Positions 1 to 64,000 of a stretch of DNA of 64,000 nt are shown here, one piece after another. The translations under genes were made by a program, and so were the position numbers. The notes beneath the pieces are model-generated. The model did no database searches, had not been told where the DNA came from, and saw only the letters and a list, made by a program, of their open reading frames with translations. The DNA is from Paeniglutamicibacter psychrophenolicus (GTDB taxonomy: Bacteria > Actinomycetota > Actinomycetes > Actinomycetales > Micrococcaceae), in contig NZ_JAGIOE010000001.1 of the NCBI RefSeq assembly GCF_017876575.1, positions 1-64,000 on the forward strand, given 5' to 3'. Each line of letters starts with the position of its first letter. Position 1 is the stretch's first letter.

Positions 1-10
1 TTAACGGGGT

Positions 11-86
11 GCGGCCCCCGGCGGGTGCCGGGGGCCGCAACGGGCGTTAAGCATCGGAACCCCCGGGCCTGTGGCCTGGGGGTTCC
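11..86 (-). terminator. rrn operon A tandem terminators
   Basis: Two strong GC-rich hairpins lie just downstream of the 5S gene on the minus strand: a perfect stem at 56-86 and a second at 11-38. Neither has a long U-tract, as is common in high-GC actinobacteria. Confidence 0.75.
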
Positions 87-96
87 GGGACAAGTT

Positions 97-215
97 GTCC
101 GGCGGTGACCTACTCTCCCACACCCTCCCGAGTGCAGTACCATCGGCGCGGTGGGTCTTAGCTTCCGGGTTCGGTATGGGACCGGGCGTTTCCCCCACGC
201 TATGACCGCCGTAAC
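97..215 (-). rRNA. rrf: 5S ribosomal RNA (operon A)
   Basis: On the minus strand this gives a 119-nt 5S rRNA beginning GUUACGGCGGUCAUAGC and ending GUCACCGCCGGAC. The two ends pair as helix I. The internal CCGAACCCGGAAG-like loop B/C region is present. It is the last gene of rRNA operon A, followed by tandem hairpin terminators. Confidence 0.95.
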
Positions 216-380
216 TCTAGCCACGCACGCCCCGGCGGTGCCGGGGGTGGTGAAAATCGGGTTACGACCACAATAGTGGTTGTTGTTGTTGTGGTTCCGC
301 GAAAACAAGGGGTTGTTGTTTCGGGACCGCATAGTGGACGCAGCGTATCTTGCCACACGCAAGGTGTGGTGTTTGTGGTT

Positions 381-5610
<5,230 letters not shown>

Positions 5611-5761
5611 AAAATACAGACACAACCAACACGACCCTGGAAAAAGGGTTGCGGGTTGCACCAAGTAAAAAAATCCCGGCAAATTGCCCCAGGCATCCAC
5701 ACGGGGGTGCGGACCCTGAAACCATTCACCAATAAAATAAATAAATTGGTATCAACAAATT

Positions 5762-5790
5762 TGGCACACTATTGAGTTCTCAAACAACAG
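5762..5790 (-). promoter_or_regulatory. rrn leader antitermination/processing box (operon A)
   Basis: The minus strand reads TGTTTGAGAACTCAATAGTG, the conserved element found in actinobacterial rRNA leaders and linked to Nus-dependent antitermination and processing. It lies about 150-180 nt upstream of the 16S 5' end and is repeated at 14914-14942. Confidence 0.75.
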
Positions 5791-6050
5791 ACGCTTCCAA
5801 CTTCCACGACCCGGACTGACGTTTCCTGCCGGCGCTTCGCTCTGGAGCAACTTGTCTACCTTACCCCACCGCGTGTCCCGACGCAAATCCACCGTTTCCG
5901 GCCCGATCTGGTCTAACATGCGGTTCCCGCCGTCGTTTCCGGCGCACAAGGCAACCGGGAAACATTGGGTGGGGGTTTTGGTAGAGATTTCGGTCGCCCG
6001 GCGATTCCTCCAGCGGCTTTCCCGCTGTGTCCCTCGCGGCGACTTAGAAA

Positions 6051-6079
6051 ACTATACACACCATTTCCCACCACCGCAA
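6051..6079 (-). promoter_or_regulatory. candidate rrn operon A promoter
   Basis: On the minus strand TTGCGG (6074-6079) is followed after exactly 17 bp by TATAGT (6051-6056), a good sigma-A-type match. It predicts a transcript start near 6044 and a leader of about 430 nt. The rest of 5854-6374 shows no gene; only the leader and this promoter are recognisable. Confidence 0.6.
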
Positions 6080-6374
6080 ATCGGGCCCTCTCTTCGCTAA
6101 AAACCGCAGGATAGAAGCCCAGAAACGGCCCTTGGGGGCAGTTTTGGCCACCGGAACCCCAAAAATGACATTGTGACCCCGGCGACAGCTTAGATGGCAA
6201 ATGCGGCCTGATACTCAAATGGCACCTTGCTTCAGTCGCGGTGGCGAGCCGTTGAACAGAAGAGCGTCACCGGGGAACGACCGCATTCCCTCCACGAGAG
6301 ATCTGGTCGAGCGTCAGTGCATGAAGGGATCTATGCCAACGGGCCGACGCAAGGCAAGGCCCGGATTTGCCGTC

Positions 6375-6929
6375 TCATGATTCGGCCGAACGCAATGCCT
6401 CGGCGAACTTGCGGCCTGGTTCCGGGTCAACTCCGAAACGTTCGGCATAGAGTTCATGGATCTCGGCCCACTGCCCATGTGCATTCGCCTCGGTTAGATG
6501 CTCACCGCGAAGATGTGGATCAAGTCGCATGAGATAGCTTTCCCACCCCGCTGCCGTCTGCGCTGCGAGTGGAAGGTCATCGAAGACATGGACGAAGGCA
6601 AACCTGCAACCGTCTCCCACATCCGCAAGCTCAAAGCTTTGCAATTGGCCGGCATATGTCCAGGCCAAGTGATGCGGCACATCAACTTCGGTCACCTCAA
6701 GCAGGGCTCCTCCTGCCTCGAAGGTCTCCCCCGCTTCCGGTGTCCAGTCAACTGCTCCGGGGAACCATCTCCGAAGTTCATCGGGTACGCTGACCGCCCG
6801 CCACACATTCTCGACTGAATGATCCAAGTTGAGCTCGAATCGAAGGCATACCCGACCGTCAAGCATTTCCAGGGTCCCATGGATGACGGGTCCTCCCTCG
6901 GTGGCATTCTCCGGCTTCTGGTTGGTCAA
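6375..6929 (-). CDS. SRPBCC/AHSA1-domain protein
   Basis: A 184-residue protein with the hallmarks of the activator-of-Hsp90-ATPase homologue (AHSA1/SRPBCC) fold. It has an N-terminal segment with VENVWRAVSVPDELRRWFPG, a central DWTPEAGETFEAGG strand region and LAWTYAG before the C-terminal helix. Members bind hydrophobic ligands or act as small-molecule-modifying proteins; the ligand here is not evident. The start is a TTG preceded by GAAGGAG at about 5 nt, which supports it over internal ATGs. It is a single gene between the two rRNA operons, on the same strand, with no obvious partner; an ArsR regulator, often found beside such genes, is not seen. Confidence 0.8.
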   Translation of the reverse strand: MTNQKPENATEGGPVIHGTLEMLDGRVCLRFELNLDHSVENVWRAVSVPDELRRWFPGAVDWTPEAGETFEAGGALLEVTEVDVPHHLAWTYAGQLQSFELADVGDGCRFAFVHVFDDLPLAAQTAAGWESYLMRLDPHLRGEHLTEANAHGQWAEIHELYAERFGVDPEPGRKFAEALRSAES

Positions 6930-8070
6930 GGTTCTCCTTCAAGATGGTTCACGTATTTGCAATGCTGCATTCAAAGAGCTTGATGAAACGTCTGCCGCAC
7001 GTGTTCCACGCCAGGGGTATCTTGGGCACGAACGAGAGGAGGTTTCTTATGCTGGCTGCAGGTGTTCAACGAGAGGGGCTCCCGTCACTACATCCTGCCG
7101 CACGAGAATGCGTGCAGACAAGGAATCGTCGATCATGCACAACGGCGATCTCAAGATCCAGTCCGAAAGCCTTGGAGCACCTCAACCCACTTAGTTGTTC
7201 TCTTGGCTCAGGGATGTGCCAAGGAGTACGGCAACCCCTGGAATCGCATATGCCAGAGTGGCTCATCCCGCTGGTTGTGCGAGCGTTTCCCACGGCAGAT
7301 CGGTGCATGCGTGGCGAAGACCCGACATTCATGGAACTGGGTGCAAGGCCTTCGCAAGCTGTCGAGTTGTCGAATCGTTCGAGCTGGCGGCGTTGCTGGC
7401 ATTCCACGCAGGATATTGACCGTCGTGAACATCAAATATCCGGGAGCCGCATTTTGCCTGGTACAGGTATTCGTCCGCAAGAACGAGTGGCCCATCGGGT
7501 CTGCCGATGTAACCATGAACGGGTCGTTCAAACAATTGCCTGCGGAATGGTTGCCCGCTACCAATGCCCGGGCAACAGAGGAGGCAGTGGCTCGGTCCGC
7601 CATATGGCAGGCACCGTATGCATCCAGCGTCAGGACTTTCGCCATAACAGTTTGAGCGGACTAATGGAACGCGGTGAGATCCAGCTTCCCGCTTCCATCC
7701 TGTGCGCCGTCCAGGATCAGCGCGGCTCGGGCATCGTCCAATCCGATGAGCGGTTCCATCCACGAGTCGCTAACCGCAATCGCTCTCTCGCGGATATTTC
7801 CGAAAATGGGCGAGAATGAGATTCAAGCGGCAGCTTCGAGCCAAAAGGCCAGTAGACGACGTGGTTGATCTCCACTGACGCCAGGCGGCAAGACAAGCGC
7901 ACGATCCGCTGACGCTGAAGGGACGGGCCGGCTGGCCCTGCTTAGATTCTGTCCGGCAGGGCAAGGCTTCGGGTGACGCACCCGGGGCAGACACAGTTCT
8001 ATAGGCCCTTATGGGCCCAAATGCCATCCGGAACCAAGGCCTGGATCCGGGCTCTCGCCTGTTAAACATC
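6930..8070. other. inter-operon region without a confident gene
   Basis: No convincing intact gene. Open frames exist on both strands, but their translations are rich in Cys, His, Arg and Ser and carry no recognised domain. On the minus strand between about 7940 and 7661 two short segments look protein-like, one containing ALVLPPGVSGDQPRRLLAFW and the next, after a stop codon, containing DSWMEPLIGLDDARAALILD. This suggests a decayed coding sequence. No family could be named. Confidence 0.45.
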
Positions 8071-8102
8071 GGAACCCCTGAACAATTATGTTCAGGGGTT
8101 CC
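8071..8102 (-). terminator. terminator of the orphan 5S gene
   Basis: A near-perfect hairpin with GGAACCCCTGAAC arms follows the orphan 5S by about 10 nt. It resembles the operon terminators but has an AT-rich loop, so it is not a recent exact copy of either. Confidence 0.75.
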
Positions 8103-8112
8103 GGGACGTTAT

Positions 8113-8231
8113 GTCCGGCGGTGACCTACTCTCCCACACCCTCCCGAGTGCAGTACCATCGGCGCAGTGGGTCTTAGCTTCCGGGTTCGGTATGGGACCG
8201 GGCGTTTCCCCCACGCTATGACCGCCGTAAC
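8113..8231 (-). rRNA. rrf: orphan 5S ribosomal RNA
   Basis: A third 119-nt 5S gene on the minus strand, lying alone between the two complete operons. It differs from the operon copies by one visible substitution (GCGCAGTGG instead of GCGCGGTGG on the plus strand, near 8165). No 23S-derived sequence lies upstream; the homology stops right after the 5S 5' end. It has its own hairpin terminator at 8071-8102. No promoter was identified with confidence. It may be a functional extra copy or the scar of an rRNA operon recombination. Confidence 0.9.
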
Positions 8232-8391
8232 TCTATTACCGCGCATTCCTTATCCAGGAACACTGGTGGCTTTATCGAGTCACAACAAGTGCTGTGGTTC
8301 TTCATAAATAACTATAGCGGAACGATGGGCTCCGCGCGAACGAATACCCGCTTATTGGCCGGTGAGGGTAGTCACAGTCATGTTTTCCTGG

Positions 8392-8856
8392 TCAGAGATG
8401 CTTCGCCATGCGAATGGATGTCGATTCATAGCCCAGGGACTCATAGAGCTTGCGGGCGCCGACGTTGTACCCGAAGACGTTTAGGCCAAGTTCAATGGCC
8501 CCGGCTAACCTCGCCTCGTGCTCGGCCAGAAGCATGGCATCTCTTCCGTATCCCCTGCGTTGGAACGGCTCATAGATTTCTACATCCCAAACCCACCACT
8601 TTGAGGCAGCGCCATTGGTTTGCGGGCCGATCCAGAGGTAACCAACGACATCGTCATCGGCAACGACGTTGAACACCAAATGATGTTCTCGCTGCCGGCC
8701 GTTAGGGAATTGCTGCTCGAAGCTAATGTCTGCAGCTGCTTTCGCCTCCGCCGGAGACTCGCCGGCGGTCATTCGACTCACGATGTACTCAGCTTTAATC
8801 GAGGCGATCCATTCAGGCATCTCCTCAACTGGCATTGGCAATAAGTTCGCGTGCAT
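8392..8856 (-). CDS. GNAT family N-acetyltransferase
   Basis: A 154-residue GNAT acyltransferase. The acetyl-CoA-binding motif is visible as QRRGYGRDAMLLAEHEARLAG, after the DVEIYEPF strand. It is followed by LGLNVFGYNVGARKLYESLGY, the typical motif B with asparagine and tyrosine before the C-terminal strand. The start at 8856 was chosen over an in-frame codon 22 residues upstream because AAGGA precedes it at about 8 nt. It sits next to the orphan 5S gene on the same strand. The substrate cannot be inferred. Confidence 0.88.
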   Translation of the reverse strand: MHANLLPMPVEEMPEWIASIKAEYIVSRMTAGESPAEAKAAADISFEQQFPNGRQREHHLVFNVVADDDVVGYLWIGPQTNGAASKWWVWDVEIYEPFQRRGYGRDAMLLAEHEARLAGAIELGLNVFGYNVGARKLYESLGYESTSIRMAKHL

Positions 8857-9164
8857 GGGTTCAATCCTTGCAGCTGCGCATGATCCAAGGCAACATGCGT
8901 CAGGGAGGAGCAATCCTCGCAAACGTCGAAGCCCAGCAAGTCGTTAACCAACCGATCATTACGATCGCTTCAGATTCGAAACAGCAATGGACAAGAGCCA
9001 AGCAATGGATCGCCAAGGTACCCCGGAAACGCAGTAATAATCGGCGTCTGCCGGTCCCACCAGGACACGGAGTACGGCATAATGCGGCGGCCGCGATCAA
9101 CGGCTCTGGCCATGATGGTCGCTTGCGAGACCTCCGCCGTGGTGCCGGCCCTCGGGGCGGGTGG
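8857..9164. other. intergenic stretch, nothing recognised
   Basis: About 300 bp between the GNAT gene and the terminator end of rRNA operon B. No gene, repeat or RNA was recognised. Confidence 0.6.
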
Positions 9165-9174
9165 TTAACGGGGT

Positions 9175-9250
9175 GCGGCCCCCGGCGGGTGCCGGGGGCC
9201 GCAACGGGCGTTAAGCATCGGAACCCCCGGGCCAGGGGCCTGGGGGTTCC
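9175..9250 (-). terminator. rrn operon B tandem terminators
   Basis: Two GC-rich hairpins follow the 5S gene of operon B, as in operon A. The first differs from its operon A counterpart by a few bases in and next to the loop. Confidence 0.75.
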
Positions 9251-9260
9251 GGGACAAGTT

Positions 9261-9379
9261 GTCCGGCGGTGACCTACTCTCCCACACCCTCCCGAGTGCA
9301 GTACCATCGGCGCGGTGGGTCTTAGCTTCCGGGTTCGGTATGGGACCGGGCGTTTCCCCCACGCTATGACCGCCGTAAC
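9261..9379 (-). rRNA. rrf: 5S ribosomal RNA (operon B)
   Basis: A 119-nt minus-strand 5S rRNA, identical by eye to the one at 97-215. It is the last gene of operon B. The 23S-5S spacer upstream (9380-9552) differs from operon A by a short replaced hairpin near 9519-9538. Confidence 0.95.
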
Positions 9380-9552
9380 TCTAGCCACGCACGCCCCGGC
9401 GGTGCCGGGGGTGGTGAAAATCGGGTTACGACCACAATAGTGGTTGTTGTTGTTGTGGTTCCGCGAAAACAAGGGGTTGTTGTTTCGGGACCGCATAGTG
9501 GACGCAGCGTATCTTGCCAACCACCCCGCAGGGTGGTGTGGTGTTTGTGGTT

Positions 9553-14762
<5,210 letters not shown>

Positions 14763-14913
14763 AAAATACAGACACAACCAACACGACCCTGGAAAAAGGG
14801 TTGCGGGTTGCACCAAGTAAAAAAATCCCGGCAAATTGCCCCAGGCATCCACACGGGGGTGCGGACCCTGAAACCATTCACCAATAAAATAAATAAATTG
14901 GTATCAACAAATT

Positions 14914-14942
14914 TGGCACACTATTGAGTTCTCAAACAACAG
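14914..14942 (-). promoter_or_regulatory. rrn leader antitermination/processing box (operon B)
   Basis: Same TTTGAGAACTCAATAGTG-type element as in operon A, upstream of the 16S gene within the shared leader. Confidence 0.75.
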
Positions 14943-15129
14943 ACGCTTCCAACTTCCACGACCCGGACTGACGTTTCCTGCCGGCGCTTCGCTCTGGAGC
15001 AACTTTTCAAGCTTAGTCCCATTCAAACCCGGAGTCAAATCGACTTCCGGAATTCATTTGGAATTCTTCGCATCCGCCTTCCGCGGCTCTCCCTTTCGGG
15101 CTACGCTGCGGGGCTCGGTGCGAGAAACA

Positions 15130-15159
15130 ACTCTACGCGCAACCCGCCAGAATGTCCAA
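15130..15159 (-). promoter_or_regulatory. candidate rrn operon B promoter
   Basis: On the minus strand TTGGAC (15154-15159) and TAGAGT (15130-15135) are separated by 18 bp. It lies about 370 nt upstream of the 16S gene. The sequence is unlike the operon A promoter, so the two operons may be controlled differently. The remaining part of 15006-15329 holds nothing else recognised. Confidence 0.45.
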
Positions 15160-15329
15160 ACGCAGGCTTCCTTCGCCCTTCAGGATGCATAAACCGCAGA
15201 ATCACGGCGAATCTCGGTCATATAACGGTCCAAAACCAACGAAATTTGCCAAATTGGATTCCTGTGAACTGGCCCACAGTATTTACCGGTCAATGGAGGG
15301 GTTTCATTGCATTGAAAATTCCCGCATTT

Positions 15330-16085
15330 CTAGGCTTCGAATCCCTCGGGTTGGACCACACAGATGGTGTCCGGATCCTCGGTCGAATAATGGCCAACCG
15401 GGTCGGCGTACTCGACCCATGTACCGGTGGGCTCCAGGTACTCGAACCGGTATTTGGCCCCGATGGCCACACCGGGGATGAAGATCTCCCAGATCCCGCT
15501 GTTTCCAAGCTTGCGCATGGCGTGGGAGGAACCATTCCAGATATTGAAGTCGCCGCACACCCGTACGGCCACGGCTTCGTCCTGCTTGACCACGAAACCG
15601 GTGCCTTCCACCTCCCCCATGGGTGAAGAGTAATGCTGGGGGTGGGCACCAAGCAGGAGTTCTTGCACCTGTACTCCCCCGGTCCTGATTCGATGCAGCT
15701 CCATCTCGCCAAGGCGCGGTGTGTGCCGGTACGGATCGTCGACCACCCGCACCCCGTCGGGCTCAATGCGTTGGACCCGGTAATCGGGAACCCTCCCGAT
15801 TTCCTTGGCTTCAAGCAGGCCCACCCAAATGTCTCCGTGTTCGCGTGCCATCGGAACGATCTCGGTTTTGGTGAGGATGTTGATGGCCAGGGCATCGCGT
15901 TGCAGGGTCCGGACGCTCACGTGACCCAAGCGGTTCAGGTGCGGGCCGAGGACCGCATGCGGGGATTTGTCTTCGCCGCGTTCAACGGCTTCCAAGACCT
16001 CGGGCCGCACATGCAATGGCGCCCCCAAGGATTCCTCGAGCCGTTGCGGTGCATAGTCGTCGGCGTCAAGCTGCGTTGGACCCAT
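15330..16085 (-). pseudogene. glgB: truncated 1,4-alpha-glucan branching enzyme (N-terminal and CBM48 domains only)
   Basis: A 251-residue reading frame matching the start of GlgB, which makes alpha-1,6 branches in glycogen. Recognisable are the N-terminal domain with HAVLGPHLN and VSVRTLQ, the VDDPYRHTPRLGEMELH segment, LGAHPQHYSSPMGEVEGT, and the CBM48 strand region VCGDFNIWNG through GAKYRFEYLEPTGTW. The protein then stops at EGFEA, where a full-length enzyme (about 700 residues or more) continues into the GH13 catalytic barrel. No catalytic residues are encoded. A GGAGAA ribosome binding site precedes the ATG at 16085, so the 5' end is intact. The cut lies beside rRNA operon B, suggesting a rearrangement there. 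It could be a stand-alone carbohydrate-binding protein, but a gene remnant is more likely. Confidence 0.75.
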
Positions 16086-16235
16086 GGCGTTTCTCCATCC
16101 ATTCGCTGCGGCGAGGTATTACCCCAGCTGCATTCCGGAGCCCGGGGTTCCCTTGCGTCTCACGCTATCGAGAATCGCCGGGCTTGGGAATAGTCCGCGG
16201 GGCCGCCCCCGGGCACCCGGATGTGCGTTAACGAA

Positions 16236-16280
16236 GAAAGTGGTCCGACGAATCCTTGCCAGAAACGTCGAACCACTTTC
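16236..16280 (-). terminator. terminator downstream of rlmB
   Basis: A 15-bp stem (GAAAGTGGTCCGACG and its near-complement) with a loop of about 15 nt, located just downstream of the rlmB stop and probably ending the carD-to-rlmB gene cluster. Confidence 0.7.
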
Positions 16281-16327
16281 ATGAAAGCCTAGCGCCTTCC
16301 GGGCAGTGCCCGGTGCACGGTGTTGCC

Positions 16328-17329
16328 CTACTTGCTGCGCTTGCGCGAAACCTCGTAGAGGGTGATGCCAACTGCCATCGATGCGTTCAGCGACTCCATG
16401 TTGGAGTTGATCGGGATCGAGACGATCAAGTCGCAGTTCTCGCGCACCAGGCGGGAGAGGCCCTTGCCCTCGGAACCCACAACGATGCACAGCGGATCGG
16501 TGGCCAGGCCAAGATCAGGAAGCGAAACGTCGCCTTCACCATCGAGTCCGATGACAAACACGCCGGCTTCCTTGATGCCCTTGAGAGTGGAAGTCAGGTT
16601 CGGAGCGCGGGTAACCGGGACACGCACCGCGGCACCGGCGCTGGTCTTCCACGCCGAGGCGGTCATGCCCACCGAGCGACGCTCGGGAACAATCACCGCG
16701 TGGGCGTTGAAGGCCGAGGCCGAACGAATGATGGCACCGAGGTTACGCGGGTCGGTGATTCCGTCCAAGGCAATGAACAGCGGGGCGTTCTTGATGTGGC
16801 CCTTCTTGAACTTGGAGATGGTGGCGTTGACCGTTTCCAGCGCATCGGCGTAGTTGTACGGCGGTACCTGAAGAACCAAGCCCTGGTGGATGGCCTCGTC
16901 GGTCATCCGGTCCAGTTCCGGCTTGCCGGTTTCCATCACCGGGATGCTGCGCTCGGCAGCGATCTTCAAGACTTCGCGGACACGCTCGTCCACGTCGATA
17001 CGGATGGCAATGTACAGGGCCTTGGTCGGAATGCCGGCGCGAAGTGCCTCGACGACGGAGTTGCGCCCGGTGACCAGCTCTTCGCTGTTCTTCGAACGTC
17101 CCCCGGTGCTGCGGCCGCGCGGTGCGGAGCCGCCCTTGGACGGGCCGCGCTTGGCGGCGGAGCGCTCGGCGAGCTCCTTGTTCTTGTAGGCCTTGTGGTA
17201 GGGGCGGTCCTCGGCCTTGGGCGTGGGGCCCTTGCCTTCGAGTGCCTTGCGGCCATATCCGCCGGTTCCGACGGAGGGGCCCTTCTTGCTCTTGCGTATG
17301 GCGCCGGAACGCTTCTGTGCAGCAGACAT
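16328..17329 (-). CDS. rlmB: 23S rRNA (guanosine-2'-O-)-methyltransferase RlmB, TrmH/SpoU family
   Basis: A 333-residue SpoU-family 2'-O-methyltransferase. The first 85 residues are a basic, Gly/Ser/Lys-rich extension typical of actinobacterial members. They are followed by the substrate-binding domain (ELVTGRNSVVEALRAG) and the knotted catalytic domain. The three family motifs are visible: NLGAIIRSA, GSEGKGLSRLV and SLNASMAVGI. E. coli RlmB methylates G2251 of 23S rRNA; the same target here is an inference. The gene follows cysS by about 100 bp on the same strand, the usual order in actinobacteria, and sits close to the rRNA operons. Confidence 0.93.
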   Translation of the reverse strand: MSAAQKRSGAIRKSKKGPSVGTGGYGRKALEGKGPTPKAEDRPYHKAYKNKELAERSAAKRGPSKGGSAPRGRSTGGRSKNSEELVTGRNSVVEALRAGIPTKALYIAIRIDVDERVREVLKIAAERSIPVMETGKPELDRMTDEAIHQGLVLQVPPYNYADALETVNATISKFKKGHIKNAPLFIALDGITDPRNLGAIIRSASAFNAHAVIVPERRSVGMTASAWKTSAGAAVRVPVTRAPNLTSTLKGIKEAGVFVIGLDGEGDVSLPDLGLATDPLCIVVGSEGKGLSRLVRENCDLIVSIPINSNMESLNASMAVGITLYEVSRKRSK

Positions 17330-17434
17330 GATGGTGTATTCCTAGGATCGGGGCGGACGGCACGGCGATTTCACACACCGCCCCGCCCATTTTAGCGACA
17401 AAGAACGTCGATTCCTTGCCCTTTGTGGGGCAAC

Positions 17435-18904
17435 TTACGCTTTCAGGCTCCAGCGGGCACCGTCGGCGGAATCCTCGACCACGATTCCCGCCGCGGCCAG
17501 GGTGTCCCGAATGGCATCCGAACGTGCCCAGTCCTTGGCTTCGCGGGCGGCCGCCCGGTCGGCCAATTGCGCGGCAACCAACACATCCAGGGCCGAGCTG
17601 AGTGCCGAGTCGGCACCGCCGCCGGCCTCAATGGTGTCATCCAGTCCCAGCGCGTAGGTCATGGCCATGACCTGCTGCATCGCCTCGTCCGCGGTAACCA
17701 TCTCGCCGGCGGCCAGCGCGGTGTTGCCGCGACGCACGGTCTCATGCAGGGCTGCCAGTGCCTGGGGCACGTTCAGGTCGTCGTTCATGGCGCTGGCAAA
17801 CGCCTCGGTGACCTCGAAGTGGTGCATGTCGATGGAGAAGTCGTCGTTGGGCCCGACATTGTGGATGCGCAAAAGCGCGTTGGCGACGAAAGTGTCGATG
17901 CGCTCGACCGCGGCCGTGGCCTCGGCCAGCGAATCGGGGCGGTAGTCCAGCTGCGAGCGGTAGTGCGCCTGGCCCAGGAAGTAGCGGACCACCCGCGGGG
18001 TGGCCAGCTCCAGCATCTGCGACGGGGAGATGGTGTTGCCGATCGACTTGGACATCTTCTCGCCCTGGTAGGTGACCATGCCGTTGTGCATCCAGAAGTT
18101 GGCGAAATCGTGGCCCGCGGCCATCGACTGGGCCATCTCGTTCTCGTGGTGCGGGAAGCGCAGGTCCAGGCCGCCGCCGTGGATGTCGAAGGCGGTGCCC
18201 AGGTACTTGGTGACCATGGCGGAGCATTCCAGGTGCCAGCCCGGGCGGCCTGCGCCCCAGGGGCTTGGCCATGAGGCGGTTTCCGGGTCGGTGGCCTTGT
18301 GGCCCTTCCACAGCGCGAAGTCGCGCGGGTCTCGCTTGCCGCGCGGATCGGCGTCCGGGGCGCCCTGCATGTCGTCGACGTTCTGGTGCGTCAGCGAGCC
18401 GTAGGCGGGGAAGGATCGCACGTCGAAGTACACATCCGAGGAATCATCAAGTGCCGGGTAGGCGTGGCCGCGCTCGATGAGCGTGGCGATCAGCTGGTGC
18501 ATCTCGGTGATGTGGCCGGTCGCGCGCGGCTCGTAGGTCGGCCGGCGCACGCCCAGGGTGTCGTAGGCCGAGGCGAATTCCTGCTCGAAGCGGTAGGCCA
18601 GGGCGAACCAGGCTTCGTTGGCGAAGTAGTCCTCGTCGCCCTCGAAGCCCTCGGCGAAGGAAGCCGCGGACTTCTCCAGGATCTTGTCGTCGATGTCGGT
18701 GACATTGCGGACCACGGTGACCTCGAAGCCGCGGTTTTCCAGCCAGCGCGTGAGGATGTCAAAGGCGATGGCGCTGCGCACGTGGCCCACATGCGGCATG
18801 CCCTGGACTGTCGCGCCGCAGTAGTACAGCCCGACCTTGCCCTCGTTCAGGGGCACGAAGTCCCGGGTCGCTGCCTGCTTGGTGTCGTAAAAACGGATGC
18901 TCAC
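17435..18904 (-). CDS. cysS: cysteinyl-tRNA synthetase
   Basis: A 489-residue class I aminoacyl-tRNA synthetase charging tRNA-Cys. The HIGH signature appears as HVGH at residues 38-41 and KMSKS at 283-287. Zinc ligands Cys29, Cys227 and His252/His253 region (FPHHENE) are present. These distinguish it together with the full C-terminal anticodon-binding region from the shorter mycothiol ligase MshC. It lies 53 bp downstream of ispDF on the same strand and upstream of rlmB, forming the carD-ispDF-cysS-rlmB cluster seen across actinobacteria. Confidence 0.97.
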   Translation of the reverse strand: MSIRFYDTKQAATRDFVPLNEGKVGLYYCGATVQGMPHVGHVRSAIAFDILTRWLENRGFEVTVVRNVTDIDDKILEKSAASFAEGFEGDEDYFANEAWFALAYRFEQEFASAYDTLGVRRPTYEPRATGHITEMHQLIATLIERGHAYPALDDSSDVYFDVRSFPAYGSLTHQNVDDMQGAPDADPRGKRDPRDFALWKGHKATDPETASWPSPWGAGRPGWHLECSAMVTKYLGTAFDIHGGGLDLRFPHHENEMAQSMAAGHDFANFWMHNGMVTYQGEKMSKSIGNTISPSQMLELATPRVVRYFLGQAHYRSQLDYRPDSLAEATAAVERIDTFVANALLRIHNVGPNDDFSIDMHHFEVTEAFASAMNDDLNVPQALAALHETVRRGNTALAAGEMVTADEAMQQVMAMTYALGLDDTIEAGGGADSALSSALDVLVAAQLADRAAAREAKDWARSDAIRDTLAAAGIVVEDSADGARWSLKA

Positions 18905-18957
18905 CAGTACAGGTTATCCGAGCCGGTCAAACACCCGGTGCGCTGCCATCGGGGAAT

Positions 18958-20232
18958 TCAGGGGCGGACGCGGTACACCAGGGCGGTGGCGTAGGCGGTC
19001 AGGCCCTCGCCCGTCCCTTCGTACCCCAGCCCGTCCGAGGTGGTGGCGGTGACGGTGACCGGGGCGCCGGCGGCCTTGCTCAGCACGGCGTCTGCCTCCA
19101 GCCGGCGGGCGGCGAACTTGGGACGGCGGCCCACGAACTGGACGGCCACGTTGCCGATCTCGAATCCGGCCTCGCGCACCAGGCGGGCGGCCTCGGCCAG
19201 CAGCGTGGTGCCAGGGGCCCCGGCGTATTCGGGCCGGTCGGTGCCGAAGTGCGTGCCCAGGTCCCCGATCCCGGCCGCGGAGAAGAGTGCGTCGCAGGCG
19301 GCGTGGGCCACGGCGTCCCCGTCGGAGTGCCCGGACAGGCCCTGGTCCCCGGGGAAGTGCAGCCCGGCCAACCACATGGGCCGGGACTCGGACGGATCGG
19401 CGACCGCATGCACGTCGATCCCGATTCCGGTGCGCGGGATCAACAGCGGGGCCGGGTTGCCGGTGGGCTCGGTCATCGGGGATTCCTTCTCTGGATGGCG
19501 CGGCATCATGGATTCGGCCAGGACGAGGTCCGGTTTGGTGGTGATCTTCAGTGCCGCGGCCGCGCCCGGAACGGTGTCCACACGCTCGCCCAGCAGCTCC
19601 ATTAGCATCGCGTCATCGGTGATCGCCTCGGCTTGGGCCCGGTCCCAGCCGGCGGCGCGCCGGTGGGCGGCCAGCAGCGTGGGGGTGTGGAAGCCCTGCG
19701 GGGTTTGGACCGCGCGCAGCGATTCGCGGGCCGGGGTGCCGGTGATGTGCGGCTGCCCGTGGCCCGGGTCGGTGGCGACCTGCTTGATGGTGTCCACCAC
19801 CGGCAGCACCGGAATCACCGCGCGGGCCCCGGCAACCAGCGCCGCGGCCACCTGGCGGAAGACCTCCGGCGGGGTCAGGGCGCGGGCCGCATCGTGGATC
19901 AGGACCCGCTCGGTTCCCTCATCCATGGCCGCGAGCCCGGCCCGGACCGAGTCGTTGCGCGTTGCCCCACCATCGACGCAGCGTGGTTTCAGCGGATGGG
20001 CGGCGGCGCGGGCCGCCAGTTCAGTATCGCCGCGGGGCAGCACGACAATGACCTGGGCTGCGCAGCCTGCCAGCTGGATGCGGTCCAGCGCGTGCTCAAG
20101 CAGCGACCGGTCGGCCAATGGAACCAGGGCCTTGGGGATGCCGAAGCCCAGCCGGGTTCCGGAGCCGGCAGCAACCACGATGATCGCCGTTTGTTGGATC
20201 TCTGGCTGGCTCAGGGAAATGGGGGAATTCAC
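18958..20232 (-). CDS. ispDF: bifunctional IspD/IspF isoprenoid biosynthesis enzyme
   Basis: A 424-residue fusion of two steps of the MEP isoprenoid pathway. Residues about 15-245 form IspD (2-C-methyl-D-erythritol 4-phosphate cytidylyltransferase), with the nucleotide-binding [18 protein letters not shown] and GATRNDSVR and LIHDAAR. Residues about 262-424 form IspF (2,4-cyclodiphosphate synthase), with [18 protein letters not shown] supplying metal ligands, and the C-terminal [15 protein letters not shown]. An internal Met at the junction ([10 protein letters not shown]) shows where separate genes were joined or could be re-initiated. Fusions of ispD and ispF are known in several bacterial groups; separate genes are common in other actinobacteria. 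Confidence 0.95.
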
Positions 20233-20293
20233 GCACCCAAGCCTAGCTGTGTTCGTTTCCCGCTCGGCGATGGCCGGCCTGTGGGGTTAAATG

Positions 20294-20337
20294 CCGGTGG
20301 GGATCCGGACTCCTTGCGGAATCCGGATCCCCACCGG
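20294..20337 (-). terminator. hairpin downstream of carD
   Basis: An almost perfect inverted repeat with CCGGTGGGGATCCGGA arms between carD and ispDF. It could end part of the carD transcript before ispDF. Confidence 0.7.
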
Positions 20338-20366
20338 GGTTCAAATCAATTAGTGCTTGAAAGCTG

Positions 20367-20849
20367 CTACGAAGCCAAGACCTCGTCGAGGACGGTTTCT
20401 GCCTTTTCTTCGTCGAGCTTCTTGGCCAGCGCAAGTTCGCTGATCAGGATCTGGCGTGCCTTTGCAAGCATGCGCTTTTCGCCTGCGGAAAGACCGCGGT
20501 CGTTGTCACGGCGCCACAGGTCACGAACGACCTCTGCCACCTTGATCACGTCGCCGGAAGCAAGCTTCTCCAGGTTCGCCTTGTAACGGCGTGACCAGTT
20601 GGTAGGCTCTTCTGTGAACTCGGCACGCAATACCTCGAATACGTGATCCAAGCCCTCCTGCCCAACTACGTCGCGCACACCAACGAGATCGACATTTTCT
20701 GCCGGAACCTCGATGGTCAAATCACCCTGGGCAACCTTAAGCTTGAGATACATCTTCTCTTCGCCCTTGATGGTGCGCATCTTGATCTCTTCGATCATTG
20801 CTGCACCGTGGTGCGGGTAGACAACTGTCTCGCCAACCTCAAAAACCAT
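20367..20849 (-). CDS. carD: CarD family RNA polymerase-binding transcription factor
   Basis: A 160-residue CarD/CdnL protein. Residues 1-55 ([16 protein letters not shown]) form the Tudor-like RNA polymerase beta-subunit-binding domain. The rest is the helical DNA-binding domain, with [13 protein letters not shown] and [16 protein letters not shown]. In mycobacteria CarD binds the beta subunit and stabilises open complexes, especially at rRNA promoters. The ATG at 20849 was chosen because a GAAAGGGG ribosome binding site precedes it and homologues begin at MVFEVG; an in-frame ATG 12 codons upstream is unlikely. It is the first gene of the carD-ispDF-cysS-rlmB cluster. Confidence 0.95.
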
Positions 20850-21158
20850 GTGGATAAACCCCTTTCCCGTTAACCAGTTTATCACGATAATTGGTCAAAA
20901 CGATTCGGGGGCCTCCCCTACTCCCTAGCAATGGCGCGGTTTTGACCCTTCCCAAGCAGCCGATCTAGTGCTATGTCAAGCGGTCATTTCGGGTCGTTTC
21001 AGTGCCTTGATCAGCACATTGATGACACTTACGCCGGGGGCCGAATCATACATTCGGGACAAAACCCATTAGGCTAGGGGACGAGAGTGGCTCCCTCGGG
21101 TGCAACCCGTGTGCCCACGAGCTCACCCGAACTCGAACCTGATTGAGGAGTTTGTGCC
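20850..21158. promoter_or_regulatory. divergent intergenic region carD / lipoprotein gene
   Basis: About 310 bp between divergent genes, so it must hold both promoters. No -35/-10 pair was convincing enough to place. A GAGGAG ribosome binding site at about 21146-21151 serves the rightward gene. Confidence 0.4.
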
Positions 21159-21689
21159 GTGATGACCGCACAGAAGAACCGTGGACGCCGCGTCGTTGCA
21201 GCAGCCGCACTTGCCATGTTGACCCTTGGTGTTACCAGCTGTGGCGCCATCAACGAACAAGCGACGACCTTCCAGTACGCCGCATCCGATGGAATCGTGC
21301 TCAATGTCGGCGATCTTGACGTCCGCAACCTGATGCTCATCACCAAGAGCGCCACCGACGAGGCCCGCGTACTCGGCTCCCTGGTCAACAACACCGACGC
21401 CGCCCAGACCCTGGAACTGAAGCTGCCGACCGGCTCCGTGACCATTGCGGTCCCTGCCAAGAGCGCCGTCCAGCTGGAAAAGAAGGAGAACGAAAAGCTC
21501 CTGCCTTCCACCGGGGTGGCCCCCGGGGCCCACGTGAAGGCAACGCTGATTGTTGGATCCAACTCCGATGAGGTCGGCATCCCGGTAATCGACGGCACCC
21601 TTGAGGAATACCGCCAGTACGTTCCGGGCGGATTCGACCCGAGCGTTCTCAACCACTTGACCCCGTCCCCGAAGCCTGCCGAACACTAG
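21159..21689 (+). CDS. putative lipoprotein of unknown function
   Basis: A 176-residue secreted lipoprotein. After a basic start (QKNRGRR) comes a hydrophobic segment ending in a lipobox-like LGVTSC with Cys28 as the lipidation site. The mature part (DGIVLNVGDLDVRNLMLI ... LGSLVNNTDAAQTLEL ... VTIAVPAKSAVQLE) is a beta-rich, copper-chaperone-like (PCu(A)C-type) layout but lacks obvious metal ligands. The GTG at 21159 is well placed behind GAGGAG; the next codon is an alternative ATG. It stands alone, divergent from carD, and ends at a strong hairpin. Related genes occupy the same site next to carD in related actinobacteria, from general knowledge. Function unknown. Confidence 0.85.
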   Translation: MMTAQKNRGRRVVAAAALAMLTLGVTSCGAINEQATTFQYAASDGIVLNVGDLDVRNLMLITKSATDEARVLGSLVNNTDAAQTLELKLPTGSVTIAVPAKSAVQLEKKENEKLLPSTGVAPGAHVKATLIVGSNSDEVGIPVIDGTLEEYRQYVPGGFDPSVLNHLTPSPKPAEH

Positions 21690-21731
21690 GCGGCGCGGGC
21701 GCCACGGCGTCGACGGCAAGATTCAAGCTTC

Positions 21732-21774
21732 AAAAGCGATGGGCCCGGAGGAATCCTCCGGGCCCATCGCTTTT
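21732..21774. terminator. bidirectional terminator
   Basis: A 15-bp GC-rich stem (GCGATGGGCCCGGAG) is flanked by AAAA on the left and TTTT on the right, giving a proper terminator in both directions. It separates the rightward lipoprotein gene from the leftward regX3. Confidence 0.9.
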
Positions 21775-21867
21775 GACGTTAAACGTCGTTGGCCCTGGCC
21801 GCCCGGGCAGGGCGTGCGACGGCCCCCGGCTTGGCAGCGCCGAGACGGGGGCCGTCGCACCGGCCGA

Positions 21868-22548
21868 TTAGGCCTCGAACTTGTAGCCCAGCCCGCGCAC
21901 CGTGACCAGGTGCACCGGGGCGGCCGGCTCCGGCTCGATCTTTGTCCGCAGCCGCTTCACGTGCACGTCCAGGGTCTTGGTGTCCCCCACGTAGTCCGAG
22001 CCCCAGACCCGGTCGATCAGCTGCCCGCGGGTCAGTACCCGGCCGGCGTTGCGCAGCAGCATTTCCAGCAGCTCGAATTCCTTCAGCGGCATCGGAACCT
22101 CCGAACTGCGCACCGAGACGACGTGGCGTTCCACGTCCATGCGCACCGGGCCCGCGGCCACGATGTTGGAAACCAGCTCGTCGCCCTCGCCCTGGCGACG
22201 CAGCACCGCACGGATGCGGGCCACCAGTTCCCGCGAGGAGTACGGCTTGGTGACGTAGTCGTCGGCACCCAGCTCCAGGCCGACCACCTTGTCGATTTCC
22301 GAGTCCTTGGCTGTCAGCATGATCACCGGCACCTGGGAGGTGGTGCGGATCTGGCGGAACACCTCGGTCCCGGGCTGGCCCGGAAGCATCAGGTCAAGCA
22401 GCACAAGGTCGGCGCCGTGGCGCTCGAACTCGGTGACGGCATCCATGCCGTTGTCGGCAACGCGGACCTCGAAGCCCTCCTTTTCCAGCAGGTACGTCAA
22501 CGGGTCGGAGAGCGACTCCTCGTCCTCAACCAGCAAAATACGGGTCAT
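21868..22548 (-). CDS. regX3: two-component response regulator RegX3 (OmpR/PhoB family)
   Basis: A 226-residue OmpR/PhoB-type regulator. The receiver domain (residues 1-115) has the acidic pair Glu8/Asp9, phosphoacceptor Asp52 in LLDLMLPG, Thr79 and Lys101. The C-terminal winged helix (about 130-226) ends with the typical TVRGLGYKFE. With SenX3 it controls the phosphate-starvation response in mycobacteria and corynebacteria (PhoP in streptomycetes). The start overlaps the senX3 stop in an ATGA, so the two are translationally coupled; longer in-frame extensions upstream are read-through of senX3 coding sequence. Confidence 0.95.
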   Translation of the reverse strand: MTRILLVEDEESLSDPLTYLLEKEGFEVRVADNGMDAVTEFERHGADLVLLDLMLPGQPGTEVFRQIRTTSQVPVIMLTAKDSEIDKVVGLELGADDYVTKPYSSRELVARIRAVLRRQGEGDELVSNIVAAGPVRMDVERHVVSVRSSEVPMPLKEFELLEMLLRNAGRVLTRGQLIDRVWGSDYVGDTKTLDVHVKRLRTKIEPEPAAPVHLVTVRGLGYKFEA

Positions 22549-23762
22549 CCCCGTCCTCCTTCCGGCAGCGCGCCCGAAGGGCGCGCACCGTGTTGTGTGT
22601 GATCGTTCCGCGAGGGAAGCGATTTGTCTTGTTCGCTGGATTCCTCGAGCATCGGCAGGCGCACCGTGAAGGTCGAGCCCTGTCCGGGCTGCGACCACAA
22701 GGTGATTTCGCCGCCGTGGTTGGCCACCACGTGCTTGACGATGCTCAGGCCCAGCCCGGTGCCCCCGGTGTGCCGGGAGCGTGCCGCGTCGATGCGGTAA
22801 AAACGTTCAAAGATCCGTTCCTGCTCGTCCGGGGCGATGCCCGGGCCCTGGTCGGTGACCGAGATCTGGATCAATCCGTCGCGCGCCCGCAGCCCCACTC
22901 CCACGGTGGTGTCTTCCGGGGAATAGCGGATGGCGTTGTCGATGAGGTTGCGCAGGGCGGTCATCAGCAGGTCGCGGTCCCCGAAGACCGCCTGGTCAAC
23001 GGTGCCGCCCACGGAGATCTTGATGCGCTTTTCCTCGGCCGGCAGCTTGTTGCGGTCCACCGCCTCGGCTAGCACCTCGTTGAGGTCGATGGATTCGCCG
23101 GCCAGCACCACGTCGGTGCCCTGCAGGCGGGAGAGCTCGATGATGTCCTGGACCAGCGCGGCCAGCCGGGCCGATTCCTTGTAGAGCCGGGTGGTGAAGC
23201 GGCGCACGGCGACCTCGTCGTCGGCCGCCCCGTCAATGGCCTCTGCCAGCAGCGAGATCGCCCCGACGGGGGTCTTCAGCTCGTGGGACACGTTGGCGAC
23301 GAAGTCGTTGCGCACCGCGGCGGTGCGGGTGATCTCGGTGCGGTCATCGGCCAGCAACAGGATGTATTCCTCGCCCAGCGGGGCGACCCGCACGTGCACG
23401 AACATGCTGGTTGCACCCATCGTGCCGCGCTGCAGCTCGAACTCGCGCTCGGCGATCACGCCGTCGGCGCGGACCTTGCGGGCCAGGGTGCGCAGTTCCT
23501 CATGGATCAGCGTGTGCCCGCGCACCAGACCGTAGGCATAGGAGGCAGGGTTGGCGCGCACCACGCCATCGACCTCATCGAGGATCACGAAGGCGCGACC
23601 AATGACCGAAAGCACTTCGGCGGAACCTTCGGGCAGCGTTGGTTCACCGACCACGGGCAGCCCGCCGCGGGAGAGCATCGAGCCGCGGTACGCCATGATG
23701 CCCACAATGCCCAGGGCCAACCCGACGAGGCCCGCAACCACCGATAGCAAGACATCATTCAC
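22545..23762 (-). CDS. senX3: sensor histidine kinase SenX3
   Basis: A 405-residue sensor kinase. It has an N-terminal transmembrane segment (residues about 4-24), a PAS-like sensor region (about 45-140), a HisKA domain with the phosphorylated His160 in ANVSHELKTPVGA, and an HATPase_c domain with DNAIRYSP and GTGLGLSIVKHV. It phosphorylates RegX3 in response to phosphate status. The GTG start at 23762 was preferred to an upstream in-frame codon because the protein then begins at the membrane helix, as in homologues. It overlaps regX3 by 4 nt and is divergent from phoU, with PHO-box repeats in between. Confidence 0.94.
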   Translation of the reverse strand: MNDVLLSVVAGLVGLALGIVGIMAYRGSMLSRGGLPVVGEPTLPEGSAEVLSVIGRAFVILDEVDGVVRANPASYAYGLVRGHTLIHEELRTLARKVRADGVIAEREFELQRGTMGATSMFVHVRVAPLGEEYILLLADDRTEITRTAAVRNDFVANVSHELKTPVGAISLLAEAIDGAADDEVAVRRFTTRLYKESARLAALVQDIIELSRLQGTDVVLAGESIDLNEVLAEAVDRNKLPAEEKRIKISVGGTVDQAVFGDRDLLMTALRNLIDNAIRYSPEDTTVGVGLRARDGLIQISVTDQGPGIAPDEQERIFERFYRIDAARSRHTGGTGLGLSIVKHVVANHGGEITLWSQPGQGSTFTVRLPMLEESSEQDKSLPSRNDHTQHGARPSGALPEGGRG

Positions 23763-23824
23763 GCTTCCTAGCCTAGCCGGGGTTCGAAGCCCGACCCGTG
23801 CCAAAGCGGGGGCATCGGCGACTC

Positions 23825-23864
23825 ATTCACCAAACGTTCACCTTGTTCCCCCGGATGGTTCACC
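23825..23864. promoter_or_regulatory. PHO box: four direct-repeat units with 11-bp spacing
   Basis: ATTCACC (23825), GTTCACC (23836), a degenerate TCCCCCG (23847) and GTTCACC (23858) follow each other at exactly 11-bp steps. This is the direct-repeat architecture of actinobacterial PhoP/RegX3 operators. It lies between the divergent senX3 and phoU genes and probably mediates autoregulation and control of phoU. Confidence 0.85.
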
Positions 23865-23943
23865 CGGTGCTGTAACAATGGACATGAACAGTTCCGTCGT
23901 CCGTGCCGGACGCGGTGCCCCACCGTAGTGAAAGGACGCCCGC

Positions 23944-24603
23944 GTGCGTAAGGTTTTCCAGGCCGATCTGCAGCAAATCGGAGAAGAACTCATTGAGATG
24001 TCGCGTTTGGTGGCCACGGCCATGGAACGGGCCTATGAGTCGTTTGCGAACGCGGATATCGAATTGGCCCAGGAAGTCATTGCCGAGGACGCGAAGATCG
24101 ACTTCCTGCAGAACCAACTCGACGAACGGGCCATCGACGTATTGGCCCTCCAGGGCCCGGTGGCCTCGGACCTGCGCATGATCGTCGGGTCCCTGCGCAT
24201 GAGCGCCTCGCTGGAGCGCATGGGCGATTTGGCCCGCCACGTGGCCCAGCTGGCACGCCTGCGTTTCCCGCAGCAGGTGGTCCCCGATTCCATCGCCCCG
24301 ACGTTCAAGGCCATGGCCGAGCTGGACATCGCGATCGCGAAGAAGGTCGGCGAATTGCTGGACGGCCGCGATTTGGCCGTGGCCCGGGAAATCATCGAGC
24401 TGAACACCAAGATCGACGAATTGCATGTCTCGATCTTCAAGGCCGTCGCCGCCCCCGAGTGGAACCACTCCGGGCCGATGACCGCCGATGTCACCTTGAC
24501 CAGCCGCTACCTGGAGCGCTTCGGCGACCACGGCGTCTCGGTGGCACGCAAGGTCTCCTACCTGGTCACCGGGGAATGGGATCCGGACATCACCGGCTTC
24601 TAG
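23944..24603 (+). CDS. phoU: phosphate signalling protein PhoU
   Basis: A 219-residue PhoU, made of two three-helix repeats (about 1-105 and 115-215). The metal-binding type motifs are visible as SLERMGDLARHVA in the first repeat and YLERFGDHGVSVA in the second. PhoU links the Pst phosphate transporter to the sensor kinase and damps the response when phosphate is plentiful. The GTG start is preceded by AAAGGA. It is divergent from senX3 with the PHO box between, but no pst transporter genes are in the window. Confidence 0.95.
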   Translation: MRKVFQADLQQIGEELIEMSRLVATAMERAYESFANADIELAQEVIAEDAKIDFLQNQLDERAIDVLALQGPVASDLRMIVGSLRMSASLERMGDLARHVAQLARLRFPQQVVPDSIAPTFKAMAELDIAIAKKVGELLDGRDLAVAREIIELNTKIDELHVSIFKAVAAPEWNHSGPMTADVTLTSRYLERFGDHGVSVARKVSYLVTGEWDPDITGF

Positions 24604-24616
24604 CCTTCAGGACGCG

Positions 24617-24662
24617 GAAAACGCGCCGGGATCGACCCCATGGGGCCGGGCCGGCGCGTTTT
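24617..24662. terminator. terminator downstream of phoU
   Basis: Stem AAAACGCGCCGG with its complement CCGGCGCGTTTT, a bidirectional rho-independent terminator about 15 nt after the phoU stop. Confidence 0.85.
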
Positions 24663-24811
24663 GCGTGGTGCGGGATGTGCGTTTAAACGCCAAACCGCCA
24701 CATCCATCCCGCACGCGGGCACCCTTGGCACCGAAGACCCTTGGTCGTCGGTGGGCGGGAGCCGTTGCGCGAAAAAAGTGCAGCGGCAGAGCTTGGTGGG
24801 CGTTGGCTTGC

Positions 24812-25114
24812 TTAGCCTTCGCAGTCGCGGCAATATGCCACGCCATTTGCCTCGCGCGCCAGCAGCGTGCGGTGGCGGATCAGGAAGCACGAGCCACAAA
24901 GGAACTCGTCTTCCTTCTGCGGAATGACGGTGACCGTCAGTTCCTCGTTTGACAGGTCGGCACCCGCCAGCTCGACACCGTCAGAGGTGTCTTCCTCATC
25001 AAGGTCCCGGGACACGCTGCGTGCGTCGGGAGCGTTTGCGGACTTGACCGCTTCAAGGGAGGCCTTACGGGCCTCGGCTACGTCTGGCCGGACCTCGTCA
25101 TAATCAGTTGCCAC
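24812..25114 (-). CDS. DUF4193 family zinc-ribbon-like protein
   Basis: A 100-residue acidic protein. The N-terminal half is ATDYDEVRPDVAEARK and the C-terminal half contains LCGSCFLIRH and YCRDCEG, giving four cysteines suitable for a zinc site. This matches the DUF4193 family, confined to actinobacteria and of unknown role. The GTG at 25114 is chosen because AAGGA precedes it and homologues begin MATDYD. Confidence 0.88.
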   Translation of the reverse strand: MATDYDEVRPDVAEARKASLEAVKSANAPDARSVSRDLDEEDTSDGVELAGADLSNEELTVTVIPQKEDEFLCGSCFLIRHRTLLAREANGVAYCRDCEG

Positions 25115-25420
25115 GAAATGCAATCCTTACGTGATTCAGGGGTACGTCGAGACGACACAGTACAGCATGAAGCCGTGTGCACAAGTGCCAATTCTTCTTT
25201 TTAAGCCCGTCGCGCACATTTTGTGATCAGACACACATTCAGGTCCCCTCGGTCCGCAGCATCAACATGGCGCCGGACACAGCGGGCGACGTTGCTTGCC
25301 GGCCCCGAAAACCGCCAAAAACGCACCTTCCACCCAACGGATCGGGCCGTGTCCCCCGCCCGGTCCGGGCAGGGGACACGGCCCCGAAAATCCCCCTTCC
25401 GGGGGAAATGCGTGCTTGGC
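25115..25420. other. intergenic stretch between DUF4193 gene and gpm
   Basis: About 300 bp without a gene. It contains the gpm terminator at 25343-25386 and presumably the DUF4193 promoter, not pinpointed. Confidence 0.5.
25343..25386 (-). terminator. terminator downstream of gpm
   Basis: Perfect stem CGGGCCGTGTCCCC / GGGGACACGGCCCCG about 35 nt after the gpm stop on the minus strand. Confidence 0.8.
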
Positions 25421-26164
25421 CTAGCGGCCCTGGTTGGCCACGGCCTTGATGGCGTCGGCCGCTGCGTCCGCGTCCAGGTATTGTCCGCCGCGGGTGACCG
25501 GGGTGAAGTCCTCGTTCAACTCGTACACCAGCGGGATGCCGGTGGGGATGTTGAGCGATGCGATGTCCTCGTCACTGATGCCGTCAAGGTGCTTGACCAG
25601 GGCGCGCAGCGAATTGCCGTGCGCGGTCACCAAAACGGTCTTGTGCGCTGCCAGGTCCGGCTTGATCTCGTCCTCCCAGTACGGAAGCATCCGCACCAGC
25701 ACGTCCTTGAGGCATTCGGTGCGCGGGGCATCGTCACCGAGGTTGGCATAGCGCGGATCGTTGATCTGGCTGAATTCCGAATCGTCGGACAACACCGGCG
25801 GCGGGGTGTCGTAGGACCGGCGCCATTCCATGAACTGCTCCTCGCCGTACTCGGCCAAGGTCTGCGCCTTGTCCTTGCCCTGCAGCGCGCCGTAGTGGCG
25901 CTCGTTCAGGCGCCAGCTGCGCTTGACCGGGATCCAGGACAGGTCCGCGGATTCCAGGGCCAGGTTGGCGGTGACGATGGCGCGCTTGAGCAGCGAGGTG
26001 TGCAGCACCGCGGGGGCCAGGCCGGCCTCGGTGAGCAGCTTTCCGCCGCGGGTTGCCTCGGCACGGCCCTGCTCGGTGAGCGTGACGTCGTACCAACCGG
26101 TGAACAGGTTCTTTTCGTTCCACTCGCTTTGCCCGTGGCGAAGCAGGATCAGGGTGTAAGTCAT
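25421..26164 (-). CDS. gpmA: 2,3-bisphosphoglycerate-dependent phosphoglycerate mutase
   Basis: A 247-residue cofactor-dependent phosphoglycerate mutase, interconverting 3- and 2-phosphoglycerate in glycolysis. The catalytic phosphohistidine motif [10 protein letters not shown] has His10. Other hallmarks are [15 protein letters not shown], the acid/base Glu in [15 protein letters not shown], and the second histidine in [15 protein letters not shown]. The ATG at 26164 gives the normal protein start ([11 protein letters not shown]). It is divergent from the methyltransferase gene. Confidence 0.97.
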
Positions 26165-26205
26165 GAAACCCATTCTAGGACGCGTGAAGTGCCTTACTTT
26201 ATTCC

Positions 26206-27108
26206 GTGACACGCGCGGGTCGCGGTGTTCGGCGCTTTACGCTTAAGCCAATGGTTCAGAAAGCGACTCGGCTCGGTGGACGGTCGCTGACCGGTCGCCC
26301 GCTGGGCAATACGACCCGTGGGACGACCAATCCCAACCGCATGCGCCGCGTGGACCGCTGGATGACCGGGCCCCAGGCCTGGCGCCTGCGCCCCGGAACC
26401 ACCGGGGCCCCGCCCATTGCGGTTGACCTTGGCTACGGAGCGTCTCCCGCCACCGCCGTCGAGTTTTTCGACCGCGTGCGCTCCGTGTCCCCGTCGGCCC
26501 AAGTGGTGGGCATCGAGATCGAACCCGAACGCGTCGCCCGCGGCACCGCCCTGCACCTGGAGGGCCTGGACTTCCGCCTGGGCGGGTTCGAGATCCCCAT
26601 TGATTCCAAGGCCACCGTGATCCGCGCCTTCAACGTGCTGCGGCAATACGACGAGGCGGATGTGGCCGGCATCTGGGAAACCATGGTGGGGCGCCTCACC
26701 GAGAACGGCGTGCTCATCGAGGGCACCTGCGATGAGATCGGCCGGCGCAGCTCCTGGGTCGCCGTGACGAAAAACGGTCCGCAAACCCTGAGCATCTCCC
26801 TGCGCTTCGGTGCCTTCACCCGCCCCTCCGATGTCGCCGAGCGCCTTCCCAAGGCGCTGATCCACCGCAACATCTCAGGCGAACGCATCCACGATTTCCT
26901 CGCCGCGGCCGATGCCGCATGGCTTTCCGCCGCCCCGCTGGCCGCCTTCGGCAACAAACAGCGCTTCGTGGCCATGTGCCGGGCCCTGCGTGGGAACGGC
27001 TGGCCGATCTGCGACTCGGCCTCGCGTTGGCGGCTGGGCGAGATGACCGTGAAGTGGGAGGCCGTGGCCCCGCGCACCGGCGCCCTGGCCTTGGCGGAAC
27101 TCAACTAG
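26206..27108 (+). CDS. class I SAM-dependent methyltransferase-like protein
   Basis: A protein of about 300 residues with a Rossmann-type methyltransferase core. The glycine-rich SAM-binding strand is [18 protein letters not shown], followed by the acidic strand end [11 protein letters not shown]. The later [18 protein letters not shown] and [12 protein letters not shown] resemble motifs IV-V. The substrate is unknown. The start is uncertain: the GTG at 26206 or an ATG at 26251 would both leave the conserved [16 protein letters not shown] block intact, and neither has a good ribosome binding site. Divergent from gpm; the next gene follows after 66 bp. Confidence 0.8.
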
Positions 27109-27174
27109 CCAGCCCCGGATTTCACGCTCCCAAGGGGGGATGCAAAACACCCTCCGTGGCCCCATACTTGTGCC

Positions 27175-27642
27175 ATGGTCAAAAGTGTTGGGCGGCCCGG
27201 GAAACCACTTCTGGTGCTCCTGTGCGTGATAGCCGCACTCGTGCTCGTCTCCGTTGTCGTCGTGCTCACCCGCGGAACACCGAAAGCGCTGGATGCCTCC
27301 ACCCCCGCCGGGGTCGTGCAGGGTTACGTCACCGCCGTGATCGGCGGGGACGAGGCCGCCGCCGCACGCTTCCTCAAGCCCGGGGAGGACACCCGGTGCA
27401 AGGGGTTCGAGTCCGTCGCCCCGGAGCGGAACATCCGCGTTGCACTCATCTCCACGACCCAGCGCGAGACCACCGCCGACGTCTCGGTTTCCATTTCCTA
27501 CACCAACGTCGGCGGCCCCTTCGGCAGTCCCGAATACGCCAGCGAGGAATCCTTCGGCCTGTCCCTCGTCGGTGGCAAATGGCTGATTTCCAACGCCCCG
27601 TGGCCCCTGCTCACCTGCCACGACACGGAAATCGGGCCATGA
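27175..27642 (+). CDS. membrane-anchored hypothetical protein
   Basis: A 155-residue protein with a basic N-terminus, one transmembrane helix (residues about 11-32, LLVLLCVIAALVLVSVVVVL) and an extracytoplasmic domain. The domain (STPAGVVQGYVTAVIGGDEAAAARFL ... GGKWLISNAPWPLLTC) has the size and pattern of an NTF2-like/DUF4878-type fold. Two cysteines, in DTRCKGF and LLTCHD, could form a disulfide. It overlaps the next gene by 4 nt (ATGA), so the two are probably coupled. Function unknown. Confidence 0.82.
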   Translation: MVKSVGRPGKPLLVLLCVIAALVLVSVVVVLTRGTPKALDASTPAGVVQGYVTAVIGGDEAAAARFLKPGEDTRCKGFESVAPERNIRVALISTTQRETTADVSVSISYTNVGGPFGSPEYASEESFGLSLVGGKWLISNAPWPLLTCHDTEIGP

Positions 27643-29255
27643 GCGCCCCCGCCGCGGCAGCCAGCCGCCCAAGCGCCCCCGCCCTGGGCACGCTGCGCCG
27701 CTTCATCCTCTACGTGCTCCTCTTCGCCCTCGTGTCCCTGGCCGCCTCCGGACTGGGCGGACTGCTGGGCAGGTTGTTCACCGCGTCCGAGACCATCGCG
27801 TTCAATGATTCCTCGTCGCTGGCGCTTTGGCTGGCCCTGACCCTGGTTGGCGGGCCGCTGGGTGCCGTGGTGTTCTGGGCTTCCTGGCGCTTGCTGGCGG
27901 ATCCGGCCGAACGCCGTGCCAAGGCGTGGGGCATCTACGTCGCGGCCATGTACGTGACCTCCCTGGTGACCGCGACCAGCTTCGGCATCGGCGCACTGGC
28001 CTCACTGGCCGGCGGGGACACCGGTTCCTGGAAGACCTCCCTGGCCCAGGCCGTGGCCTGGGCGGGGGTCTGGGTGTGGCACCGGTGGCTCCTGGGCCAC
28101 CGCAGCCGGGGCCCGGAGGCATTGGCGACTCTCCCGCTGGTGCTGGGCACCGTCCTGGGCCTGGTGATCGGCCTGGGCGCCGGCACCAACGCGCTGGCTG
28201 TGCTCTTCGAACGTGCGCTGGGGACCGACGGGGAACTGGCGGCCATCGGGGCTCCGTGGTGGAGACCCGGGCTCGGCCTGCTGGTGTGGACCGCCGGGGG
28301 CATCCTGATCTGGTGGTGGCACTGGGTCCGCGAGGGCGCCCGCGCGCTGCACACCAGGCTTGCCGGGGTGGGGCTTGTGGCGATCGGCGTCGCCGGTTCC
28401 GCGCTCCTGGCCCTGGGCGGGGCCGGGGTGCTGCTTTACGTGCTGCTGCGCCTGGGACTGGATCGCACCGACCCGGTGCCGGTGCTCCTGGAACCGGGGC
28501 CCGAGGCGCTGGCCGCCGCGCTGCTTGGCACGCTGTCCTGGCTGTACCACGGGCAGATCGCGCGGGCGCGGCCTGCGCCGGTCCCGGCCGCGGCGCAGCT
28601 GGCGATCTCCGGGATCGCCCTGGCCGCCGCCGCCTCGGGGATCGGGGTCGTCATCAATGCGGGCCTGTCCACCGCCACGACGCGACTGGGCGGCACCGAC
28701 GCCACGGCGCTGCTGCTGGCGGGCCTGAGCTCGCTGGCCGTCGGCGGGCCGCTGTGGTGGTTCTTCTGGGGTCCGACCCGTCCGGCCGAACCGCACGGCC
28801 GGAGGATCTACCTGGTGTTGGTCTTCGGGATCAGCGCGGTGGTCGCCCTGGTCACGCTGCTGGTGATCGGTTTCCGGCTCTTCGAGTTCATGCTGGGGGA
28901 CGCCGGCGGCACGGGCCTGCTCGAACGCGTCCGCGCACCGCTGGGCCTGCTGGTGGCCACCGGGCTGGTGGCCGGGTACCACTTCGCGCTTTGGCGGCAC
29001 GACCGTGCCTCGGCCCCGGCCAGGCGTACGGCACCGGCCATCGGGGAGGTGCTGCTGGTCGCCGGCGTCAACGCGCAGGACCTGGCCGCTGCCATCGCGG
29101 AGCACACCGGTGCGGTGGTCACGGTGCTGCCGCGTGCCGACGGCGGCACCACGGCCCTCGAGGCGGTGCTGCCGGCGCTGGAAGGCCTGGTGGCGCGACG
29201 CGTGCTGCTGCTGGCCGGGCCCGGGGAACGGGTCGAGGCCATCGAGCTGGCCTAG
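27639..29255 (+). CDS. polytopic membrane protein (DUF5671-like)
   Basis: A 538-residue integral membrane protein with about 12-14 predicted helices in repeated blocks of three or four. Repeats share LRRFILYVLLFALVSLAASGLGGLLGRLF, seen again in variant form later, with W-x-FW-x-R segments between (VFWASWRLLADPAERRAKAWGIYVAAM; WWHWVREGARALHTR; WFFWGPTRPAEPHGRRIYLV). This matches the DUF5671 type of repeated membrane domain. The last about 75 residues are a soluble tail (GEVLLVAGVNAQDLAAAIAEHTG). The start overlaps the preceding stop; a longer open frame upstream to 26919 is an artefact of high GC. Convergent with the DUF2516 gene. Confidence 0.82.
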   Translation: MSAPAAAASRPSAPALGTLRRFILYVLLFALVSLAASGLGGLLGRLFTASETIAFNDSSSLALWLALTLVGGPLGAVVFWASWRLLADPAERRAKAWGIYVAAMYVTSLVTATSFGIGALASLAGGDTGSWKTSLAQAVAWAGVWVWHRWLLGHRSRGPEALATLPLVLGTVLGLVIGLGAGTNALAVLFERALGTDGELAAIGAPWWRPGLGLLVWTAGGILIWWWHWVREGARALHTRLAGVGLVAIGVAGSALLALGGAGVLLYVLLRLGLDRTDPVPVLLEPGPEALAAALLGTLSWLYHGQIARARPAPVPAAAQLAISGIALAAAASGIGVVINAGLSTATTRLGGTDATALLLAGLSSLAVGGPLWWFFWGPTRPAEPHGRRIYLVLVFGISAVVALVTLLVIGFRLFEFMLGDAGGTGLLERVRAPLGLLVATGLVAGYHFALWRHDRASAPARRTAPAIGEVLLVAGVNAQDLAAAIAEHTGAVVTVLPRADGGTTALEAVLPALEGLVARRVLLLAGPGERVEAIELA

Positions 29256-29561
29256 CTAGTACGGGTAGTAGCCGCTCTTGCCGGACACCGCCGGCTTGAC
29301 GTCGGCCAGGTACACGCAGGCGATGCAGGCGCCGATGAGCTGGAAAATCCCGCCCCCGCCGCCGGAGAGCACCGAGAGCACGCAGACCAGGGTCGCGGCG
29401 GCGGTCATGCCCATCCAGAACGCCTTGGTGCGCTTGTTCTCGCGCTGGTAGTTGGCCGCCGGATGCCGCACCGCGTCGACAAGCGCCAGCAGGGCCAGCA
29501 CCGCGGCAACGATGCCAAGGGCGAAGAGCAGGTAGTACTCAAACAAGTGCGCGTAGACCAT
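29256..29561 (-). CDS. DUF2516 family membrane protein
   Basis: A 101-residue protein with three hydrophobic helices: FEYYLLFALGIVAAVLALLALVDAV, FWMGMTAAATLVCVLSVL and GIFQLIGACIACVYLADV. The basic loop between the first two (RHPAANYQRENKRTKAFW) and the tail ending YYPY fit the actinobacterial DUF2516 family. The ATG at 29561 is chosen because the protein then starts just before the first helix. Its stop abuts that of the convergent polytopic membrane protein. Role unknown. Confidence 0.85.
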   Translation of the reverse strand: MVYAHLFEYYLLFALGIVAAVLALLALVDAVRHPAANYQRENKRTKAFWMGMTAAATLVCVLSVLSGGGGGIFQLIGACIACVYLADVKPAVSGKSGYYPY

Positions 29562-29571
29562 GGGATTCAGC

Positions 29572-30717
29572 TTAGCCGCCAACGCCCAGCGCGGCGACGA
29601 GGTCGGCGTGCAAGTCCTCGATGTTTTCAATTCCCACACTCAACCGCACCAGGTTCTCCGGCACCGTGCCCGGTTCCCCCTGGTGGCGTCGGCGCCGCTC
29701 GGCCAGCGATTCGACCCCGCCCAGCGAGGTTGCCGGGGTCCACAATTCCAGGCGTGCGAGCATCGCATCGGCCGCTGCCGCGCCGCCTTCGACCTCGATG
29801 CACAGGATCGCCCCGAACCCGTCAAGCTGCGCCGCGGCACGCTCGTGCCCGGGATCGGTCGGCAGCCCCGGGTAGCGCACCCTGGACACCGCCGGGTGGG
29901 AGGACAGGCGCACGGCCAATTCCATCGCGTTGGCCTCGGCCCGGTCCAGGCGCAGCGCCATGGTGCGGATGCCGCGCAGCGTCAGCCAGGCCTCGAAGGG
30001 CCCGGGGATCGCCCCGTGCAGGGTCCGCATGGTGTGCAGGCGGTTGCGCAGCCCCGGGTTGCCGGTCACCACGGCACCCAGGACCACGTCCGAGTGTCCG
30101 CCCATGTACTTGGTGGCCGAGTGCACCACCACGTCGGCTCCCTGCGCCAGCGGGCGCTGGCGCAGCGGGGTGGAGAAGGTGTTGTCAACCACGCTCAGCA
30201 CGCCGGCGGCGCGGGCGGCGGCCAGCAGCACCGGCAGGTCCGCGACCTCGAGCATCGGGTTGGTGGGCGATTCCAGCCAGGCCATGTCGGCCCCGGCGAA
30301 GGCGGCAACCGCGGCCTCGGTGTCGGCCAGGTCCACGTGGCGCACCTCAAGCCCCAGGGTCCCCTGCAGCTCGGTGACCAGGGAGAGCGAGCCGTTGTAG
30401 GCGTGGGCCGGGATCACGATGGTGCCTCCGGCCGGCAGCAGCGAGAGCGCCGCCGCCACCGCGGCCATGCCCGAGGCGTAGGCCAGCGCCGGAAGCTCGC
30501 ACCCCTCGAGGGTGGCGATGGTCTCCTCCAACGGGTCCCAGGTCGGGTTGGTGAAGCGCCCATAGACCTTCTCCCCGGCTCCCGGCGCCCCCAGCGAGTG
30601 GAAGGTCGAGGAAAGCACGATGGGCGGGTTCACGGGCTGGTCAACGGCGTGCGGCGGGCGTCCGGCGGCCACCACGACGGTGTCCGGGGCCCACGGAGCG
30701 GAAGCGGGGCGAGTCAT
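29572..30717 (-). CDS. trans-sulfuration PLP-dependent enzyme (cystathionine gamma-synthase/lyase type)
   Basis: A 381-residue Cys/Met-metabolism PLP enzyme. PLP Lys203 lies in VVHSATKYMGGHSD and the pyridine-binding Asp178 in SVVDNTFSTPL. The substrate-phosphate loop is ALAYASGMAAV and the family signature is YGRFTNPTWDPLEETIA. It could be cystathionine gamma-synthase, gamma-lyase or a relative; sequence alone does not decide. It ends a few bases from the DUF2516 gene start region on the same strand and is divergent from tmk. Confidence 0.88.
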   Translation of the reverse strand: MTRPASAPWAPDTVVVAAGRPPHAVDQPVNPPIVLSSTFHSLGAPGAGEKVYGRFTNPTWDPLEETIATLEGCELPALAYASGMAAVAAALSLLPAGGTIVIPAHAYNGSLSLVTELQGTLGLEVRHVDLADTEAAVAAFAGADMAWLESPTNPMLEVADLPVLLAAARAAGVLSVVDNTFSTPLRQRPLAQGADVVVHSATKYMGGHSDVVLGAVVTGNPGLRNRLHTMRTLHGAIPGPFEAWLTLRGIRTMALRLDRAEANAMELAVRLSSHPAVSRVRYPGLPTDPGHERAAAQLDGFGAILCIEVEGGAAAADAMLARLELWTPATSLGGVESLAERRRRHQGEPGTVPENLVRLSVGIENIEDLHADLVAALGVGG

Positions 30718-30823
30718 GTTTTTCAGGTTACTCCCTGCCCGCGTCGATCCCCGGCTTGGTGACGCCCGCCGTGCGGGCTCGCCGATGGGGAACCCGGTGC
30801 CCGGGGCGGATAGGCTAGTGGCC

Positions 30824-31498
30824 GTGAGTGACACGCAGCTGAACCCCGAGATCGCCGGCCGCTTCATCGTCTTCGAGGGCGGTGACGGTGCCGGAAAGTC
30901 CACCCAGGCCTCCCTGCTGGCCGACGCCCTGCGCGCGGCCGGCCACACGGTGCTGCACACGCGCGAGCCCGGCGGCACGCAGATCGGCGAGAAGCTGCGC
31001 TCCCTGGTCCTCGACCACGGGCAGGGCACCGTCGATGCGCGCACCGAGGCGCTGATGTACGCCGCGGCCCGCGCCGCCCACGTCGAGCAGGTCATCCGCC
31101 CGGCCCTGGCCGCCGGCTCCATGGTCGTCTGCGACAGGTACGTCGATTCCTCCCTGGCCTACCAGGGCATCGGCCGCGCCCTGGGCGAGGACGCGGTGCG
31201 TTCCATCAACGACTTTGCCACCGGCGGGCTGGTCCCGGATCTGACGGTGCTGCTGGACGTGGCACCGGCCGACGGGCGCTCCCGGCGCACCACGGGTGCC
31301 GACGGAGCCCCTGTGGCCGAGGACCGCCTGGAATCCGAGCCCGACGAATTCCACTCCCGCATCCGCGACGCCTTCGTGCGCTTCGCCGCCCGCGAACCGG
31401 CCCGCTACCTGGTGCTGGATGCCGCCAGCGATGTCCCGTCCCTGACCGCCGCCATTTGGGCTGCGGTGCTGGGCCTGCCGGACGGGAAAGAAGCCTAG
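30824..31498 (+). CDS. tmk: thymidylate kinase
   Basis: A 224-residue dTMP kinase making dTDP for DNA synthesis. The P-loop is FEGGDGAGKSTQ, the DRX-type motif is CDRYVDSSLAYQG, and REPGGTQIGEKLR contacts the base. The LID region (RSRRTTGADGAPVAEDRLESEPDEFHSRIRDAF) is present. The GTG start at 30824 gives the expected N-terminus. The stop is 2 nt before the holB ATG, a gene pair found widely in bacteria. Confidence 0.96.
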   Translation: MSDTQLNPEIAGRFIVFEGGDGAGKSTQASLLADALRAAGHTVLHTREPGGTQIGEKLRSLVLDHGQGTVDARTEALMYAAARAAHVEQVIRPALAAGSMVVCDRYVDSSLAYQGIGRALGEDAVRSINDFATGGLVPDLTVLLDVAPADGRSRRTTGADGAPVAEDRLESEPDEFHSRIRDAFVRFAAREPARYLVLDAASDVPSLTAAIWAAVLGLPDGKEA

Positions 31499-31500
31499 CC

Positions 31501-32649
31501 ATGGAGGTCTGGGACGATTTGCCGGGGCAGGACAAGGCCATCACCGCACTGCGCCGCGCGGTCGCGGAGGGCAACCCGGCGCACGCGTGGCTGTTCACCG
31601 GTCCCCCGGGCTCCGGGCGCTCGAACGCCGCCCGCGCCTTCGCCGCGGCCCTGCAATGCCAGCTGCCCGATCCGGCACAGCGCGGCTGCGGGCAATGCAA
31701 GGCCTGCGTGACGGTGCTGGCCGGAACCCACCCCGATGTCGCGCTGATCGCCACCGAGAAGGTCAACTACCAGATCGAGGACGTCCGCGAGCTGATCACC
31801 AAGGCCCAGGACCGGCCCTCCACCGCCCCCTGGCGGGTGATCATCGTGGAGGACGCGGACCGGATGACCGAGCGCACCACCAACGTGCTGCTCAAGTCCA
31901 TCGAGGAACCGCCCCCGCACACGATCTGGATCCTCTGTGCCCCGTCCCCGGCCGACGTCTTGGTGACCATCCGCTCGCGCTGCCGCTCGGTCTCCCTGGC
32001 GGTGCCCACCCGCCAGGCCGTCGCCGAGCTGCTGGTGCGCCGCGACGGGCTCACCGCCGAACAGGCCGACTTCGCCGCCCGGGTGTCCCAGTCGCACATC
32101 GGCATCGCCCGCCGGCTGGCCCGCGACGAGGAGGCCCGCCGCCGCCGGGACCGGACCGTGCGCATGCCGCTGCGCATCCGCTCGGTCTCCGACGCGGTGA
32201 TGGCCGCGGCCGAGCTGGTGGAACTGTCCACCGCCGAGGCCACCGCTTCGTCCACCGAACGTGCCGAGACGGAAGCCGCCGCGCTGCGCACCGCTCTGGG
32301 CATGGATGCCGATTCGCCCATCCCGGCCCAGCAACGCAGCCAGTTCAAGGCCCTGGAGGAAAACGCCAAGCGCCGCGCCCGGCGCTCCACCCACGATGCG
32401 CTGGACCGCTCGCTGATCGACCTGACCACGTTCTTCCGCGACGTGCTGCTGCTGCAGCTGCGCAGCGGGACCGAGCTGGTCAACGAGTACCTGAGCGACA
32501 ACCTGCACGCCTACGCCAACGCGTCGCGGCCCGAGGCCACGGTGGCGAAGATCGATGCCATTGCCGAGGCCAGGGTGCGCATCGGCGCCAACGTCGCCCC
32601 GTTGCTGGCCATCGAGGCCATGATGGTCACGTTGCGCCCAACCAAGTAG
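31501..32649 (+). CDS. holB: DNA polymerase III subunit delta'
   Basis: A 382-residue clamp-loader subunit. The AAA+ core has a degenerate Walker A, GPPGSGRSN (residues 34-42, arginine instead of lysine), as expected for delta', which does not hydrolyse ATP. Zinc-binding cysteines are Cys53, Cys63, Cys66 and Cys69 (RGCGQCKAC). The sensor/SRC motif is IRSRCRSV. The middle shows IIVEDADRMTERTTNVLLKSIEEPP, typical of the family. The C-terminal collar domain follows. It starts 2 nt after tmk and is likely co-transcribed. Confidence 0.95.
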   Translation: MEVWDDLPGQDKAITALRRAVAEGNPAHAWLFTGPPGSGRSNAARAFAAALQCQLPDPAQRGCGQCKACVTVLAGTHPDVALIATEKVNYQIEDVRELITKAQDRPSTAPWRVIIVEDADRMTERTTNVLLKSIEEPPPHTIWILCAPSPADVLVTIRSRCRSVSLAVPTRQAVAELLVRRDGLTAEQADFAARVSQSHIGIARRLARDEEARRRRDRTVRMPLRIRSVSDAVMAAAELVELSTAEATASSTERAETEAAALRTALGMDADSPIPAQQRSQFKALEENAKRRARRSTHDALDRSLIDLTTFFRDVLLLQLRSGTELVNEYLSDNLHAYANASRPEATVAKIDAIAEARVRIGANVAPLLAIEAMMVTLRPTK

Positions 32650-32713
32650 CGACATGACCCACCTTTCCCGCCCCCGCGATCCCAGATCCGCCACCAAGGA
32701 GCCCGAAGCCCGC

Positions 32714-34264
32714 ATGAGAGCACCCCGCCGCCTGTCCGTGATCGCCGTCCTGGGGTCGATGGCCCTGCTGCTGGGCGCCTGCTCCACGGCCACCGCCGAG
32801 GCACCGGCCCCCGCGCCGGCTTCAGCGCCGGCAGCCCAGCCTTCAGCCGGGGCGCCGGTGGACGCGGTCCCGGCCGGCCTGGAGAAGTTCTACACGCAGG
32901 AACTGGACTGGAAGTCCTGCGGCGGGGTGCTGCAATGCACCGAGCTGAGCGTTCCGATGGACTATGCGAACCCGGGCGGGGACACCATGACCCTGGCGCT
33001 GAACAAGCGCCCCGGCGCGAAGAACGCCGCAGGTTCCCTGCTGGTGAACCCCGGCGGGCCCGGCGCCTCCGGGCTCGAGATCGTCCGCGACGCTGTCCCG
33101 ACGATGTTCGGGCAGAAGCTGCAGCGCGGCTTCGACGTCATCGGCTTCGACCCGCGCGGGGTCGGCTCCTCCACGCCGGTGAAATGCGAGAACCCCGAGG
33201 AACAGGACGCCAGCCGCGCGGAGCAATTCGACGCCACCACCGATGAGGGCCTGGCAGCCATGCGCAAGGCCAGCGCCGGGTATGCCGCGCTCTGCGCCGA
33301 GCGCACCGGGAAGGCCCTGGGCTTCGTGGACACGATCTCCGCGGCCCGCGACATGGACGTGATGCGTGCGGCGCTCGGGGACAAGCAGTTGAACTACCTG
33401 GGCTATTCCTACGGCACCTCGCTGGGTGCGCACTACGCCCAGCTCTTCCCGCAGAACGTCGGGCGCCTGGTGCTGGACGGGGCCTTGGACCCCACGCTGG
33501 ACAACGACGAAATCACCATGGGCCAGGCCGTCGGGTTCGAGCACGAGATCCGCGCCTACATGCAGGAATGCCTGGATTCCGGGGACTGCCCGTTCACCGG
33601 CGAGCTCGAGGATGCCCTGGGCCAGCTGCGGGACCTCTTCGATTCCGTCGAGGCCAACCCGATGGTCTCCAGCGACGGGCGCCGCGTCCCGATCATCGAC
33701 TTCGTCAACGGATTCATCATCCCGCTCTACGACAATTCCACCTGGCCCATGCTCACCGAGGGGCTGCGCAACGCGATTGCCGGGAACGTCGATGACATCT
33801 TGTACTTCGCCGACCTGAGCGCCGGACGCGAATCGGATGGCAGCTACACCGGCAACGGCACCGCCGCCTTCACCGCCATCAACTGCCTCGACTACCCCAT
33901 GGACGCCGACATCCCGGCCATGCGCGCCGAGGCCAAGGCCCTGCTGGAGGCCGCCCCCACCATCGGCAAGTACCTGGCCTACGGCCCGGTCGGCTGCCAG
34001 GACTGGAAGTACCCGGCCACCGGAAAACCCGGAGAGCTGACCGCCAAGGGCGCCGCCCCCATCGTGGTCATCGGCACCACCGGGGACCCGGCCACCCCGT
34101 ACGCCTGGAGCCAGTCGCTGGCCGAACAGCTCGAGTCCGCCTCGCTGGTCACCTTCGAGGGCCACGGGCACACCGCCTACGGCCGGTCCAATGGCTGCAT
34201 CTCTGACGCCGTGGAATCCTATTTCCTTGACGGCACGGTTCCGGCCGACGGATTGCGGTGCTGA
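32714..34264 (+). CDS. secreted alpha/beta-hydrolase, tripeptidyl aminopeptidase family (lipoprotein)
   Basis: A 516-residue exported hydrolase. The N-terminus is a lipoprotein signal with lipobox LLGAC and lipidated Cys23, followed by a long Ala/Pro linker to residue 50. The hydrolase has NPGGPGASG (oxyanion region), DPRGVGSS, and the nucleophile Ser233 in GYSYGTSLG. The C-terminal TAP-like domain contains GTTGDPATPY and the catalytic His in GHGHTAYG. It fits the SCO7095/tripeptidyl-aminopeptidase group cleaving N-terminal peptides. The ATG at 32714 is chosen because it starts the signal peptide; an upstream in-frame ATG adds 20 residues without one. Confidence 0.92.
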   Translation: MRAPRRLSVIAVLGSMALLLGACSTATAEAPAPAPASAPAAQPSAGAPVDAVPAGLEKFYTQELDWKSCGGVLQCTELSVPMDYANPGGDTMTLALNKRPGAKNAAGSLLVNPGGPGASGLEIVRDAVPTMFGQKLQRGFDVIGFDPRGVGSSTPVKCENPEEQDASRAEQFDATTDEGLAAMRKASAGYAALCAERTGKALGFVDTISAARDMDVMRAALGDKQLNYLGYSYGTSLGAHYAQLFPQNVGRLVLDGALDPTLDNDEITMGQAVGFEHEIRAYMQECLDSGDCPFTGELEDALGQLRDLFDSVEANPMVSSDGRRVPIIDFVNGFIIPLYDNSTWPMLTEGLRNAIAGNVDDILYFADLSAGRESDGSYTGNGTAAFTAINCLDYPMDADIPAMRAEAKALLEAAPTIGKYLAYGPVGCQDWKYPATGKPGELTAKGAAPIVVIGTTGDPATPYAWSQSLAEQLESASLVTFEGHGHTAYGRSNGCISDAVESYFLDGTVPADGLRC

Positions 34265-34287
34265 GCCAGGATCGGCACCGGGCCGTT

Positions 34288-34315
34288 TTGACCGCTGCCG
34301 ATAGACTCCTATAAA
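34288..34315 (+). promoter_or_regulatory. promoter of tRNA-Thr
   Basis: TTGACC (34288-34293) and TATAAA (34310-34315) are separated by 16 bp, a strong sigma-A-type promoter 31 bp before the tRNA gene. Confidence 0.75.
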
Positions 34316-34346
34316 GTGTTCACTTGTGGTGCTTGCGCGCCACGGT

Positions 34347-34419
34347 GCCTCCTTAGCTCAGTTGGTAGAGCGTCTCACTCGTAATGAGAAGGTCGCCAGT
34401 TCGATTCTGGCAGGAGGCT
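34347..34419 (+). tRNA. tRNA-Thr (anticodon CGU)
   Basis: A 73-nt cloverleaf. Acceptor arms are GCCTCCT and AGGAGGC with discriminator T. The D loop is TAGCTCAGTTGGTAGAGC, the anticodon stem TCTCA/TGAGA encloses CTCGTAA with anticodon CGT, and the T arm GCCAGTTCGATTCTGGC is complete. CCA is not encoded. Confidence 0.97.
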
Positions 34420-34515
34420 CGTTTTTCGGTTTGAGGGTCCGTCACCACCAGGTGGCGGGCCTTCGAGCGTTAACGACCACCGAGTTGACGACGCCCGCAC
34501 CCCGAAAGATCCCAC

Positions 34516-35019
34516 ATGCCACCCGCGACGTTCGATCCCGAAGAATACGTTCCCGAACTTGCTCGGTTCCTTGAAGCCGGCGATTCCCCGGCGGCCGGCC
34601 GGATCTCGGGCTACGTGCCCGATCCGAACCCCGAGGCACGCGCCTACGCCGGCTGCAGCTACGTGATGGCGGGAACCGATGGGATCGGCACCCGGACGAT
34701 TTTCCGCTCGGCCAAGGTGACGCCCGCGAAGGCGGGTCTCTTCACGACCCTGTGGAAACGCGACGAGAACGGTGCAACGCGGCCGTATTCGCTCGCCGAT
34801 GAGGTCGAGGACTTCGTCATTGCGGCCTCCGTGCCCGCCGGATACGGGTATTTCACCTTCACGGCCACCAACCTGGCCGACCACGGCATCCTGACCACCG
34901 GCGGCAAACCCGGAAAACGAGGGTTCCGGCTCTACACCCCGTGGGACACCGGGTTGAACAAGAACGCGAGCTCAACGTGGGCCTGGCAACGAGCCTTCTT
35001 CACCACCGTGGGCGGCTAG
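34516..35019 (+). CDS. MepB family protein
   Basis: A 167-residue protein with the pattern of the MepB family: a conserved GCSYVMAGTDGIGTRTIFRSAKVTPAKAGLFTTLWKR core, then PYSLADEVEDFVIAAS, FTFTATNLADHGILT and KRGFRLYTPWD near the C-terminus. In staphylococci mepB lies beside a multidrug efflux system, but its own activity is not established. Here it is beside a tRNA and a GNAT gene with no efflux genes. The ribosome binding site is weak. Confidence 0.85.
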   Translation: MPPATFDPEEYVPELARFLEAGDSPAAGRISGYVPDPNPEARAYAGCSYVMAGTDGIGTRTIFRSAKVTPAKAGLFTTLWKRDENGATRPYSLADEVEDFVIAASVPAGYGYFTFTATNLADHGILTTGGKPGKRGFRLYTPWDTGLNKNASSTWAWQRAFFTTVGG

Positions 35020-35028
35020 TCTTCTTCC

Positions 35029-35598
35029 ATGGAAAAACTCTCGCTGGCCACCGCGAACCTGGAACTTGTTCCTCCCGCACCCGATGATGCCGAGGCGGTT
35101 TTTGCTGCCTGCCAGGATCCCGAGATCCAGAACTGGGTGCCGATTCCAGTGCCCTATTTGCGGGAACACGCCCTGGAGTACGTCACCTCGCACACCGATA
35201 CGACGTGGGCCGAGGGCACCGAGAACACCTGGACGATTCGTTCAGCTGGAGCCCTGGCCGGGGTCGTGGGCCTCTACCGGATCGCCAACGGCTCCGCCGA
35301 CTTGGGCTACTGGATGGCGTCGGATTTCCGCGGCCGTGGCTTGCTGACCGAGGCCTGCAATGCCGTGCTGGATTTCGCCTTCGCGCCCGTGCCCGAGGGG
35401 CTCGGCCTGGCACGGGTCGGCTGGAACGCGTACGCGGGGAACCTCGGTTCGGCCCGGGTCGCCCAGAAACTGGGTTTCCGGTTCGAGGGCACCGCGCGCC
35501 TGGGTGCTGCGCTGCGCGGCCAATTGCGCGACGACTGGGCAGCGGGCCTGCTCGCCAGCGACGACCGCGCTCCCGGCCCCTGGGCAATCCTGGACTGA
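35029..35598 (+). CDS. GNAT family N-acetyltransferase (RimJ/RimL type)
   Basis: A 189-residue acetyltransferase. It starts with the typical LATANLELVPPAPDDAEAVFAACQDPEIQNW. The acetyl-CoA site is LGYWMASDFRGRGLLTEACNAVLDFAF. The AYAGNLGSARVAQKLGFRFEGTAR segment matches the RimJ/RimL branch acting on N-terminal amino groups of proteins or on small amines. The substrate is not identifiable. It lies 9 nt after the MepB gene, so the two may share a transcript, and ends at a convergent terminator. Confidence 0.9.
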   Translation: MEKLSLATANLELVPPAPDDAEAVFAACQDPEIQNWVPIPVPYLREHALEYVTSHTDTTWAEGTENTWTIRSAGALAGVVGLYRIANGSADLGYWMASDFRGRGLLTEACNAVLDFAFAPVPEGLGLARVGWNAYAGNLGSARVAQKLGFRFEGTARLGAALRGQLRDDWAAGLLASDDRAPGPWAILD

Positions 35599-35611
35599 TC
35601 CCTGGGCTGCA

Positions 35612-35667
35612 CCAACGACCGGTGGCCGTGGAATTCCGTGGGGAACTCCTCGGCCACCGGTCGTTGG
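35612..35667. terminator. bidirectional terminator between GNAT and aldo/keto reductase genes
   Basis: A long inverted repeat, CCAACGACCGGTGGCCG and its complement, with a loop of about 22 nt between two convergent genes. Confidence 0.8.
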
Positions 35668-35702
35668 ACGTGCTTGGGCCCTCAAGGGACCCGCGGCAGG
35701 GA

Positions 35703-36548
35703 TCAGGCGAAGTCGCTGACGGCAGGGTCGGCGGCAATGCGGCCGGCGGCACCCTTGTCCAGCTCGTTGATCGCGGCAAGGTCCGTCTCATCCAGCTGCA
35801 CGCCCAGGCCGGCATGGTTCTCCACGATGCGCGAGGCGGTCACCGACTTCGGGATCACCACGTTGCCCAGGGCCAGATGCCAGGCAATGACGACCTGTGC
35901 GACGGTGGCGTTGTGCTTTTCGGCGATGGCCACCAGGGCCGGATCGGCAAGAAGTTCGTTGCCCTGGCCCAGCGGGGACCACGACTGGTGCAGGATGCCC
36001 TTGGAGGCCTCGAACTCGCGCAGCTCGGTCTGCGGGAAGTACGGGTGGGTTTCGACCTGGTTGATCACCGGCAGCACACCGGTGGCTTCCTCGAGCTCGG
36101 CGAGCGCCTCGACGGTGAAGTTGCAGACGCCGATGGACTTCACGCGGCCGGACTTCTGCAGCTCGATCAGCGCCTTCCAGGTGTCCACGTACTTGCCCTG
36201 CTTGGGCTGGAGCCAGTGGATCAGGTACAGGTCGAGGTATTCCAGGCCCAGGCGCTCCATGGACGCATCGAAGGCTGCCAGAGTCTGGTCGTAGCCCTGG
36301 TCCGCGTTCCAGACCTTGGTGGTGATGAACATGTCCTCGCGCGGCACGTCGGTGGCGGCGATAGCGCGTCCCACGCCCTCCTCGTTGCCGTAGATGCGTG
36401 CTGTGTCGATGTGGCGGTACCCGGCGGCGAAGGCCTGCTGGACCACGTCGGTTGCGACGTCGTCCTCGACCTTCCACACCCCGTAGCCGAGCTGCGGGAT
36501 GGAGTTGCCGTCGTGGAATGTGAGATCTGGGGATACAAGGTTCGTCAT
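35703..36548 (-). CDS. aldo/keto reductase
   Basis: A 281-residue NADPH-dependent reductase of the AKR superfamily (2,5-diketo-D-gluconate reductase-like). The catalytic tetrad is visible: Asp48 and Tyr53 in HIDTARIYGNEEGVG, Lys78 in ITTKVWN and His111 in LIHWLQP. The NADPH site is IPKSVTASRIVENHAGL. The ATG at 36548 begins the family-typical MTNLVSPDLTFHDGNSIPQLGYGVW. It is divergent from the ECF sigma factor gene. The physiological substrate is not known. Confidence 0.94.
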   Translation of the reverse strand: MTNLVSPDLTFHDGNSIPQLGYGVWKVEDDVATDVVQQAFAAGYRHIDTARIYGNEEGVGRAIAATDVPREDMFITTKVWNADQGYDQTLAAFDASMERLGLEYLDLYLIHWLQPKQGKYVDTWKALIELQKSGRVKSIGVCNFTVEALAELEEATGVLPVINQVETHPYFPQTELREFEASKGILHQSWSPLGQGNELLADPALVAIAEKHNATVAQVVIAWHLALGNVVIPKSVTASRIVENHAGLGVQLDETDLAAINELDKGAAGRIAADPAVSDFA

Positions 36549-36684
36549 GTTTCCCATCCTGCCACCGGACATGGTCTTGCCGGGCACCGGCCCCAATCGA
36601 TCAGCGGTGGGCGAAACAGGAAACTTCCACCATGCGTGTAACACTGCGCCCACCTGCAGACATAAGTGCAGTATGGAGGGAATG

Positions 36685-37209
36685 ATGACATTACCGCGGC
36701 CGGCGCCAAGCGCCGAGGAACGTTTCGCCGCCGTGCATGCGGCCTGTCACGACACCGTGTACAGGTACCTGGCCCGGCGGATCATTCCGGCGCACCTGGC
36801 CGAGGATCTGACCGGCGAGGTATTCGTGATCGTCTGGGAGAAGGTGCTCGACGGCGCGGCGTTGCCGGTGCCCTACGTGGTGGCCATTGCGCGGAACCTG
36901 CTGCGCAACGCCTACCGGTCCTCGGCGAGGTCCACGAAGCTGCGCACGGCCCTGTCGCTGGCACACCAACGCCCCGCTGTGCCGAACCCGCAGGTGGCCC
37001 TGGGCCTTGCCGCACTGAAGGAAACCGAGCGCGAGCTGCTGCTGCTCACCTACTGGGATTCATTCACCTCGGAGGAGATCGCCGTCATCCTCGGCGCGAG
37101 CCCCGGGGCCATCCGGGTGCGCCTGCACAGGGCACGCAAGTCCTTTGCGGCGGCCCTTGAATCGGAATCCACCCTGCTCCCTCCCCTGGGAAAGGCGGCA
37201 CGGCCATGA
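36685..37209 (+). CDS. ECF-type RNA polymerase sigma factor
   Basis: A 174-residue group 4 sigma factor. Region 2 is about residues 10-75 (TVYRYLARRI ... AEDLTGEVFVIVWEKV) and region 4 about 110-160 (ETERELLLLTYWDSFTSEEIAVILGASPGAIRVRLHRARKSF), with a helix-turn-helix. Several start codons cluster at 36673-36685; GGAGGG just upstream favours 36685 or 36682. It overlaps the next gene by 4 nt (ATGA), the usual arrangement with a regulatory partner. Confidence 0.92.
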   Translation: MTLPRPAPSAEERFAAVHAACHDTVYRYLARRIIPAHLAEDLTGEVFVIVWEKVLDGAALPVPYVVAIARNLLRNAYRSSARSTKLRTALSLAHQRPAVPNPQVALGLAALKETERELLLLTYWDSFTSEEIAVILGASPGAIRVRLHRARKSFAAALESESTLLPPLGKAARP

Positions 37210-38438
37210 ACACCCTTCCAACCCCACCGGCCAACGACGAGCTCGATCCGTCCCTGGCGGCGCTGCTGCGTGGTTCCGACCCCTGCGGCGCGGAGCATGA
37301 GGGTGCCCTGGCCCGCAGCCGCGCCCACACGGCCGCCATCCCGGACGGCGACTATGTGCCGGTGTTTTCCCAACGTCCTTCCCCGGTGGCACCGGGGCCT
37401 GCGAGAGGTGGCGCATTGGCAGAGGAAACCGGCAGGCACCCCCGGTCGAGGACCCAGCGGCGGGCGGTGGCCATCCTCGCGGTTGCCGCGGCCGGTGCGA
37501 TTGTAGCCGGGGTCGGGGTGTTCGGCCCGTGGGGTGGTGCCCCGCAGCCTGCTGCTCCCCCGGCCGTGGCACCCACTCCCACACCCACTCCGTCGGAAAG
37601 CTACTTCAACCCGGACGACAACGCGAGGCTGAACGCCTTCTCGGAAGCCGGCGGCGTGCGCATCACCGGATGGTTGCGACCGGCGTTGCCCTCGGACGCG
37701 CCCGTGGCACGCGGCACCGGCTGGCTGCTGATGCCCTTCGCCGTCTCGGGCCAAGGCGAGGCGTTGTTCCAGGCGACCGATCCCTGGCTGCCGATCGCGC
37801 TGGATGCCTCCGACGCCGCCGCGCTGGGCGATCAGGCAGGGGACGGGATGCTGGTGGTCGTGGCCAGCACCGATGCGAAGCCGGGCCTCATCACCCCGGT
37901 GCCGGGACCCTACGGCGTCATGGTCTCGGATCCTGCGCGGCTCGCTGCCGACTCCGTGGGCGAGGCCAGGAGCCTGAAGACGCTTGGCGGGACCTACCTG
38001 CAGCGTCCCGACGTCGAATACAACGGCACGGTGCTTGCCCAGTTCGCGACCTTCAAGATGGCCTACGCCTACACCGGCAAACCGTCGGGCACCACCGAGC
38101 GATTCAAGGCCAAGGCCTTCCATTCCCACACCGATGCCCAGGCCCGTTCCTGCATCGCGGCCTCCACGCGCCAGGGAGTCAAGATCCTGTCGTTCCCCGA
38201 GGGGTCCACCGCGTCGGCGTCGATTGCAGAGTTCGCCGGACAGGAGAGCCCCGTGGCCGGGTACCCGTTGCGGATCATGCCGCGCGACGGGTGGCTCGGC
38301 GAGGGAGACGATTCGACGTTCATCCTGGACACCGGGGACACGCCCACGTCCGATTTCACGGGTTTCCCCACCGCAAGGAACGCAACCTGCGGGGAATACT
38401 CCGGGGAGGTCGTCTTGTTCCGGGCGGTTGCCAAGTAG
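37206..38438 (+). CDS. membrane-anchored protein coupled to the ECF sigma factor (possible anti-sigma)
   Basis: A 410-residue protein with a cytoplasmic N-terminus of about 85 residues, one transmembrane helix (residues 87-107, AVAILAVAAAGAIVAGVGVF) and a large extracytoplasmic part. The first residues after the helix are a Pro/Thr/Ala linker. The outer domain has four to five cysteines and no recognised fold. Translational coupling to the sigma gene and the topology suggest a sigma regulator, but no zinc anti-sigma motif (HxxxCxxC) is seen. Its role as an anti-sigma factor is an inference. Confidence 0.78.
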   Translation: MNTLPTPPANDELDPSLAALLRGSDPCGAEHEGALARSRAHTAAIPDGDYVPVFSQRPSPVAPGPARGGALAEETGRHPRSRTQRRAVAILAVAAAGAIVAGVGVFGPWGGAPQPAAPPAVAPTPTPTPSESYFNPDDNARLNAFSEAGGVRITGWLRPALPSDAPVARGTGWLLMPFAVSGQGEALFQATDPWLPIALDASDAAALGDQAGDGMLVVVASTDAKPGLITPVPGPYGVMVSDPARLAADSVGEARSLKTLGGTYLQRPDVEYNGTVLAQFATFKMAYAYTGKPSGTTERFKAKAFHSHTDAQARSCIAASTRQGVKILSFPEGSTASASIAEFAGQESPVAGYPLRIMPRDGWLGEGDDSTFILDTGDTPTSDFTGFPTARNATCGEYSGEVVLFRAVAK

Positions 38439-38455
38439 CCCCCGGGTTTGTCTTG

Positions 38456-38908
38456 CTAGTGCCGGGCCAGCTCGGCCTCGGCGGCGGCGATCCCGTCGGC
38501 GACCAGGTCGGCGCGCATCGCTACATTCTCCAACCCCGCGGATTCGTAGCCCCAGCGCTCGCCGTCCAGGCGTGACATGGCGGCGACCTGCGCGGTGGTG
38601 GCCAGGTCGTTGGCGGCCTTGGACAGCAGCCGGTGCACCTCGTGGAGCTCGTTGGGGATGTTCTGTCCGTCGCTGGGGCATTGGGCCTGGGCGGCCACGC
38701 ACACCGTGCGCACCCGGGACTGGAGGTCGGCGAGGTGGTTGGCGATCATGATCAGCGCATTGTGCAGGTCGTTGTCCTCGATGCCCTCGAGGATCTGGTG
38801 CACCCGGTCAAGCGAGCGCCCGAACCTGTCGTAGGCCCGGCGCCAGACCCCGTCGCCGAGTTCCTTGTTGTCGCGGCGTGCGCTGCGCGCTGCGGAGAAC
38901 AACCCCAT
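38456..38908 (-). CDS. conserved hypothetical protein
   Basis: A 150-residue, probably all-helical cytoplasmic protein: basic N-terminus (MGLFSAARSARRDNKE), then FGRSLDRVHQILEGIEDNDLHNALIMIANHLADLQSRVRTVC and helices rich in Ala and Leu to the C-terminus. No domain recognised. It lies 55 bp downstream of the bpa gene on the same strand and could be co-transcribed. Confidence 0.75.
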   Translation of the reverse strand: MGLFSAARSARRDNKELGDGVWRRAYDRFGRSLDRVHQILEGIEDNDLHNALIMIANHLADLQSRVRTVCVAAQAQCPSDGQNIPNELHEVHRLLSKAANDLATTAQVAAMSRLDGERWGYESAGLENVAMRADLVADGIAAAEAELARH

Positions 38909-38963
38909 CTAAATGTGTGCCTTCGTTAGTGCCGCGGGAGTTGTTCCCTCGTGCAAATCCAGT

Positions 38964-39671
38964 CTAGAGGTACTGCCCAAACCCGCTGTCGCCCTCGGTG
39001 CCCTGGCCCTGGGTGGGCGCCTGCGGGCCAGGTCCGGGGCCCGGGCCTGGTGCGCCCATGCGTTCGGGCTCGCCCTGCTCGTTGATGATGATGCCCGGGG
39101 CCACCTGGGTGCCCGGGGGAAGCTGGCGCATGGCCATGCGCTGGGCTAGTTGCTGGTTGGCCAGTTGCTGTGCGGCCATCGCGGCCTGCAGCCCGTGGAA
39201 GACGCCCTCGAGCCAGCCCACCAGCTGGGCCTGGGCCACGCGCAGCTCCGCGGCCGAGGGGGTCTCCCCGTCGGCGAAGGGCAGCCGGATGCGGTGCAGT
39301 TCCTGTGCGAGTTCCGGGGACAGCCCGCTCTCCAGCTCGTGGACGGAGCGTTCGTGGATGTCGGCCATGCGGGCGCGGGCCTCGGCGTCCAGCGGCGCCG
39401 AGCGCACCTCGTCGAGCAGCTGCTTGATCATGCCGCCGATGCGCATGAGCTTGGCCGGTTCCCCGATGCTCATCACCTGCACCGCGTCCTTGCCCGGCGC
39501 GTGCGGGGCCTCCGGGCCGGGTTCGCCGGGCTGGGCCGCGGGGCCCGCCGGCTGGGCGCCGGGGCGCGTTCCGGCCGCGGCCGCTGCCAGGTTCGCCCAC
39601 GTCGCGTCGTCGGGCTCGGAAGCGTTGGATGCGGCGTGGGGATCGGGGATCTGTTCACTGTGCTCGCTCAT
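38964..39671 (-). CDS. bpa: bacterial proteasome activator (Bpa/PafE family)
   Basis: A 235-residue protein matching the Bpa/PafE family, which opens the actinobacterial 20S proteasome independently of ATP and pupylation. The conserved core (about residues 65-180) reads AKLMRIGGMIKQLLDEVRSAPLD ... IHERSVHELESGLSPELAQEL ... LVGWLEGVFHGLQ, a four-helix bundle that assembles as a dodecamer ring in mycobacteria. The C-terminus is GQYL, the HbYX-type motif that docks into the proteasome. The N-terminal 60 residues and the Gly/Pro-rich tail are disordered-looking. The proteasome genes are not in the window. Confidence 0.93.
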   Translation of the reverse strand: MSEHSEQIPDPHAASNASEPDDATWANLAAAAAGTRPGAQPAGPAAQPGEPGPEAPHAPGKDAVQVMSIGEPAKLMRIGGMIKQLLDEVRSAPLDAEARARMADIHERSVHELESGLSPELAQELHRIRLPFADGETPSAAELRVAQAQLVGWLEGVFHGLQAAMAAQQLANQQLAQRMAMRQLPPGTQVAPGIIINEQGEPERMGAPGPGPGPGPQAPTQGQGTEGDSGFGQYL

Positions 39672-39808
39672 GGCTCCATCTTGCCACGTGATCCCTGCGC
39701 CCGGCTGGAAGATTTCGCCGGCGGTTCCGGGCTCGTCACATGCCAAGGGCCAGCGGACATGTTGTCCGCCGGCCCCCGGCCTTCATCAGGCCATGATCCC
39801 AAAGCGGA

Positions 39809-40057
39809 TCAGCAGCACCGTCCTTGCGGGTTTTTCTCCTGCCAGTCGGTGTAGTCGCGCCAGAATTCGCGCTCGCCCATGGGTTCTACGCCCGGATGCG
39901 TGCGGGCCTGGTGTTCCAGGTAGACGCGGTACTTGTCCGCGCCCAGCACCCCCTCCAGGTAGCGGCCGAGGCCGCGGGCGGCGTTGCCGACGGCGCACAG
40001 GCCGCGCGCCAGCGCGGAGGTGCCGGTGCCCTGCGGGGTTCCGCCTGCGGGGTCCAT
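39809..40057 (-). CDS. YbdD/YjiX family small protein (DUF466)
   Basis: An 82-residue YbdD/YjiX-type protein with the signature YLEHQARTHPGVEPMGEREFWRDYTDWQEKNPQGRCC at its C-terminus. Family members are encoded directly after cstA-type genes and are thought to help these pyruvate/peptide transporters. The ATG at 40057 follows the cstA stop by 2 nt, indicating co-translation. Confidence 0.92.
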   Translation of the reverse strand: MDPAGGTPQGTGTSALARGLCAVGNAARGLGRYLEGVLGADKYRVYLEHQARTHPGVEPMGEREFWRDYTDWQEKNPQGRCC

Positions 40058-40059
40058 GC

Positions 40060-42306
40060 TCAGTGTCCCCCGCGTGCGATCCGGTGCTCTGGGGCAACCT
40101 GCTTCCAGGCCTTCTCGAGTTCCTTCTCCGCCGGGGAGGAAACCAGTCCGCTCGGCGCATAGATGCGCGAGGGGATTTCCGGGTCTTCGGTGTTCTTGCC
40201 GCCGCCGTTGGGGTAGGCCCGGATGGTGGCGATGATGGCCGCAATGATCACGATCACCGAGAGCACCAGGAAGATCACCGAGAGCCAGCCCTGCACGCCG
40301 GTGTTGCGCACCACGGCCTCCATGGCCTCGACGTTCTTGGCCGATCCGAAGCTGGTTTCCCCGCGTTCCAGGGCGCCCTTGAATGCGTTGTGCTGGGCGA
40401 AGTAGCCCACGGCCGGAACGGTGGAGAAGATCTTCAGGAACGAGGCGTATACGGTGACCACCGTGGCGAACGCCAGCGGCAGCACCACGATCCACAGGTA
40501 CCTGAAGTTCCCGCGCTTGGCCACGATGGCCATGACCACGGCCAGCGCGATGGCGGCCAGCAGCTGGTTGGCGATGCCGAAGAGCGGGAAGAAGGTGTTG
40601 ATTCCGCCCAGCGGGTCGGTGACGCCCAGGATCAGGATGTAGCCCCAGGCCGCAACCATGATGGCGGTGCACGCCCAGGCCCCGGGACGCCAGGAGGTGT
40701 CCTTGAACCTGGGGATGAAGTTGCCGATGGTGTCCTGCAGCATGAAGCGGGCCACGCGGGTTCCGGCGTCCACCGCGGTGAGGATGAACAGCGCCTCGAA
40801 CATGATGGCGAAGTGGTACCAGAAGCCCATGAGGTTCACGCCGCCGAACCACTGGTGCATGATGTGGGCGATGCCCACGGCCAGGGTCGGGGCGCCGCCG
40901 GTGCGCGAGACCACCGATTCCTCGCCCACGCCCGCGGCCAGGTCGGTGAGCATGCTCGGGGTCAGGTTCACGCCGGTCAGGCCGAGCGAGTTCACGAATG
41001 CCACAGCACCTTCCACGGTGCCGCCGGTGGCGGCCGCGGATGAGTTCATGGCGAAGTAGATGCCGCGGTCGATGGAGATCGCCGCAACCAGCGCCATGAT
41101 GGCCACGAAGGATTCCATGAGCATGCCGCCGTAGCCCAGGAAGCGGGTCTGGCGTTCTTTTTCCACCATCTTCGGGGTGGTGCCCGAGGCGATCAGTGCG
41201 TGGAACCCGGACAGGGCGCCACAGGCGATGGTGACAAACAGGAACGGGAAGAGATGTCCGGCGACCACGGGGCCCTTGTCGGTGCCCGCGAACTCGGAGA
41301 TCGCCGGGACGCTGATTTCCGGGCGCACCACGAGGATCGCGATGGCCAGCAGGCCGATGACACCGATCTTCATGAAGGTGGAGAGGTAGTCGCGCGGGGC
41401 CAGCAGCAGCCACACCGGAAGCACCGCGGCGATGAAGCCGTAGATGATGATGAACCAGGCCAGGGTGGTGCGGTCCATGTGGAAGAGCTCGGCACCCCAT
41501 GCGGATTCGGCGACCCAGCGGCCGGAGATGATGGCGAACATCAGCAGCGCAAAGCCGATCACGGAGATCTCCAGGACCTTGCCCGGGCGGATGAAGCGCA
41601 GGTAGACGCCCATGAACAGGGCGATCGGGATGGTCAGGCCGACCGAGTACACGCCCCAGGCGGATTCGCCCAGCGCGTTGACCACGACCAGGGCCAGGAT
41701 GGCAACGATGATGACCATGATGGCCAGGGTCGCGATCAGTGCGGCGGTGCCGCCGATGACGCCGAGTTCCTCACGGGCCATCTGCCCCAGCGAGCGCCCT
41801 CCCCGGCGCATCGAGAAGAACATGACCAGGTAGTCCTGGACCGCACCGGCCAGCACCACACCGATGATGATCCAGATGGTGCCCGGAAGGTAGCCCATCT
41901 GCGCGGCAAGGATCGGGCCGACCAGCGGCCCGGCACCGGCGATCGCGGCAAAGTGGTGCCCAAAGAGCACGCGCCGGTCGGTCGGCATGAAGTCGCGGCC
42001 GTTGTTGTTGTACTCGGCCGGGGTCGCCCTGAAGTCGTTGGGCTTGGCGATCTTGCGTTCGATGAACTTCGAGTAGAAGCGGTAGGCCACCAGGTAGGTG
42101 CACACCGCGGCGAAGACGAACCAGATCGCGTTGATGGTTTCCCCACGGGAGAACGCCAGGATGGCCCAGGCGACGCCGCCGAGCAGCGAGATGGCCACCC
42201 ACAGCGCGATCTTCGCCGGCGTCCATTTCCTTTCCTCTGCCTCCGCTACCTGCGGGTCGATTCCTGCCGGGGGAAGCCCCGGGGCCGTTGGTTGGGTCTT
42301 GCTCAT
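40060..42306 (-). CDS. cstA: carbon starvation protein A (CstA-type transporter)
   Basis: A 748-residue transporter with about 16-18 membrane helices. The CstA domain is recognised from NDFRATPAEYNNNGRDFMPTDRRVLFGHHFAAIAGAGPLVGPILAAQMGYLPG near the N-terminus, through QDYLVMFFSMRRGGRSLGQMA, to FFPLFGIANQLLAAIALAV in the C-terminal domain. E. coli relatives CstA and BtsT take up peptides or pyruvate under nutrient limitation; the substrate here is not shown. The pair with the YbdD gene is the conserved arrangement. The C-terminal tail is cytoplasmic and basic. Confidence 0.95.
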   Translation of the reverse strand: MSKTQPTAPGLPPAGIDPQVAEAEERKWTPAKIALWVAISLLGGVAWAILAFSRGETINAIWFVFAAVCTYLVAYRFYSKFIERKIAKPNDFRATPAEYNNNGRDFMPTDRRVLFGHHFAAIAGAGPLVGPILAAQMGYLPGTIWIIIGVVLAGAVQDYLVMFFSMRRGGRSLGQMAREELGVIGGTAALIATLAIMVIIVAILALVVVNALGESAWGVYSVGLTIPIALFMGVYLRFIRPGKVLEISVIGFALLMFAIISGRWVAESAWGAELFHMDRTTLAWFIIIYGFIAAVLPVWLLLAPRDYLSTFMKIGVIGLLAIAILVVRPEISVPAISEFAGTDKGPVVAGHLFPFLFVTIACGALSGFHALIASGTTPKMVEKERQTRFLGYGGMLMESFVAIMALVAAISIDRGIYFAMNSSAAATGGTVEGAVAFVNSLGLTGVNLTPSMLTDLAAGVGEESVVSRTGGAPTLAVGIAHIMHQWFGGVNLMGFWYHFAIMFEALFILTAVDAGTRVARFMLQDTIGNFIPRFKDTSWRPGAWACTAIMVAAWGYILILGVTDPLGGINTFFPLFGIANQLLAAIALAVVMAIVAKRGNFRYLWIVVLPLAFATVVTVYASFLKIFSTVPAVGYFAQHNAFKGALERGETSFGSAKNVEAMEAVVRNTGVQGWLSVIFLVLSVIVIIAAIIATIRAYPNGGGKNTEDPEIPSRIYAPSGLVSSPAEKELEKAWKQVAPEHRIARGGH

Positions 42307-42425
42307 GTTTTCCTCTCACGCAACTGACGGATAAGGGATGCGAGTGGTCGTTGGCCGGTGGCGCGGCCTTGTTGGACGCGCCACCCGCCTAGCTACCTAC
42401 ACCGTAGTCCGCGGGAAAAACAGTT

Positions 42426-43412
42426 TCAGAACTTTACGATGATTTTCCCGGTGTGTTGCCCCGAATCGAAGTATTCGTGTGCCAAAGCGGCTTCCGTGAA
42501 GGGGAAACGTCGATCGATGGACAACGTGAGCGTCCCGTTGGCCAGCATCGGCAGGGCGTGCTCTTTCACCGCTGCGACGATTTTCGCCTTTTGTTCCAGC
42601 GGCCGGGCGCGCAGCGTGGTGCCCGCGACCCGGGCGCGCTTGGCCATCAACACCCCGAGGTTGAGTTCTGCCTTGGCGCCTCCCTGCAGGCCGATGACCA
42701 CCAGGGTCCCGTCCTTGGCCAGCGCACGAACATTTGGTTCCAGGTACTTCGCGCCCACGACGTCAAGGATCACGTCGGCCCCGGCGCCGTCGGTGAGCTC
42801 CTTGGTGCGCGCGGCAAAGTCCTCTTCGCGGTAGTTGATGCCGGCGGCCGCACCGAGGGCCAGGCAGTGGGCGATCTTTTCCTCGCTTGAGGCGGTCACC
42901 AGGACCCTGGCCCCGGCTGCCGCAGCCAATTGGATGGCCATCGACCCGATGCCTCCGGCCCCGCCGTGCAGCAGCACGGTGTCTCCGCGGGCGAGCCCGG
43001 CCTCCAAGAAGAGGTTGGACACCACGGTGCAGGCGACTTCCATGAAGCCCGCTGCATCGACAAGGTCCACGGTCTCGGGAACCGAAAGCACCTGCCCCGC
43101 GGCAACCGCCACGTATCGGGCGTAGCCGCCGCCGGCCAGCAGGGCGCAGACCCGCTGGCCCACCGCCAGTCCCACCGTGCCCTCCCCCAGTGCCTCGACG
43201 GTGCCCGAAACCTCGAGCCCGGGAATATCGCTGGCCCCGGGCGGAGGCGGGTAGACGCCCCGGCGCTGCTGCACGTCGGCACGGTTCAGTCCGAAGGCCG
43301 CCACCTTGATCAGCACTTCCCCGGGCCCGGGGACCGGCATGGGCCGATCGACTTCGGTGAGCACCTCCGGGCCGCCGGCACCGCGGTATTCAATGGCACG
43401 CATCATCGTCAT
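42426..43412 (-). CDS. NAD(P)H:quinone oxidoreductase, zinc-independent MDR family
   Basis: A protein of about 328 residues from the medium-chain dehydrogenase/reductase family, quinone oxidoreductase branch. The catalytic N-terminal domain has FGLNRADVQQRRGVYPPPPGASDIPGLEVSG, the NADPH-binding fold has GGAGGIGSMAIQLA, and it ends GKIIVKF. The zinc-ligand cysteines of alcohol dehydrogenases are absent, as expected. Starts at 43412 or 43406 are both plausible; both have AAGG or GGAAG upstream. It is probably a single-gene unit next to tRNA-Ser. Confidence 0.92.
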   Translation of the reverse strand: MTMMRAIEYRGAGGPEVLTEVDRPMPVPGPGEVLIKVAAFGLNRADVQQRRGVYPPPPGASDIPGLEVSGTVEALGEGTVGLAVGQRVCALLAGGGYARYVAVAAGQVLSVPETVDLVDAAGFMEVACTVVSNLFLEAGLARGDTVLLHGGAGGIGSMAIQLAAAAGARVLVTASSEEKIAHCLALGAAAGINYREEDFAARTKELTDGAGADVILDVVGAKYLEPNVRALAKDGTLVVIGLQGGAKAELNLGVLMAKRARVAGTTLRARPLEQKAKIVAAVKEHALPMLANGTLTLSIDRRFPFTEAALAHEYFDSGQHTGKIIVKF

Positions 43413-43558
43413 CCTTGTCTTCCAGCTTTCTTCACTTGGCTTGGTTGGCAGGGCCAATTGGGGCCACTCTACCGCCCGGAAAAACCGACTCCCGATTGTG
43501 ACCGCAGGGGCGTGGCGGTCCCAGGGCACGTTCGGGCTGGCGTATACTTTCTTGGTCT

Positions 43559-43646
43559 GGATGGTTGTCCGAGCGGCCTAAGGAGCTGGTCTTGAAAACC
43601 AGTGTGCGGTAACCCCGTACCAAGAGTTCAAATCTCTTACCATCCG
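43559..43646 (+). tRNA. tRNA-Ser (anticodon UGA)
   Basis: An 88-nt class II tRNA. Acceptor arms are GGATGGT and ACCATCC with discriminator G. The anticodon stem CTGGT/ACCAG encloses CTTGAAA with anticodon TGA. A long variable arm (TGTGCGGTAACCCCGTACC) and the T arm AGAGTTCAAATCTCT are present. A TATACT -10-like hexamer lies at 43543-43548. Its 3' end (43622-43646) is part of the 26-bp repeat that bounds the integrated element to its right. Confidence 0.97.
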
Positions 43647-43647
43647 C
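43622..43647. repeat. attL, left attachment repeat
   Basis: First copy of the 26-bp repeat, forming the 3' part of tRNA-Ser from the T arm to one base beyond the discriminator. Confidence 0.93.
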
Positions 43648-43655
43648 TCACATAG

Positions 43656-43699
43656 AAAGCCCCTACTTCCTTTTATTTACGAGGAAGTAGGGGCTTTTC
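43656..43699. terminator. terminator after tRNA-Ser, supplied by the element
   Basis: Stem AAAGCCCCTACTTCC with its complement and a T-rich tail. It lies just inside the element and now terminates the tRNA transcript, and the integrase remnant from the other side. Confidence 0.85.
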
Positions 43700-43718
43700 T
43701 TGTTTAAGGCTAGAGGCC

Positions 43719-43739
43719 TTTTGGGCACGTTTTGGGCAC
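43719..43739. promoter_or_regulatory. candidate integrase arm-binding repeats (left)
   Basis: TTTTGGGCAC occurs twice at 43719-43728 and 43730-43739, exactly 11 bp apart. A near copy, ATTTGGGCAC, is at 48670-48679 near the right end. Paired short repeats flanking the core site are typical of integrase arm sites; this is an inference. Confidence 0.45.
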
Positions 43740-43742
43740 AAG

Positions 43743-43928
43743 TCATTTTGAGACAGCGGCATCCAGAGCTATGTCCGCGGCGTCCAAATCGTCATCAAAC
43801 AGCTCTGCATAGACGTCCAGCGTCATTGCCGCCGAGCTGTGACCGAGCATTCGTTGCACCGCTTTCACGTTGGCGCCGGCACTCACGGCAAAGCTTGCGG
43901 CCGAACGCCTAAGGTCATGAGGCGTCAC
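43743..43928 (-). pseudogene. tyrosine recombinase (integrase), C-terminal fragment
   Basis: Only the last about 70 residues of a phage-type tyrosine integrase remain. The second catalytic Arg is in VTPHDLRRSAAS, the His/Trp-equivalent in QRMLGHSSAAMTLDVY, and the nucleophile Tyr in DVYAELFDDDL. Upstream, the same frame stays related for about a dozen codons (VIIDRSAVQAAKVDR) and then meets a TAG near 43977. The N-terminal arm-binding and core-binding domains and the first catalytic Arg are missing within the window's element. It lies next to attL, the usual integrase position. Confidence 0.9.
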
Positions 43929-44101
43929 TCTGTCGACCTTGGCAGCTTGAACGGCCGAGCGATCAATTATGACCCCCTAGACTGCGTCGGGGCGTATAGG
44001 GGCTCAGTCATCTTTGTTGCCACTCGAAATTACTCAAATTCCCCGTGATTTCGGGTCACTATCCGTTACAAGCGTCATGCCATGTCGGTACAATTGATGC
44101 T

Positions 44102-44658
44102 ATGAACACTCGTATATGCCCCGTTTGTCAGGGGTCCATGGCTATGAGGCGTGCTGATGCCCGTTTTTGCTCGACTAAGTGCCGCGTTTCGGCACACCGT
44201 CATCCGTGTTCGATTCCAACTGAATTGGTGAATCTGGATAGGTGGGTGCGCCGGGATGAGAAGAAGCGCCCTTAACGCTTTCGGGAACTTTCGCATCATC
44301 GACAAATCCAGCCACCTGGGCAACCTACGCCGAGGCGAAATGCTCGACTGCCGCCGTTGGTCTCGGGTTCGTTTTGGCCGGCGACGGTATCGGCGTGATC
44401 GACCTGGATCACTGCATCTTGGATGGGAAGGTGTTGCCGTGGGCTGCTGAGATTCTCGCGGCGAACCCTAACACCTTTACTGAGGTTTCCCTGTCCGGCA
44501 GCGGGCTGCACGTCTGGGGCCTGCATGAGGCGGCGAAGGGCAAGCGCGTGCGCGATGGGCGAAACCTCGAAGTCTACTCGCGTGGCCGGTACGTGGCTTT
44601 GGGTGAGCGGTTGCCCGGGACCTCATTTGAGCTACGCCCGCTGGTCATCGACTTCTAG
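44102..44658 (+). pseudogene. frameshifted phage-type primase-polymerase-like protein
   Basis: Two frames together encode one protein. The first (from ATG 44102) reads MNTRICPVCQGSMAMRRAD with a CxxC...CSTKC zinc finger, then LVNLDRWVRRDEKKRP and a stop at 44273-44275. The second frame continues the sense without a break as PLTLSGTFASSTNPATW, then GLGFVLAGDGIGVIDLDHCI and SLSGSGLHVWG to the stop at 44656. One base seems to be missing in the run at about 44269-44273. The DLDH and SGSGLHVWG motifs resemble the prim-pol N-terminal domain of plasmid and phage replication proteins. The helicase half is absent, so the gene is also C-terminally short. Confidence 0.75.
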
Positions 44659-44764
44659 CCAGATCCGGTTCATTTGATCCGGCACCGTACCCATCGTCAT
44701 GTCCGCGTTGTGTCGGTGCGCCGAGATAGCATCGGCATATTTCCCTCCAACCAAAGGATTACTT

Positions 44765-45301
44765 ATGCGTTTCAATGACGTTATGCACATCTTGGCCAAC
44801 AGCACAGCCGAAGATTGGCACTACATTCCGTGCCACGGTGGCAACGGCCCGGCCTATGCAGTTGATTGGAAGGAATCAGAAGGCAACTTCACACCGAACC
44901 CACACCCGCGCCGAGCCACATATTCAGCCGACGTGAACCTGACCATCGCTTGGGGTCTGGAATTGCAGGAGGACGGAGAGTTCGCCTGGCTTGAAGAGGG
45001 CATTCCTTCGTTCATAAAGGGGAAGAAAACGACCGCCGACCTTGAGTGCATCGATGTTTTTTGGGCCGGCGCGCTCATCGCCCGCCGCCACTACTATGCA
45101 GTTGCCAGTGAACATGTTTGGATCCCGGCATTCCAGCATTCCGAAGGGGAACGAGTCATCCTGGAATCTCACGTTCGATTCCTTGAGACAGTGAGTCACA
45201 TCGAAGCCGGAGATCCGATGAACAAGCTCTACACAACGCGATCGGCCCTCGAAAGGATCGGGGTTCGCGTAGATAACGACATAGCACTCCCGCTTTACTA
45301 G
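44765..45301 (+). CDS. hypothetical protein, element cargo
   Basis: A 178-residue soluble protein without a signal peptide or membrane segment. It is aromatic- and His-rich (WHYIPCHGGNGPAYAVDW; VFWAGALIARRHYYAVASEHVWIPAF) and of lower-GC codon use than the chromosome. No family recognised. The ATG at 44765 follows AAAGGA at about 6 nt. It is convergent with the membrane-protein gene at 45411 across a terminator. Function unknown. Confidence 0.7.
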   Translation: MRFNDVMHILANSTAEDWHYIPCHGGNGPAYAVDWKESEGNFTPNPHPRRATYSADVNLTIAWGLELQEDGEFAWLEEGIPSFIKGKKTTADLECIDVFWAGALIARRHYYAVASEHVWIPAFQHSEGERVILESHVRFLETVSHIEAGDPMNKLYTTRSALERIGVRVDNDIALPLY

Positions 45302-45313
45302 GCCCTGCCGACG

Positions 45314-45363
45314 ACAACTGCCCTCAGTAGCTCATCCGAGCCGCTGAGGGCTTTCGCAGTTGT
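45314..45363. terminator. bidirectional terminator inside the element
   Basis: A two-part inverted repeat, ACAACTG/CAGTTGT outside and CCCTCAG/CTGAGGG inside, between convergent genes. Confidence 0.7.
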
Positions 45364-45410
45364 TCCAGAAGGCCGCAACCACCGTCAGCGGAGTGGAGGG
45401 ATGGGCTTAT

Positions 45411-46184
45411 CTAAAAGCAGTATTCGTTGTTTGCTACAGCCTGTTCAACGCCTTCAACATTGCTAGTGAAAGTCTCAGAAATCGACTTCATACCTTGGAT
45501 GCACTGACTCCGTTCTTTTGGTTTCATTTGCCAGTCTCGCAAGAGCTGCATGTAGCCGCTGGCGAACGTTGCACAGTGCTGACGAAGGTTCCAGCGAGCG
45601 AAGCCTGTTATATGTTGCCTCTCCAAGGCCCGTATTAGGTCGATTTCCCCTATGAGGAACGGATTCATCTCTAGTTCCCGTTCGTGATGATGCATTCTCC
45701 AGATGGCGCCCGATAGCTCAATAGCTTTGCACATGTTGTCTATCCCATTTACGTAGATATCTTCTCTTGCTAAGTCGTCTTGTTTTACTTTCTCGGCGTC
45801 CTTTGGTTTCAAGAGCGCTGAAGGATCTTCGCCATCGTAGCCAGGGTAAAACTCAGAGACTCTGGCCGCAGCACCAAGTGCGCGAAGGTAGTCGGCTAGG
45901 GCCGAGATCTCAAGTTCCTTTTGGCGGGCCGCTAAGTCACCTTCGGCCTGGCCTTCCATGGCCTCTAGCGTAGTTCTAGAAGTTGTCCATGCATGGTAGG
46001 CAAAATAGGCAAGAAGAAATGTTCCGATAGCAGTAGCCCATGTTCCCAAGGTGATCGCATCGACACCGACTGGCGGATATCCGTTGATCCAACCGATCCA
46101 GAAGATCGCGTTGACCACCAACAGGACACTGGTAGCCCAGGCCAGTGCTTTCTCGATAGGTGTCGCAGGTCCCCGTTTGCTCAT
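45411..46184 (-). CDS. membrane-anchored hypothetical protein, element cargo
   Basis: A 257-residue protein with two N-terminal transmembrane helices (about residues 14-33 and 44-64) and a cytoplasmic, helical C-terminal domain of about 190 residues. The linker after the helices (TSRTTLEAMEGQAEGDLAARQKELEISALADYLRALGAA) looks coiled-coil. This overall plan, short membrane anchor then coiled coil then a compact domain, matches the divergent neighbour at 46434. The ATG at 46184 is chosen because GGGGG lies about 6 nt upstream. No family recognised. Members of such layout occur in phage and defence contexts, but that role is not shown here. Confidence 0.72.
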   Translation of the reverse strand: MSKRGPATPIEKALAWATSVLLVVNAIFWIGWINGYPPVGVDAITLGTWATAIGTFLLAYFAYHAWTTSRTTLEAMEGQAEGDLAARQKELEISALADYLRALGAAARVSEFYPGYDGEDPSALLKPKDAEKVKQDDLAREDIYVNGIDNMCKAIELSGAIWRMHHHERELEMNPFLIGEIDLIRALERQHITGFARWNLRQHCATFASGYMQLLRDWQMKPKERSQCIQGMKSISETFTSNVEGVEQAVANNEYCF

Positions 46185-46257
46185 CATTTCCCCCAATTAG
46201 TTCAAATCAACCAGTCCATCTTCACATGATCCACGTTCTAGGAGGACGATACGATTT

Positions 46258-46437
46258 GTTCATGCTAGAGCTCATCCCCGACGGTGTCCCTATCCGGCAG
46301 GCCAGCGTCCGCACCAGAACCGGCATAACAACACCCAAACCATCGACGGGTTCTACCGCGTCCAATGGGACGACGGCACCATCACCCACGCAGCACCCGA
46401 CATGATCGAACGCGACCCCAATAGGATTGACGGATGA
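46258..46437 (+). pseudogene. small element protein remnant, possibly frameshifted
   Basis: A frame ending at 46437 reads RHNNTQTIDGFYRVQWDDG then THAAPDMIERDPNRIDG, which looks like a real protein end, and its stop overlaps the ATG of the next gene (ATGA). A good N-terminus, MLELIPDGVPIRQA from ATG 46264, is in a different frame. One or more indels between about 46305 and 46330 would join them. The family is not identified. Confidence 0.4.
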
Positions 46438-47276
46438 TCACCGCCGAGTCTTTCGAATGTGTCCTGCCACCACTGTCAGCCAAAGCAGATTCTCTAATCA
46501 GTTGCACCTACCAATTGGCGAACGCCCCGTCAGGATGGGAAGTTGGCAGCGCTCTAGCCAACTGGGGAATCCTGGCCATTGCAGCGGGCGCACTTTGGGT
46601 ATCCAATAGGCAGCGACAGCAGGCAAACAAGGATATGTCCGACACCCTGGAGCACAGCAAGAAGGCTCATGAGGAACTGCTAGAAGCGAATGCAAGGGCC
46701 TTAGATCTTCAGCTCAAGGTCGCCGAAAAGGTTGCTCAAGATCAGATGGAAGCTGCTTACAAAGCAAATCAGGCTCAGCTTGATGCCGCATACGCCGCGA
46801 CTCAAGCGCAGCTGGACGCTTCGCAGAAGGCAACACAAGCAGATCTCAATGAGCGGAAGAATGCTCGTGAACTCGAAATGACGGCCGAATTCGTGGCAGC
46901 GCTAGATGAAATGCTCATGGCCGCACATATCGACGTGAACGAGGAGGGCCGCGGATTGACCCTCCGGCGAGCAATTACAAATACCTCGGTTGCCTCAGGA
47001 AAGTTCCAGCTGTTCGTAGGTCATTCACAAACCCTCGCTGATCTTGAAGAACAGTTGCAACGGTTACTCGATGGATTCGCACCCGTGAAGCTCGCAGACT
47101 TCAAGTCGCGTCAGTACGATCGGATCTTTAAAATTCATGCCATATTGCGAACCGGGATTGTCGAGTATCAGAAATCCCGAAACTTCCCGCCGATACTCCC
47201 ATTGGTTCTTGGTGCCTTGAAAAGCGGCGACATGGCACTCGTGGATCAAATGCTTTGGATCGACCCAGCCGCGTAG
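46434..47276 (+). CDS. membrane-anchored coiled-coil protein with 11-residue repeats, element cargo
   Basis: A 280-residue protein. It has one transmembrane helix (about residues 41-57, LANWGILAIAAGALWV), a long coiled coil (about 58-150) and a helical C-terminal domain (about 150-280). The coiled coil contains four consecutive 11-residue units: residues 97-107, 108-118, 119-129 and 130-140, for example AYKANQAQLDA and AYAATQAQLDA. Such hendecad repeats form slightly right-handed coiled coils. The gene is divergent from the 45411-46184 gene, with which it shares membrane-plus-coil design. No family recognised, function unknown. Confidence 0.75.
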   Translation: MITAESFECVLPPLSAKADSLISCTYQLANAPSGWEVGSALANWGILAIAAGALWVSNRQRQQANKDMSDTLEHSKKAHEELLEANARALDLQLKVAEKVAQDQMEAAYKANQAQLDAAYAATQAQLDASQKATQADLNERKNARELEMTAEFVAALDEMLMAAHIDVNEEGRGLTLRRAITNTSVASGKFQLFVGHSQTLADLEEQLQRLLDGFAPVKLADFKSRQYDRIFKIHAILRTGIVEYQKSRNFPPILPLVLGALKSGDMALVDQMLWIDPAA

Positions 47277-47288
47277 GCTCGACCAATC

Positions 47289-47315
47289 AAAAGCCCCGGC
47301 TAACCCCGGGGCTTT
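47289..47315. terminator. terminator after the coiled-coil gene
   Basis: Stem AAAAGCCCCGG / CCGGGGCTTTG immediately after the stop at 47276. Confidence 0.8.
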
Positions 47316-47341
47316 GTCATTCCCAAAAACAGGAGGACCAA

Positions 47342-47371
47342 GTGACCATCACCCTGGACCGCCAGCAGTAG
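47342..47371 (+). CDS. nine-codon open frame with strong ribosome binding site
   Basis: AGGAGG at 47331-47336 is placed 5 nt before a GTG that opens VTITLDRQQ and then a TAG. The next base starts a hairpin terminator. It may be a residual gene start left by a deletion, or a leader peptide for the downstream gene. It is too short to judge by coding statistics. Confidence 0.35.
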   Translation: MTITLDRQQ

Positions 47372-47404
47372 GCCCCCAGCAGCTCACACGAGCTGCTGGG
47401 GGTC
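47372..47404 (+). terminator. terminator/attenuator hairpin upstream of the 47435 gene
   Basis: Perfect stem GCCCCCAGCAGCT with AGCTGCTGGGGGTC, located between the nine-codon frame and the next gene. Confidence 0.7.
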
Positions 47405-47434
47405 TGTTCGTCATTTAGGACTAACATTCAATGA

Positions 47435-48274
47435 ATGAGTAAAAAGCGCGAATCGATCGAGGCAGACAGCCCTAGCGAGCAGACGGCAGCAGAAGCGATT
47501 CTGGGCGCCTTCCAGTCTTTTCAGAATTGGGAAGAAACGATCGAGAAGTACCAAACGCCGGCGCGTACTTCCCGGTTCGCTGATGACAATGCGCTCAATA
47601 GACATTTTCCAGTCAATCAATTGGCTTATGAACAACTAATGGTTGCATTCGGATCGCTCCAAAGCCTTGAGCAGATGATCGTGAATGAGAAAGGTGCGAC
47701 GATACAGATCGTGGCACATCCGTATGGTCCCTACGCATTGGTGCGGAATGCTATCGACGCAGCAGCACAGGCTCTGTGGTTGATAGAACCTGAGAATTCC
47801 AAACTTCGGATCAGGCGAAGAATCGAAGCGCAACTGAAAGACATTCACCTATCTAAACAATTCAAGACTGAGATCGATGAGCCATCAAAGAAAACAGAGA
47901 GATGGATCAAGGGCTATACCGAGCGCATGAAGGAAGTCGCCGAAGAGTCCGGCCTAGACACAAGTTCTTTCAAGGACTGGAAACAGCCAACGATGACAAT
48001 GATGCTGGGCAAGCTGCAACATTGGGATCAGATTGCGAGTCTGACTTGGTTGGCGGCGTGGCAACTTTGCAGTGGGCATGCGCATGGGAAGCAGTGGGCA
48101 ACGTTTACGTCGCATGAATTGACGGAAGTTCCTGGTACCGCCGATGAAGTCGGGGCAACATTCCATGTAACCCTTAGCTACAAATCACTAGCTGGTGTCA
48201 TCCTTTCAACGCAAAAGCTCATCCAGGCCACATGCGAGCGGTATAGCGAGCTCTCTATGCCATCTGACGGATAG
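47435..48274 (+). CDS. hypothetical protein, element cargo
   Basis: A 279-residue soluble, helical protein. A central segment (YGPYALVRNAIDAAAQALWLIEPENSKLRIRRRIE) and a later WLAAWQLCSGHAHGKQWATFTSHEL contain the most conserved-looking residues, including a His cluster GHAHGK. This pattern resembles uncharacterised phage/plasmid-borne proteins but no named family was recognised. It is preceded by a hairpin at 47372-47404 and has no obvious partner. Codon use is lower-GC than the flanking chromosome. Confidence 0.72.
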   Translation: MSKKRESIEADSPSEQTAAEAILGAFQSFQNWEETIEKYQTPARTSRFADDNALNRHFPVNQLAYEQLMVAFGSLQSLEQMIVNEKGATIQIVAHPYGPYALVRNAIDAAAQALWLIEPENSKLRIRRRIEAQLKDIHLSKQFKTEIDEPSKKTERWIKGYTERMKEVAEESGLDTSSFKDWKQPTMTMMLGKLQHWDQIASLTWLAAWQLCSGHAHGKQWATFTSHELTEVPGTADEVGATFHVTLSYKSLAGVILSTQKLIQATCERYSELSMPSDG

Positions 48275-48401
48275 CGAAACGTTCCACAGGATTCTTCGCG
48301 ATCGTTCTGGGAAAGTTTTGGGTACACCGTGGGGATGCCTTGTCGCCGGGCTGAAAACGATACGCGCCGATCGCGTCAACGCCAGCAGTAAGCCTTCTCT
48401 T

Positions 48402-48584
48402 TCATTGCGGTTCGGTGGGGAGCGTTTCGAACCAGTCTTGAAGTTCATCAGCACCGATTACTGGCCGGCTGGTTGGGTAGCGGGCTACGAGGTTGCCCGC
48501 CTTGATATTGACGCGGATCGTATCCATGCTTACCCCATAGGTGGCAGCAGCTTCTTGGACGGTGTATGCCTTCTTGGGATCCAT
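48402..48584 (-). CDS. excisionase-like helix-turn-helix protein
   Basis: A 60-residue MerR/excisionase-type DNA-binding protein: AYTVQEAAATYGVSMDTIRVNIKAGNLVARYP is the winged helix-turn-helix, followed by RPVIGADELQDWFETLP. Such proteins (HTH_17) direct excision by the matching integrase or regulate element genes. Its place 180 bp from the right repeat, opposite the integrase remnant, supports the excisionase reading. Confidence 0.85.
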   Translation of the reverse strand: MDPKKAYTVQEAAATYGVSMDTIRVNIKAGNLVARYPTSRPVIGADELQDWFETLPTEPQ

Positions 48585-48760
48585 GCTCGTAACCTACCGA
48601 GTGATGCCTAGGACGTCTAGCAGTCCGATTAGAAGTATCCTGCGTTCACTCAAGCAATTGACGGGCACTATTTGGGCACATCTACAGTGAAACGACGTTA
48701 TCTACAGGCATGTAAAACCCCCGAGAATTCACGGAACAAGCCACTCCACTGGGCATTAAA

Positions 48761-48786
48761 AAGAGTTCAAATCTCTTACCATCCGC
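48761..48786. repeat. attR, right attachment repeat
   Basis: Second copy of the 26-bp tRNA-Ser 3'-end repeat, closing the element. No cloverleaf can be built here, so it is only an attachment scar. The gap 48585-48760 holds the xis promoter region and one arm-site-like repeat at 48670-48679. Confidence 0.93.
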
Positions 48787-48793
48787 GCAGTTC

Positions 48794-48831
48794 AAGGAGT
48801 CGGTTCCCGTGCCCACGGGAACCGACTCCTT
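48794..48831. terminator. displaced native terminator of tRNA-Ser
   Basis: Perfect stem AAGGAGTCGGTTCCCGTG and complement lies 8 bp after attR. Its position relative to the repeat is what the tRNA terminator would have had before integration. Confidence 0.8.
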
Positions 48832-48952
48832 TCGTTAACCCGCAGGCCATGGTCAGGACAGGGTGCGGCACGTAGGATTCCTCGCAACCGGGCAGGCAGG
48901 ATTCCCGGTTCCCGAACCAACGGAAACCCCCAGGAATTGGAAGCGTTCGAAA

Positions 48953-49726
48953 ATGCCCCTGCGCGATAGCACCCCCGCCGGAAACCCGGTATGGACCGAC
49001 ATCATGACCACCGACATCGAAGCCAGCAAGAAGTTCTATGCCGCACTCTTCGGCTGGGAGTTCGAGGAATCGATCTCCGAGGAATACGGCGGGTACCTCA
49101 GCGCCACGCGGCAGGGACGCCTCGTCGCGGGGCTCTCCCCCTACCAGCCCGAGTTCGGCGGCATTCCCAACATCTGGTCGCTGTACCTGAAGTGCGACGA
49201 CATCACCGCCACGGAGGCCAGCGTCCAGGGCGCCGGCGGCCAGGTCCTGATGCCGCCGACGCATGTGGCGCCGTACGGGCACATGGGCATCTTCCTTGAT
49301 GCCGGCGGCGCCGCATTCGGTGTCTGGCAGCCGCAGGATCACCAGGGGTTCGGCGTTGATTCGGCGCACGGCGCCCCGGCGTGGCACGAACTGTATTCCA
49401 AGGACTACCCTGCAGCGGTGGAGTTCTACTCCAAAGCCTTTGGCTGGGACACCCACGTAATGTCCGGTTCCCCGGAATTCAGGTACACCACCTACGGGCA
49501 GGGCGACGATGCCAAGGCCGGGCTGATGGACGCCTCCGGCTTCCTGCCGGCCGAGGTCCCCGGATTCTGGGTGACCTATTGGGGCGTGGATGACGTGGAT
49601 GCGGCCTGCGCGACGGTGGTGGCCAACGGCGGCACCGTGACCGAGGGCCCGCATGATTCCGAGTTCGGCAGGGTTGCCGCGATCACCGATTGCTGCGGCG
49701 CCAGCTTGAAGCTGGTGGGCGTGTAG
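48953..49726 (+). CDS. VOC family protein with two glyoxalase-like domains
   Basis: A 257-residue protein of two vicinal-oxygen-chelate modules. Module 1 (about 10-125) starts NPVWTDIMTTDIEASKKFYAALFGWEFE, and module 2 (about 135-255) starts APAWHELYSKDYPAAVEFYSKAFGWDTHVM. It matches the actinobacterial group once called hydroxylase, with unproven activity. The ATG at 48953 begins the family-typical MPLRDSTPAGNPVW. It is the first chromosomal gene after the integrative element. Confidence 0.88.
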   Translation: MPLRDSTPAGNPVWTDIMTTDIEASKKFYAALFGWEFEESISEEYGGYLSATRQGRLVAGLSPYQPEFGGIPNIWSLYLKCDDITATEASVQGAGGQVLMPPTHVAPYGHMGIFLDAGGAAFGVWQPQDHQGFGVDSAHGAPAWHELYSKDYPAAVEFYSKAFGWDTHVMSGSPEFRYTTYGQGDDAKAGLMDASGFLPAEVPGFWVTYWGVDDVDAACATVVANGGTVTEGPHDSEFGRVAAITDCCGASLKLVGV

Positions 49727-49819
49727 CAGGGCCGGGATATTCCCGTCGCGGGGAGGGTACGGGCTTTGGTGCCCGGCCCTCCCCGCGGTCATTTCGTTCC
49801 ATGGCCGAGTGCCTGTTTC

Positions 49820-51853
49820 TCAGCGCGGCTGGTTCAGGTCCTGGATCTGGCTCAGGCGCAGCAGTTCCCGGGCGATATCTTGGGCATCGCCCAGGGTGCG
49901 GGCCGCACCGTCGAGCGGGGCACCGGCCTGTGCCGCGATGGCGGTACCCCATTGCGCGGAGGACAGCTGGAGTCCGAGCACGAAAAGCGCCCGGTGCGCC
50001 ACCCCGCGGGCATCAACCACCCGGTACGGCTCGCCCATGACCTCAAGTCCCGAGCCCGGGAATGGTTCGCCTTGGTCGTTGCGCATGTGAAACGCGGCGG
50101 CCAAGCCATCGTCGAGCAGCTGCCGCAGCAAGGGCGAGCCCGTCTGCAGCACGCGGTTGGCCGGCATCATGGCCTCGATGAGCGTGCGTGCCGTACATGC
50201 CGGGGCGTCGACCCACGGCGAGGATGCGGTGAACACGCCGGAAGGCCCGTCAATCTCGAACTCCGGGTCCGGGCCGATGAACTCCACGACGTTGGCCCGG
50301 GCCAATGCTGCGAGCTCCTCGATGCGTTGCAGCGGAGGACCGGAGGCCAGACCCTCGACCAGCGGTTCGAACCAGCCCTGCACCTCGCTCTGGCGCGACT
50401 CGTCCGAGATCAGGCGCTCGGTGATCATCTCCTTGACGACCATGCGCCCGGCGTTCAAGGTGGCAATGGCCATCTTCAACGGGTCTTTCTCGCCTTCCAC
50501 CGAGGAAATCGCATCGAACTCCAGGTATTCCATGACGGCCTTCTGGTATTCCTTCAAGGAAGAAAAACCCCGTTCGGCGAAGGGGTGGCCCAGCCGGGGG
50601 ACATCAAGGAATCCCAAGGCGGGCGCCTGCTCTTCCACGAGCCGGCGAGCGCCCTGCAGCCACACCTGGGAACCTGCCTGGTGCTCGGCGTCGAGCACCG
50701 CAACCAGGTTGTCCACGAATTCGTCGGGGTCCACCTCGAAGCGGGACGGGTGCCGCCTGGCCGCGGTGCGGTAGTAGGCCAGCAGGACGTCGCGGTGCAG
50801 CAATGGCCACACATGCGCGTCAAAGCGGACAACGGCGTCCGGGTTCAGCACCCGGGCCTCGGCAACCTTCTGGACGATCACGTCGAAGTCCAGGTAGCGC
50901 AGTTTCACGGAGTCCGGGATGAACTCCTCGATGCAGGATTTTGCACGGTACGGCGTTCCGCGGCGGGAGGCTGCCACGATCCGTGGTTCCCGGCCCGAGG
51001 GCCAGTATTCCAGGGCCCGACCCGGCCCGCCGTTGATTTCATTGAACTGTCCGCCGCGCCCCACTGTCAGGGCGATCATCACGTCAAAGAAGTTCAGGCC
51101 CAGTCCGCGAACCAAGACGGTTTCCCCGGCGGGAACCTTGTCCCAGGCAACGTCACCGGGAACGTTGGGCCCCTGGTAGGCCAGGCCGGCGTCGTCGGCG
51201 GCCTGGGCCATTGCCTCCTGTGCCGGGTTCAAGTGTGCCGGAACGTGGCCCAGGGCCAACACCACGGCGTCTGCACGCAGTTCAAGTGCATCGCCGGATT
51301 GTGGCGTTTGGCTGTTGGCGTCGGCAACCCGGCGGCCAGTGAGCAGGTAGTCGGCCTCGCCGCGGTGCAGACCGGTGATCTCGGCGCGCTCCACACGCAC
51401 CTCAACGACCGCAGTGTTGGCGCGCAGGGCCGCCACCGACCGCTCAAAAACGTGGCGCAGGTACCGTCCATACAGGGCCCGCGGCGGGTAGGACCCCCGG
51501 CCCATCTTTTCCAGCTCCTCGGCCTCCACGCTGCTGAGCACGGCGCCGTCGCCGCCGGCCAGGCGCCATTGGTCAAAGCTCAATCCCGGTTCGCCCGGGG
51601 TTTCCCGTTCAGGGGCAACGGTGGGGAATCCCGCGGGGGTGTTCATCAGGAAGAGCCGGGACTGGGCCGTGCTCCAGACATGCCCGGCACCCGGGTCATG
51701 GACGTCAAAGACCACCACGGTGATCGCGCGCGAATGGTTCCGGGTGCGGTCCAGTTCGGATGCCAGGCGCTCAAGGACCGAGGTACCCCGCGGTCCGGCT
51801 CCCACAACGGCAATGACGTACGGTTCTCGACCGGGATTCTGCTGCTCACTCAC
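49820..51853 (-). CDS. FAD/NAD(P)-binding protein
   Basis: A 677-residue protein. The N-terminal FAD-binding Rossmann motif is VIAVVGAGPRGTSVLERL (residues 12-29), followed by DPGAGHVWSTAQSRLFLMNTPAG. A second dinucleotide-binding stretch is around GETVLVRGLGLNFFDVM, with ADAVVLALGH before it. It matches the FAD-NAD(P)-binding domain family of large actinobacterial proteins (Pfam NAD_binding_9 type). The substrate is unknown; relatives include amino-acid hydroxylase-like flavoproteins. It stands alone. Confidence 0.85.
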   Translation of the reverse strand: MSEQQNPGREPYVIAVVGAGPRGTSVLERLASELDRTRNHSRAITVVVFDVHDPGAGHVWSTAQSRLFLMNTPAGFPTVAPERETPGEPGLSFDQWRLAGGDGAVLSSVEAEELEKMGRGSYPPRALYGRYLRHVFERSVAALRANTAVVEVRVERAEITGLHRGEADYLLTGRRVADANSQTPQSGDALELRADAVVLALGHVPAHLNPAQEAMAQAADDAGLAYQGPNVPGDVAWDKVPAGETVLVRGLGLNFFDVMIALTVGRGGQFNEINGGPGRALEYWPSGREPRIVAASRRGTPYRAKSCIEEFIPDSVKLRYLDFDVIVQKVAEARVLNPDAVVRFDAHVWPLLHRDVLLAYYRTAARRHPSRFEVDPDEFVDNLVAVLDAEHQAGSQVWLQGARRLVEEQAPALGFLDVPRLGHPFAERGFSSLKEYQKAVMEYLEFDAISSVEGEKDPLKMAIATLNAGRMVVKEMITERLISDESRQSEVQGWFEPLVEGLASGPPLQRIEELAALARANVVEFIGPDPEFEIDGPSGVFTASSPWVDAPACTARTLIEAMMPANRVLQTGSPLLRQLLDDGLAAAFHMRNDQGEPFPGSGLEVMGEPYRVVDARGVAHRALFVLGLQLSSAQWGTAIAAQAGAPLDGAARTLGDAQDIARELLRLSQIQDLNQPR

Positions 51854-51957
51854 GCTTTTAGCCTAGTCTGCCGTCATGCCTTATCGGTCCGCTTGGACAC
51901 GGGAATTGAAGTTCGTGCCCAAGCGAACCGCTGGTTCAAGACATCCAGCCCTTGCTG

Positions 51958-53055
51958 CTACGCAGCTTCATAACTTTCCACCGTGGCGCGCAGGGCATCG
52001 GAATGCAGGTAGATCTCGTCAAGGCTTTCAATGGGGATACGCGTTTCTGTCTTGTCTTCCCCAAACAGCCCGAGGTATTTCTGTGCTCTGTTGAAATGCA
52101 GCCTGGCTATCGGTTTGCGGTTGTTGTCATCGAGCAGCACCGCAAAGTAGGACTTCGCATCTCGATGCGCAATGCGGTTGACCTTGACGTTCTTGCAAAC
52201 AATGGCACGAACAATGTGGAAGCCTTCGAGTTCTTCCAGCGTCGTATCAACGCCGTCGTCCGGCTCAAGGTCGGCTTCGACCACAGGTTCGCTGGTGACG
52301 CTGGAGGCAGCCTCCGCACTCGACATCATGGGAATGTTCGGTTCCCCGAGCGCCGCCTTGAGGCGATCGTTCACCTGATCTGCAAGGTACTGCTTCGTGG
52401 CCTTGGCTACGAGGACTGTGAACTGCTCGCGCACGCGCTGCGTAAATTGCCCCTCGTAGACGCCAGCCGACAGGAACTTGACCCACTCCGCCGTTGGTTC
52501 CTGGAAGTTGGCGGCGATGGCGCGCTTGATCTCCCCGACGTAGCGGAGTTCCTCCGCGGCGCTGACAATGGATTCAAGGTCGAACGCATCACGGGACAGC
52601 TTGCGCAACTCCGGGATCAGTGTTTCGTCGATGTCGTTCATGTCGAGGATCAGGAACGGCTTCGCATCCATCTTGTTCGGGGCATCGAGGTCGGTATAGA
52701 ACTGGTAGACCTCCCCATTGGTCAGGATCGCGATTCTTGCGGTGGTGGCGGCAAAGTAGCGGTAGAGCTGCGATGCATGCTCGTACTTGAGGCCACCGGC
52801 CGAACGCTTGCACTCAATGAGGATCTGCACCTCGCCACCAAGCATGATGGCGTAATCAATCTTTTCGCCCTTTTTGATCCCGATGTCGGCGGTGTACTCG
52901 GGGACAACTTCCAGCGGGTTGAACACGTCATACCCGAGGATCGTCGAAATGAACGGCATGATGAATGCGTTCTTCGTCGCCTCCTCGGTTTCGATGATGT
53001 TGCGTTGCTGCTGAATCTTTGCCGCCAGCGCTGCTAGCCGTTCTCCGAACTGCAT
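51958..53055 (-). CDS. stand-alone type I restriction endonuclease-like (HsdR_N) protein
   Basis: A 365-residue protein. The N-terminal half resembles the HsdR N-terminal nuclease domain: EEATKNAFIMPFISTILGYDVFNPLEVVPEYTADIG, then KIDYAIMLGGEVQILIECK, where the Asp and the ExK form a PD-(D/E)xK active site. The C-terminal part has a second domain ending in RIPIESLDEIYLHSDAL. No helicase, HsdM or HsdS genes are nearby, so it is not part of a standard restriction system. Such solitary proteins are common in bacteria and their role is not established. Confidence 0.88.
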   Translation of the reverse strand: MQFGERLAALAAKIQQQRNIIETEEATKNAFIMPFISTILGYDVFNPLEVVPEYTADIGIKKGEKIDYAIMLGGEVQILIECKRSAGGLKYEHASQLYRYFAATTARIAILTNGEVYQFYTDLDAPNKMDAKPFLILDMNDIDETLIPELRKLSRDAFDLESIVSAAEELRYVGEIKRAIAANFQEPTAEWVKFLSAGVYEGQFTQRVREQFTVLVAKATKQYLADQVNDRLKAALGEPNIPMMSSAEAASSVTSEPVVEADLEPDDGVDTTLEELEGFHIVRAIVCKNVKVNRIAHRDAKSYFAVLLDDNNRKPIARLHFNRAQKYLGLFGEDKTETRIPIESLDEIYLHSDALRATVESYEAA

Positions 53056-53200
53056 CGTTTTCCCCTATTCGACGAAACTGAGACCTTCTGCTCAACCTAC
53101 CCACGGACCCCGATAAAAAGGGGCATCCCACCACGAGTCATATAACGAATCGATTACGAATCCCCAGTGTGCAAACAGTCGGCTTCCCTAGACTGTCCAT

Positions 53201-55405
53201 ATGAGCACCCCTCACCTTGAAACCCCCGCATCCACAAGCCTCGCCGAAACGACAGGTAGTTCCGAAGCCCCGGCCTCGGATGCCCTCGTGCAGAACGACA
53301 ATGTCCAAGCCGCCGAGAACACCGCCGAGGATCAATTCCTGTGGCTCGAGGAATTGGATTCGGACCGAGCCATGGACTGGGTGGTTGGCCAGAACGACCG
53401 CACCGAGGCGGAACTCTTCGACGCGGATTTCGCCGCCACCAAGGATGCCATCCTCACGGTGCTGGACGCCGCCGACAGGATCCCGATGGTCACCAAGCGC
53501 GGAGAGCACTACTACAACTTCTGGCGCGATTCGCAGCACCCCAAGGGCTTGTGGCGGCGCACCAGCTGGGAGTCGTACCTGCAACAGGAGCCGGAGTGGG
53601 AGGTCCTGCTGGATGTGGATGCCCTGGCAGCAGCCGAGGGAATCGACTGGGTCTACTCCGGGGCACAGATGCTTCGCCCGGCAAGCGGCAGGGAATACAC
53701 CCGGGCGCTGGTCAAGCTCTCCCCCGATGGCGGTGACCAGGTTCGCGTGCGGGAATTCGACCTGCCAACCCTGGCCTTTGTCCCCGGAGGTTTTGACCTG
53801 CCGGTCGCCAAGACCAACGTCTCCTGGGCGGATGCGGACACCTTGTTTGTCGCCACCGATGTCGGGGAAGGGTCGCTCACGCTGTCCTCGTATGCCCGCA
53901 CCGTGCGCCGCCTGTCGCGCGGCCACGAGCTGGCCGAGGCCGAGGAAATCTTCGCCGTCGACCAGTCGCACGTCCTGGCCTACGTTTCCCATGATTCGAC
54001 CCCGGGGTTCGAACGCGACGTGGCCCACGACGTCATCGATTTCTACAATTCCAAGACCTACGTTCGCAGCGGCGATGAGTGGGTGCACCTTGACGTCCCC
54101 ACCGACGTCGGGGTTTCGCTGCACCGTGGCTGGGTGATCTTCTCCCCGCAAACCCCGTGGACCCGCGAAGGTGTCACCCACATTCCCGGCTCACTGGTGC
54201 TGGCAGAACTCGACGGGTTCATGGCCGGCACCGGGGCCCTGCGCGAGATCTTTGTCCCCACGGACTCCACCTCCCTGCAATCCATTGACTTCACCGCCAG
54301 CCACATCCTGCTCAATGTCCTGCAAGACGTCTCATCCCAGATCCTCATCTGCGATCCCGCCCGCGGCTTCGAGCTTCGGCCTCTGGACATCGGTTCCCCG
54401 TTGCACAGCTTCAGCATCTCGGCCGTCGACGACGAGGATCCCGAATGCGGCGAGGACTTTTGGCTGTCCCTCACCGGTTTCCTCACACCCACCACCCTGG
54501 CACGCGGGACCGTCGGCTCGGACGCGGCCAACGCCGCAACCCCGCTGCCGGTAAAGAGCGCACCGGCTCGTTTCGATGCCGAAGACTTCGAGGTCTCCCA
54601 GCACTTTGCCGTTTCCGATGACGGAACCCGCGTCCCCTATTTCCAGGTGTCCCCGCGCGAGCTTCCGCTGGACGGGAAGAACCCGGTGCTGATGAACGGC
54701 TATGGCGGGTTCCAGGCCAGCCTGACCCCGAGCTACCTCGGTGCGTTGGGTCCCGGCTGGCTGGTTCGCCGCACTGAACAGGGCCGGCGCGGCAGCTACG
54801 TGGTGGCCAACATCCGCGGCGGCGGCGAGTACGGGCCGCGCTGGCACCGGGCTGCGCTGCGGGAAAACCGGCACCGCGCCTACGAGGACTTCGCGGCCAT
54901 TGCCCGCGACCTCATCAACCGCGGGGTCACCTCGCGCGAACACCTGGCCGCGACGGGACGTTCCAACGGCGGGCTGCTGATGGGCAACATGATCACCGGC
55001 TACCCCGAGCTTTTCGGGGCGATCTCCTGCGGTGTCCCCTTGTTGGACATGCGCAGGTACACGCGGCTGGCCGCCGGGCATTCATGGATTGCCGAGTACG
55101 GCGACCCGGATGTGCCCGCTGACTGGGAATTTGTTCGCACGTTCTCCCCGTACCACCGGCTCGACGATGCGCTCCCGAAGGGGGCCACCTACCCGGCCTC
55201 GCTGATTTGGAGCGCCACCAGTGACGACCGGGTCGGCCCGGTGCAGGCCCGGAAGATGGCGGCGAAGATGCTGGACATGGGTGTGGGCAATGTCCGCTAC
55301 CACGAGTCCCTTGACGGCGGACATGCCGGGGCCAGCGACAACGGCGCGACGGCGACCATGCTGGCAACCAGCTACGAATTCCTCTGGCGGCACGTCGCGG
55401 ACTAA
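53201..55405 (+). CDS. prolyl oligopeptidase family serine peptidase (S9)
   Basis: A 734-residue S9-family peptidase with a 45-residue Ala/Ser/Glu-rich N-terminus lacking an export signal. The N-terminal beta-propeller domain (about 45-480) begins FLWLEELDSDRAMDWVVGQN. The alpha/beta-hydrolase domain has nucleophile Ser588 in GRSNGGLLMGNM. The Asp is in SATSDDRVGPVQARKMAAKM and the His in LDGGHAGASDN. It is likely cytoplasmic and cleaves short peptides. Promoter not resolved; the gene is convergent with the 55407 gene, stops 1 nt apart. Confidence 0.93.
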   Translation: MSTPHLETPASTSLAETTGSSEAPASDALVQNDNVQAAENTAEDQFLWLEELDSDRAMDWVVGQNDRTEAELFDADFAATKDAILTVLDAADRIPMVTKRGEHYYNFWRDSQHPKGLWRRTSWESYLQQEPEWEVLLDVDALAAAEGIDWVYSGAQMLRPASGREYTRALVKLSPDGGDQVRVREFDLPTLAFVPGGFDLPVAKTNVSWADADTLFVATDVGEGSLTLSSYARTVRRLSRGHELAEAEEIFAVDQSHVLAYVSHDSTPGFERDVAHDVIDFYNSKTYVRSGDEWVHLDVPTDVGVSLHRGWVIFSPQTPWTREGVTHIPGSLVLAELDGFMAGTGALREIFVPTDSTSLQSIDFTASHILLNVLQDVSSQILICDPARGFELRPLDIGSPLHSFSISAVDDEDPECGEDFWLSLTGFLTPTTLARGTVGSDAANAATPLPVKSAPARFDAEDFEVSQHFAVSDDGTRVPYFQVSPRELPLDGKNPVLMNGYGGFQASLTPSYLGALGPGWLVRRTEQGRRGSYVVANIRGGGEYGPRWHRAALRENRHRAYEDFAAIARDLINRGVTSREHLAATGRSNGGLLMGNMITGYPELFGAISCGVPLLDMRRYTRLAAGHSWIAEYGDPDVPADWEFVRTFSPYHRLDDALPKGATYPASLIWSATSDDRVGPVQARKMAAKMLDMGVGNVRYHESLDGGHAGASDNGATATMLATSYEFLWRHVAD

Positions 55406-55406
55406 T

Positions 55407-55823
55407 TCATCTTGCGGTGCGCTTGCCGCCCGGGTCGTCGAGTGCGGCATCGAGGCGCTTGAGCAGACGATGGCTCAGCCGGACTTCGTGGGGCAACTCG
55501 CGAAGCTCGGCGGGGCCGATGTCGAGATCTTGTTGTTCCAGGATTTCACTCAGGAATTCCCAATACTCCGTGGCCATGTCTTCTTCGTCTTGGTCCTCCG
55601 TCGGGGCATCGGGTCCCATGACATCGAATGCTCTCTTTTCGATGTCGTCAACCGATGCATCCGCCCAGTGCTGGCTGATCGACCACCCGCGATTGTCGAG
55701 CAGCAGGACGCTGCCGCCGTCCTCCAACAGCAGCCCCAGCCGGGCAGCCACCGAAACACGGCTTTTGTCGGGCGAGCTGTAGTCGAGGTCCGCCACGGTC
55801 ACCAGTTTGAAAGCACTTGCCAT
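55407..55823 (-). CDS. conserved hypothetical protein
   Basis: A 138-residue acidic protein without membrane segments. It has an N-terminal beta-rich part (LVTVADLDYSSPDKSRVSVAARLGLLLEDGGSVLLLDNRGWSI) and a helical C-terminus with HEVRLSHRLLKRLDAAL. No family recognised. Its stop is 1 nt from that of the convergent S9 peptidase. Confidence 0.7.
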   Translation of the reverse strand: MASAFKLVTVADLDYSSPDKSRVSVAARLGLLLEDGGSVLLLDNRGWSISQHWADASVDDIEKRAFDVMGPDAPTEDQDEEDMATEYWEFLSEILEQQDLDIGPAELRELPHEVRLSHRLLKRLDAALDDPGGKRTAR

Positions 55824-55909
55824 GTGGCCAACGTTAGCGCGTCAGGCCTCCGGTTGGCGGCGGCAGTTGGTCGTTCCCGCGCGGTTGTTGCGGCCCTTTC
55901 GGTCTCGTT

Positions 55910-55938
55910 TTGTGCGGCGCGCCAGCTTTGGGTAGTCT
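55910..55938 (+). promoter_or_regulatory. promoter of tRNA-Ser(GCU)
   Basis: TTGTGC (55910-55915) and TAGTCT (55933-55938), spacing 17 bp, end 23 bp before the tRNA gene. Confidence 0.6.
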
Positions 55939-55961
55939 AGGGGAGCTGGAAACAGCAATAT

Positions 55962-56050
55962 GGACACGTGCCAGAGCGGCCGAATGGGCTTCACTGCTAA
56001 TGAAGTGTCGGGGTTATACTCGACCGGGGGTTCAAATCCCCCCGTGTCCG
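55962..56050 (+). tRNA. tRNA-Ser (anticodon GCU)
   Basis: An 89-nt class II tRNA. Acceptor arms are GGACACG and CGTGTCC with discriminator G. The anticodon stem CTTCA/TGAAG encloses CTGCTAA with anticodon GCT. It has a long variable arm and a T arm GGGGGTTCAAATCCCCC. CCA is not encoded. It is intact, unlike the tRNA-Ser(UGA) locus that hosts the element. Confidence 0.97.
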
Positions 56051-56053
56051 CTG

Positions 56054-56082
56054 AAACAGTCTCGATTCGTCGGGGCTGTTTT
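56054..56082 (+). terminator. terminator of tRNA-Ser(GCU)
   Basis: Stem AAACAGTC / GGCTGTTT with a T-rich tail directly after the tRNA. Confidence 0.6.
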
Positions 56083-56215
56083 CGTTTAACCTGCCGGACC
56101 CGCCGTCGCCGGAAAATTGCCGCGACAAAGACAAAAAACCGCGTATACCCGGCCCCTTCGGGGAGCCAAGTGCACGCGGCCTCAAGCGGTCCCCTTGGGG
56201 ATCCCGCCCAGGGAA

Positions 56216-57181
56216 CTACTTGTCGCCGTCCCCGAATGCGTTGAGCAGGGTTCGCACCATCTCATCGGGCAGGCCCGTGTGGCGGACGACGATGGTGGTT
56301 GCCTCGTCCAGCTCACCCAGGCGCAAGTGGTCCAGCAGTTCCGAGCGCTCGGGTTCCACCAGGTCGTTGATGCTGAATTTCACCTCGCCGTCCGGTCCCT
56401 GCCCCTCGAAGCTGAAGTCGGCAATATTTGCGGTTGAGGCCTGGCCTCCACCCAAAGGGGAAGCCGCAAGCATCTTCAGGATCTCGGCCTGCTCCAGGCC
56501 CGAATGCTTGGCAATGAGTCCCGCGGCCCCGGGCAGGTCGTTGTCCCGCACCAGCGACAGGAACTGGTCGTATTCCGCCGGCGGCAGGTCCTCGCTGGCG
56601 AATTCCCGGGATTCCCCGTCCACCAGGTACGAGACCTTGAACTGTGTCGAGGTCCGTTCCGCTTCGCTTCCGAATTCCTCCGCCCATTCGCTGGGCACCA
56701 CCCATGCGTCCTCGAGGTTCTGCTCATTCGCGGAAGCCGGAGCGGAGTCATTGGGCGGGACGGGCTCGCTCGGGATGCTGGCCGCCGCGCTGGGCTCCTG
56801 CACCTGCGGGACCTGGGGCTCCGCAGCCTTGGCCGCATCGCGTTCCGCTTCGAGCTGCTGGGCAACGGTGGGTCCGAGGTCTGGTTCCTTGCGGACCTGT
56901 GGGAAACGTTCCAGGCTTCGCACCGCGATGATGCTGGCCTTGTAGCCTTCCCCGGTCATGGCCTTGTAGTTTTGCACCGCTGCCATGAAATCGCCCTGGG
57001 CCAAGGACTTGTAGACGGCTCGGTGTCCTTCTCCGGTCAGGTGCGCGGCGGCGGCCTGCGCCGATTCCGGGGTGATTGCAGCAGAAACCTCGGCCGAGTT
57101 CTTGATACGCAGCTTCTTCAGTCCCATCCACGCAAGTCCGAGAATGAGCAGCGGGACGACGACCCAAAGCAGAATTTCCAT
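56216..57181 (-). CDS. membrane-anchored hypothetical protein
   Basis: A 321-residue protein with one N-terminal transmembrane helix (about residues 3-21, ILLWVVVPLLILGLAWMGL) and a cytoplasmic-type acidic body. A first helical region (45-105: AQAAAAHLTGEGHRAVYKSLAQGDFMAAVQNYKAMTG) is followed by a Pro/Ala/Glu linker (105-170) and two repeated helical units near the C-terminus, each with a similar pattern (PAEYDQFLSLVRDNDLPGAAGLIAKHSGLEQAEILKML and PERSELLDHLRLGELDEATTIVVRHTGLPDEMVRTLL). The repeats suggest a duplicated domain. No named family; function unknown. Confidence 0.8.
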   Translation of the reverse strand: MEILLWVVVPLLILGLAWMGLKKLRIKNSAEVSAAITPESAQAAAAHLTGEGHRAVYKSLAQGDFMAAVQNYKAMTGEGYKASIIAVRSLERFPQVRKEPDLGPTVAQQLEAERDAAKAAEPQVPQVQEPSAAASIPSEPVPPNDSAPASANEQNLEDAWVVPSEWAEEFGSEAERTSTQFKVSYLVDGESREFASEDLPPAEYDQFLSLVRDNDLPGAAGLIAKHSGLEQAEILKMLAASPLGGGQASTANIADFSFEGQGPDGEVKFSINDLVEPERSELLDHLRLGELDEATTIVVRHTGLPDEMVRTLLNAFGDGDK

Positions 57182-57439
57182 ATCTCTAGCGTACGGCCCG
57201 GCGAGACCCAGCGCTAAGTTGCAAGGGCCAAAGGTTGTCCCTGCCCGGACCCGCAGGCCATGTTCTATCGGCCGCTTCTACCCAAATACCAGAGCGCTCC
57301 GAGGCGGGTGTCCTCCTCCAGGTCTGTTCAATTGGCAATCGGGTCGTGTTGCCGCTGCCAAGCCCGCGGCAACACGACCCGAGTCCCCCCGTATTCACTT
57401 TTGCCGGTGGACCGGTACTCCTTGTGGCCGGGTCCGAAC

Positions 57440-57688
57440 TCAGACCACCAGCGGCACTTCGTAAATCTCGTCGGCCAGGTGGCCGGCCCGCTCGTGGACC
57501 CGCTGGACCGCCTCAGCGGAGGGGCCTTCGGAGAGGCAGAAAATCTTCCCGCTGACCGGGTCGGCCCACGCCCTCTTGAACTCCACGCCTTCCTCGCCCT
57601 GAAGGGCAAGATCAGCCTCGTGCGCAGCCTTGAGGTCCGCTGCGGACAAGCCCTGCATGTGGTTGTGGACATCCATGAATTCAGCCAT
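57440..57688 (-). CDS. DUF4242/SCO4226-type nickel-binding protein
   Basis: An 82-residue protein matching the DUF4242 family, of which Streptomyces SCO4226 is a nickel-binding dimer. It begins MAEFMDVHNHMQGLSAADLKAAHEADLALQGEEGVEFKRAWADP and includes CLSEGPSAEAVQRVHERAGHLADEIYEV. The Met-His cluster and Cys60-region fit ligands of a small ferredoxin-like dimer. The ATG at 57688 follows GGAAG; a longer frame upstream is not supported. Confidence 0.88.
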   Translation of the reverse strand: MAEFMDVHNHMQGLSAADLKAAHEADLALQGEEGVEFKRAWADPVSGKIFCLSEGPSAEAVQRVHERAGHLADEIYEVPLVV

Positions 57689-57857
57689 AGCAACACTTCC
57701 TTGGATTGTGGCAAACGCATTCATGACTCTGCGTTGGCCCCATTCTAGGAGCAGCTCGGACGCATAAACATAGCTGCCGGCCACGAATCCTGCCGCCGGC
57801 CGCCACCCTGCCGGCACGGCTCGAATCCTGCGGAAACGTGCCGCCTTGCAAACGCCG

Positions 57858-59993
57858 CTAGCCGGCCACTCCCAGCACAAACGGAAGCACCCCGGGGGCC
57901 CCGGCCTCGCGCAGTATCCTGGCTGCCTCGGTCATCGACCACCGACTGTCGGCCAGGTCGTCGAGGAGCAGGATCGGGCCCGGGGCGCCGGCCAACTTCT
58001 CGGCCATTTCGGCGGGAACCACAAACTGGTCCCAGACCGCGGCGAGCCTGAAGGCCGAGTTGCCGCCCGAGCCGCCGCGCGGCCCATGGTCCCGGTATTC
58101 CAGCTGCCCCAGATACGGCAGCCGGCCGATGGTGGAAATGCCTTGGGCAAACGATCCAACCAGTTGCGGGCGGGACCGCGAGGGCATTGAGACCACCGCG
58201 ACTGGCCTGGTCGACCATTTCCACTCGCTGAGCACCTTCACGCAGGCATCGAGCATGGCCTGGGGCACCGGTGCATCCGGCTCGTCCGCGCTTTCGAGCA
58301 GGGCGCGCAACCGGCCGCCCCAGCCCAGATCGGTCAACCGGGCCAGGGCCCGTCCGTCCTCGGCCTGGAACCCGGGGGCGATCTTGCCCTTGAGCGGAAC
58401 ACCCAGTTTTTCCATGCCGCCGGGATACATCCGGCGTGCCTCAACCAGGGCACCAACCCTGCCCAGGGCAGTCTGCGCCGAGTCCTTGGCCGAGGCCTGG
58501 ATGTCATCGCTGAACCAGACACCCGCGCAGTTGTCGCAGCGACCGCACGGGGCAGCCGCCGGGTCGTCAAGGGCGCGGGAGAGGAATTCCATGCGGCAGG
58601 TCTTCAGGTTTTCGTAGTCGAGCATCGCGTTCTGCTCGGCCACGCGGGCGGCGGCCACCCGGGTGTAGCGTTCGGCGTCGTAGAACCACTGGGCGCCCGA
58701 ACCAATCCACCCTCCGGAGACCCGCTCCACGGCGCCATCCACGGCCAGCACCTTCAGCAGCAGCTCGAGCGGCGTGCGCTTGATGTTGACCCGGGCCTCG
58801 AGCGCGGGCACCGACAGCGGCCCCGTCGTAGCGGCGAGTTCCTGCAGCACGGCATTGGCCTTCTGCTGGTCCGGCATGGAACTGGTGGCGAAGTAGCGCC
58901 AGATCTCGCGATCCTCCGGACCGGGCAGCAGCAGCACGTCTGCGTTGATGCTGCCACGACCGGCACGGCCCACCTGCTGGTAGTAGGCCACCGGGGAGCT
59001 GGGTGCCCCGACGTGGATGACAAACCCGAGGTCCGGCTTGTCAAAGCCCATGCCCAGCGCGCTGGTGGCCACCAGCGCCTTGACCTCGTTGTTCTTCAGC
59101 GCGGTTTCGGCGCGGTGGCGTTCTTCGGTGTCGGTGCGACCCGAGTACGCGAGCACCTTGTGCCCGGCCTCGGCCAGCAACCGGGTGATGTCCTCGGCGG
59201 CGGAGACGGTCAGCGTGTAGATGATGCCCGAGCCGTGGAAGTCGTTCAGGTGGCTCAGCAGCCAGGCGAATTGCGAGCGCGGCGAGGCCAGGCGAAGCAC
59301 GCCCAGGCGCAGGGACTCGCGGGCCAGCGAGCCGCGCAGCGTGAAGACCTCGGTGCCTCCCACGGCCAATTGCTCCTGCACGTCGTGGACCACCCGCTCG
59401 TTGGCCGTGGCGGTGGTGGCCAGCACCGGGACATTGCCCGGCAACGCCTGGATGAGGTCCTTGATGCGGCGGTAGTCGGGTCGGAAGTCATGGCCCCAGT
59501 CGGAGATGCAGTGCGCCTCGTCGATGACCAGCAGGCCCATCCGCGCCACCAGCGCCGGCAGCTGGGTGTCGCGGAAGACCGGGTTGTTCAGCCGCTCCGG
59601 GGACACCAGCAGCACGTCCAGTTCGTCGTTGTCGAGCTTCTGGGCGATCGACTGCCAGTCCAGGGCGTTGGCGGAGTTGATGGCCTCTGCCCGCACCCCG
59701 GCCCGGGAGGCGGCGGCGACCTGGTCGCGCATCAACGCCAGCAGCGGGGAGACGATCAGCGTCGGCCCGGCCCCGCGTGCCCGCAGCAGCAGCGAGGCCA
59801 CGAAGTACACGGCGGATTTTCCCCAGCCGGTGCGCTGCACCACCAGCGCCCGACGGCCCCCGGCCACCAGGGCCTCGATGGCCTCGAACTGGCCGTCGTG
59901 GAACTGCGCATCGTCCCGGCCGACCAGGGAACGCAGGATGGAAGTGGCAGCGGAGCGCAAGTCCGAATCAATGCTGGGTGTATAGGCGTCCAT
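57858..59993 (-). CDS. RecQ family ATP-dependent DNA helicase with C-terminal phosphoribosyltransferase-like domain
   Basis: A 711-residue helicase. The N-terminal half has Walker A QRTGWGKSA, DEAH box VIDEAHCISDWGHDFRP, TATAN, and motif VI YYQQVGRAGRGS. A RecQ zinc region with four Cys (CRMEFL ... CGRCDNC) follows. The last about 180 residues contain GPILLLDDLADSRWSMTEAARILREAGA, which has the acidic PRPP-loop pattern of phosphoribosyltransferases, with no HRDC domain seen. This fusion is known in actinobacterial RecQ relatives and its purpose is unclear. The ATG at 59993 is preferred to an upstream in-frame ATG. Divergent from manB. Confidence 0.92.
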   Translation of the reverse strand: MDAYTPSIDSDLRSAATSILRSLVGRDDAQFHDGQFEAIEALVAGGRRALVVQRTGWGKSAVYFVASLLLRARGAGPTLIVSPLLALMRDQVAAASRAGVRAEAINSANALDWQSIAQKLDNDELDVLLVSPERLNNPVFRDTQLPALVARMGLLVIDEAHCISDWGHDFRPDYRRIKDLIQALPGNVPVLATTATANERVVHDVQEQLAVGGTEVFTLRGSLARESLRLGVLRLASPRSQFAWLLSHLNDFHGSGIIYTLTVSAAEDITRLLAEAGHKVLAYSGRTDTEERHRAETALKNNEVKALVATSALGMGFDKPDLGFVIHVGAPSSPVAYYQQVGRAGRGSINADVLLLPGPEDREIWRYFATSSMPDQQKANAVLQELAATTGPLSVPALEARVNIKRTPLELLLKVLAVDGAVERVSGGWIGSGAQWFYDAERYTRVAAARVAEQNAMLDYENLKTCRMEFLSRALDDPAAAPCGRCDNCAGVWFSDDIQASAKDSAQTALGRVGALVEARRMYPGGMEKLGVPLKGKIAPGFQAEDGRALARLTDLGWGGRLRALLESADEPDAPVPQAMLDACVKVLSEWKWSTRPVAVVSMPSRSRPQLVGSFAQGISTIGRLPYLGQLEYRDHGPRGGSGGNSAFRLAAVWDQFVVPAEMAEKLAGAPGPILLLDDLADSRWSMTEAARILREAGAPGVLPFVLGVAG

Positions 59994-60112
59994 GGCCCCC
60001 AGTATTCCAGTGTCCACCGACACTTGCCCCCACCGGGCAAATGCCGCACCTATGGCACTACTCACCTTCATTGCGCCAATTCCCCGGAGCATCGGGCCAA
60101 CCGGATAAGCTC

Positions 60113-61534
60113 ATGGGTGTGAGTGTGGAAATCGATCTTTCAGAGTCCTTCAAGGCCTACGACGTGCGCGGCATCGTCGGGGCCACCATTAACGCCGAGG
60201 CGGTCGAGGCCATTGGCGCCGCATTCGTCGACGTGTTGGGCCTGTCCGGACAGGACGTCCTGGTCGGCGGGGACATGCGCCCCTCCTCCCCCGAATTTTC
60301 CGCTGCCTTCGCGCGCGGGGCCGCCTACCGCGGTGCCAACCCGAAGATGCTCGGGTTGATCTCCACCGACGAGCTGTACTACGCCGCCGGCTCGCTGGGT
60401 TGCGCCGGGGTGGTGTTCACCGCCAGCCACAACCCGGCCGCCTACAACGGCATCAAGATGGCCAAGGCAGGCGCCGTGCCGGTGTCCTCCGACACCGGGC
60501 TCTTCGACATCCGCGACCTGGCCCAGTCCTACCTGGACGAGGGCCTGCCGGTGTCCACCGAGGCCCCCGAGGGGACCGTCGCAGAGATCGACGTGCTGGC
60601 GGACTACGCCGCCTACCTGCGCGAACTGGTCGACCTGACGGGCATCCGCCCGCTGAAGGTCGTGGTCGATGCGGCCAACGGCATGGGCGGGCTCACCACC
60701 CCCGCGGTGCTCGGCGACACCCTGCTGCCGGGATTGCCGCTGGAAATCATCGAGATGTACTTCGAGCTCGACGGCACCTTCCCCAACCACCCGGCCAACC
60801 CGCTGGAACCGGAGAACCTGCGCGATTTGCGGGCCGCGGTCATCAAGCACGGCGCCGACATCGGCCTGGCCTTCGACGGGGACGCGGACCGCTGCTTCGT
60901 GATCGACGAATTGGGCAACCCGGTCTCCCCATCGGCGGTCACCGCGCTGGTCGCCGTGCGCGAGATTGCCCGGGCCCGGGCCGCGGGCGAGGACACCCCG
61001 GTGATCATCCACAACCTGATCACCTCCCGCGCGGTGCCCGAGGCCGTCGCCGCGGCCGGCGGCCGCCCGGTGGTCACCCGCGTGGGGCACTCCTTCATCA
61101 AGGCCGTCATGGCGCAGGAAGGCGCGGTCTTCGGCGGGGAGCACTCGGCCCACTACTACTTCCGCGACTTCTACAACGCGGACACCGGCATGCTCGCGGC
61201 GATGCACGTGCTGGCGGCGCTGGGCCACCAGGACACCCCGTTGAGCGAGTTCGCCGCGGAGTACGAGCCCTATGTTTCCTCCGGCGAGATCAACTCCGAG
61301 GTCCAGGACAAGGCCGGGGCCGTGGCCCGCGTGCTGGCGGAATTCACCGATGCCCCGGTCACGGTCACCCGCATGGACGGCACCACCGTGGCAGCCACCG
61401 ACGGGTCGTACTGGTTCAACCTGCGCCCCTCGAACACCGAACCCTTCCTCCGCTACAACGGAGAAGCAATAGACACCGCGACCATGGAATCCATCCGCAA
61501 CCAGGTCCTCTCAATCGTCAGGAGCAACGCATGA
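60113..61534 (+). CDS. manB: phosphomannomutase/phosphoglucomutase
   Basis: A 473-residue alpha-D-phosphohexomutase with the four-domain layout. The phosphoserine is in FTASHNPAAYNGIK, the metal loop is FDGDADRCF, the sugar-binding loop GEHSAHYYF and the phosphate-binding loop RPSNTEPFLRYN. It makes mannose 1-phosphate (and/or glucose 1-phosphate) for nucleotide sugars. The start is ATG 60113 or GTG 60119. It overlaps the next gene by 4 nt and is divergent from recQ. Confidence 0.93.
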   Translation: MGVSVEIDLSESFKAYDVRGIVGATINAEAVEAIGAAFVDVLGLSGQDVLVGGDMRPSSPEFSAAFARGAAYRGANPKMLGLISTDELYYAAGSLGCAGVVFTASHNPAAYNGIKMAKAGAVPVSSDTGLFDIRDLAQSYLDEGLPVSTEAPEGTVAEIDVLADYAAYLRELVDLTGIRPLKVVVDAANGMGGLTTPAVLGDTLLPGLPLEIIEMYFELDGTFPNHPANPLEPENLRDLRAAVIKHGADIGLAFDGDADRCFVIDELGNPVSPSAVTALVAVREIARARAAGEDTPVIIHNLITSRAVPEAVAAAGGRPVVTRVGHSFIKAVMAQEGAVFGGEHSAHYYFRDFYNADTGMLAAMHVLAALGHQDTPLSEFAAEYEPYVSSGEINSEVQDKAGAVARVLAEFTDAPVTVTRMDGTTVAATDGSYWFNLRPSNTEPFLRYNGEAIDTATMESIRNQVLSIVRSNA

Positions 61535-62013
61535 GCACCCCCGAAAACAAGATCGCCGAACTCGACGAGGCCGCCCAGGCCGAGCTGAACAAGGTCCTGG
61601 GCACCGCCCTGGGCGTGGCCCGCGAACAGCTGGAGGAACAAGGCGTCTTCTTGCCCTTCGCCATCGCCGTGGAACCGGCCACCGAGGAAAACGCCGAGCC
61701 GGAACTGCGCCTTCTGGCCGTCCAGCCCACCGAGGACCTCGACGACCCGGAAGCCGACATCGACGCCGAGGTCATGATGGCCGATCTCGTCCAGCTGCTG
61801 CAGGACCAGCGCGATTCCTTCAACGCCGTGGCCTTCGTCTCGGATGTCACCTTGCTGGATGACGCCACGGACGCCGTGCACGTACTGGCAGAACACCGCA
61901 ACGGCGGTTCGGTCGCCATCGTGCAGCCCTACACCGCACCGGATCCGGAAACCGGGATCTGGGAGTTCTCCGAGCCCAGCGCCGAGGGCGGCCAGATCCA
62001 GGTCTGGGCCTAA
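61531..62013 (+). CDS. conserved hypothetical protein downstream of manB
   Basis: A 160-residue acidic cytoplasmic protein (many Glu, Asp and Ala) with three alternating helical and strand regions, including LPFAIAVEPATEENAEPELRLLAVQP and GGSVAIVQPYTAPDPETGIWEFSEP. It is coupled to manB by an ATGA overlap. No family name assigned. It ends before a strong terminator. Confidence 0.78.
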   Translation: MSTPENKIAELDEAAQAELNKVLGTALGVAREQLEEQGVFLPFAIAVEPATEENAEPELRLLAVQPTEDLDDPEADIDAEVMMADLVQLLQDQRDSFNAVAFVSDVTLLDDATDAVHVLAEHRNGGSVAIVQPYTAPDPETGIWEFSEPSAEGGQIQVWA

Positions 62014-62035
62014 TCCCCCCGATTGTTTTCCGGCC

Positions 62036-62072
62036 TGTGGCCCGGAACCGGTTCCCCGGTTCCGGGCCACCG
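62036..62072 (+). terminator. terminator downstream of manB operon
   Basis: Stem GTGGCCCGGAACCGG with its complement, about 25 nt after the last stop codon. Confidence 0.8.
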
Positions 62073-62230
62073 GTCTTTGTACTGCTGTTCCCGGCATGGC
62101 GACGCGGAGCAGGAACGCCAGGGGCCGCCAAACACGATCGAAGCGTTTGCTGGAGCAATGCCGGACGGGCACCGGCTGCCCGAGGTCTGGATCACGGCGC
62201 AGGAATCCAACACCTGCGAGAATGGGACAC

Positions 62231-62668
62231 GTGAAACTCAGCGCCTATGCAGACGTGTGCCTGCGCACCTTGATGTTTCTCGGCTCCCGTCGCGGCCAAC
62301 AGGTCACCACCATGGACATCGCCGAGCAGATCGGCGTGCCCTACAACCACGTGGCCAAGGCCATCGTTGAGTTGCGCAACCGCGGCGCCCTGGACGTGGC
62401 GCGCGGACGCTACGGCGGATCGCAGATCACCGGCCGCGGAATGGATCTGCGCGTGGGCACCTTGATGCGCGACCTCGATGTCCGCGAGGATGTTGTCGAC
62501 TGCATCTCCGAGGCCGGGGTCCCCTGCCCGCTGCTTGCCGCGTGCAAGCTGCGCAGCGCCCTGCGCCGGGCCCGCGAGGCCTTCTACGCGGAGCTGGACC
62601 TGCTCAGTGTCGAGGATCTCACCTCCGTTTCCACCAAGGCACCGCTTCCATTCCCCGCCATGCCCTGA
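62231..62668 (+). CDS. nsrR: Rrf2 family regulator, NsrR-like
   Basis: A 145-residue Rrf2-family winged helix-turn-helix repressor. The DNA-binding domain is KLSAYADVCLRTLMFLGSRRG ... TTMDIAEQIGVPYNHVAKAIVELRNRGAL. Three cysteines in VDCISEAGVPCPLLAACKL provide ligands for an iron-sulfur cluster as in NsrR, which senses nitric oxide. The gene precedes hmp, the classic NsrR target. The GTG at 62231 is preferred; an ATG three codons upstream is possible. Identification as NsrR is by cysteine pattern and context. Confidence 0.88.
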   Translation: MKLSAYADVCLRTLMFLGSRRGQQVTTMDIAEQIGVPYNHVAKAIVELRNRGALDVARGRYGGSQITGRGMDLRVGTLMRDLDVREDVVDCISEAGVPCPLLAACKLRSALRRAREAFYAELDLLSVEDLTSVSTKAPLPFPAMP

Positions 62669-62797
62669 CAGCCGCAACCCCGGGATTCAGGGCGTTGTAG
62701 CGACTTCCGGCACGTTGCGCGGGCGCAAAGGCACGGCGGTTTGAGTCCCGAAATGACACCCTCCTGCACGAACTCGACGGGCCGATTTGCATCCAAC

Positions 62798-62848
62798 TTC
62801 TACGCCATGTAGAAATGAAGTATCAATCTTGCATGACAGATGCAAGAT
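62798..62848 (+). promoter_or_regulatory. hmp promoter with two overlapping inverted repeats (candidate NsrR operators)
   Basis: TTCTAC (62798) and TATCAA (62821) spaced 17 bp form a candidate promoter. The -35 is part of TTCTAC-gccat-GTAGAA (62798-62814). A 9-bp inverted repeat, ATCTTGCAT-gacag-ATGCAAGAT (62826-62848), covers the start region. Both would be well placed for repression. Confidence 0.7.
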
Positions 62849-62878
62849 AAGAGCCACCCTTCGTCAAGGAGCCACAAG

Positions 62879-64000
62879 ATGCTTTCCGAGAAGTCCCGCC
62901 CGGTCATCGAAGCCACGCTGCCAATCATTGGTGAGCGCATCTCCCACATCACCCCGAAGTTCTACGACCGCCTGTTCGCCGCACACCCGGAACTCCTTGA
63001 CGGACTCTTCTCCCGCGCCAACCAGAAAAACGGTGCGCAGCAGCAGGCCCTTGCCGGCTCCATCGCGGCCTTCGCCACCCACCTGGTCAACAACCCCGGC
63101 ACCCTGCCCGAGGCGGTGCTCTCCCGCATCGCCCACAAGCACACCTCGCTGGGCATCGTCGAGGAGCAGTACCCGATCGTCTACGAGCACCTTTTCGCCG
63201 CCATCGCCGAAGACCTGGGCGAGGCGGTGACCCCCGAGGTCGCCGAGGCCTGGTCCGAGGTCTACTGGCTCATGGCCGACGCCTTGGTCAAGATCGAAAA
63301 GGGCCTCTACGCGCAGCAGGCCAACGACAAGATCTGGACAGACTGGAAGCTCGTGGCCAAGGAAGTCGCCGGAACCGGTTCGGTCACCTTCCGCTTCGTC
63401 CCTGCCGACGACACCCCGGTGACAGTGGCCAAGGCCGGCCAGTTCGTCTCGGTGCGGGTCCCGCTGCTGGACGGGGTGCGCCAGTGCCGCCAGTACACCC
63501 TCAGCGATTCGGTCACCTCCACGACCGAGCGCGTGATCACCACCAAGTTCGACGGCGGCGGCGAGGTTTCCCCGTTCATGCACCGGCACCTGGACGTCGG
63601 AGACGTCATCGAGCTTTCCAACCCGTACGGCGACCTGGTCATCGACACCACCGGCGCCCCGATCATCCTGGCCACCGCGGGCATCGGCTGCACCCCCAGC
63701 GCCTCCGCGCTGGCCACCCTCGCCGCCGCGGGCTCGGACCGCCAGGTCATGGTGCTGCACGCCGAGGCCAACGAGGATGCGTGGGCGCTCAAGGAGCAGA
63801 TGCTCGAATCCGTCGAGTCCCTGCCCAACGCCGAACTGAAGCTGTGGCTCGAGGACATCAACGCCAAGGCCGAAGGCACCGAAGCCACCGAGGGCTACAT
63901 GTCCCTGGCCAACCTGGAGCTGCCGGCCGATGCCCGGCTGTACCTGTGCGGACCGCTGCCGTTCATGCGCGCTGTCCGCTCGCAGGCCATCGATGCCGGC
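62879..64000 (+). CDS. hmp: flavohemoglobin / nitric oxide dioxygenase (3' end outside window)
   Basis: The first 374 codons of flavohemoglobin, which oxidises nitric oxide to nitrate using O2 and NAD(P)H. The globin domain (about 1-140) starts MLSEKSRPVIEATLPIIGERISHITPKFYDRLF and has the proximal His in LSRIAHKHTSLGI. The FAD domain (about 150-260) has RQYTLSDS. The NAD domain starts APIILATAGIGCTP and ends near LYLCGPLPFM before the window end. AAGGAG precedes the ATG by about 8 nt. The downstream end is missing only because of the window border. Confidence 0.95.
   Translation, partial: MLSEKSRPVIEATLPIIGERISHITPKFYDRLFAAHPELLDGLFSRANQKNGAQQQALAGSIAAFATHLVNNPGTLPEAVLSRIAHKHTSLGIVEEQYPIVYEHLFAAIAEDLGEAVTPEVAEAWSEVYWLMADALVKIEKGLYAQQANDKIWTDWKLVAKEVAGTGSVTFRFVPADDTPVTVAKAGQFVSVRVPLLDGVRQCRQYTLSDSVTSTTERVITTKFDGGGEVSPFMHRHLDVGDVIELSNPYGDLVIDTTGAPIILATAGIGCTPSASALATLAAAGSDRQVMVLHAEANEDAWALKEQMLESVESLPNAELKLWLEDINAKAEGTEATEGYMSLANLELPADARLYLCGPLPFMRAVRSQAIDAG

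Follow-up and report, generated by a model that had tools for sequence, protein, structure and literature searches.

A small integrative element with decayed mobility genes at tRNA-Ser(UGA) in Paeniglutamicibacter psychrophenolicus

Boundaries and mobility genes of the element

The window, the whole 64,000-nucleotide stretch of DNA that was analysed, carries a tRNA-Ser(UGA) gene at 43559-43647 on the forward strand (ARAGORN), the putative integration target, which the element leaves with a complete 3′ end. A 29-bp direct repeat (43622-43650 and 48761-48789; identity 28/29, the first 26 positions exact) overlaps the 3′ end of this gene, and its two copies bracket 5.1 kb of low-GC DNA (GC 0.537, compared with 0.638 in the remainder of the window). 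The attL core is located at 43622-43647 (26 bp exact, or 29 bp with one mismatch when extended to 43650) and the attR core at 48761-48786, both on the forward strand. As in tRNA-targeted islands, one copy of the repeat is the tRNA 3′ end and an integrase, here a remnant only, lies beside one att site. A chance repeat was ruled out because 28/29 bp coincide at the tRNA 3′ end and relatives have empty sites. The first-pass annotation had described an integrative element in tRNA-Ser with a perfect 26-bp repeat at both ends and a lower GC content, and the att repeat, the tRNA gene and the gene remnants all agree with that description. Just inside attL there is a strong terminator-like stem-loop (43655-43698, forward strand; 18 pairs with a T tail) containing a 16-nt perfect inverted repeat.

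The integrase remnant (43743-43976, reverse strand) is the C-terminal part of a tyrosine integrase (PF00589, 2.3e-11) and covers no more than positions 116-169 of the 172-position profile. In a 377-residue integrase from another genome of the genus (G002), the part that corresponds to it is residues 296-375 (76% identity spanning 71 residues, tblastn), and therefore about four fifths of the original protein is gone. Besides the remnant, a search of its own genome with the G002-type integrase gave only two matches (31 and 34% identity), neither of them close. At the other end, next to attR, is an excisionase-like helix-turn-helix gene (48402-48584, reverse strand; phrog_66, 8.7e-7), which matches PF12728 at 0.0002, under the Pfam cut-off.

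Possible arm-type sites for the integrase were identified on the forward strand at both ends: two tandem TTTTGGGCAC repeats on the left (43719-43740), and TTTTGGGTACA (48316-48326) and ATTTGGGCACA (48670-48680) on the right. The motif TTTTGGGYACA has four matches in the window, all of them inside the element and two towards each end. At least four matches were reached in 7 of 100 shuffles, so that the number is not unusual and only the location would be telling. The related intact integrase matches Arm-DNA-bind_4 at 1.9e-4, just under the cut-off.

A primase-polymerase gene lies inside the left end on the forward strand. Its first piece (44102-44275), zinc-ribbon-like by eye, matches positions 3-55 of the 179-position profile phrog_8643 (2.6e-11), and its second piece (44374-44658), which has no Pfam match at E 1, matches positions 89-169 (1.4e-22). 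The gene is considered broken because two pieces in different frames match one profile. The integrase remnant beside attL, the excisionase-like gene beside attR and the loss of mobility and replication genes had all been proposed beforehand, and each was recovered here.

Cargo genes

The remainder of the element is occupied by four longer genes, which had been described as intact and of no recognised family. All four frames are open, and at a threshold of E 1e-3 none belongs to a family in Pfam, NCBIfam or PHROGs, the one exception elsewhere being a marginal PADLOC match of gene 3. A small gene upstream of and overlapping gene 3 (46262-46437, forward strand) is in two frames, so that the cargo may include a frame that is not intact. 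The DNA of this small gene is 72% identical to a region of another genome (G014) that is phage-like by eye and has the same two-frame split. A programmed frameshift was considered as its possible cause, the mismatch counts by codon position being too few to weigh for or against it; in the search with this gene, 7 of 8 other matches were not relative-like on inspection.

Gene 1 (44765-45301, forward strand; 178 aa) encodes a small protein with a predicted alpha/beta structure, one of a family scattered among actinobacteria. Its start is more likely at 44765 than at 44699, where the frame has its first ATG, because the alignment with relatives begins at the former. A single-sequence search of genome contigs gave no relatives, while an alignment-based search gave four loci; the relatives are found on plasmids and chromosomes, often on mobile DNA, and share the motif DWxxI..C.GGxGP ... 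IAWG ... DVFWxGxLxxR. The homologue in the G002 element is 74% identical (dN 0.155, dS 1.21, dN/dS about 0.13), indicating strong purifying selection between two different elements, not necessarily in this copy. The dN/dS comparison that had been suggested for the cargo was made for gene 1 only. Fold searches with its structure model (pLDDT 66.7) gave no known fold, the best E values being 0.52 in PDB and 0.078 in BFVD, and the profiles of genes 1 and 4 had no match among PDB sequences at E 1.

Gene 2 (45411-46187, reverse strand; 258 aa) has one clear N-terminal hydrophobic segment and few, weak relatives, one of which shares its contig with a terminase gene. Gene 3 (46434-47276, forward strand; 280 aa) is nearly an orphan and includes a long stretch of helix- or coiled-coil-like character; it has no relative among 196 other genomes of the family and one weak match among 245 other genomes of the class. 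Its marginal match to the PADLOC profile LeoBC (9.4e-4, 107/601 positions; BnzB 0.3) falls where the residues A, E, K, Q, L and R are abundant and was set aside, in our judgement, as a match of coiled-coil composition. Gene 4 (47435-48274, forward strand; 279 aa) is part of a wider family with the motif YxLVR...W...S...HG, perhaps DUF5677-like: one of seven family members matches PF18928 at 0.0064, gene 4 itself does not match, and no match is above the cut-off. Its single-sequence structure model (pLDDT 45) was unusable. Scans of viral contigs found no relative of genes 1, 2, 3 or 4, and among phage records there was one relative of gene 4 and none of genes 1-3.

A single four-gene operon for defence is not favoured because gene 2 runs on the other strand and genes 1, 3 and 4 are spaced apart (about 1.1 kb, containing gene 2, between genes 1 and 3, and 158 bp between genes 3 and 4). 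Our reading is that the cargo genes would be transcribed separately. The terminator scan placed no site between them (6 sites overall, 5.5 expected), although the stretch separating genes 3 and 4 contains a 16-nt inverted repeat (47370-47405).

The site in the genus and the fate of the element

The first-pass annotation had pointed to the empty tRNA-Ser(UGA) site in related genomes, and element-free alleles are indeed common. In a sample of one genome per species, the site is clearly empty in 7 of 14 other genomes of the genus, with a single att core and both flanking genes present; two sister species have a remnant of only about 1.1 kb, and in the other five (G001, G003, G004, G008 and G011) the right side is not assignable to either state. 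By the flanking genes on both sides the site is empty in G002, the related element of which is located in tRNA-Leu(UAA) (L034:5650-15322; 9.65 kb, 21-bp att). This element has the same integrase family, a phrog_66 excisionase-like gene and cargo gene 1 in common with the window element, and differs from it in its target tRNA, its intact integrase and regulator, an AAA-type replication gene and a PD-T4-5-like gene. In tblastn of the window-element frames against it, only the integrase and gene 1 matched. A further related integrase, 69% identical to that of G002, is present at tRNA-Leu in G008.

The window element is very probably an ordinary stranded integrative element, inserted site-specifically in tRNA-Ser(UGA), which has lost its mobility and carries accessory cargo. 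The ancestor would have been a small tyrosine-integrase element with an integrase, an excisionase, a primase-polymerase replication gene and swappable cargo. Recombining site-specifically through its attP with the 26 bp at the 3′ end of the tRNA gene, it would have left the tRNA complete at attL and a second copy of the tRNA end at attR, as is seen. The N-terminal four fifths or so of the integrase and the reading frame of the replication gene have since been lost, and with these gone the element should be unable to excise or replicate by itself. A related integrase acting in trans could perhaps still move it, since the att cores, the putative arm sites and the excisionase-like gene are in place, but apart from the remnant the only matches to such an integrase in this genome are the two at 31 and 34% identity. 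The four cargo genes would be separately acquired accessory genes, with gene 2 and possibly gene 3 encoding membrane-anchored helical proteins, gene 4 a DUF5677-like protein and gene 1, as a working guess, a product that acts against competing phages or plasmids. Such an element is routine, an island stranded in a tRNA gene, and its origin is of an ordinary sort. It draws attention to an integrase family found repeatedly in the genus, both at tRNA-Ser and at tRNA-Leu, with cargo that varies.

The open cargo frames had been taken as a sign of selective retention, a conclusion that they do not establish. As few as two lesions could account for the decay, and the cargo has not adjusted to the host in composition: its GC3 is 54-63% compared with 82-86% in two flanking host genes, so the frames may be intact merely through recent arrival. 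Whether the whole is recent neutral DNA, hit by one deletion and one frame break soon after arrival, with cargo intact through shortness of time, is close to an even question, leaning slightly against. The few lesions that would be needed, the small gene already in two frames (although G014 has the same split) and the short remnants in two sister species are consistent with it, and long runs without a stop codon are not exceptional at such a base composition (longest run across 300 simulations with a first-order Markov model: median 175, 95% 248, maximum 307 codons). On the other hand, four long frames within 5 kb, of which genes 1, 2 and 4 have relatives, are beyond chance, and gene 1 is strongly constrained across elements, if not necessarily here.

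That the element is a defence island, whose loss of mobility was tolerated because the cargo shields the host from phages and whose four genes were retained for this reason, is unlikely. What evidence there is for phage defence is indirect and concerns gene 1, namely its constraint between elements and the neighbours of its relatives; for genes 2-4 it amounts to the marginal LeoBC match of gene 3. The G002 homologue adjoins a gene matching PD-T4-5 (5.6e-12) and AbiD (0.0026), and PD-T4-5, which was not recognised in the window element, is described in PMC9519451 as a distant relative of AbiF/D. On a Streptomyces plasmid the homologue follows by 64 bp a Hypoth_Ymh gene that matches PD-Lambda-3_B (3.7e-7) and Aga_HEPN (4.6e-5), and two more relatives, one partial, are within about 1-3 kb of DNA methyltransferase genes. 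These neighbours are a raw observation with no background rate from other accessory genes. Against defence, PADLOC gave no match for genes 1, 2 and 4, and none over most of a profile for gene 3; the cargo composition suggests recent arrival; and no constant partner was found near the gene-1 relatives examined. A fixed pair of gene 1 and a HEPN gene was ruled out because other examined relatives have different neighbours. Genes 2 and 3 have few or no relatives, and gene 4 is a member of a wider family. The best lead, although a rather improbable one, is that gene 1 is the founding member of a hitherto undescribed family, in actinobacteria, of small proteins that act alone against phages or plasmids and are carried on integrative elements, plasmids and prophages, sometimes beside HEPN/Abi-type genes. 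The element does point to an unnamed protein family, two relatives of which are directly beside genes matching defence profiles; if the family were anti-phage or anti-plasmid, it would be a small single-gene defence missing from the profile libraries searched.

Relation to conjugative elements, satellites and prophages

PICI-type phage satellites have an integrase-regulator-primase layout; the window element has remnants of it (integrase, regulator/excisionase and primase), and the layout is common to actinomycete integrative and conjugative elements (AICEs). Phage satellites, among which are those of Streptomyces (PMC10690885), are like the window element in being small and having an integrase, an excisionase-like gene and a primase; it differs from the PICI type in that no packaging or capsid gene was seen. 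AICEs, as defined in PMC3218068, have a tyrosine integrase, a tRNA target, Xis and a Prim-Pol-type replication protein, all of which have counterparts in the window element, the replication protein being represented by the broken primase-polymerase (phrog_8643). No FtsK/SpoIIIE transfer gene was found among the scanned proteins of the window and G002 elements; it could have been lost from the window element by deletion.

A prophage or phage-satellite remnant, as opposed to a plasmid-like or conjugative element, is a reading that we hold at somewhat under an even chance. Structural, packaging and lysis genes were not recognised here or among the nine scanned genes of the G002 element, and conjugative elements of actinomycetes are likewise known to carry primase-polymerase genes (PMC3218068). 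The phage-remnant reading is favoured by the G014 match before gene 3, by the terminase gene on the contig of the weak gene-2 relative and by the same integrase family at tRNA-Leu in G008, where a major head protein gene lies downstream.

Anatomy and integration site of the element

The element is bounded by a 29-bp att repeat with its left copy (attL) at 43622 and its right copy (attR) at 48761; 28 positions are identical, the first 26 forming an exact repeat, and attL forms the 3' end of tRNA-Ser(UGA) (43559-43647). The GC content is 0.537 between the att copies and 0.638 in the remainder of the window. Inside attL there are two TTTTGGGCAC repeats in tandem and, just inside it, a strong terminator-like stem. 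From the left, the genes are a tyrosine integrase of which only the C-terminal part is left (PF00589, 2.3e-11) and a primase-polymerase gene in two pieces in differing frames (matching positions 3-55 and 89-169 of the profile phrog_8643), with an excisionase-like gene at the right end (phrog_66, 8.7e-7). Two lesions could suffice for the loss of mobility. The cargo consists of four open frames, genes 1-4 (44765-45301, plus strand; 45411-46187, minus; 46434-47276, plus; 47435-48274, plus), of 178, 258, 280 and 279 codons with the starts chosen in this analysis. The end repeats, low GC, integrase remnant, excisionase-like gene, broken replication gene and open cargo frames had all been described in the first-pass annotation and were recovered here.

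The element and its flanks were searched against 15 genomes of the genus, and in all 14 besides the window's own the site itself was examined. An empty site, defined as one att core (at most two mismatches) flanked by the window's upstream and downstream genes, was found in seven (G002, G006, G009, G010, G012, G013 and G014), with 61-91% identity to the window wherever the alignment of the downstream gene is unbroken; the refuting condition of the first-pass annotation, that there is no element-free allele anywhere, therefore does not apply. In G005 and G007 the left end of the window element is kept as a remnant of about 1.1 kb, with the second att copy altered (two mismatches in G007, more in G005). 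In the remaining five (G001, G003, G004, G008 and G011) the upstream gene is accompanied by one att core, and no downstream gene lies within the approximately 1.5 kb examined. Because there are empty sites in seven and remnants in two of the 14 genomes, the tRNA-Ser site is a recurrent target. These two sister species share the remnant at this tRNA-Ser (about 1155-2307 of the G007 locus, L036, and about 1152-2229 of the G005 locus, L037), and the two loci, including flanks, are 90% identical to each other.

Related elements and comparison systems

Integrase searches of the window's own genome gave only two matches besides the remnant (31 and 34% identity). G002 carries an element of about 9.65 kb in tRNA-Leu(UAA), bounded by a 21-bp repeat (5650 and 15302 of locus L034). 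It encodes an integrase of 378 residues, repressor-like and excisionase-like proteins, a replication protein of the AAA type and a gene 1 homologue, followed by a PD-T4-5-like gene (PADLOC PD-T4-5, 5.6e-12; AbiD, 0.0026; Pfam Abi_2 below cut-off, 8.3e-4). The G008 integrase, likewise at tRNA-Leu, shares 69% identity with its G002 counterpart; downstream of it the same contig carries a gene for a major head protein. Given these gene contents, the integrase family is used by an element in which no phage structural gene was recognised as well as by a phage-like one. The G008 gene set (locus L035, 8715-17159) comprises integrase, regulator, excisionase, a tail-fibre-like gene, a second integrase and the major head protein, spans about 8 kb, reaching the end of the contig, and is possibly a capsid-encoding satellite or compact prophage.

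The motif TTTTGGGYACA (at most one mismatch) has four matches in the 64-kb window, an unexceptional number (1.29 expected; at least four in 7 of 100 shuffles), and all four are within the element, two towards each end, a placement suggestive of arm-type sites. A related intact integrase matches Arm-DNA-bind_4 slightly under the curated cut-off (1.9e-4).

The systems used for comparison were AICEs, whose definition and Prim-Pol modules are treated in PMC3218068, and the Streptomyces satellites (PMC10690885). The nearest plasmid hits suggest that the host probably belongs near Arthrobacter (Micrococcaceae). A literature search for integrative elements of Arthrobacter that carry prim-pol and excisionase genes found no paper. 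Taken as a whole, this is a stranded integrative element of an ordinary kind whose cargo was not recognised.

Age of the cargo and genes 2-4

First-order Markov simulation of the element (300 runs) gave longest stop-free stretches with a median of 175, a 95% point of 248 and a maximum of 307 codons, and open frames of the observed length are only a moderate surprise at this composition. However, the element has four of them within 5 kb, and genes 1, 2 and 4 have relatives, so these should be genuine genes. Their GC3 is 54-63%, far from the 82-86% of two flanking genes, and the cargo thus arrived recently in evolutionary terms. The reading of the locus as an integrative element, made in the first-pass annotation, is borne out by the repeat, tRNA, remnants and empty sites; its proposal of selective cargo retention is not, since intact frames alone are no proof of retention after recent arrival.

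Gene 2 has weak relatives in three others among 197 family genomes, two of which were confirmed by tblastn against their loci and the third not; one of the two confirmed shares its contig with a terminase gene. The protein has one clear hydrophobic segment (residues 14-32). Gene 3 has no relative among the 196 other family genomes, one weak match (0.0022) among 245 other class genomes and no segment above the hydropathy threshold used. In a 70-residue stretch, 84% of its residues are A, E, K, Q, L, R, D or M, a composition resembling that of long helices or coiled coils; a literature search on prophage exclusion proteins with coiled coils found no paper. The 145 bp ending at the gene 3 start codon (46295-46439) share 72% identity with a G014 region, phage-like by eye, where the gene that follows differs in sequence and has a hydrophobic segment (best pairwise E 0.02 against gene 3). 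This shared stretch preceding differing genes suggests that the downstream gene has been exchanged. A small gene (46262-46437; minus strand of the G014 locus, L038, 6891-7072) has its N- and C-terminal parts in different frames in the same manner in both genomes, which would be explained either by a lesion that is old and shared or by programmed frameshifting, and its C-terminal part appears weakly Tudor-like (Pfam, 0.02). Gene 4 is present in 26 of the 197 family genomes, its own included, and in 17 plasmid records and one Mycobacterium prophage record. Its seven-member alignment has 14 invariant residues, and just one of the seven reaches Pfam DUF5677, at 0.0064.

The gene 1 family

The family of gene 1 is the testable lead of the element. 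As the earlier annotation had stated, gene 1 belongs to no recognised family, with no match in profile searches of Pfam, NCBIfam, PHROGs or PADLOC. Relatives were found in 5 of 394 class genomes and 3 of 337 order genomes (own included in each), in four plasmid records when the window protein was the query and eight when it was the Streptomyces relative, and at four loci in named genomes (Williamsia, Nocardiopsis, Mycobacterium and Mycolicibacterium), these counts overlapping as some loci were found twice. The same named-genome scan with a single gene 1 protein as query found none, nor did 50,697 phage records contain any. Only the window's own copy occurs among the 197 family genomes, a sample whose listed genomes do not include G002, which has a homologue. 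Between window and G002, dN is 0.155 and dS 1.21 (Nei-Gojobori), with 34/20/76 differences by codon position over 178 codons; gene 1 is therefore strongly constrained across the two lineages taken together. A structure model from five sequences (pLDDT 66.7, pTM 0.64) gave no Foldseek hit at E ≤0.001 in either PDB or BFVD.

PMC9519451 describes mobile elements as reservoirs of defence genes and PD-T4-5 as plasmid-borne and distantly related to AbiF/D. The neighbours of gene 1 differ between relatives, that in G002 being PD-T4-5-like. In Streptomyces albidoflavus it is a Hypoth_Ymh gene (5.9e-27) that matches PD-Lambda-3_B (3.7e-7), PD-Lambda-3 reportedly coming from the same screen as PD-T4-5. 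On this plasmid (L071, 5181-6543) 64 bp separate the end of the Hypoth_Ymh gene from the gene 1 relative that follows it, and TnsA-like and Mu-type transposition genes are nearby. Gene-finder output beside the S. globisporus relative contains no Hypoth_Ymh neighbour. Methyltransferase genes lie within about 3 kb of the relative in one further genome (G771) and within about 1 kb of a partial relative in another (G671), and in the remaining contexts, judged by eye only, no defence gene was recognised. In Rhodococcus jostii RHA1 a protein with two hydrophobic segments is encoded 69 bp upstream. The RHA1 relative, on plasmid pRHL2 (L112, 5001-5544), is apparently split, its annotation giving two open frames that overlap, unlike that on the Rhodococcus sp. 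ZPP plasmid, which is one frame.
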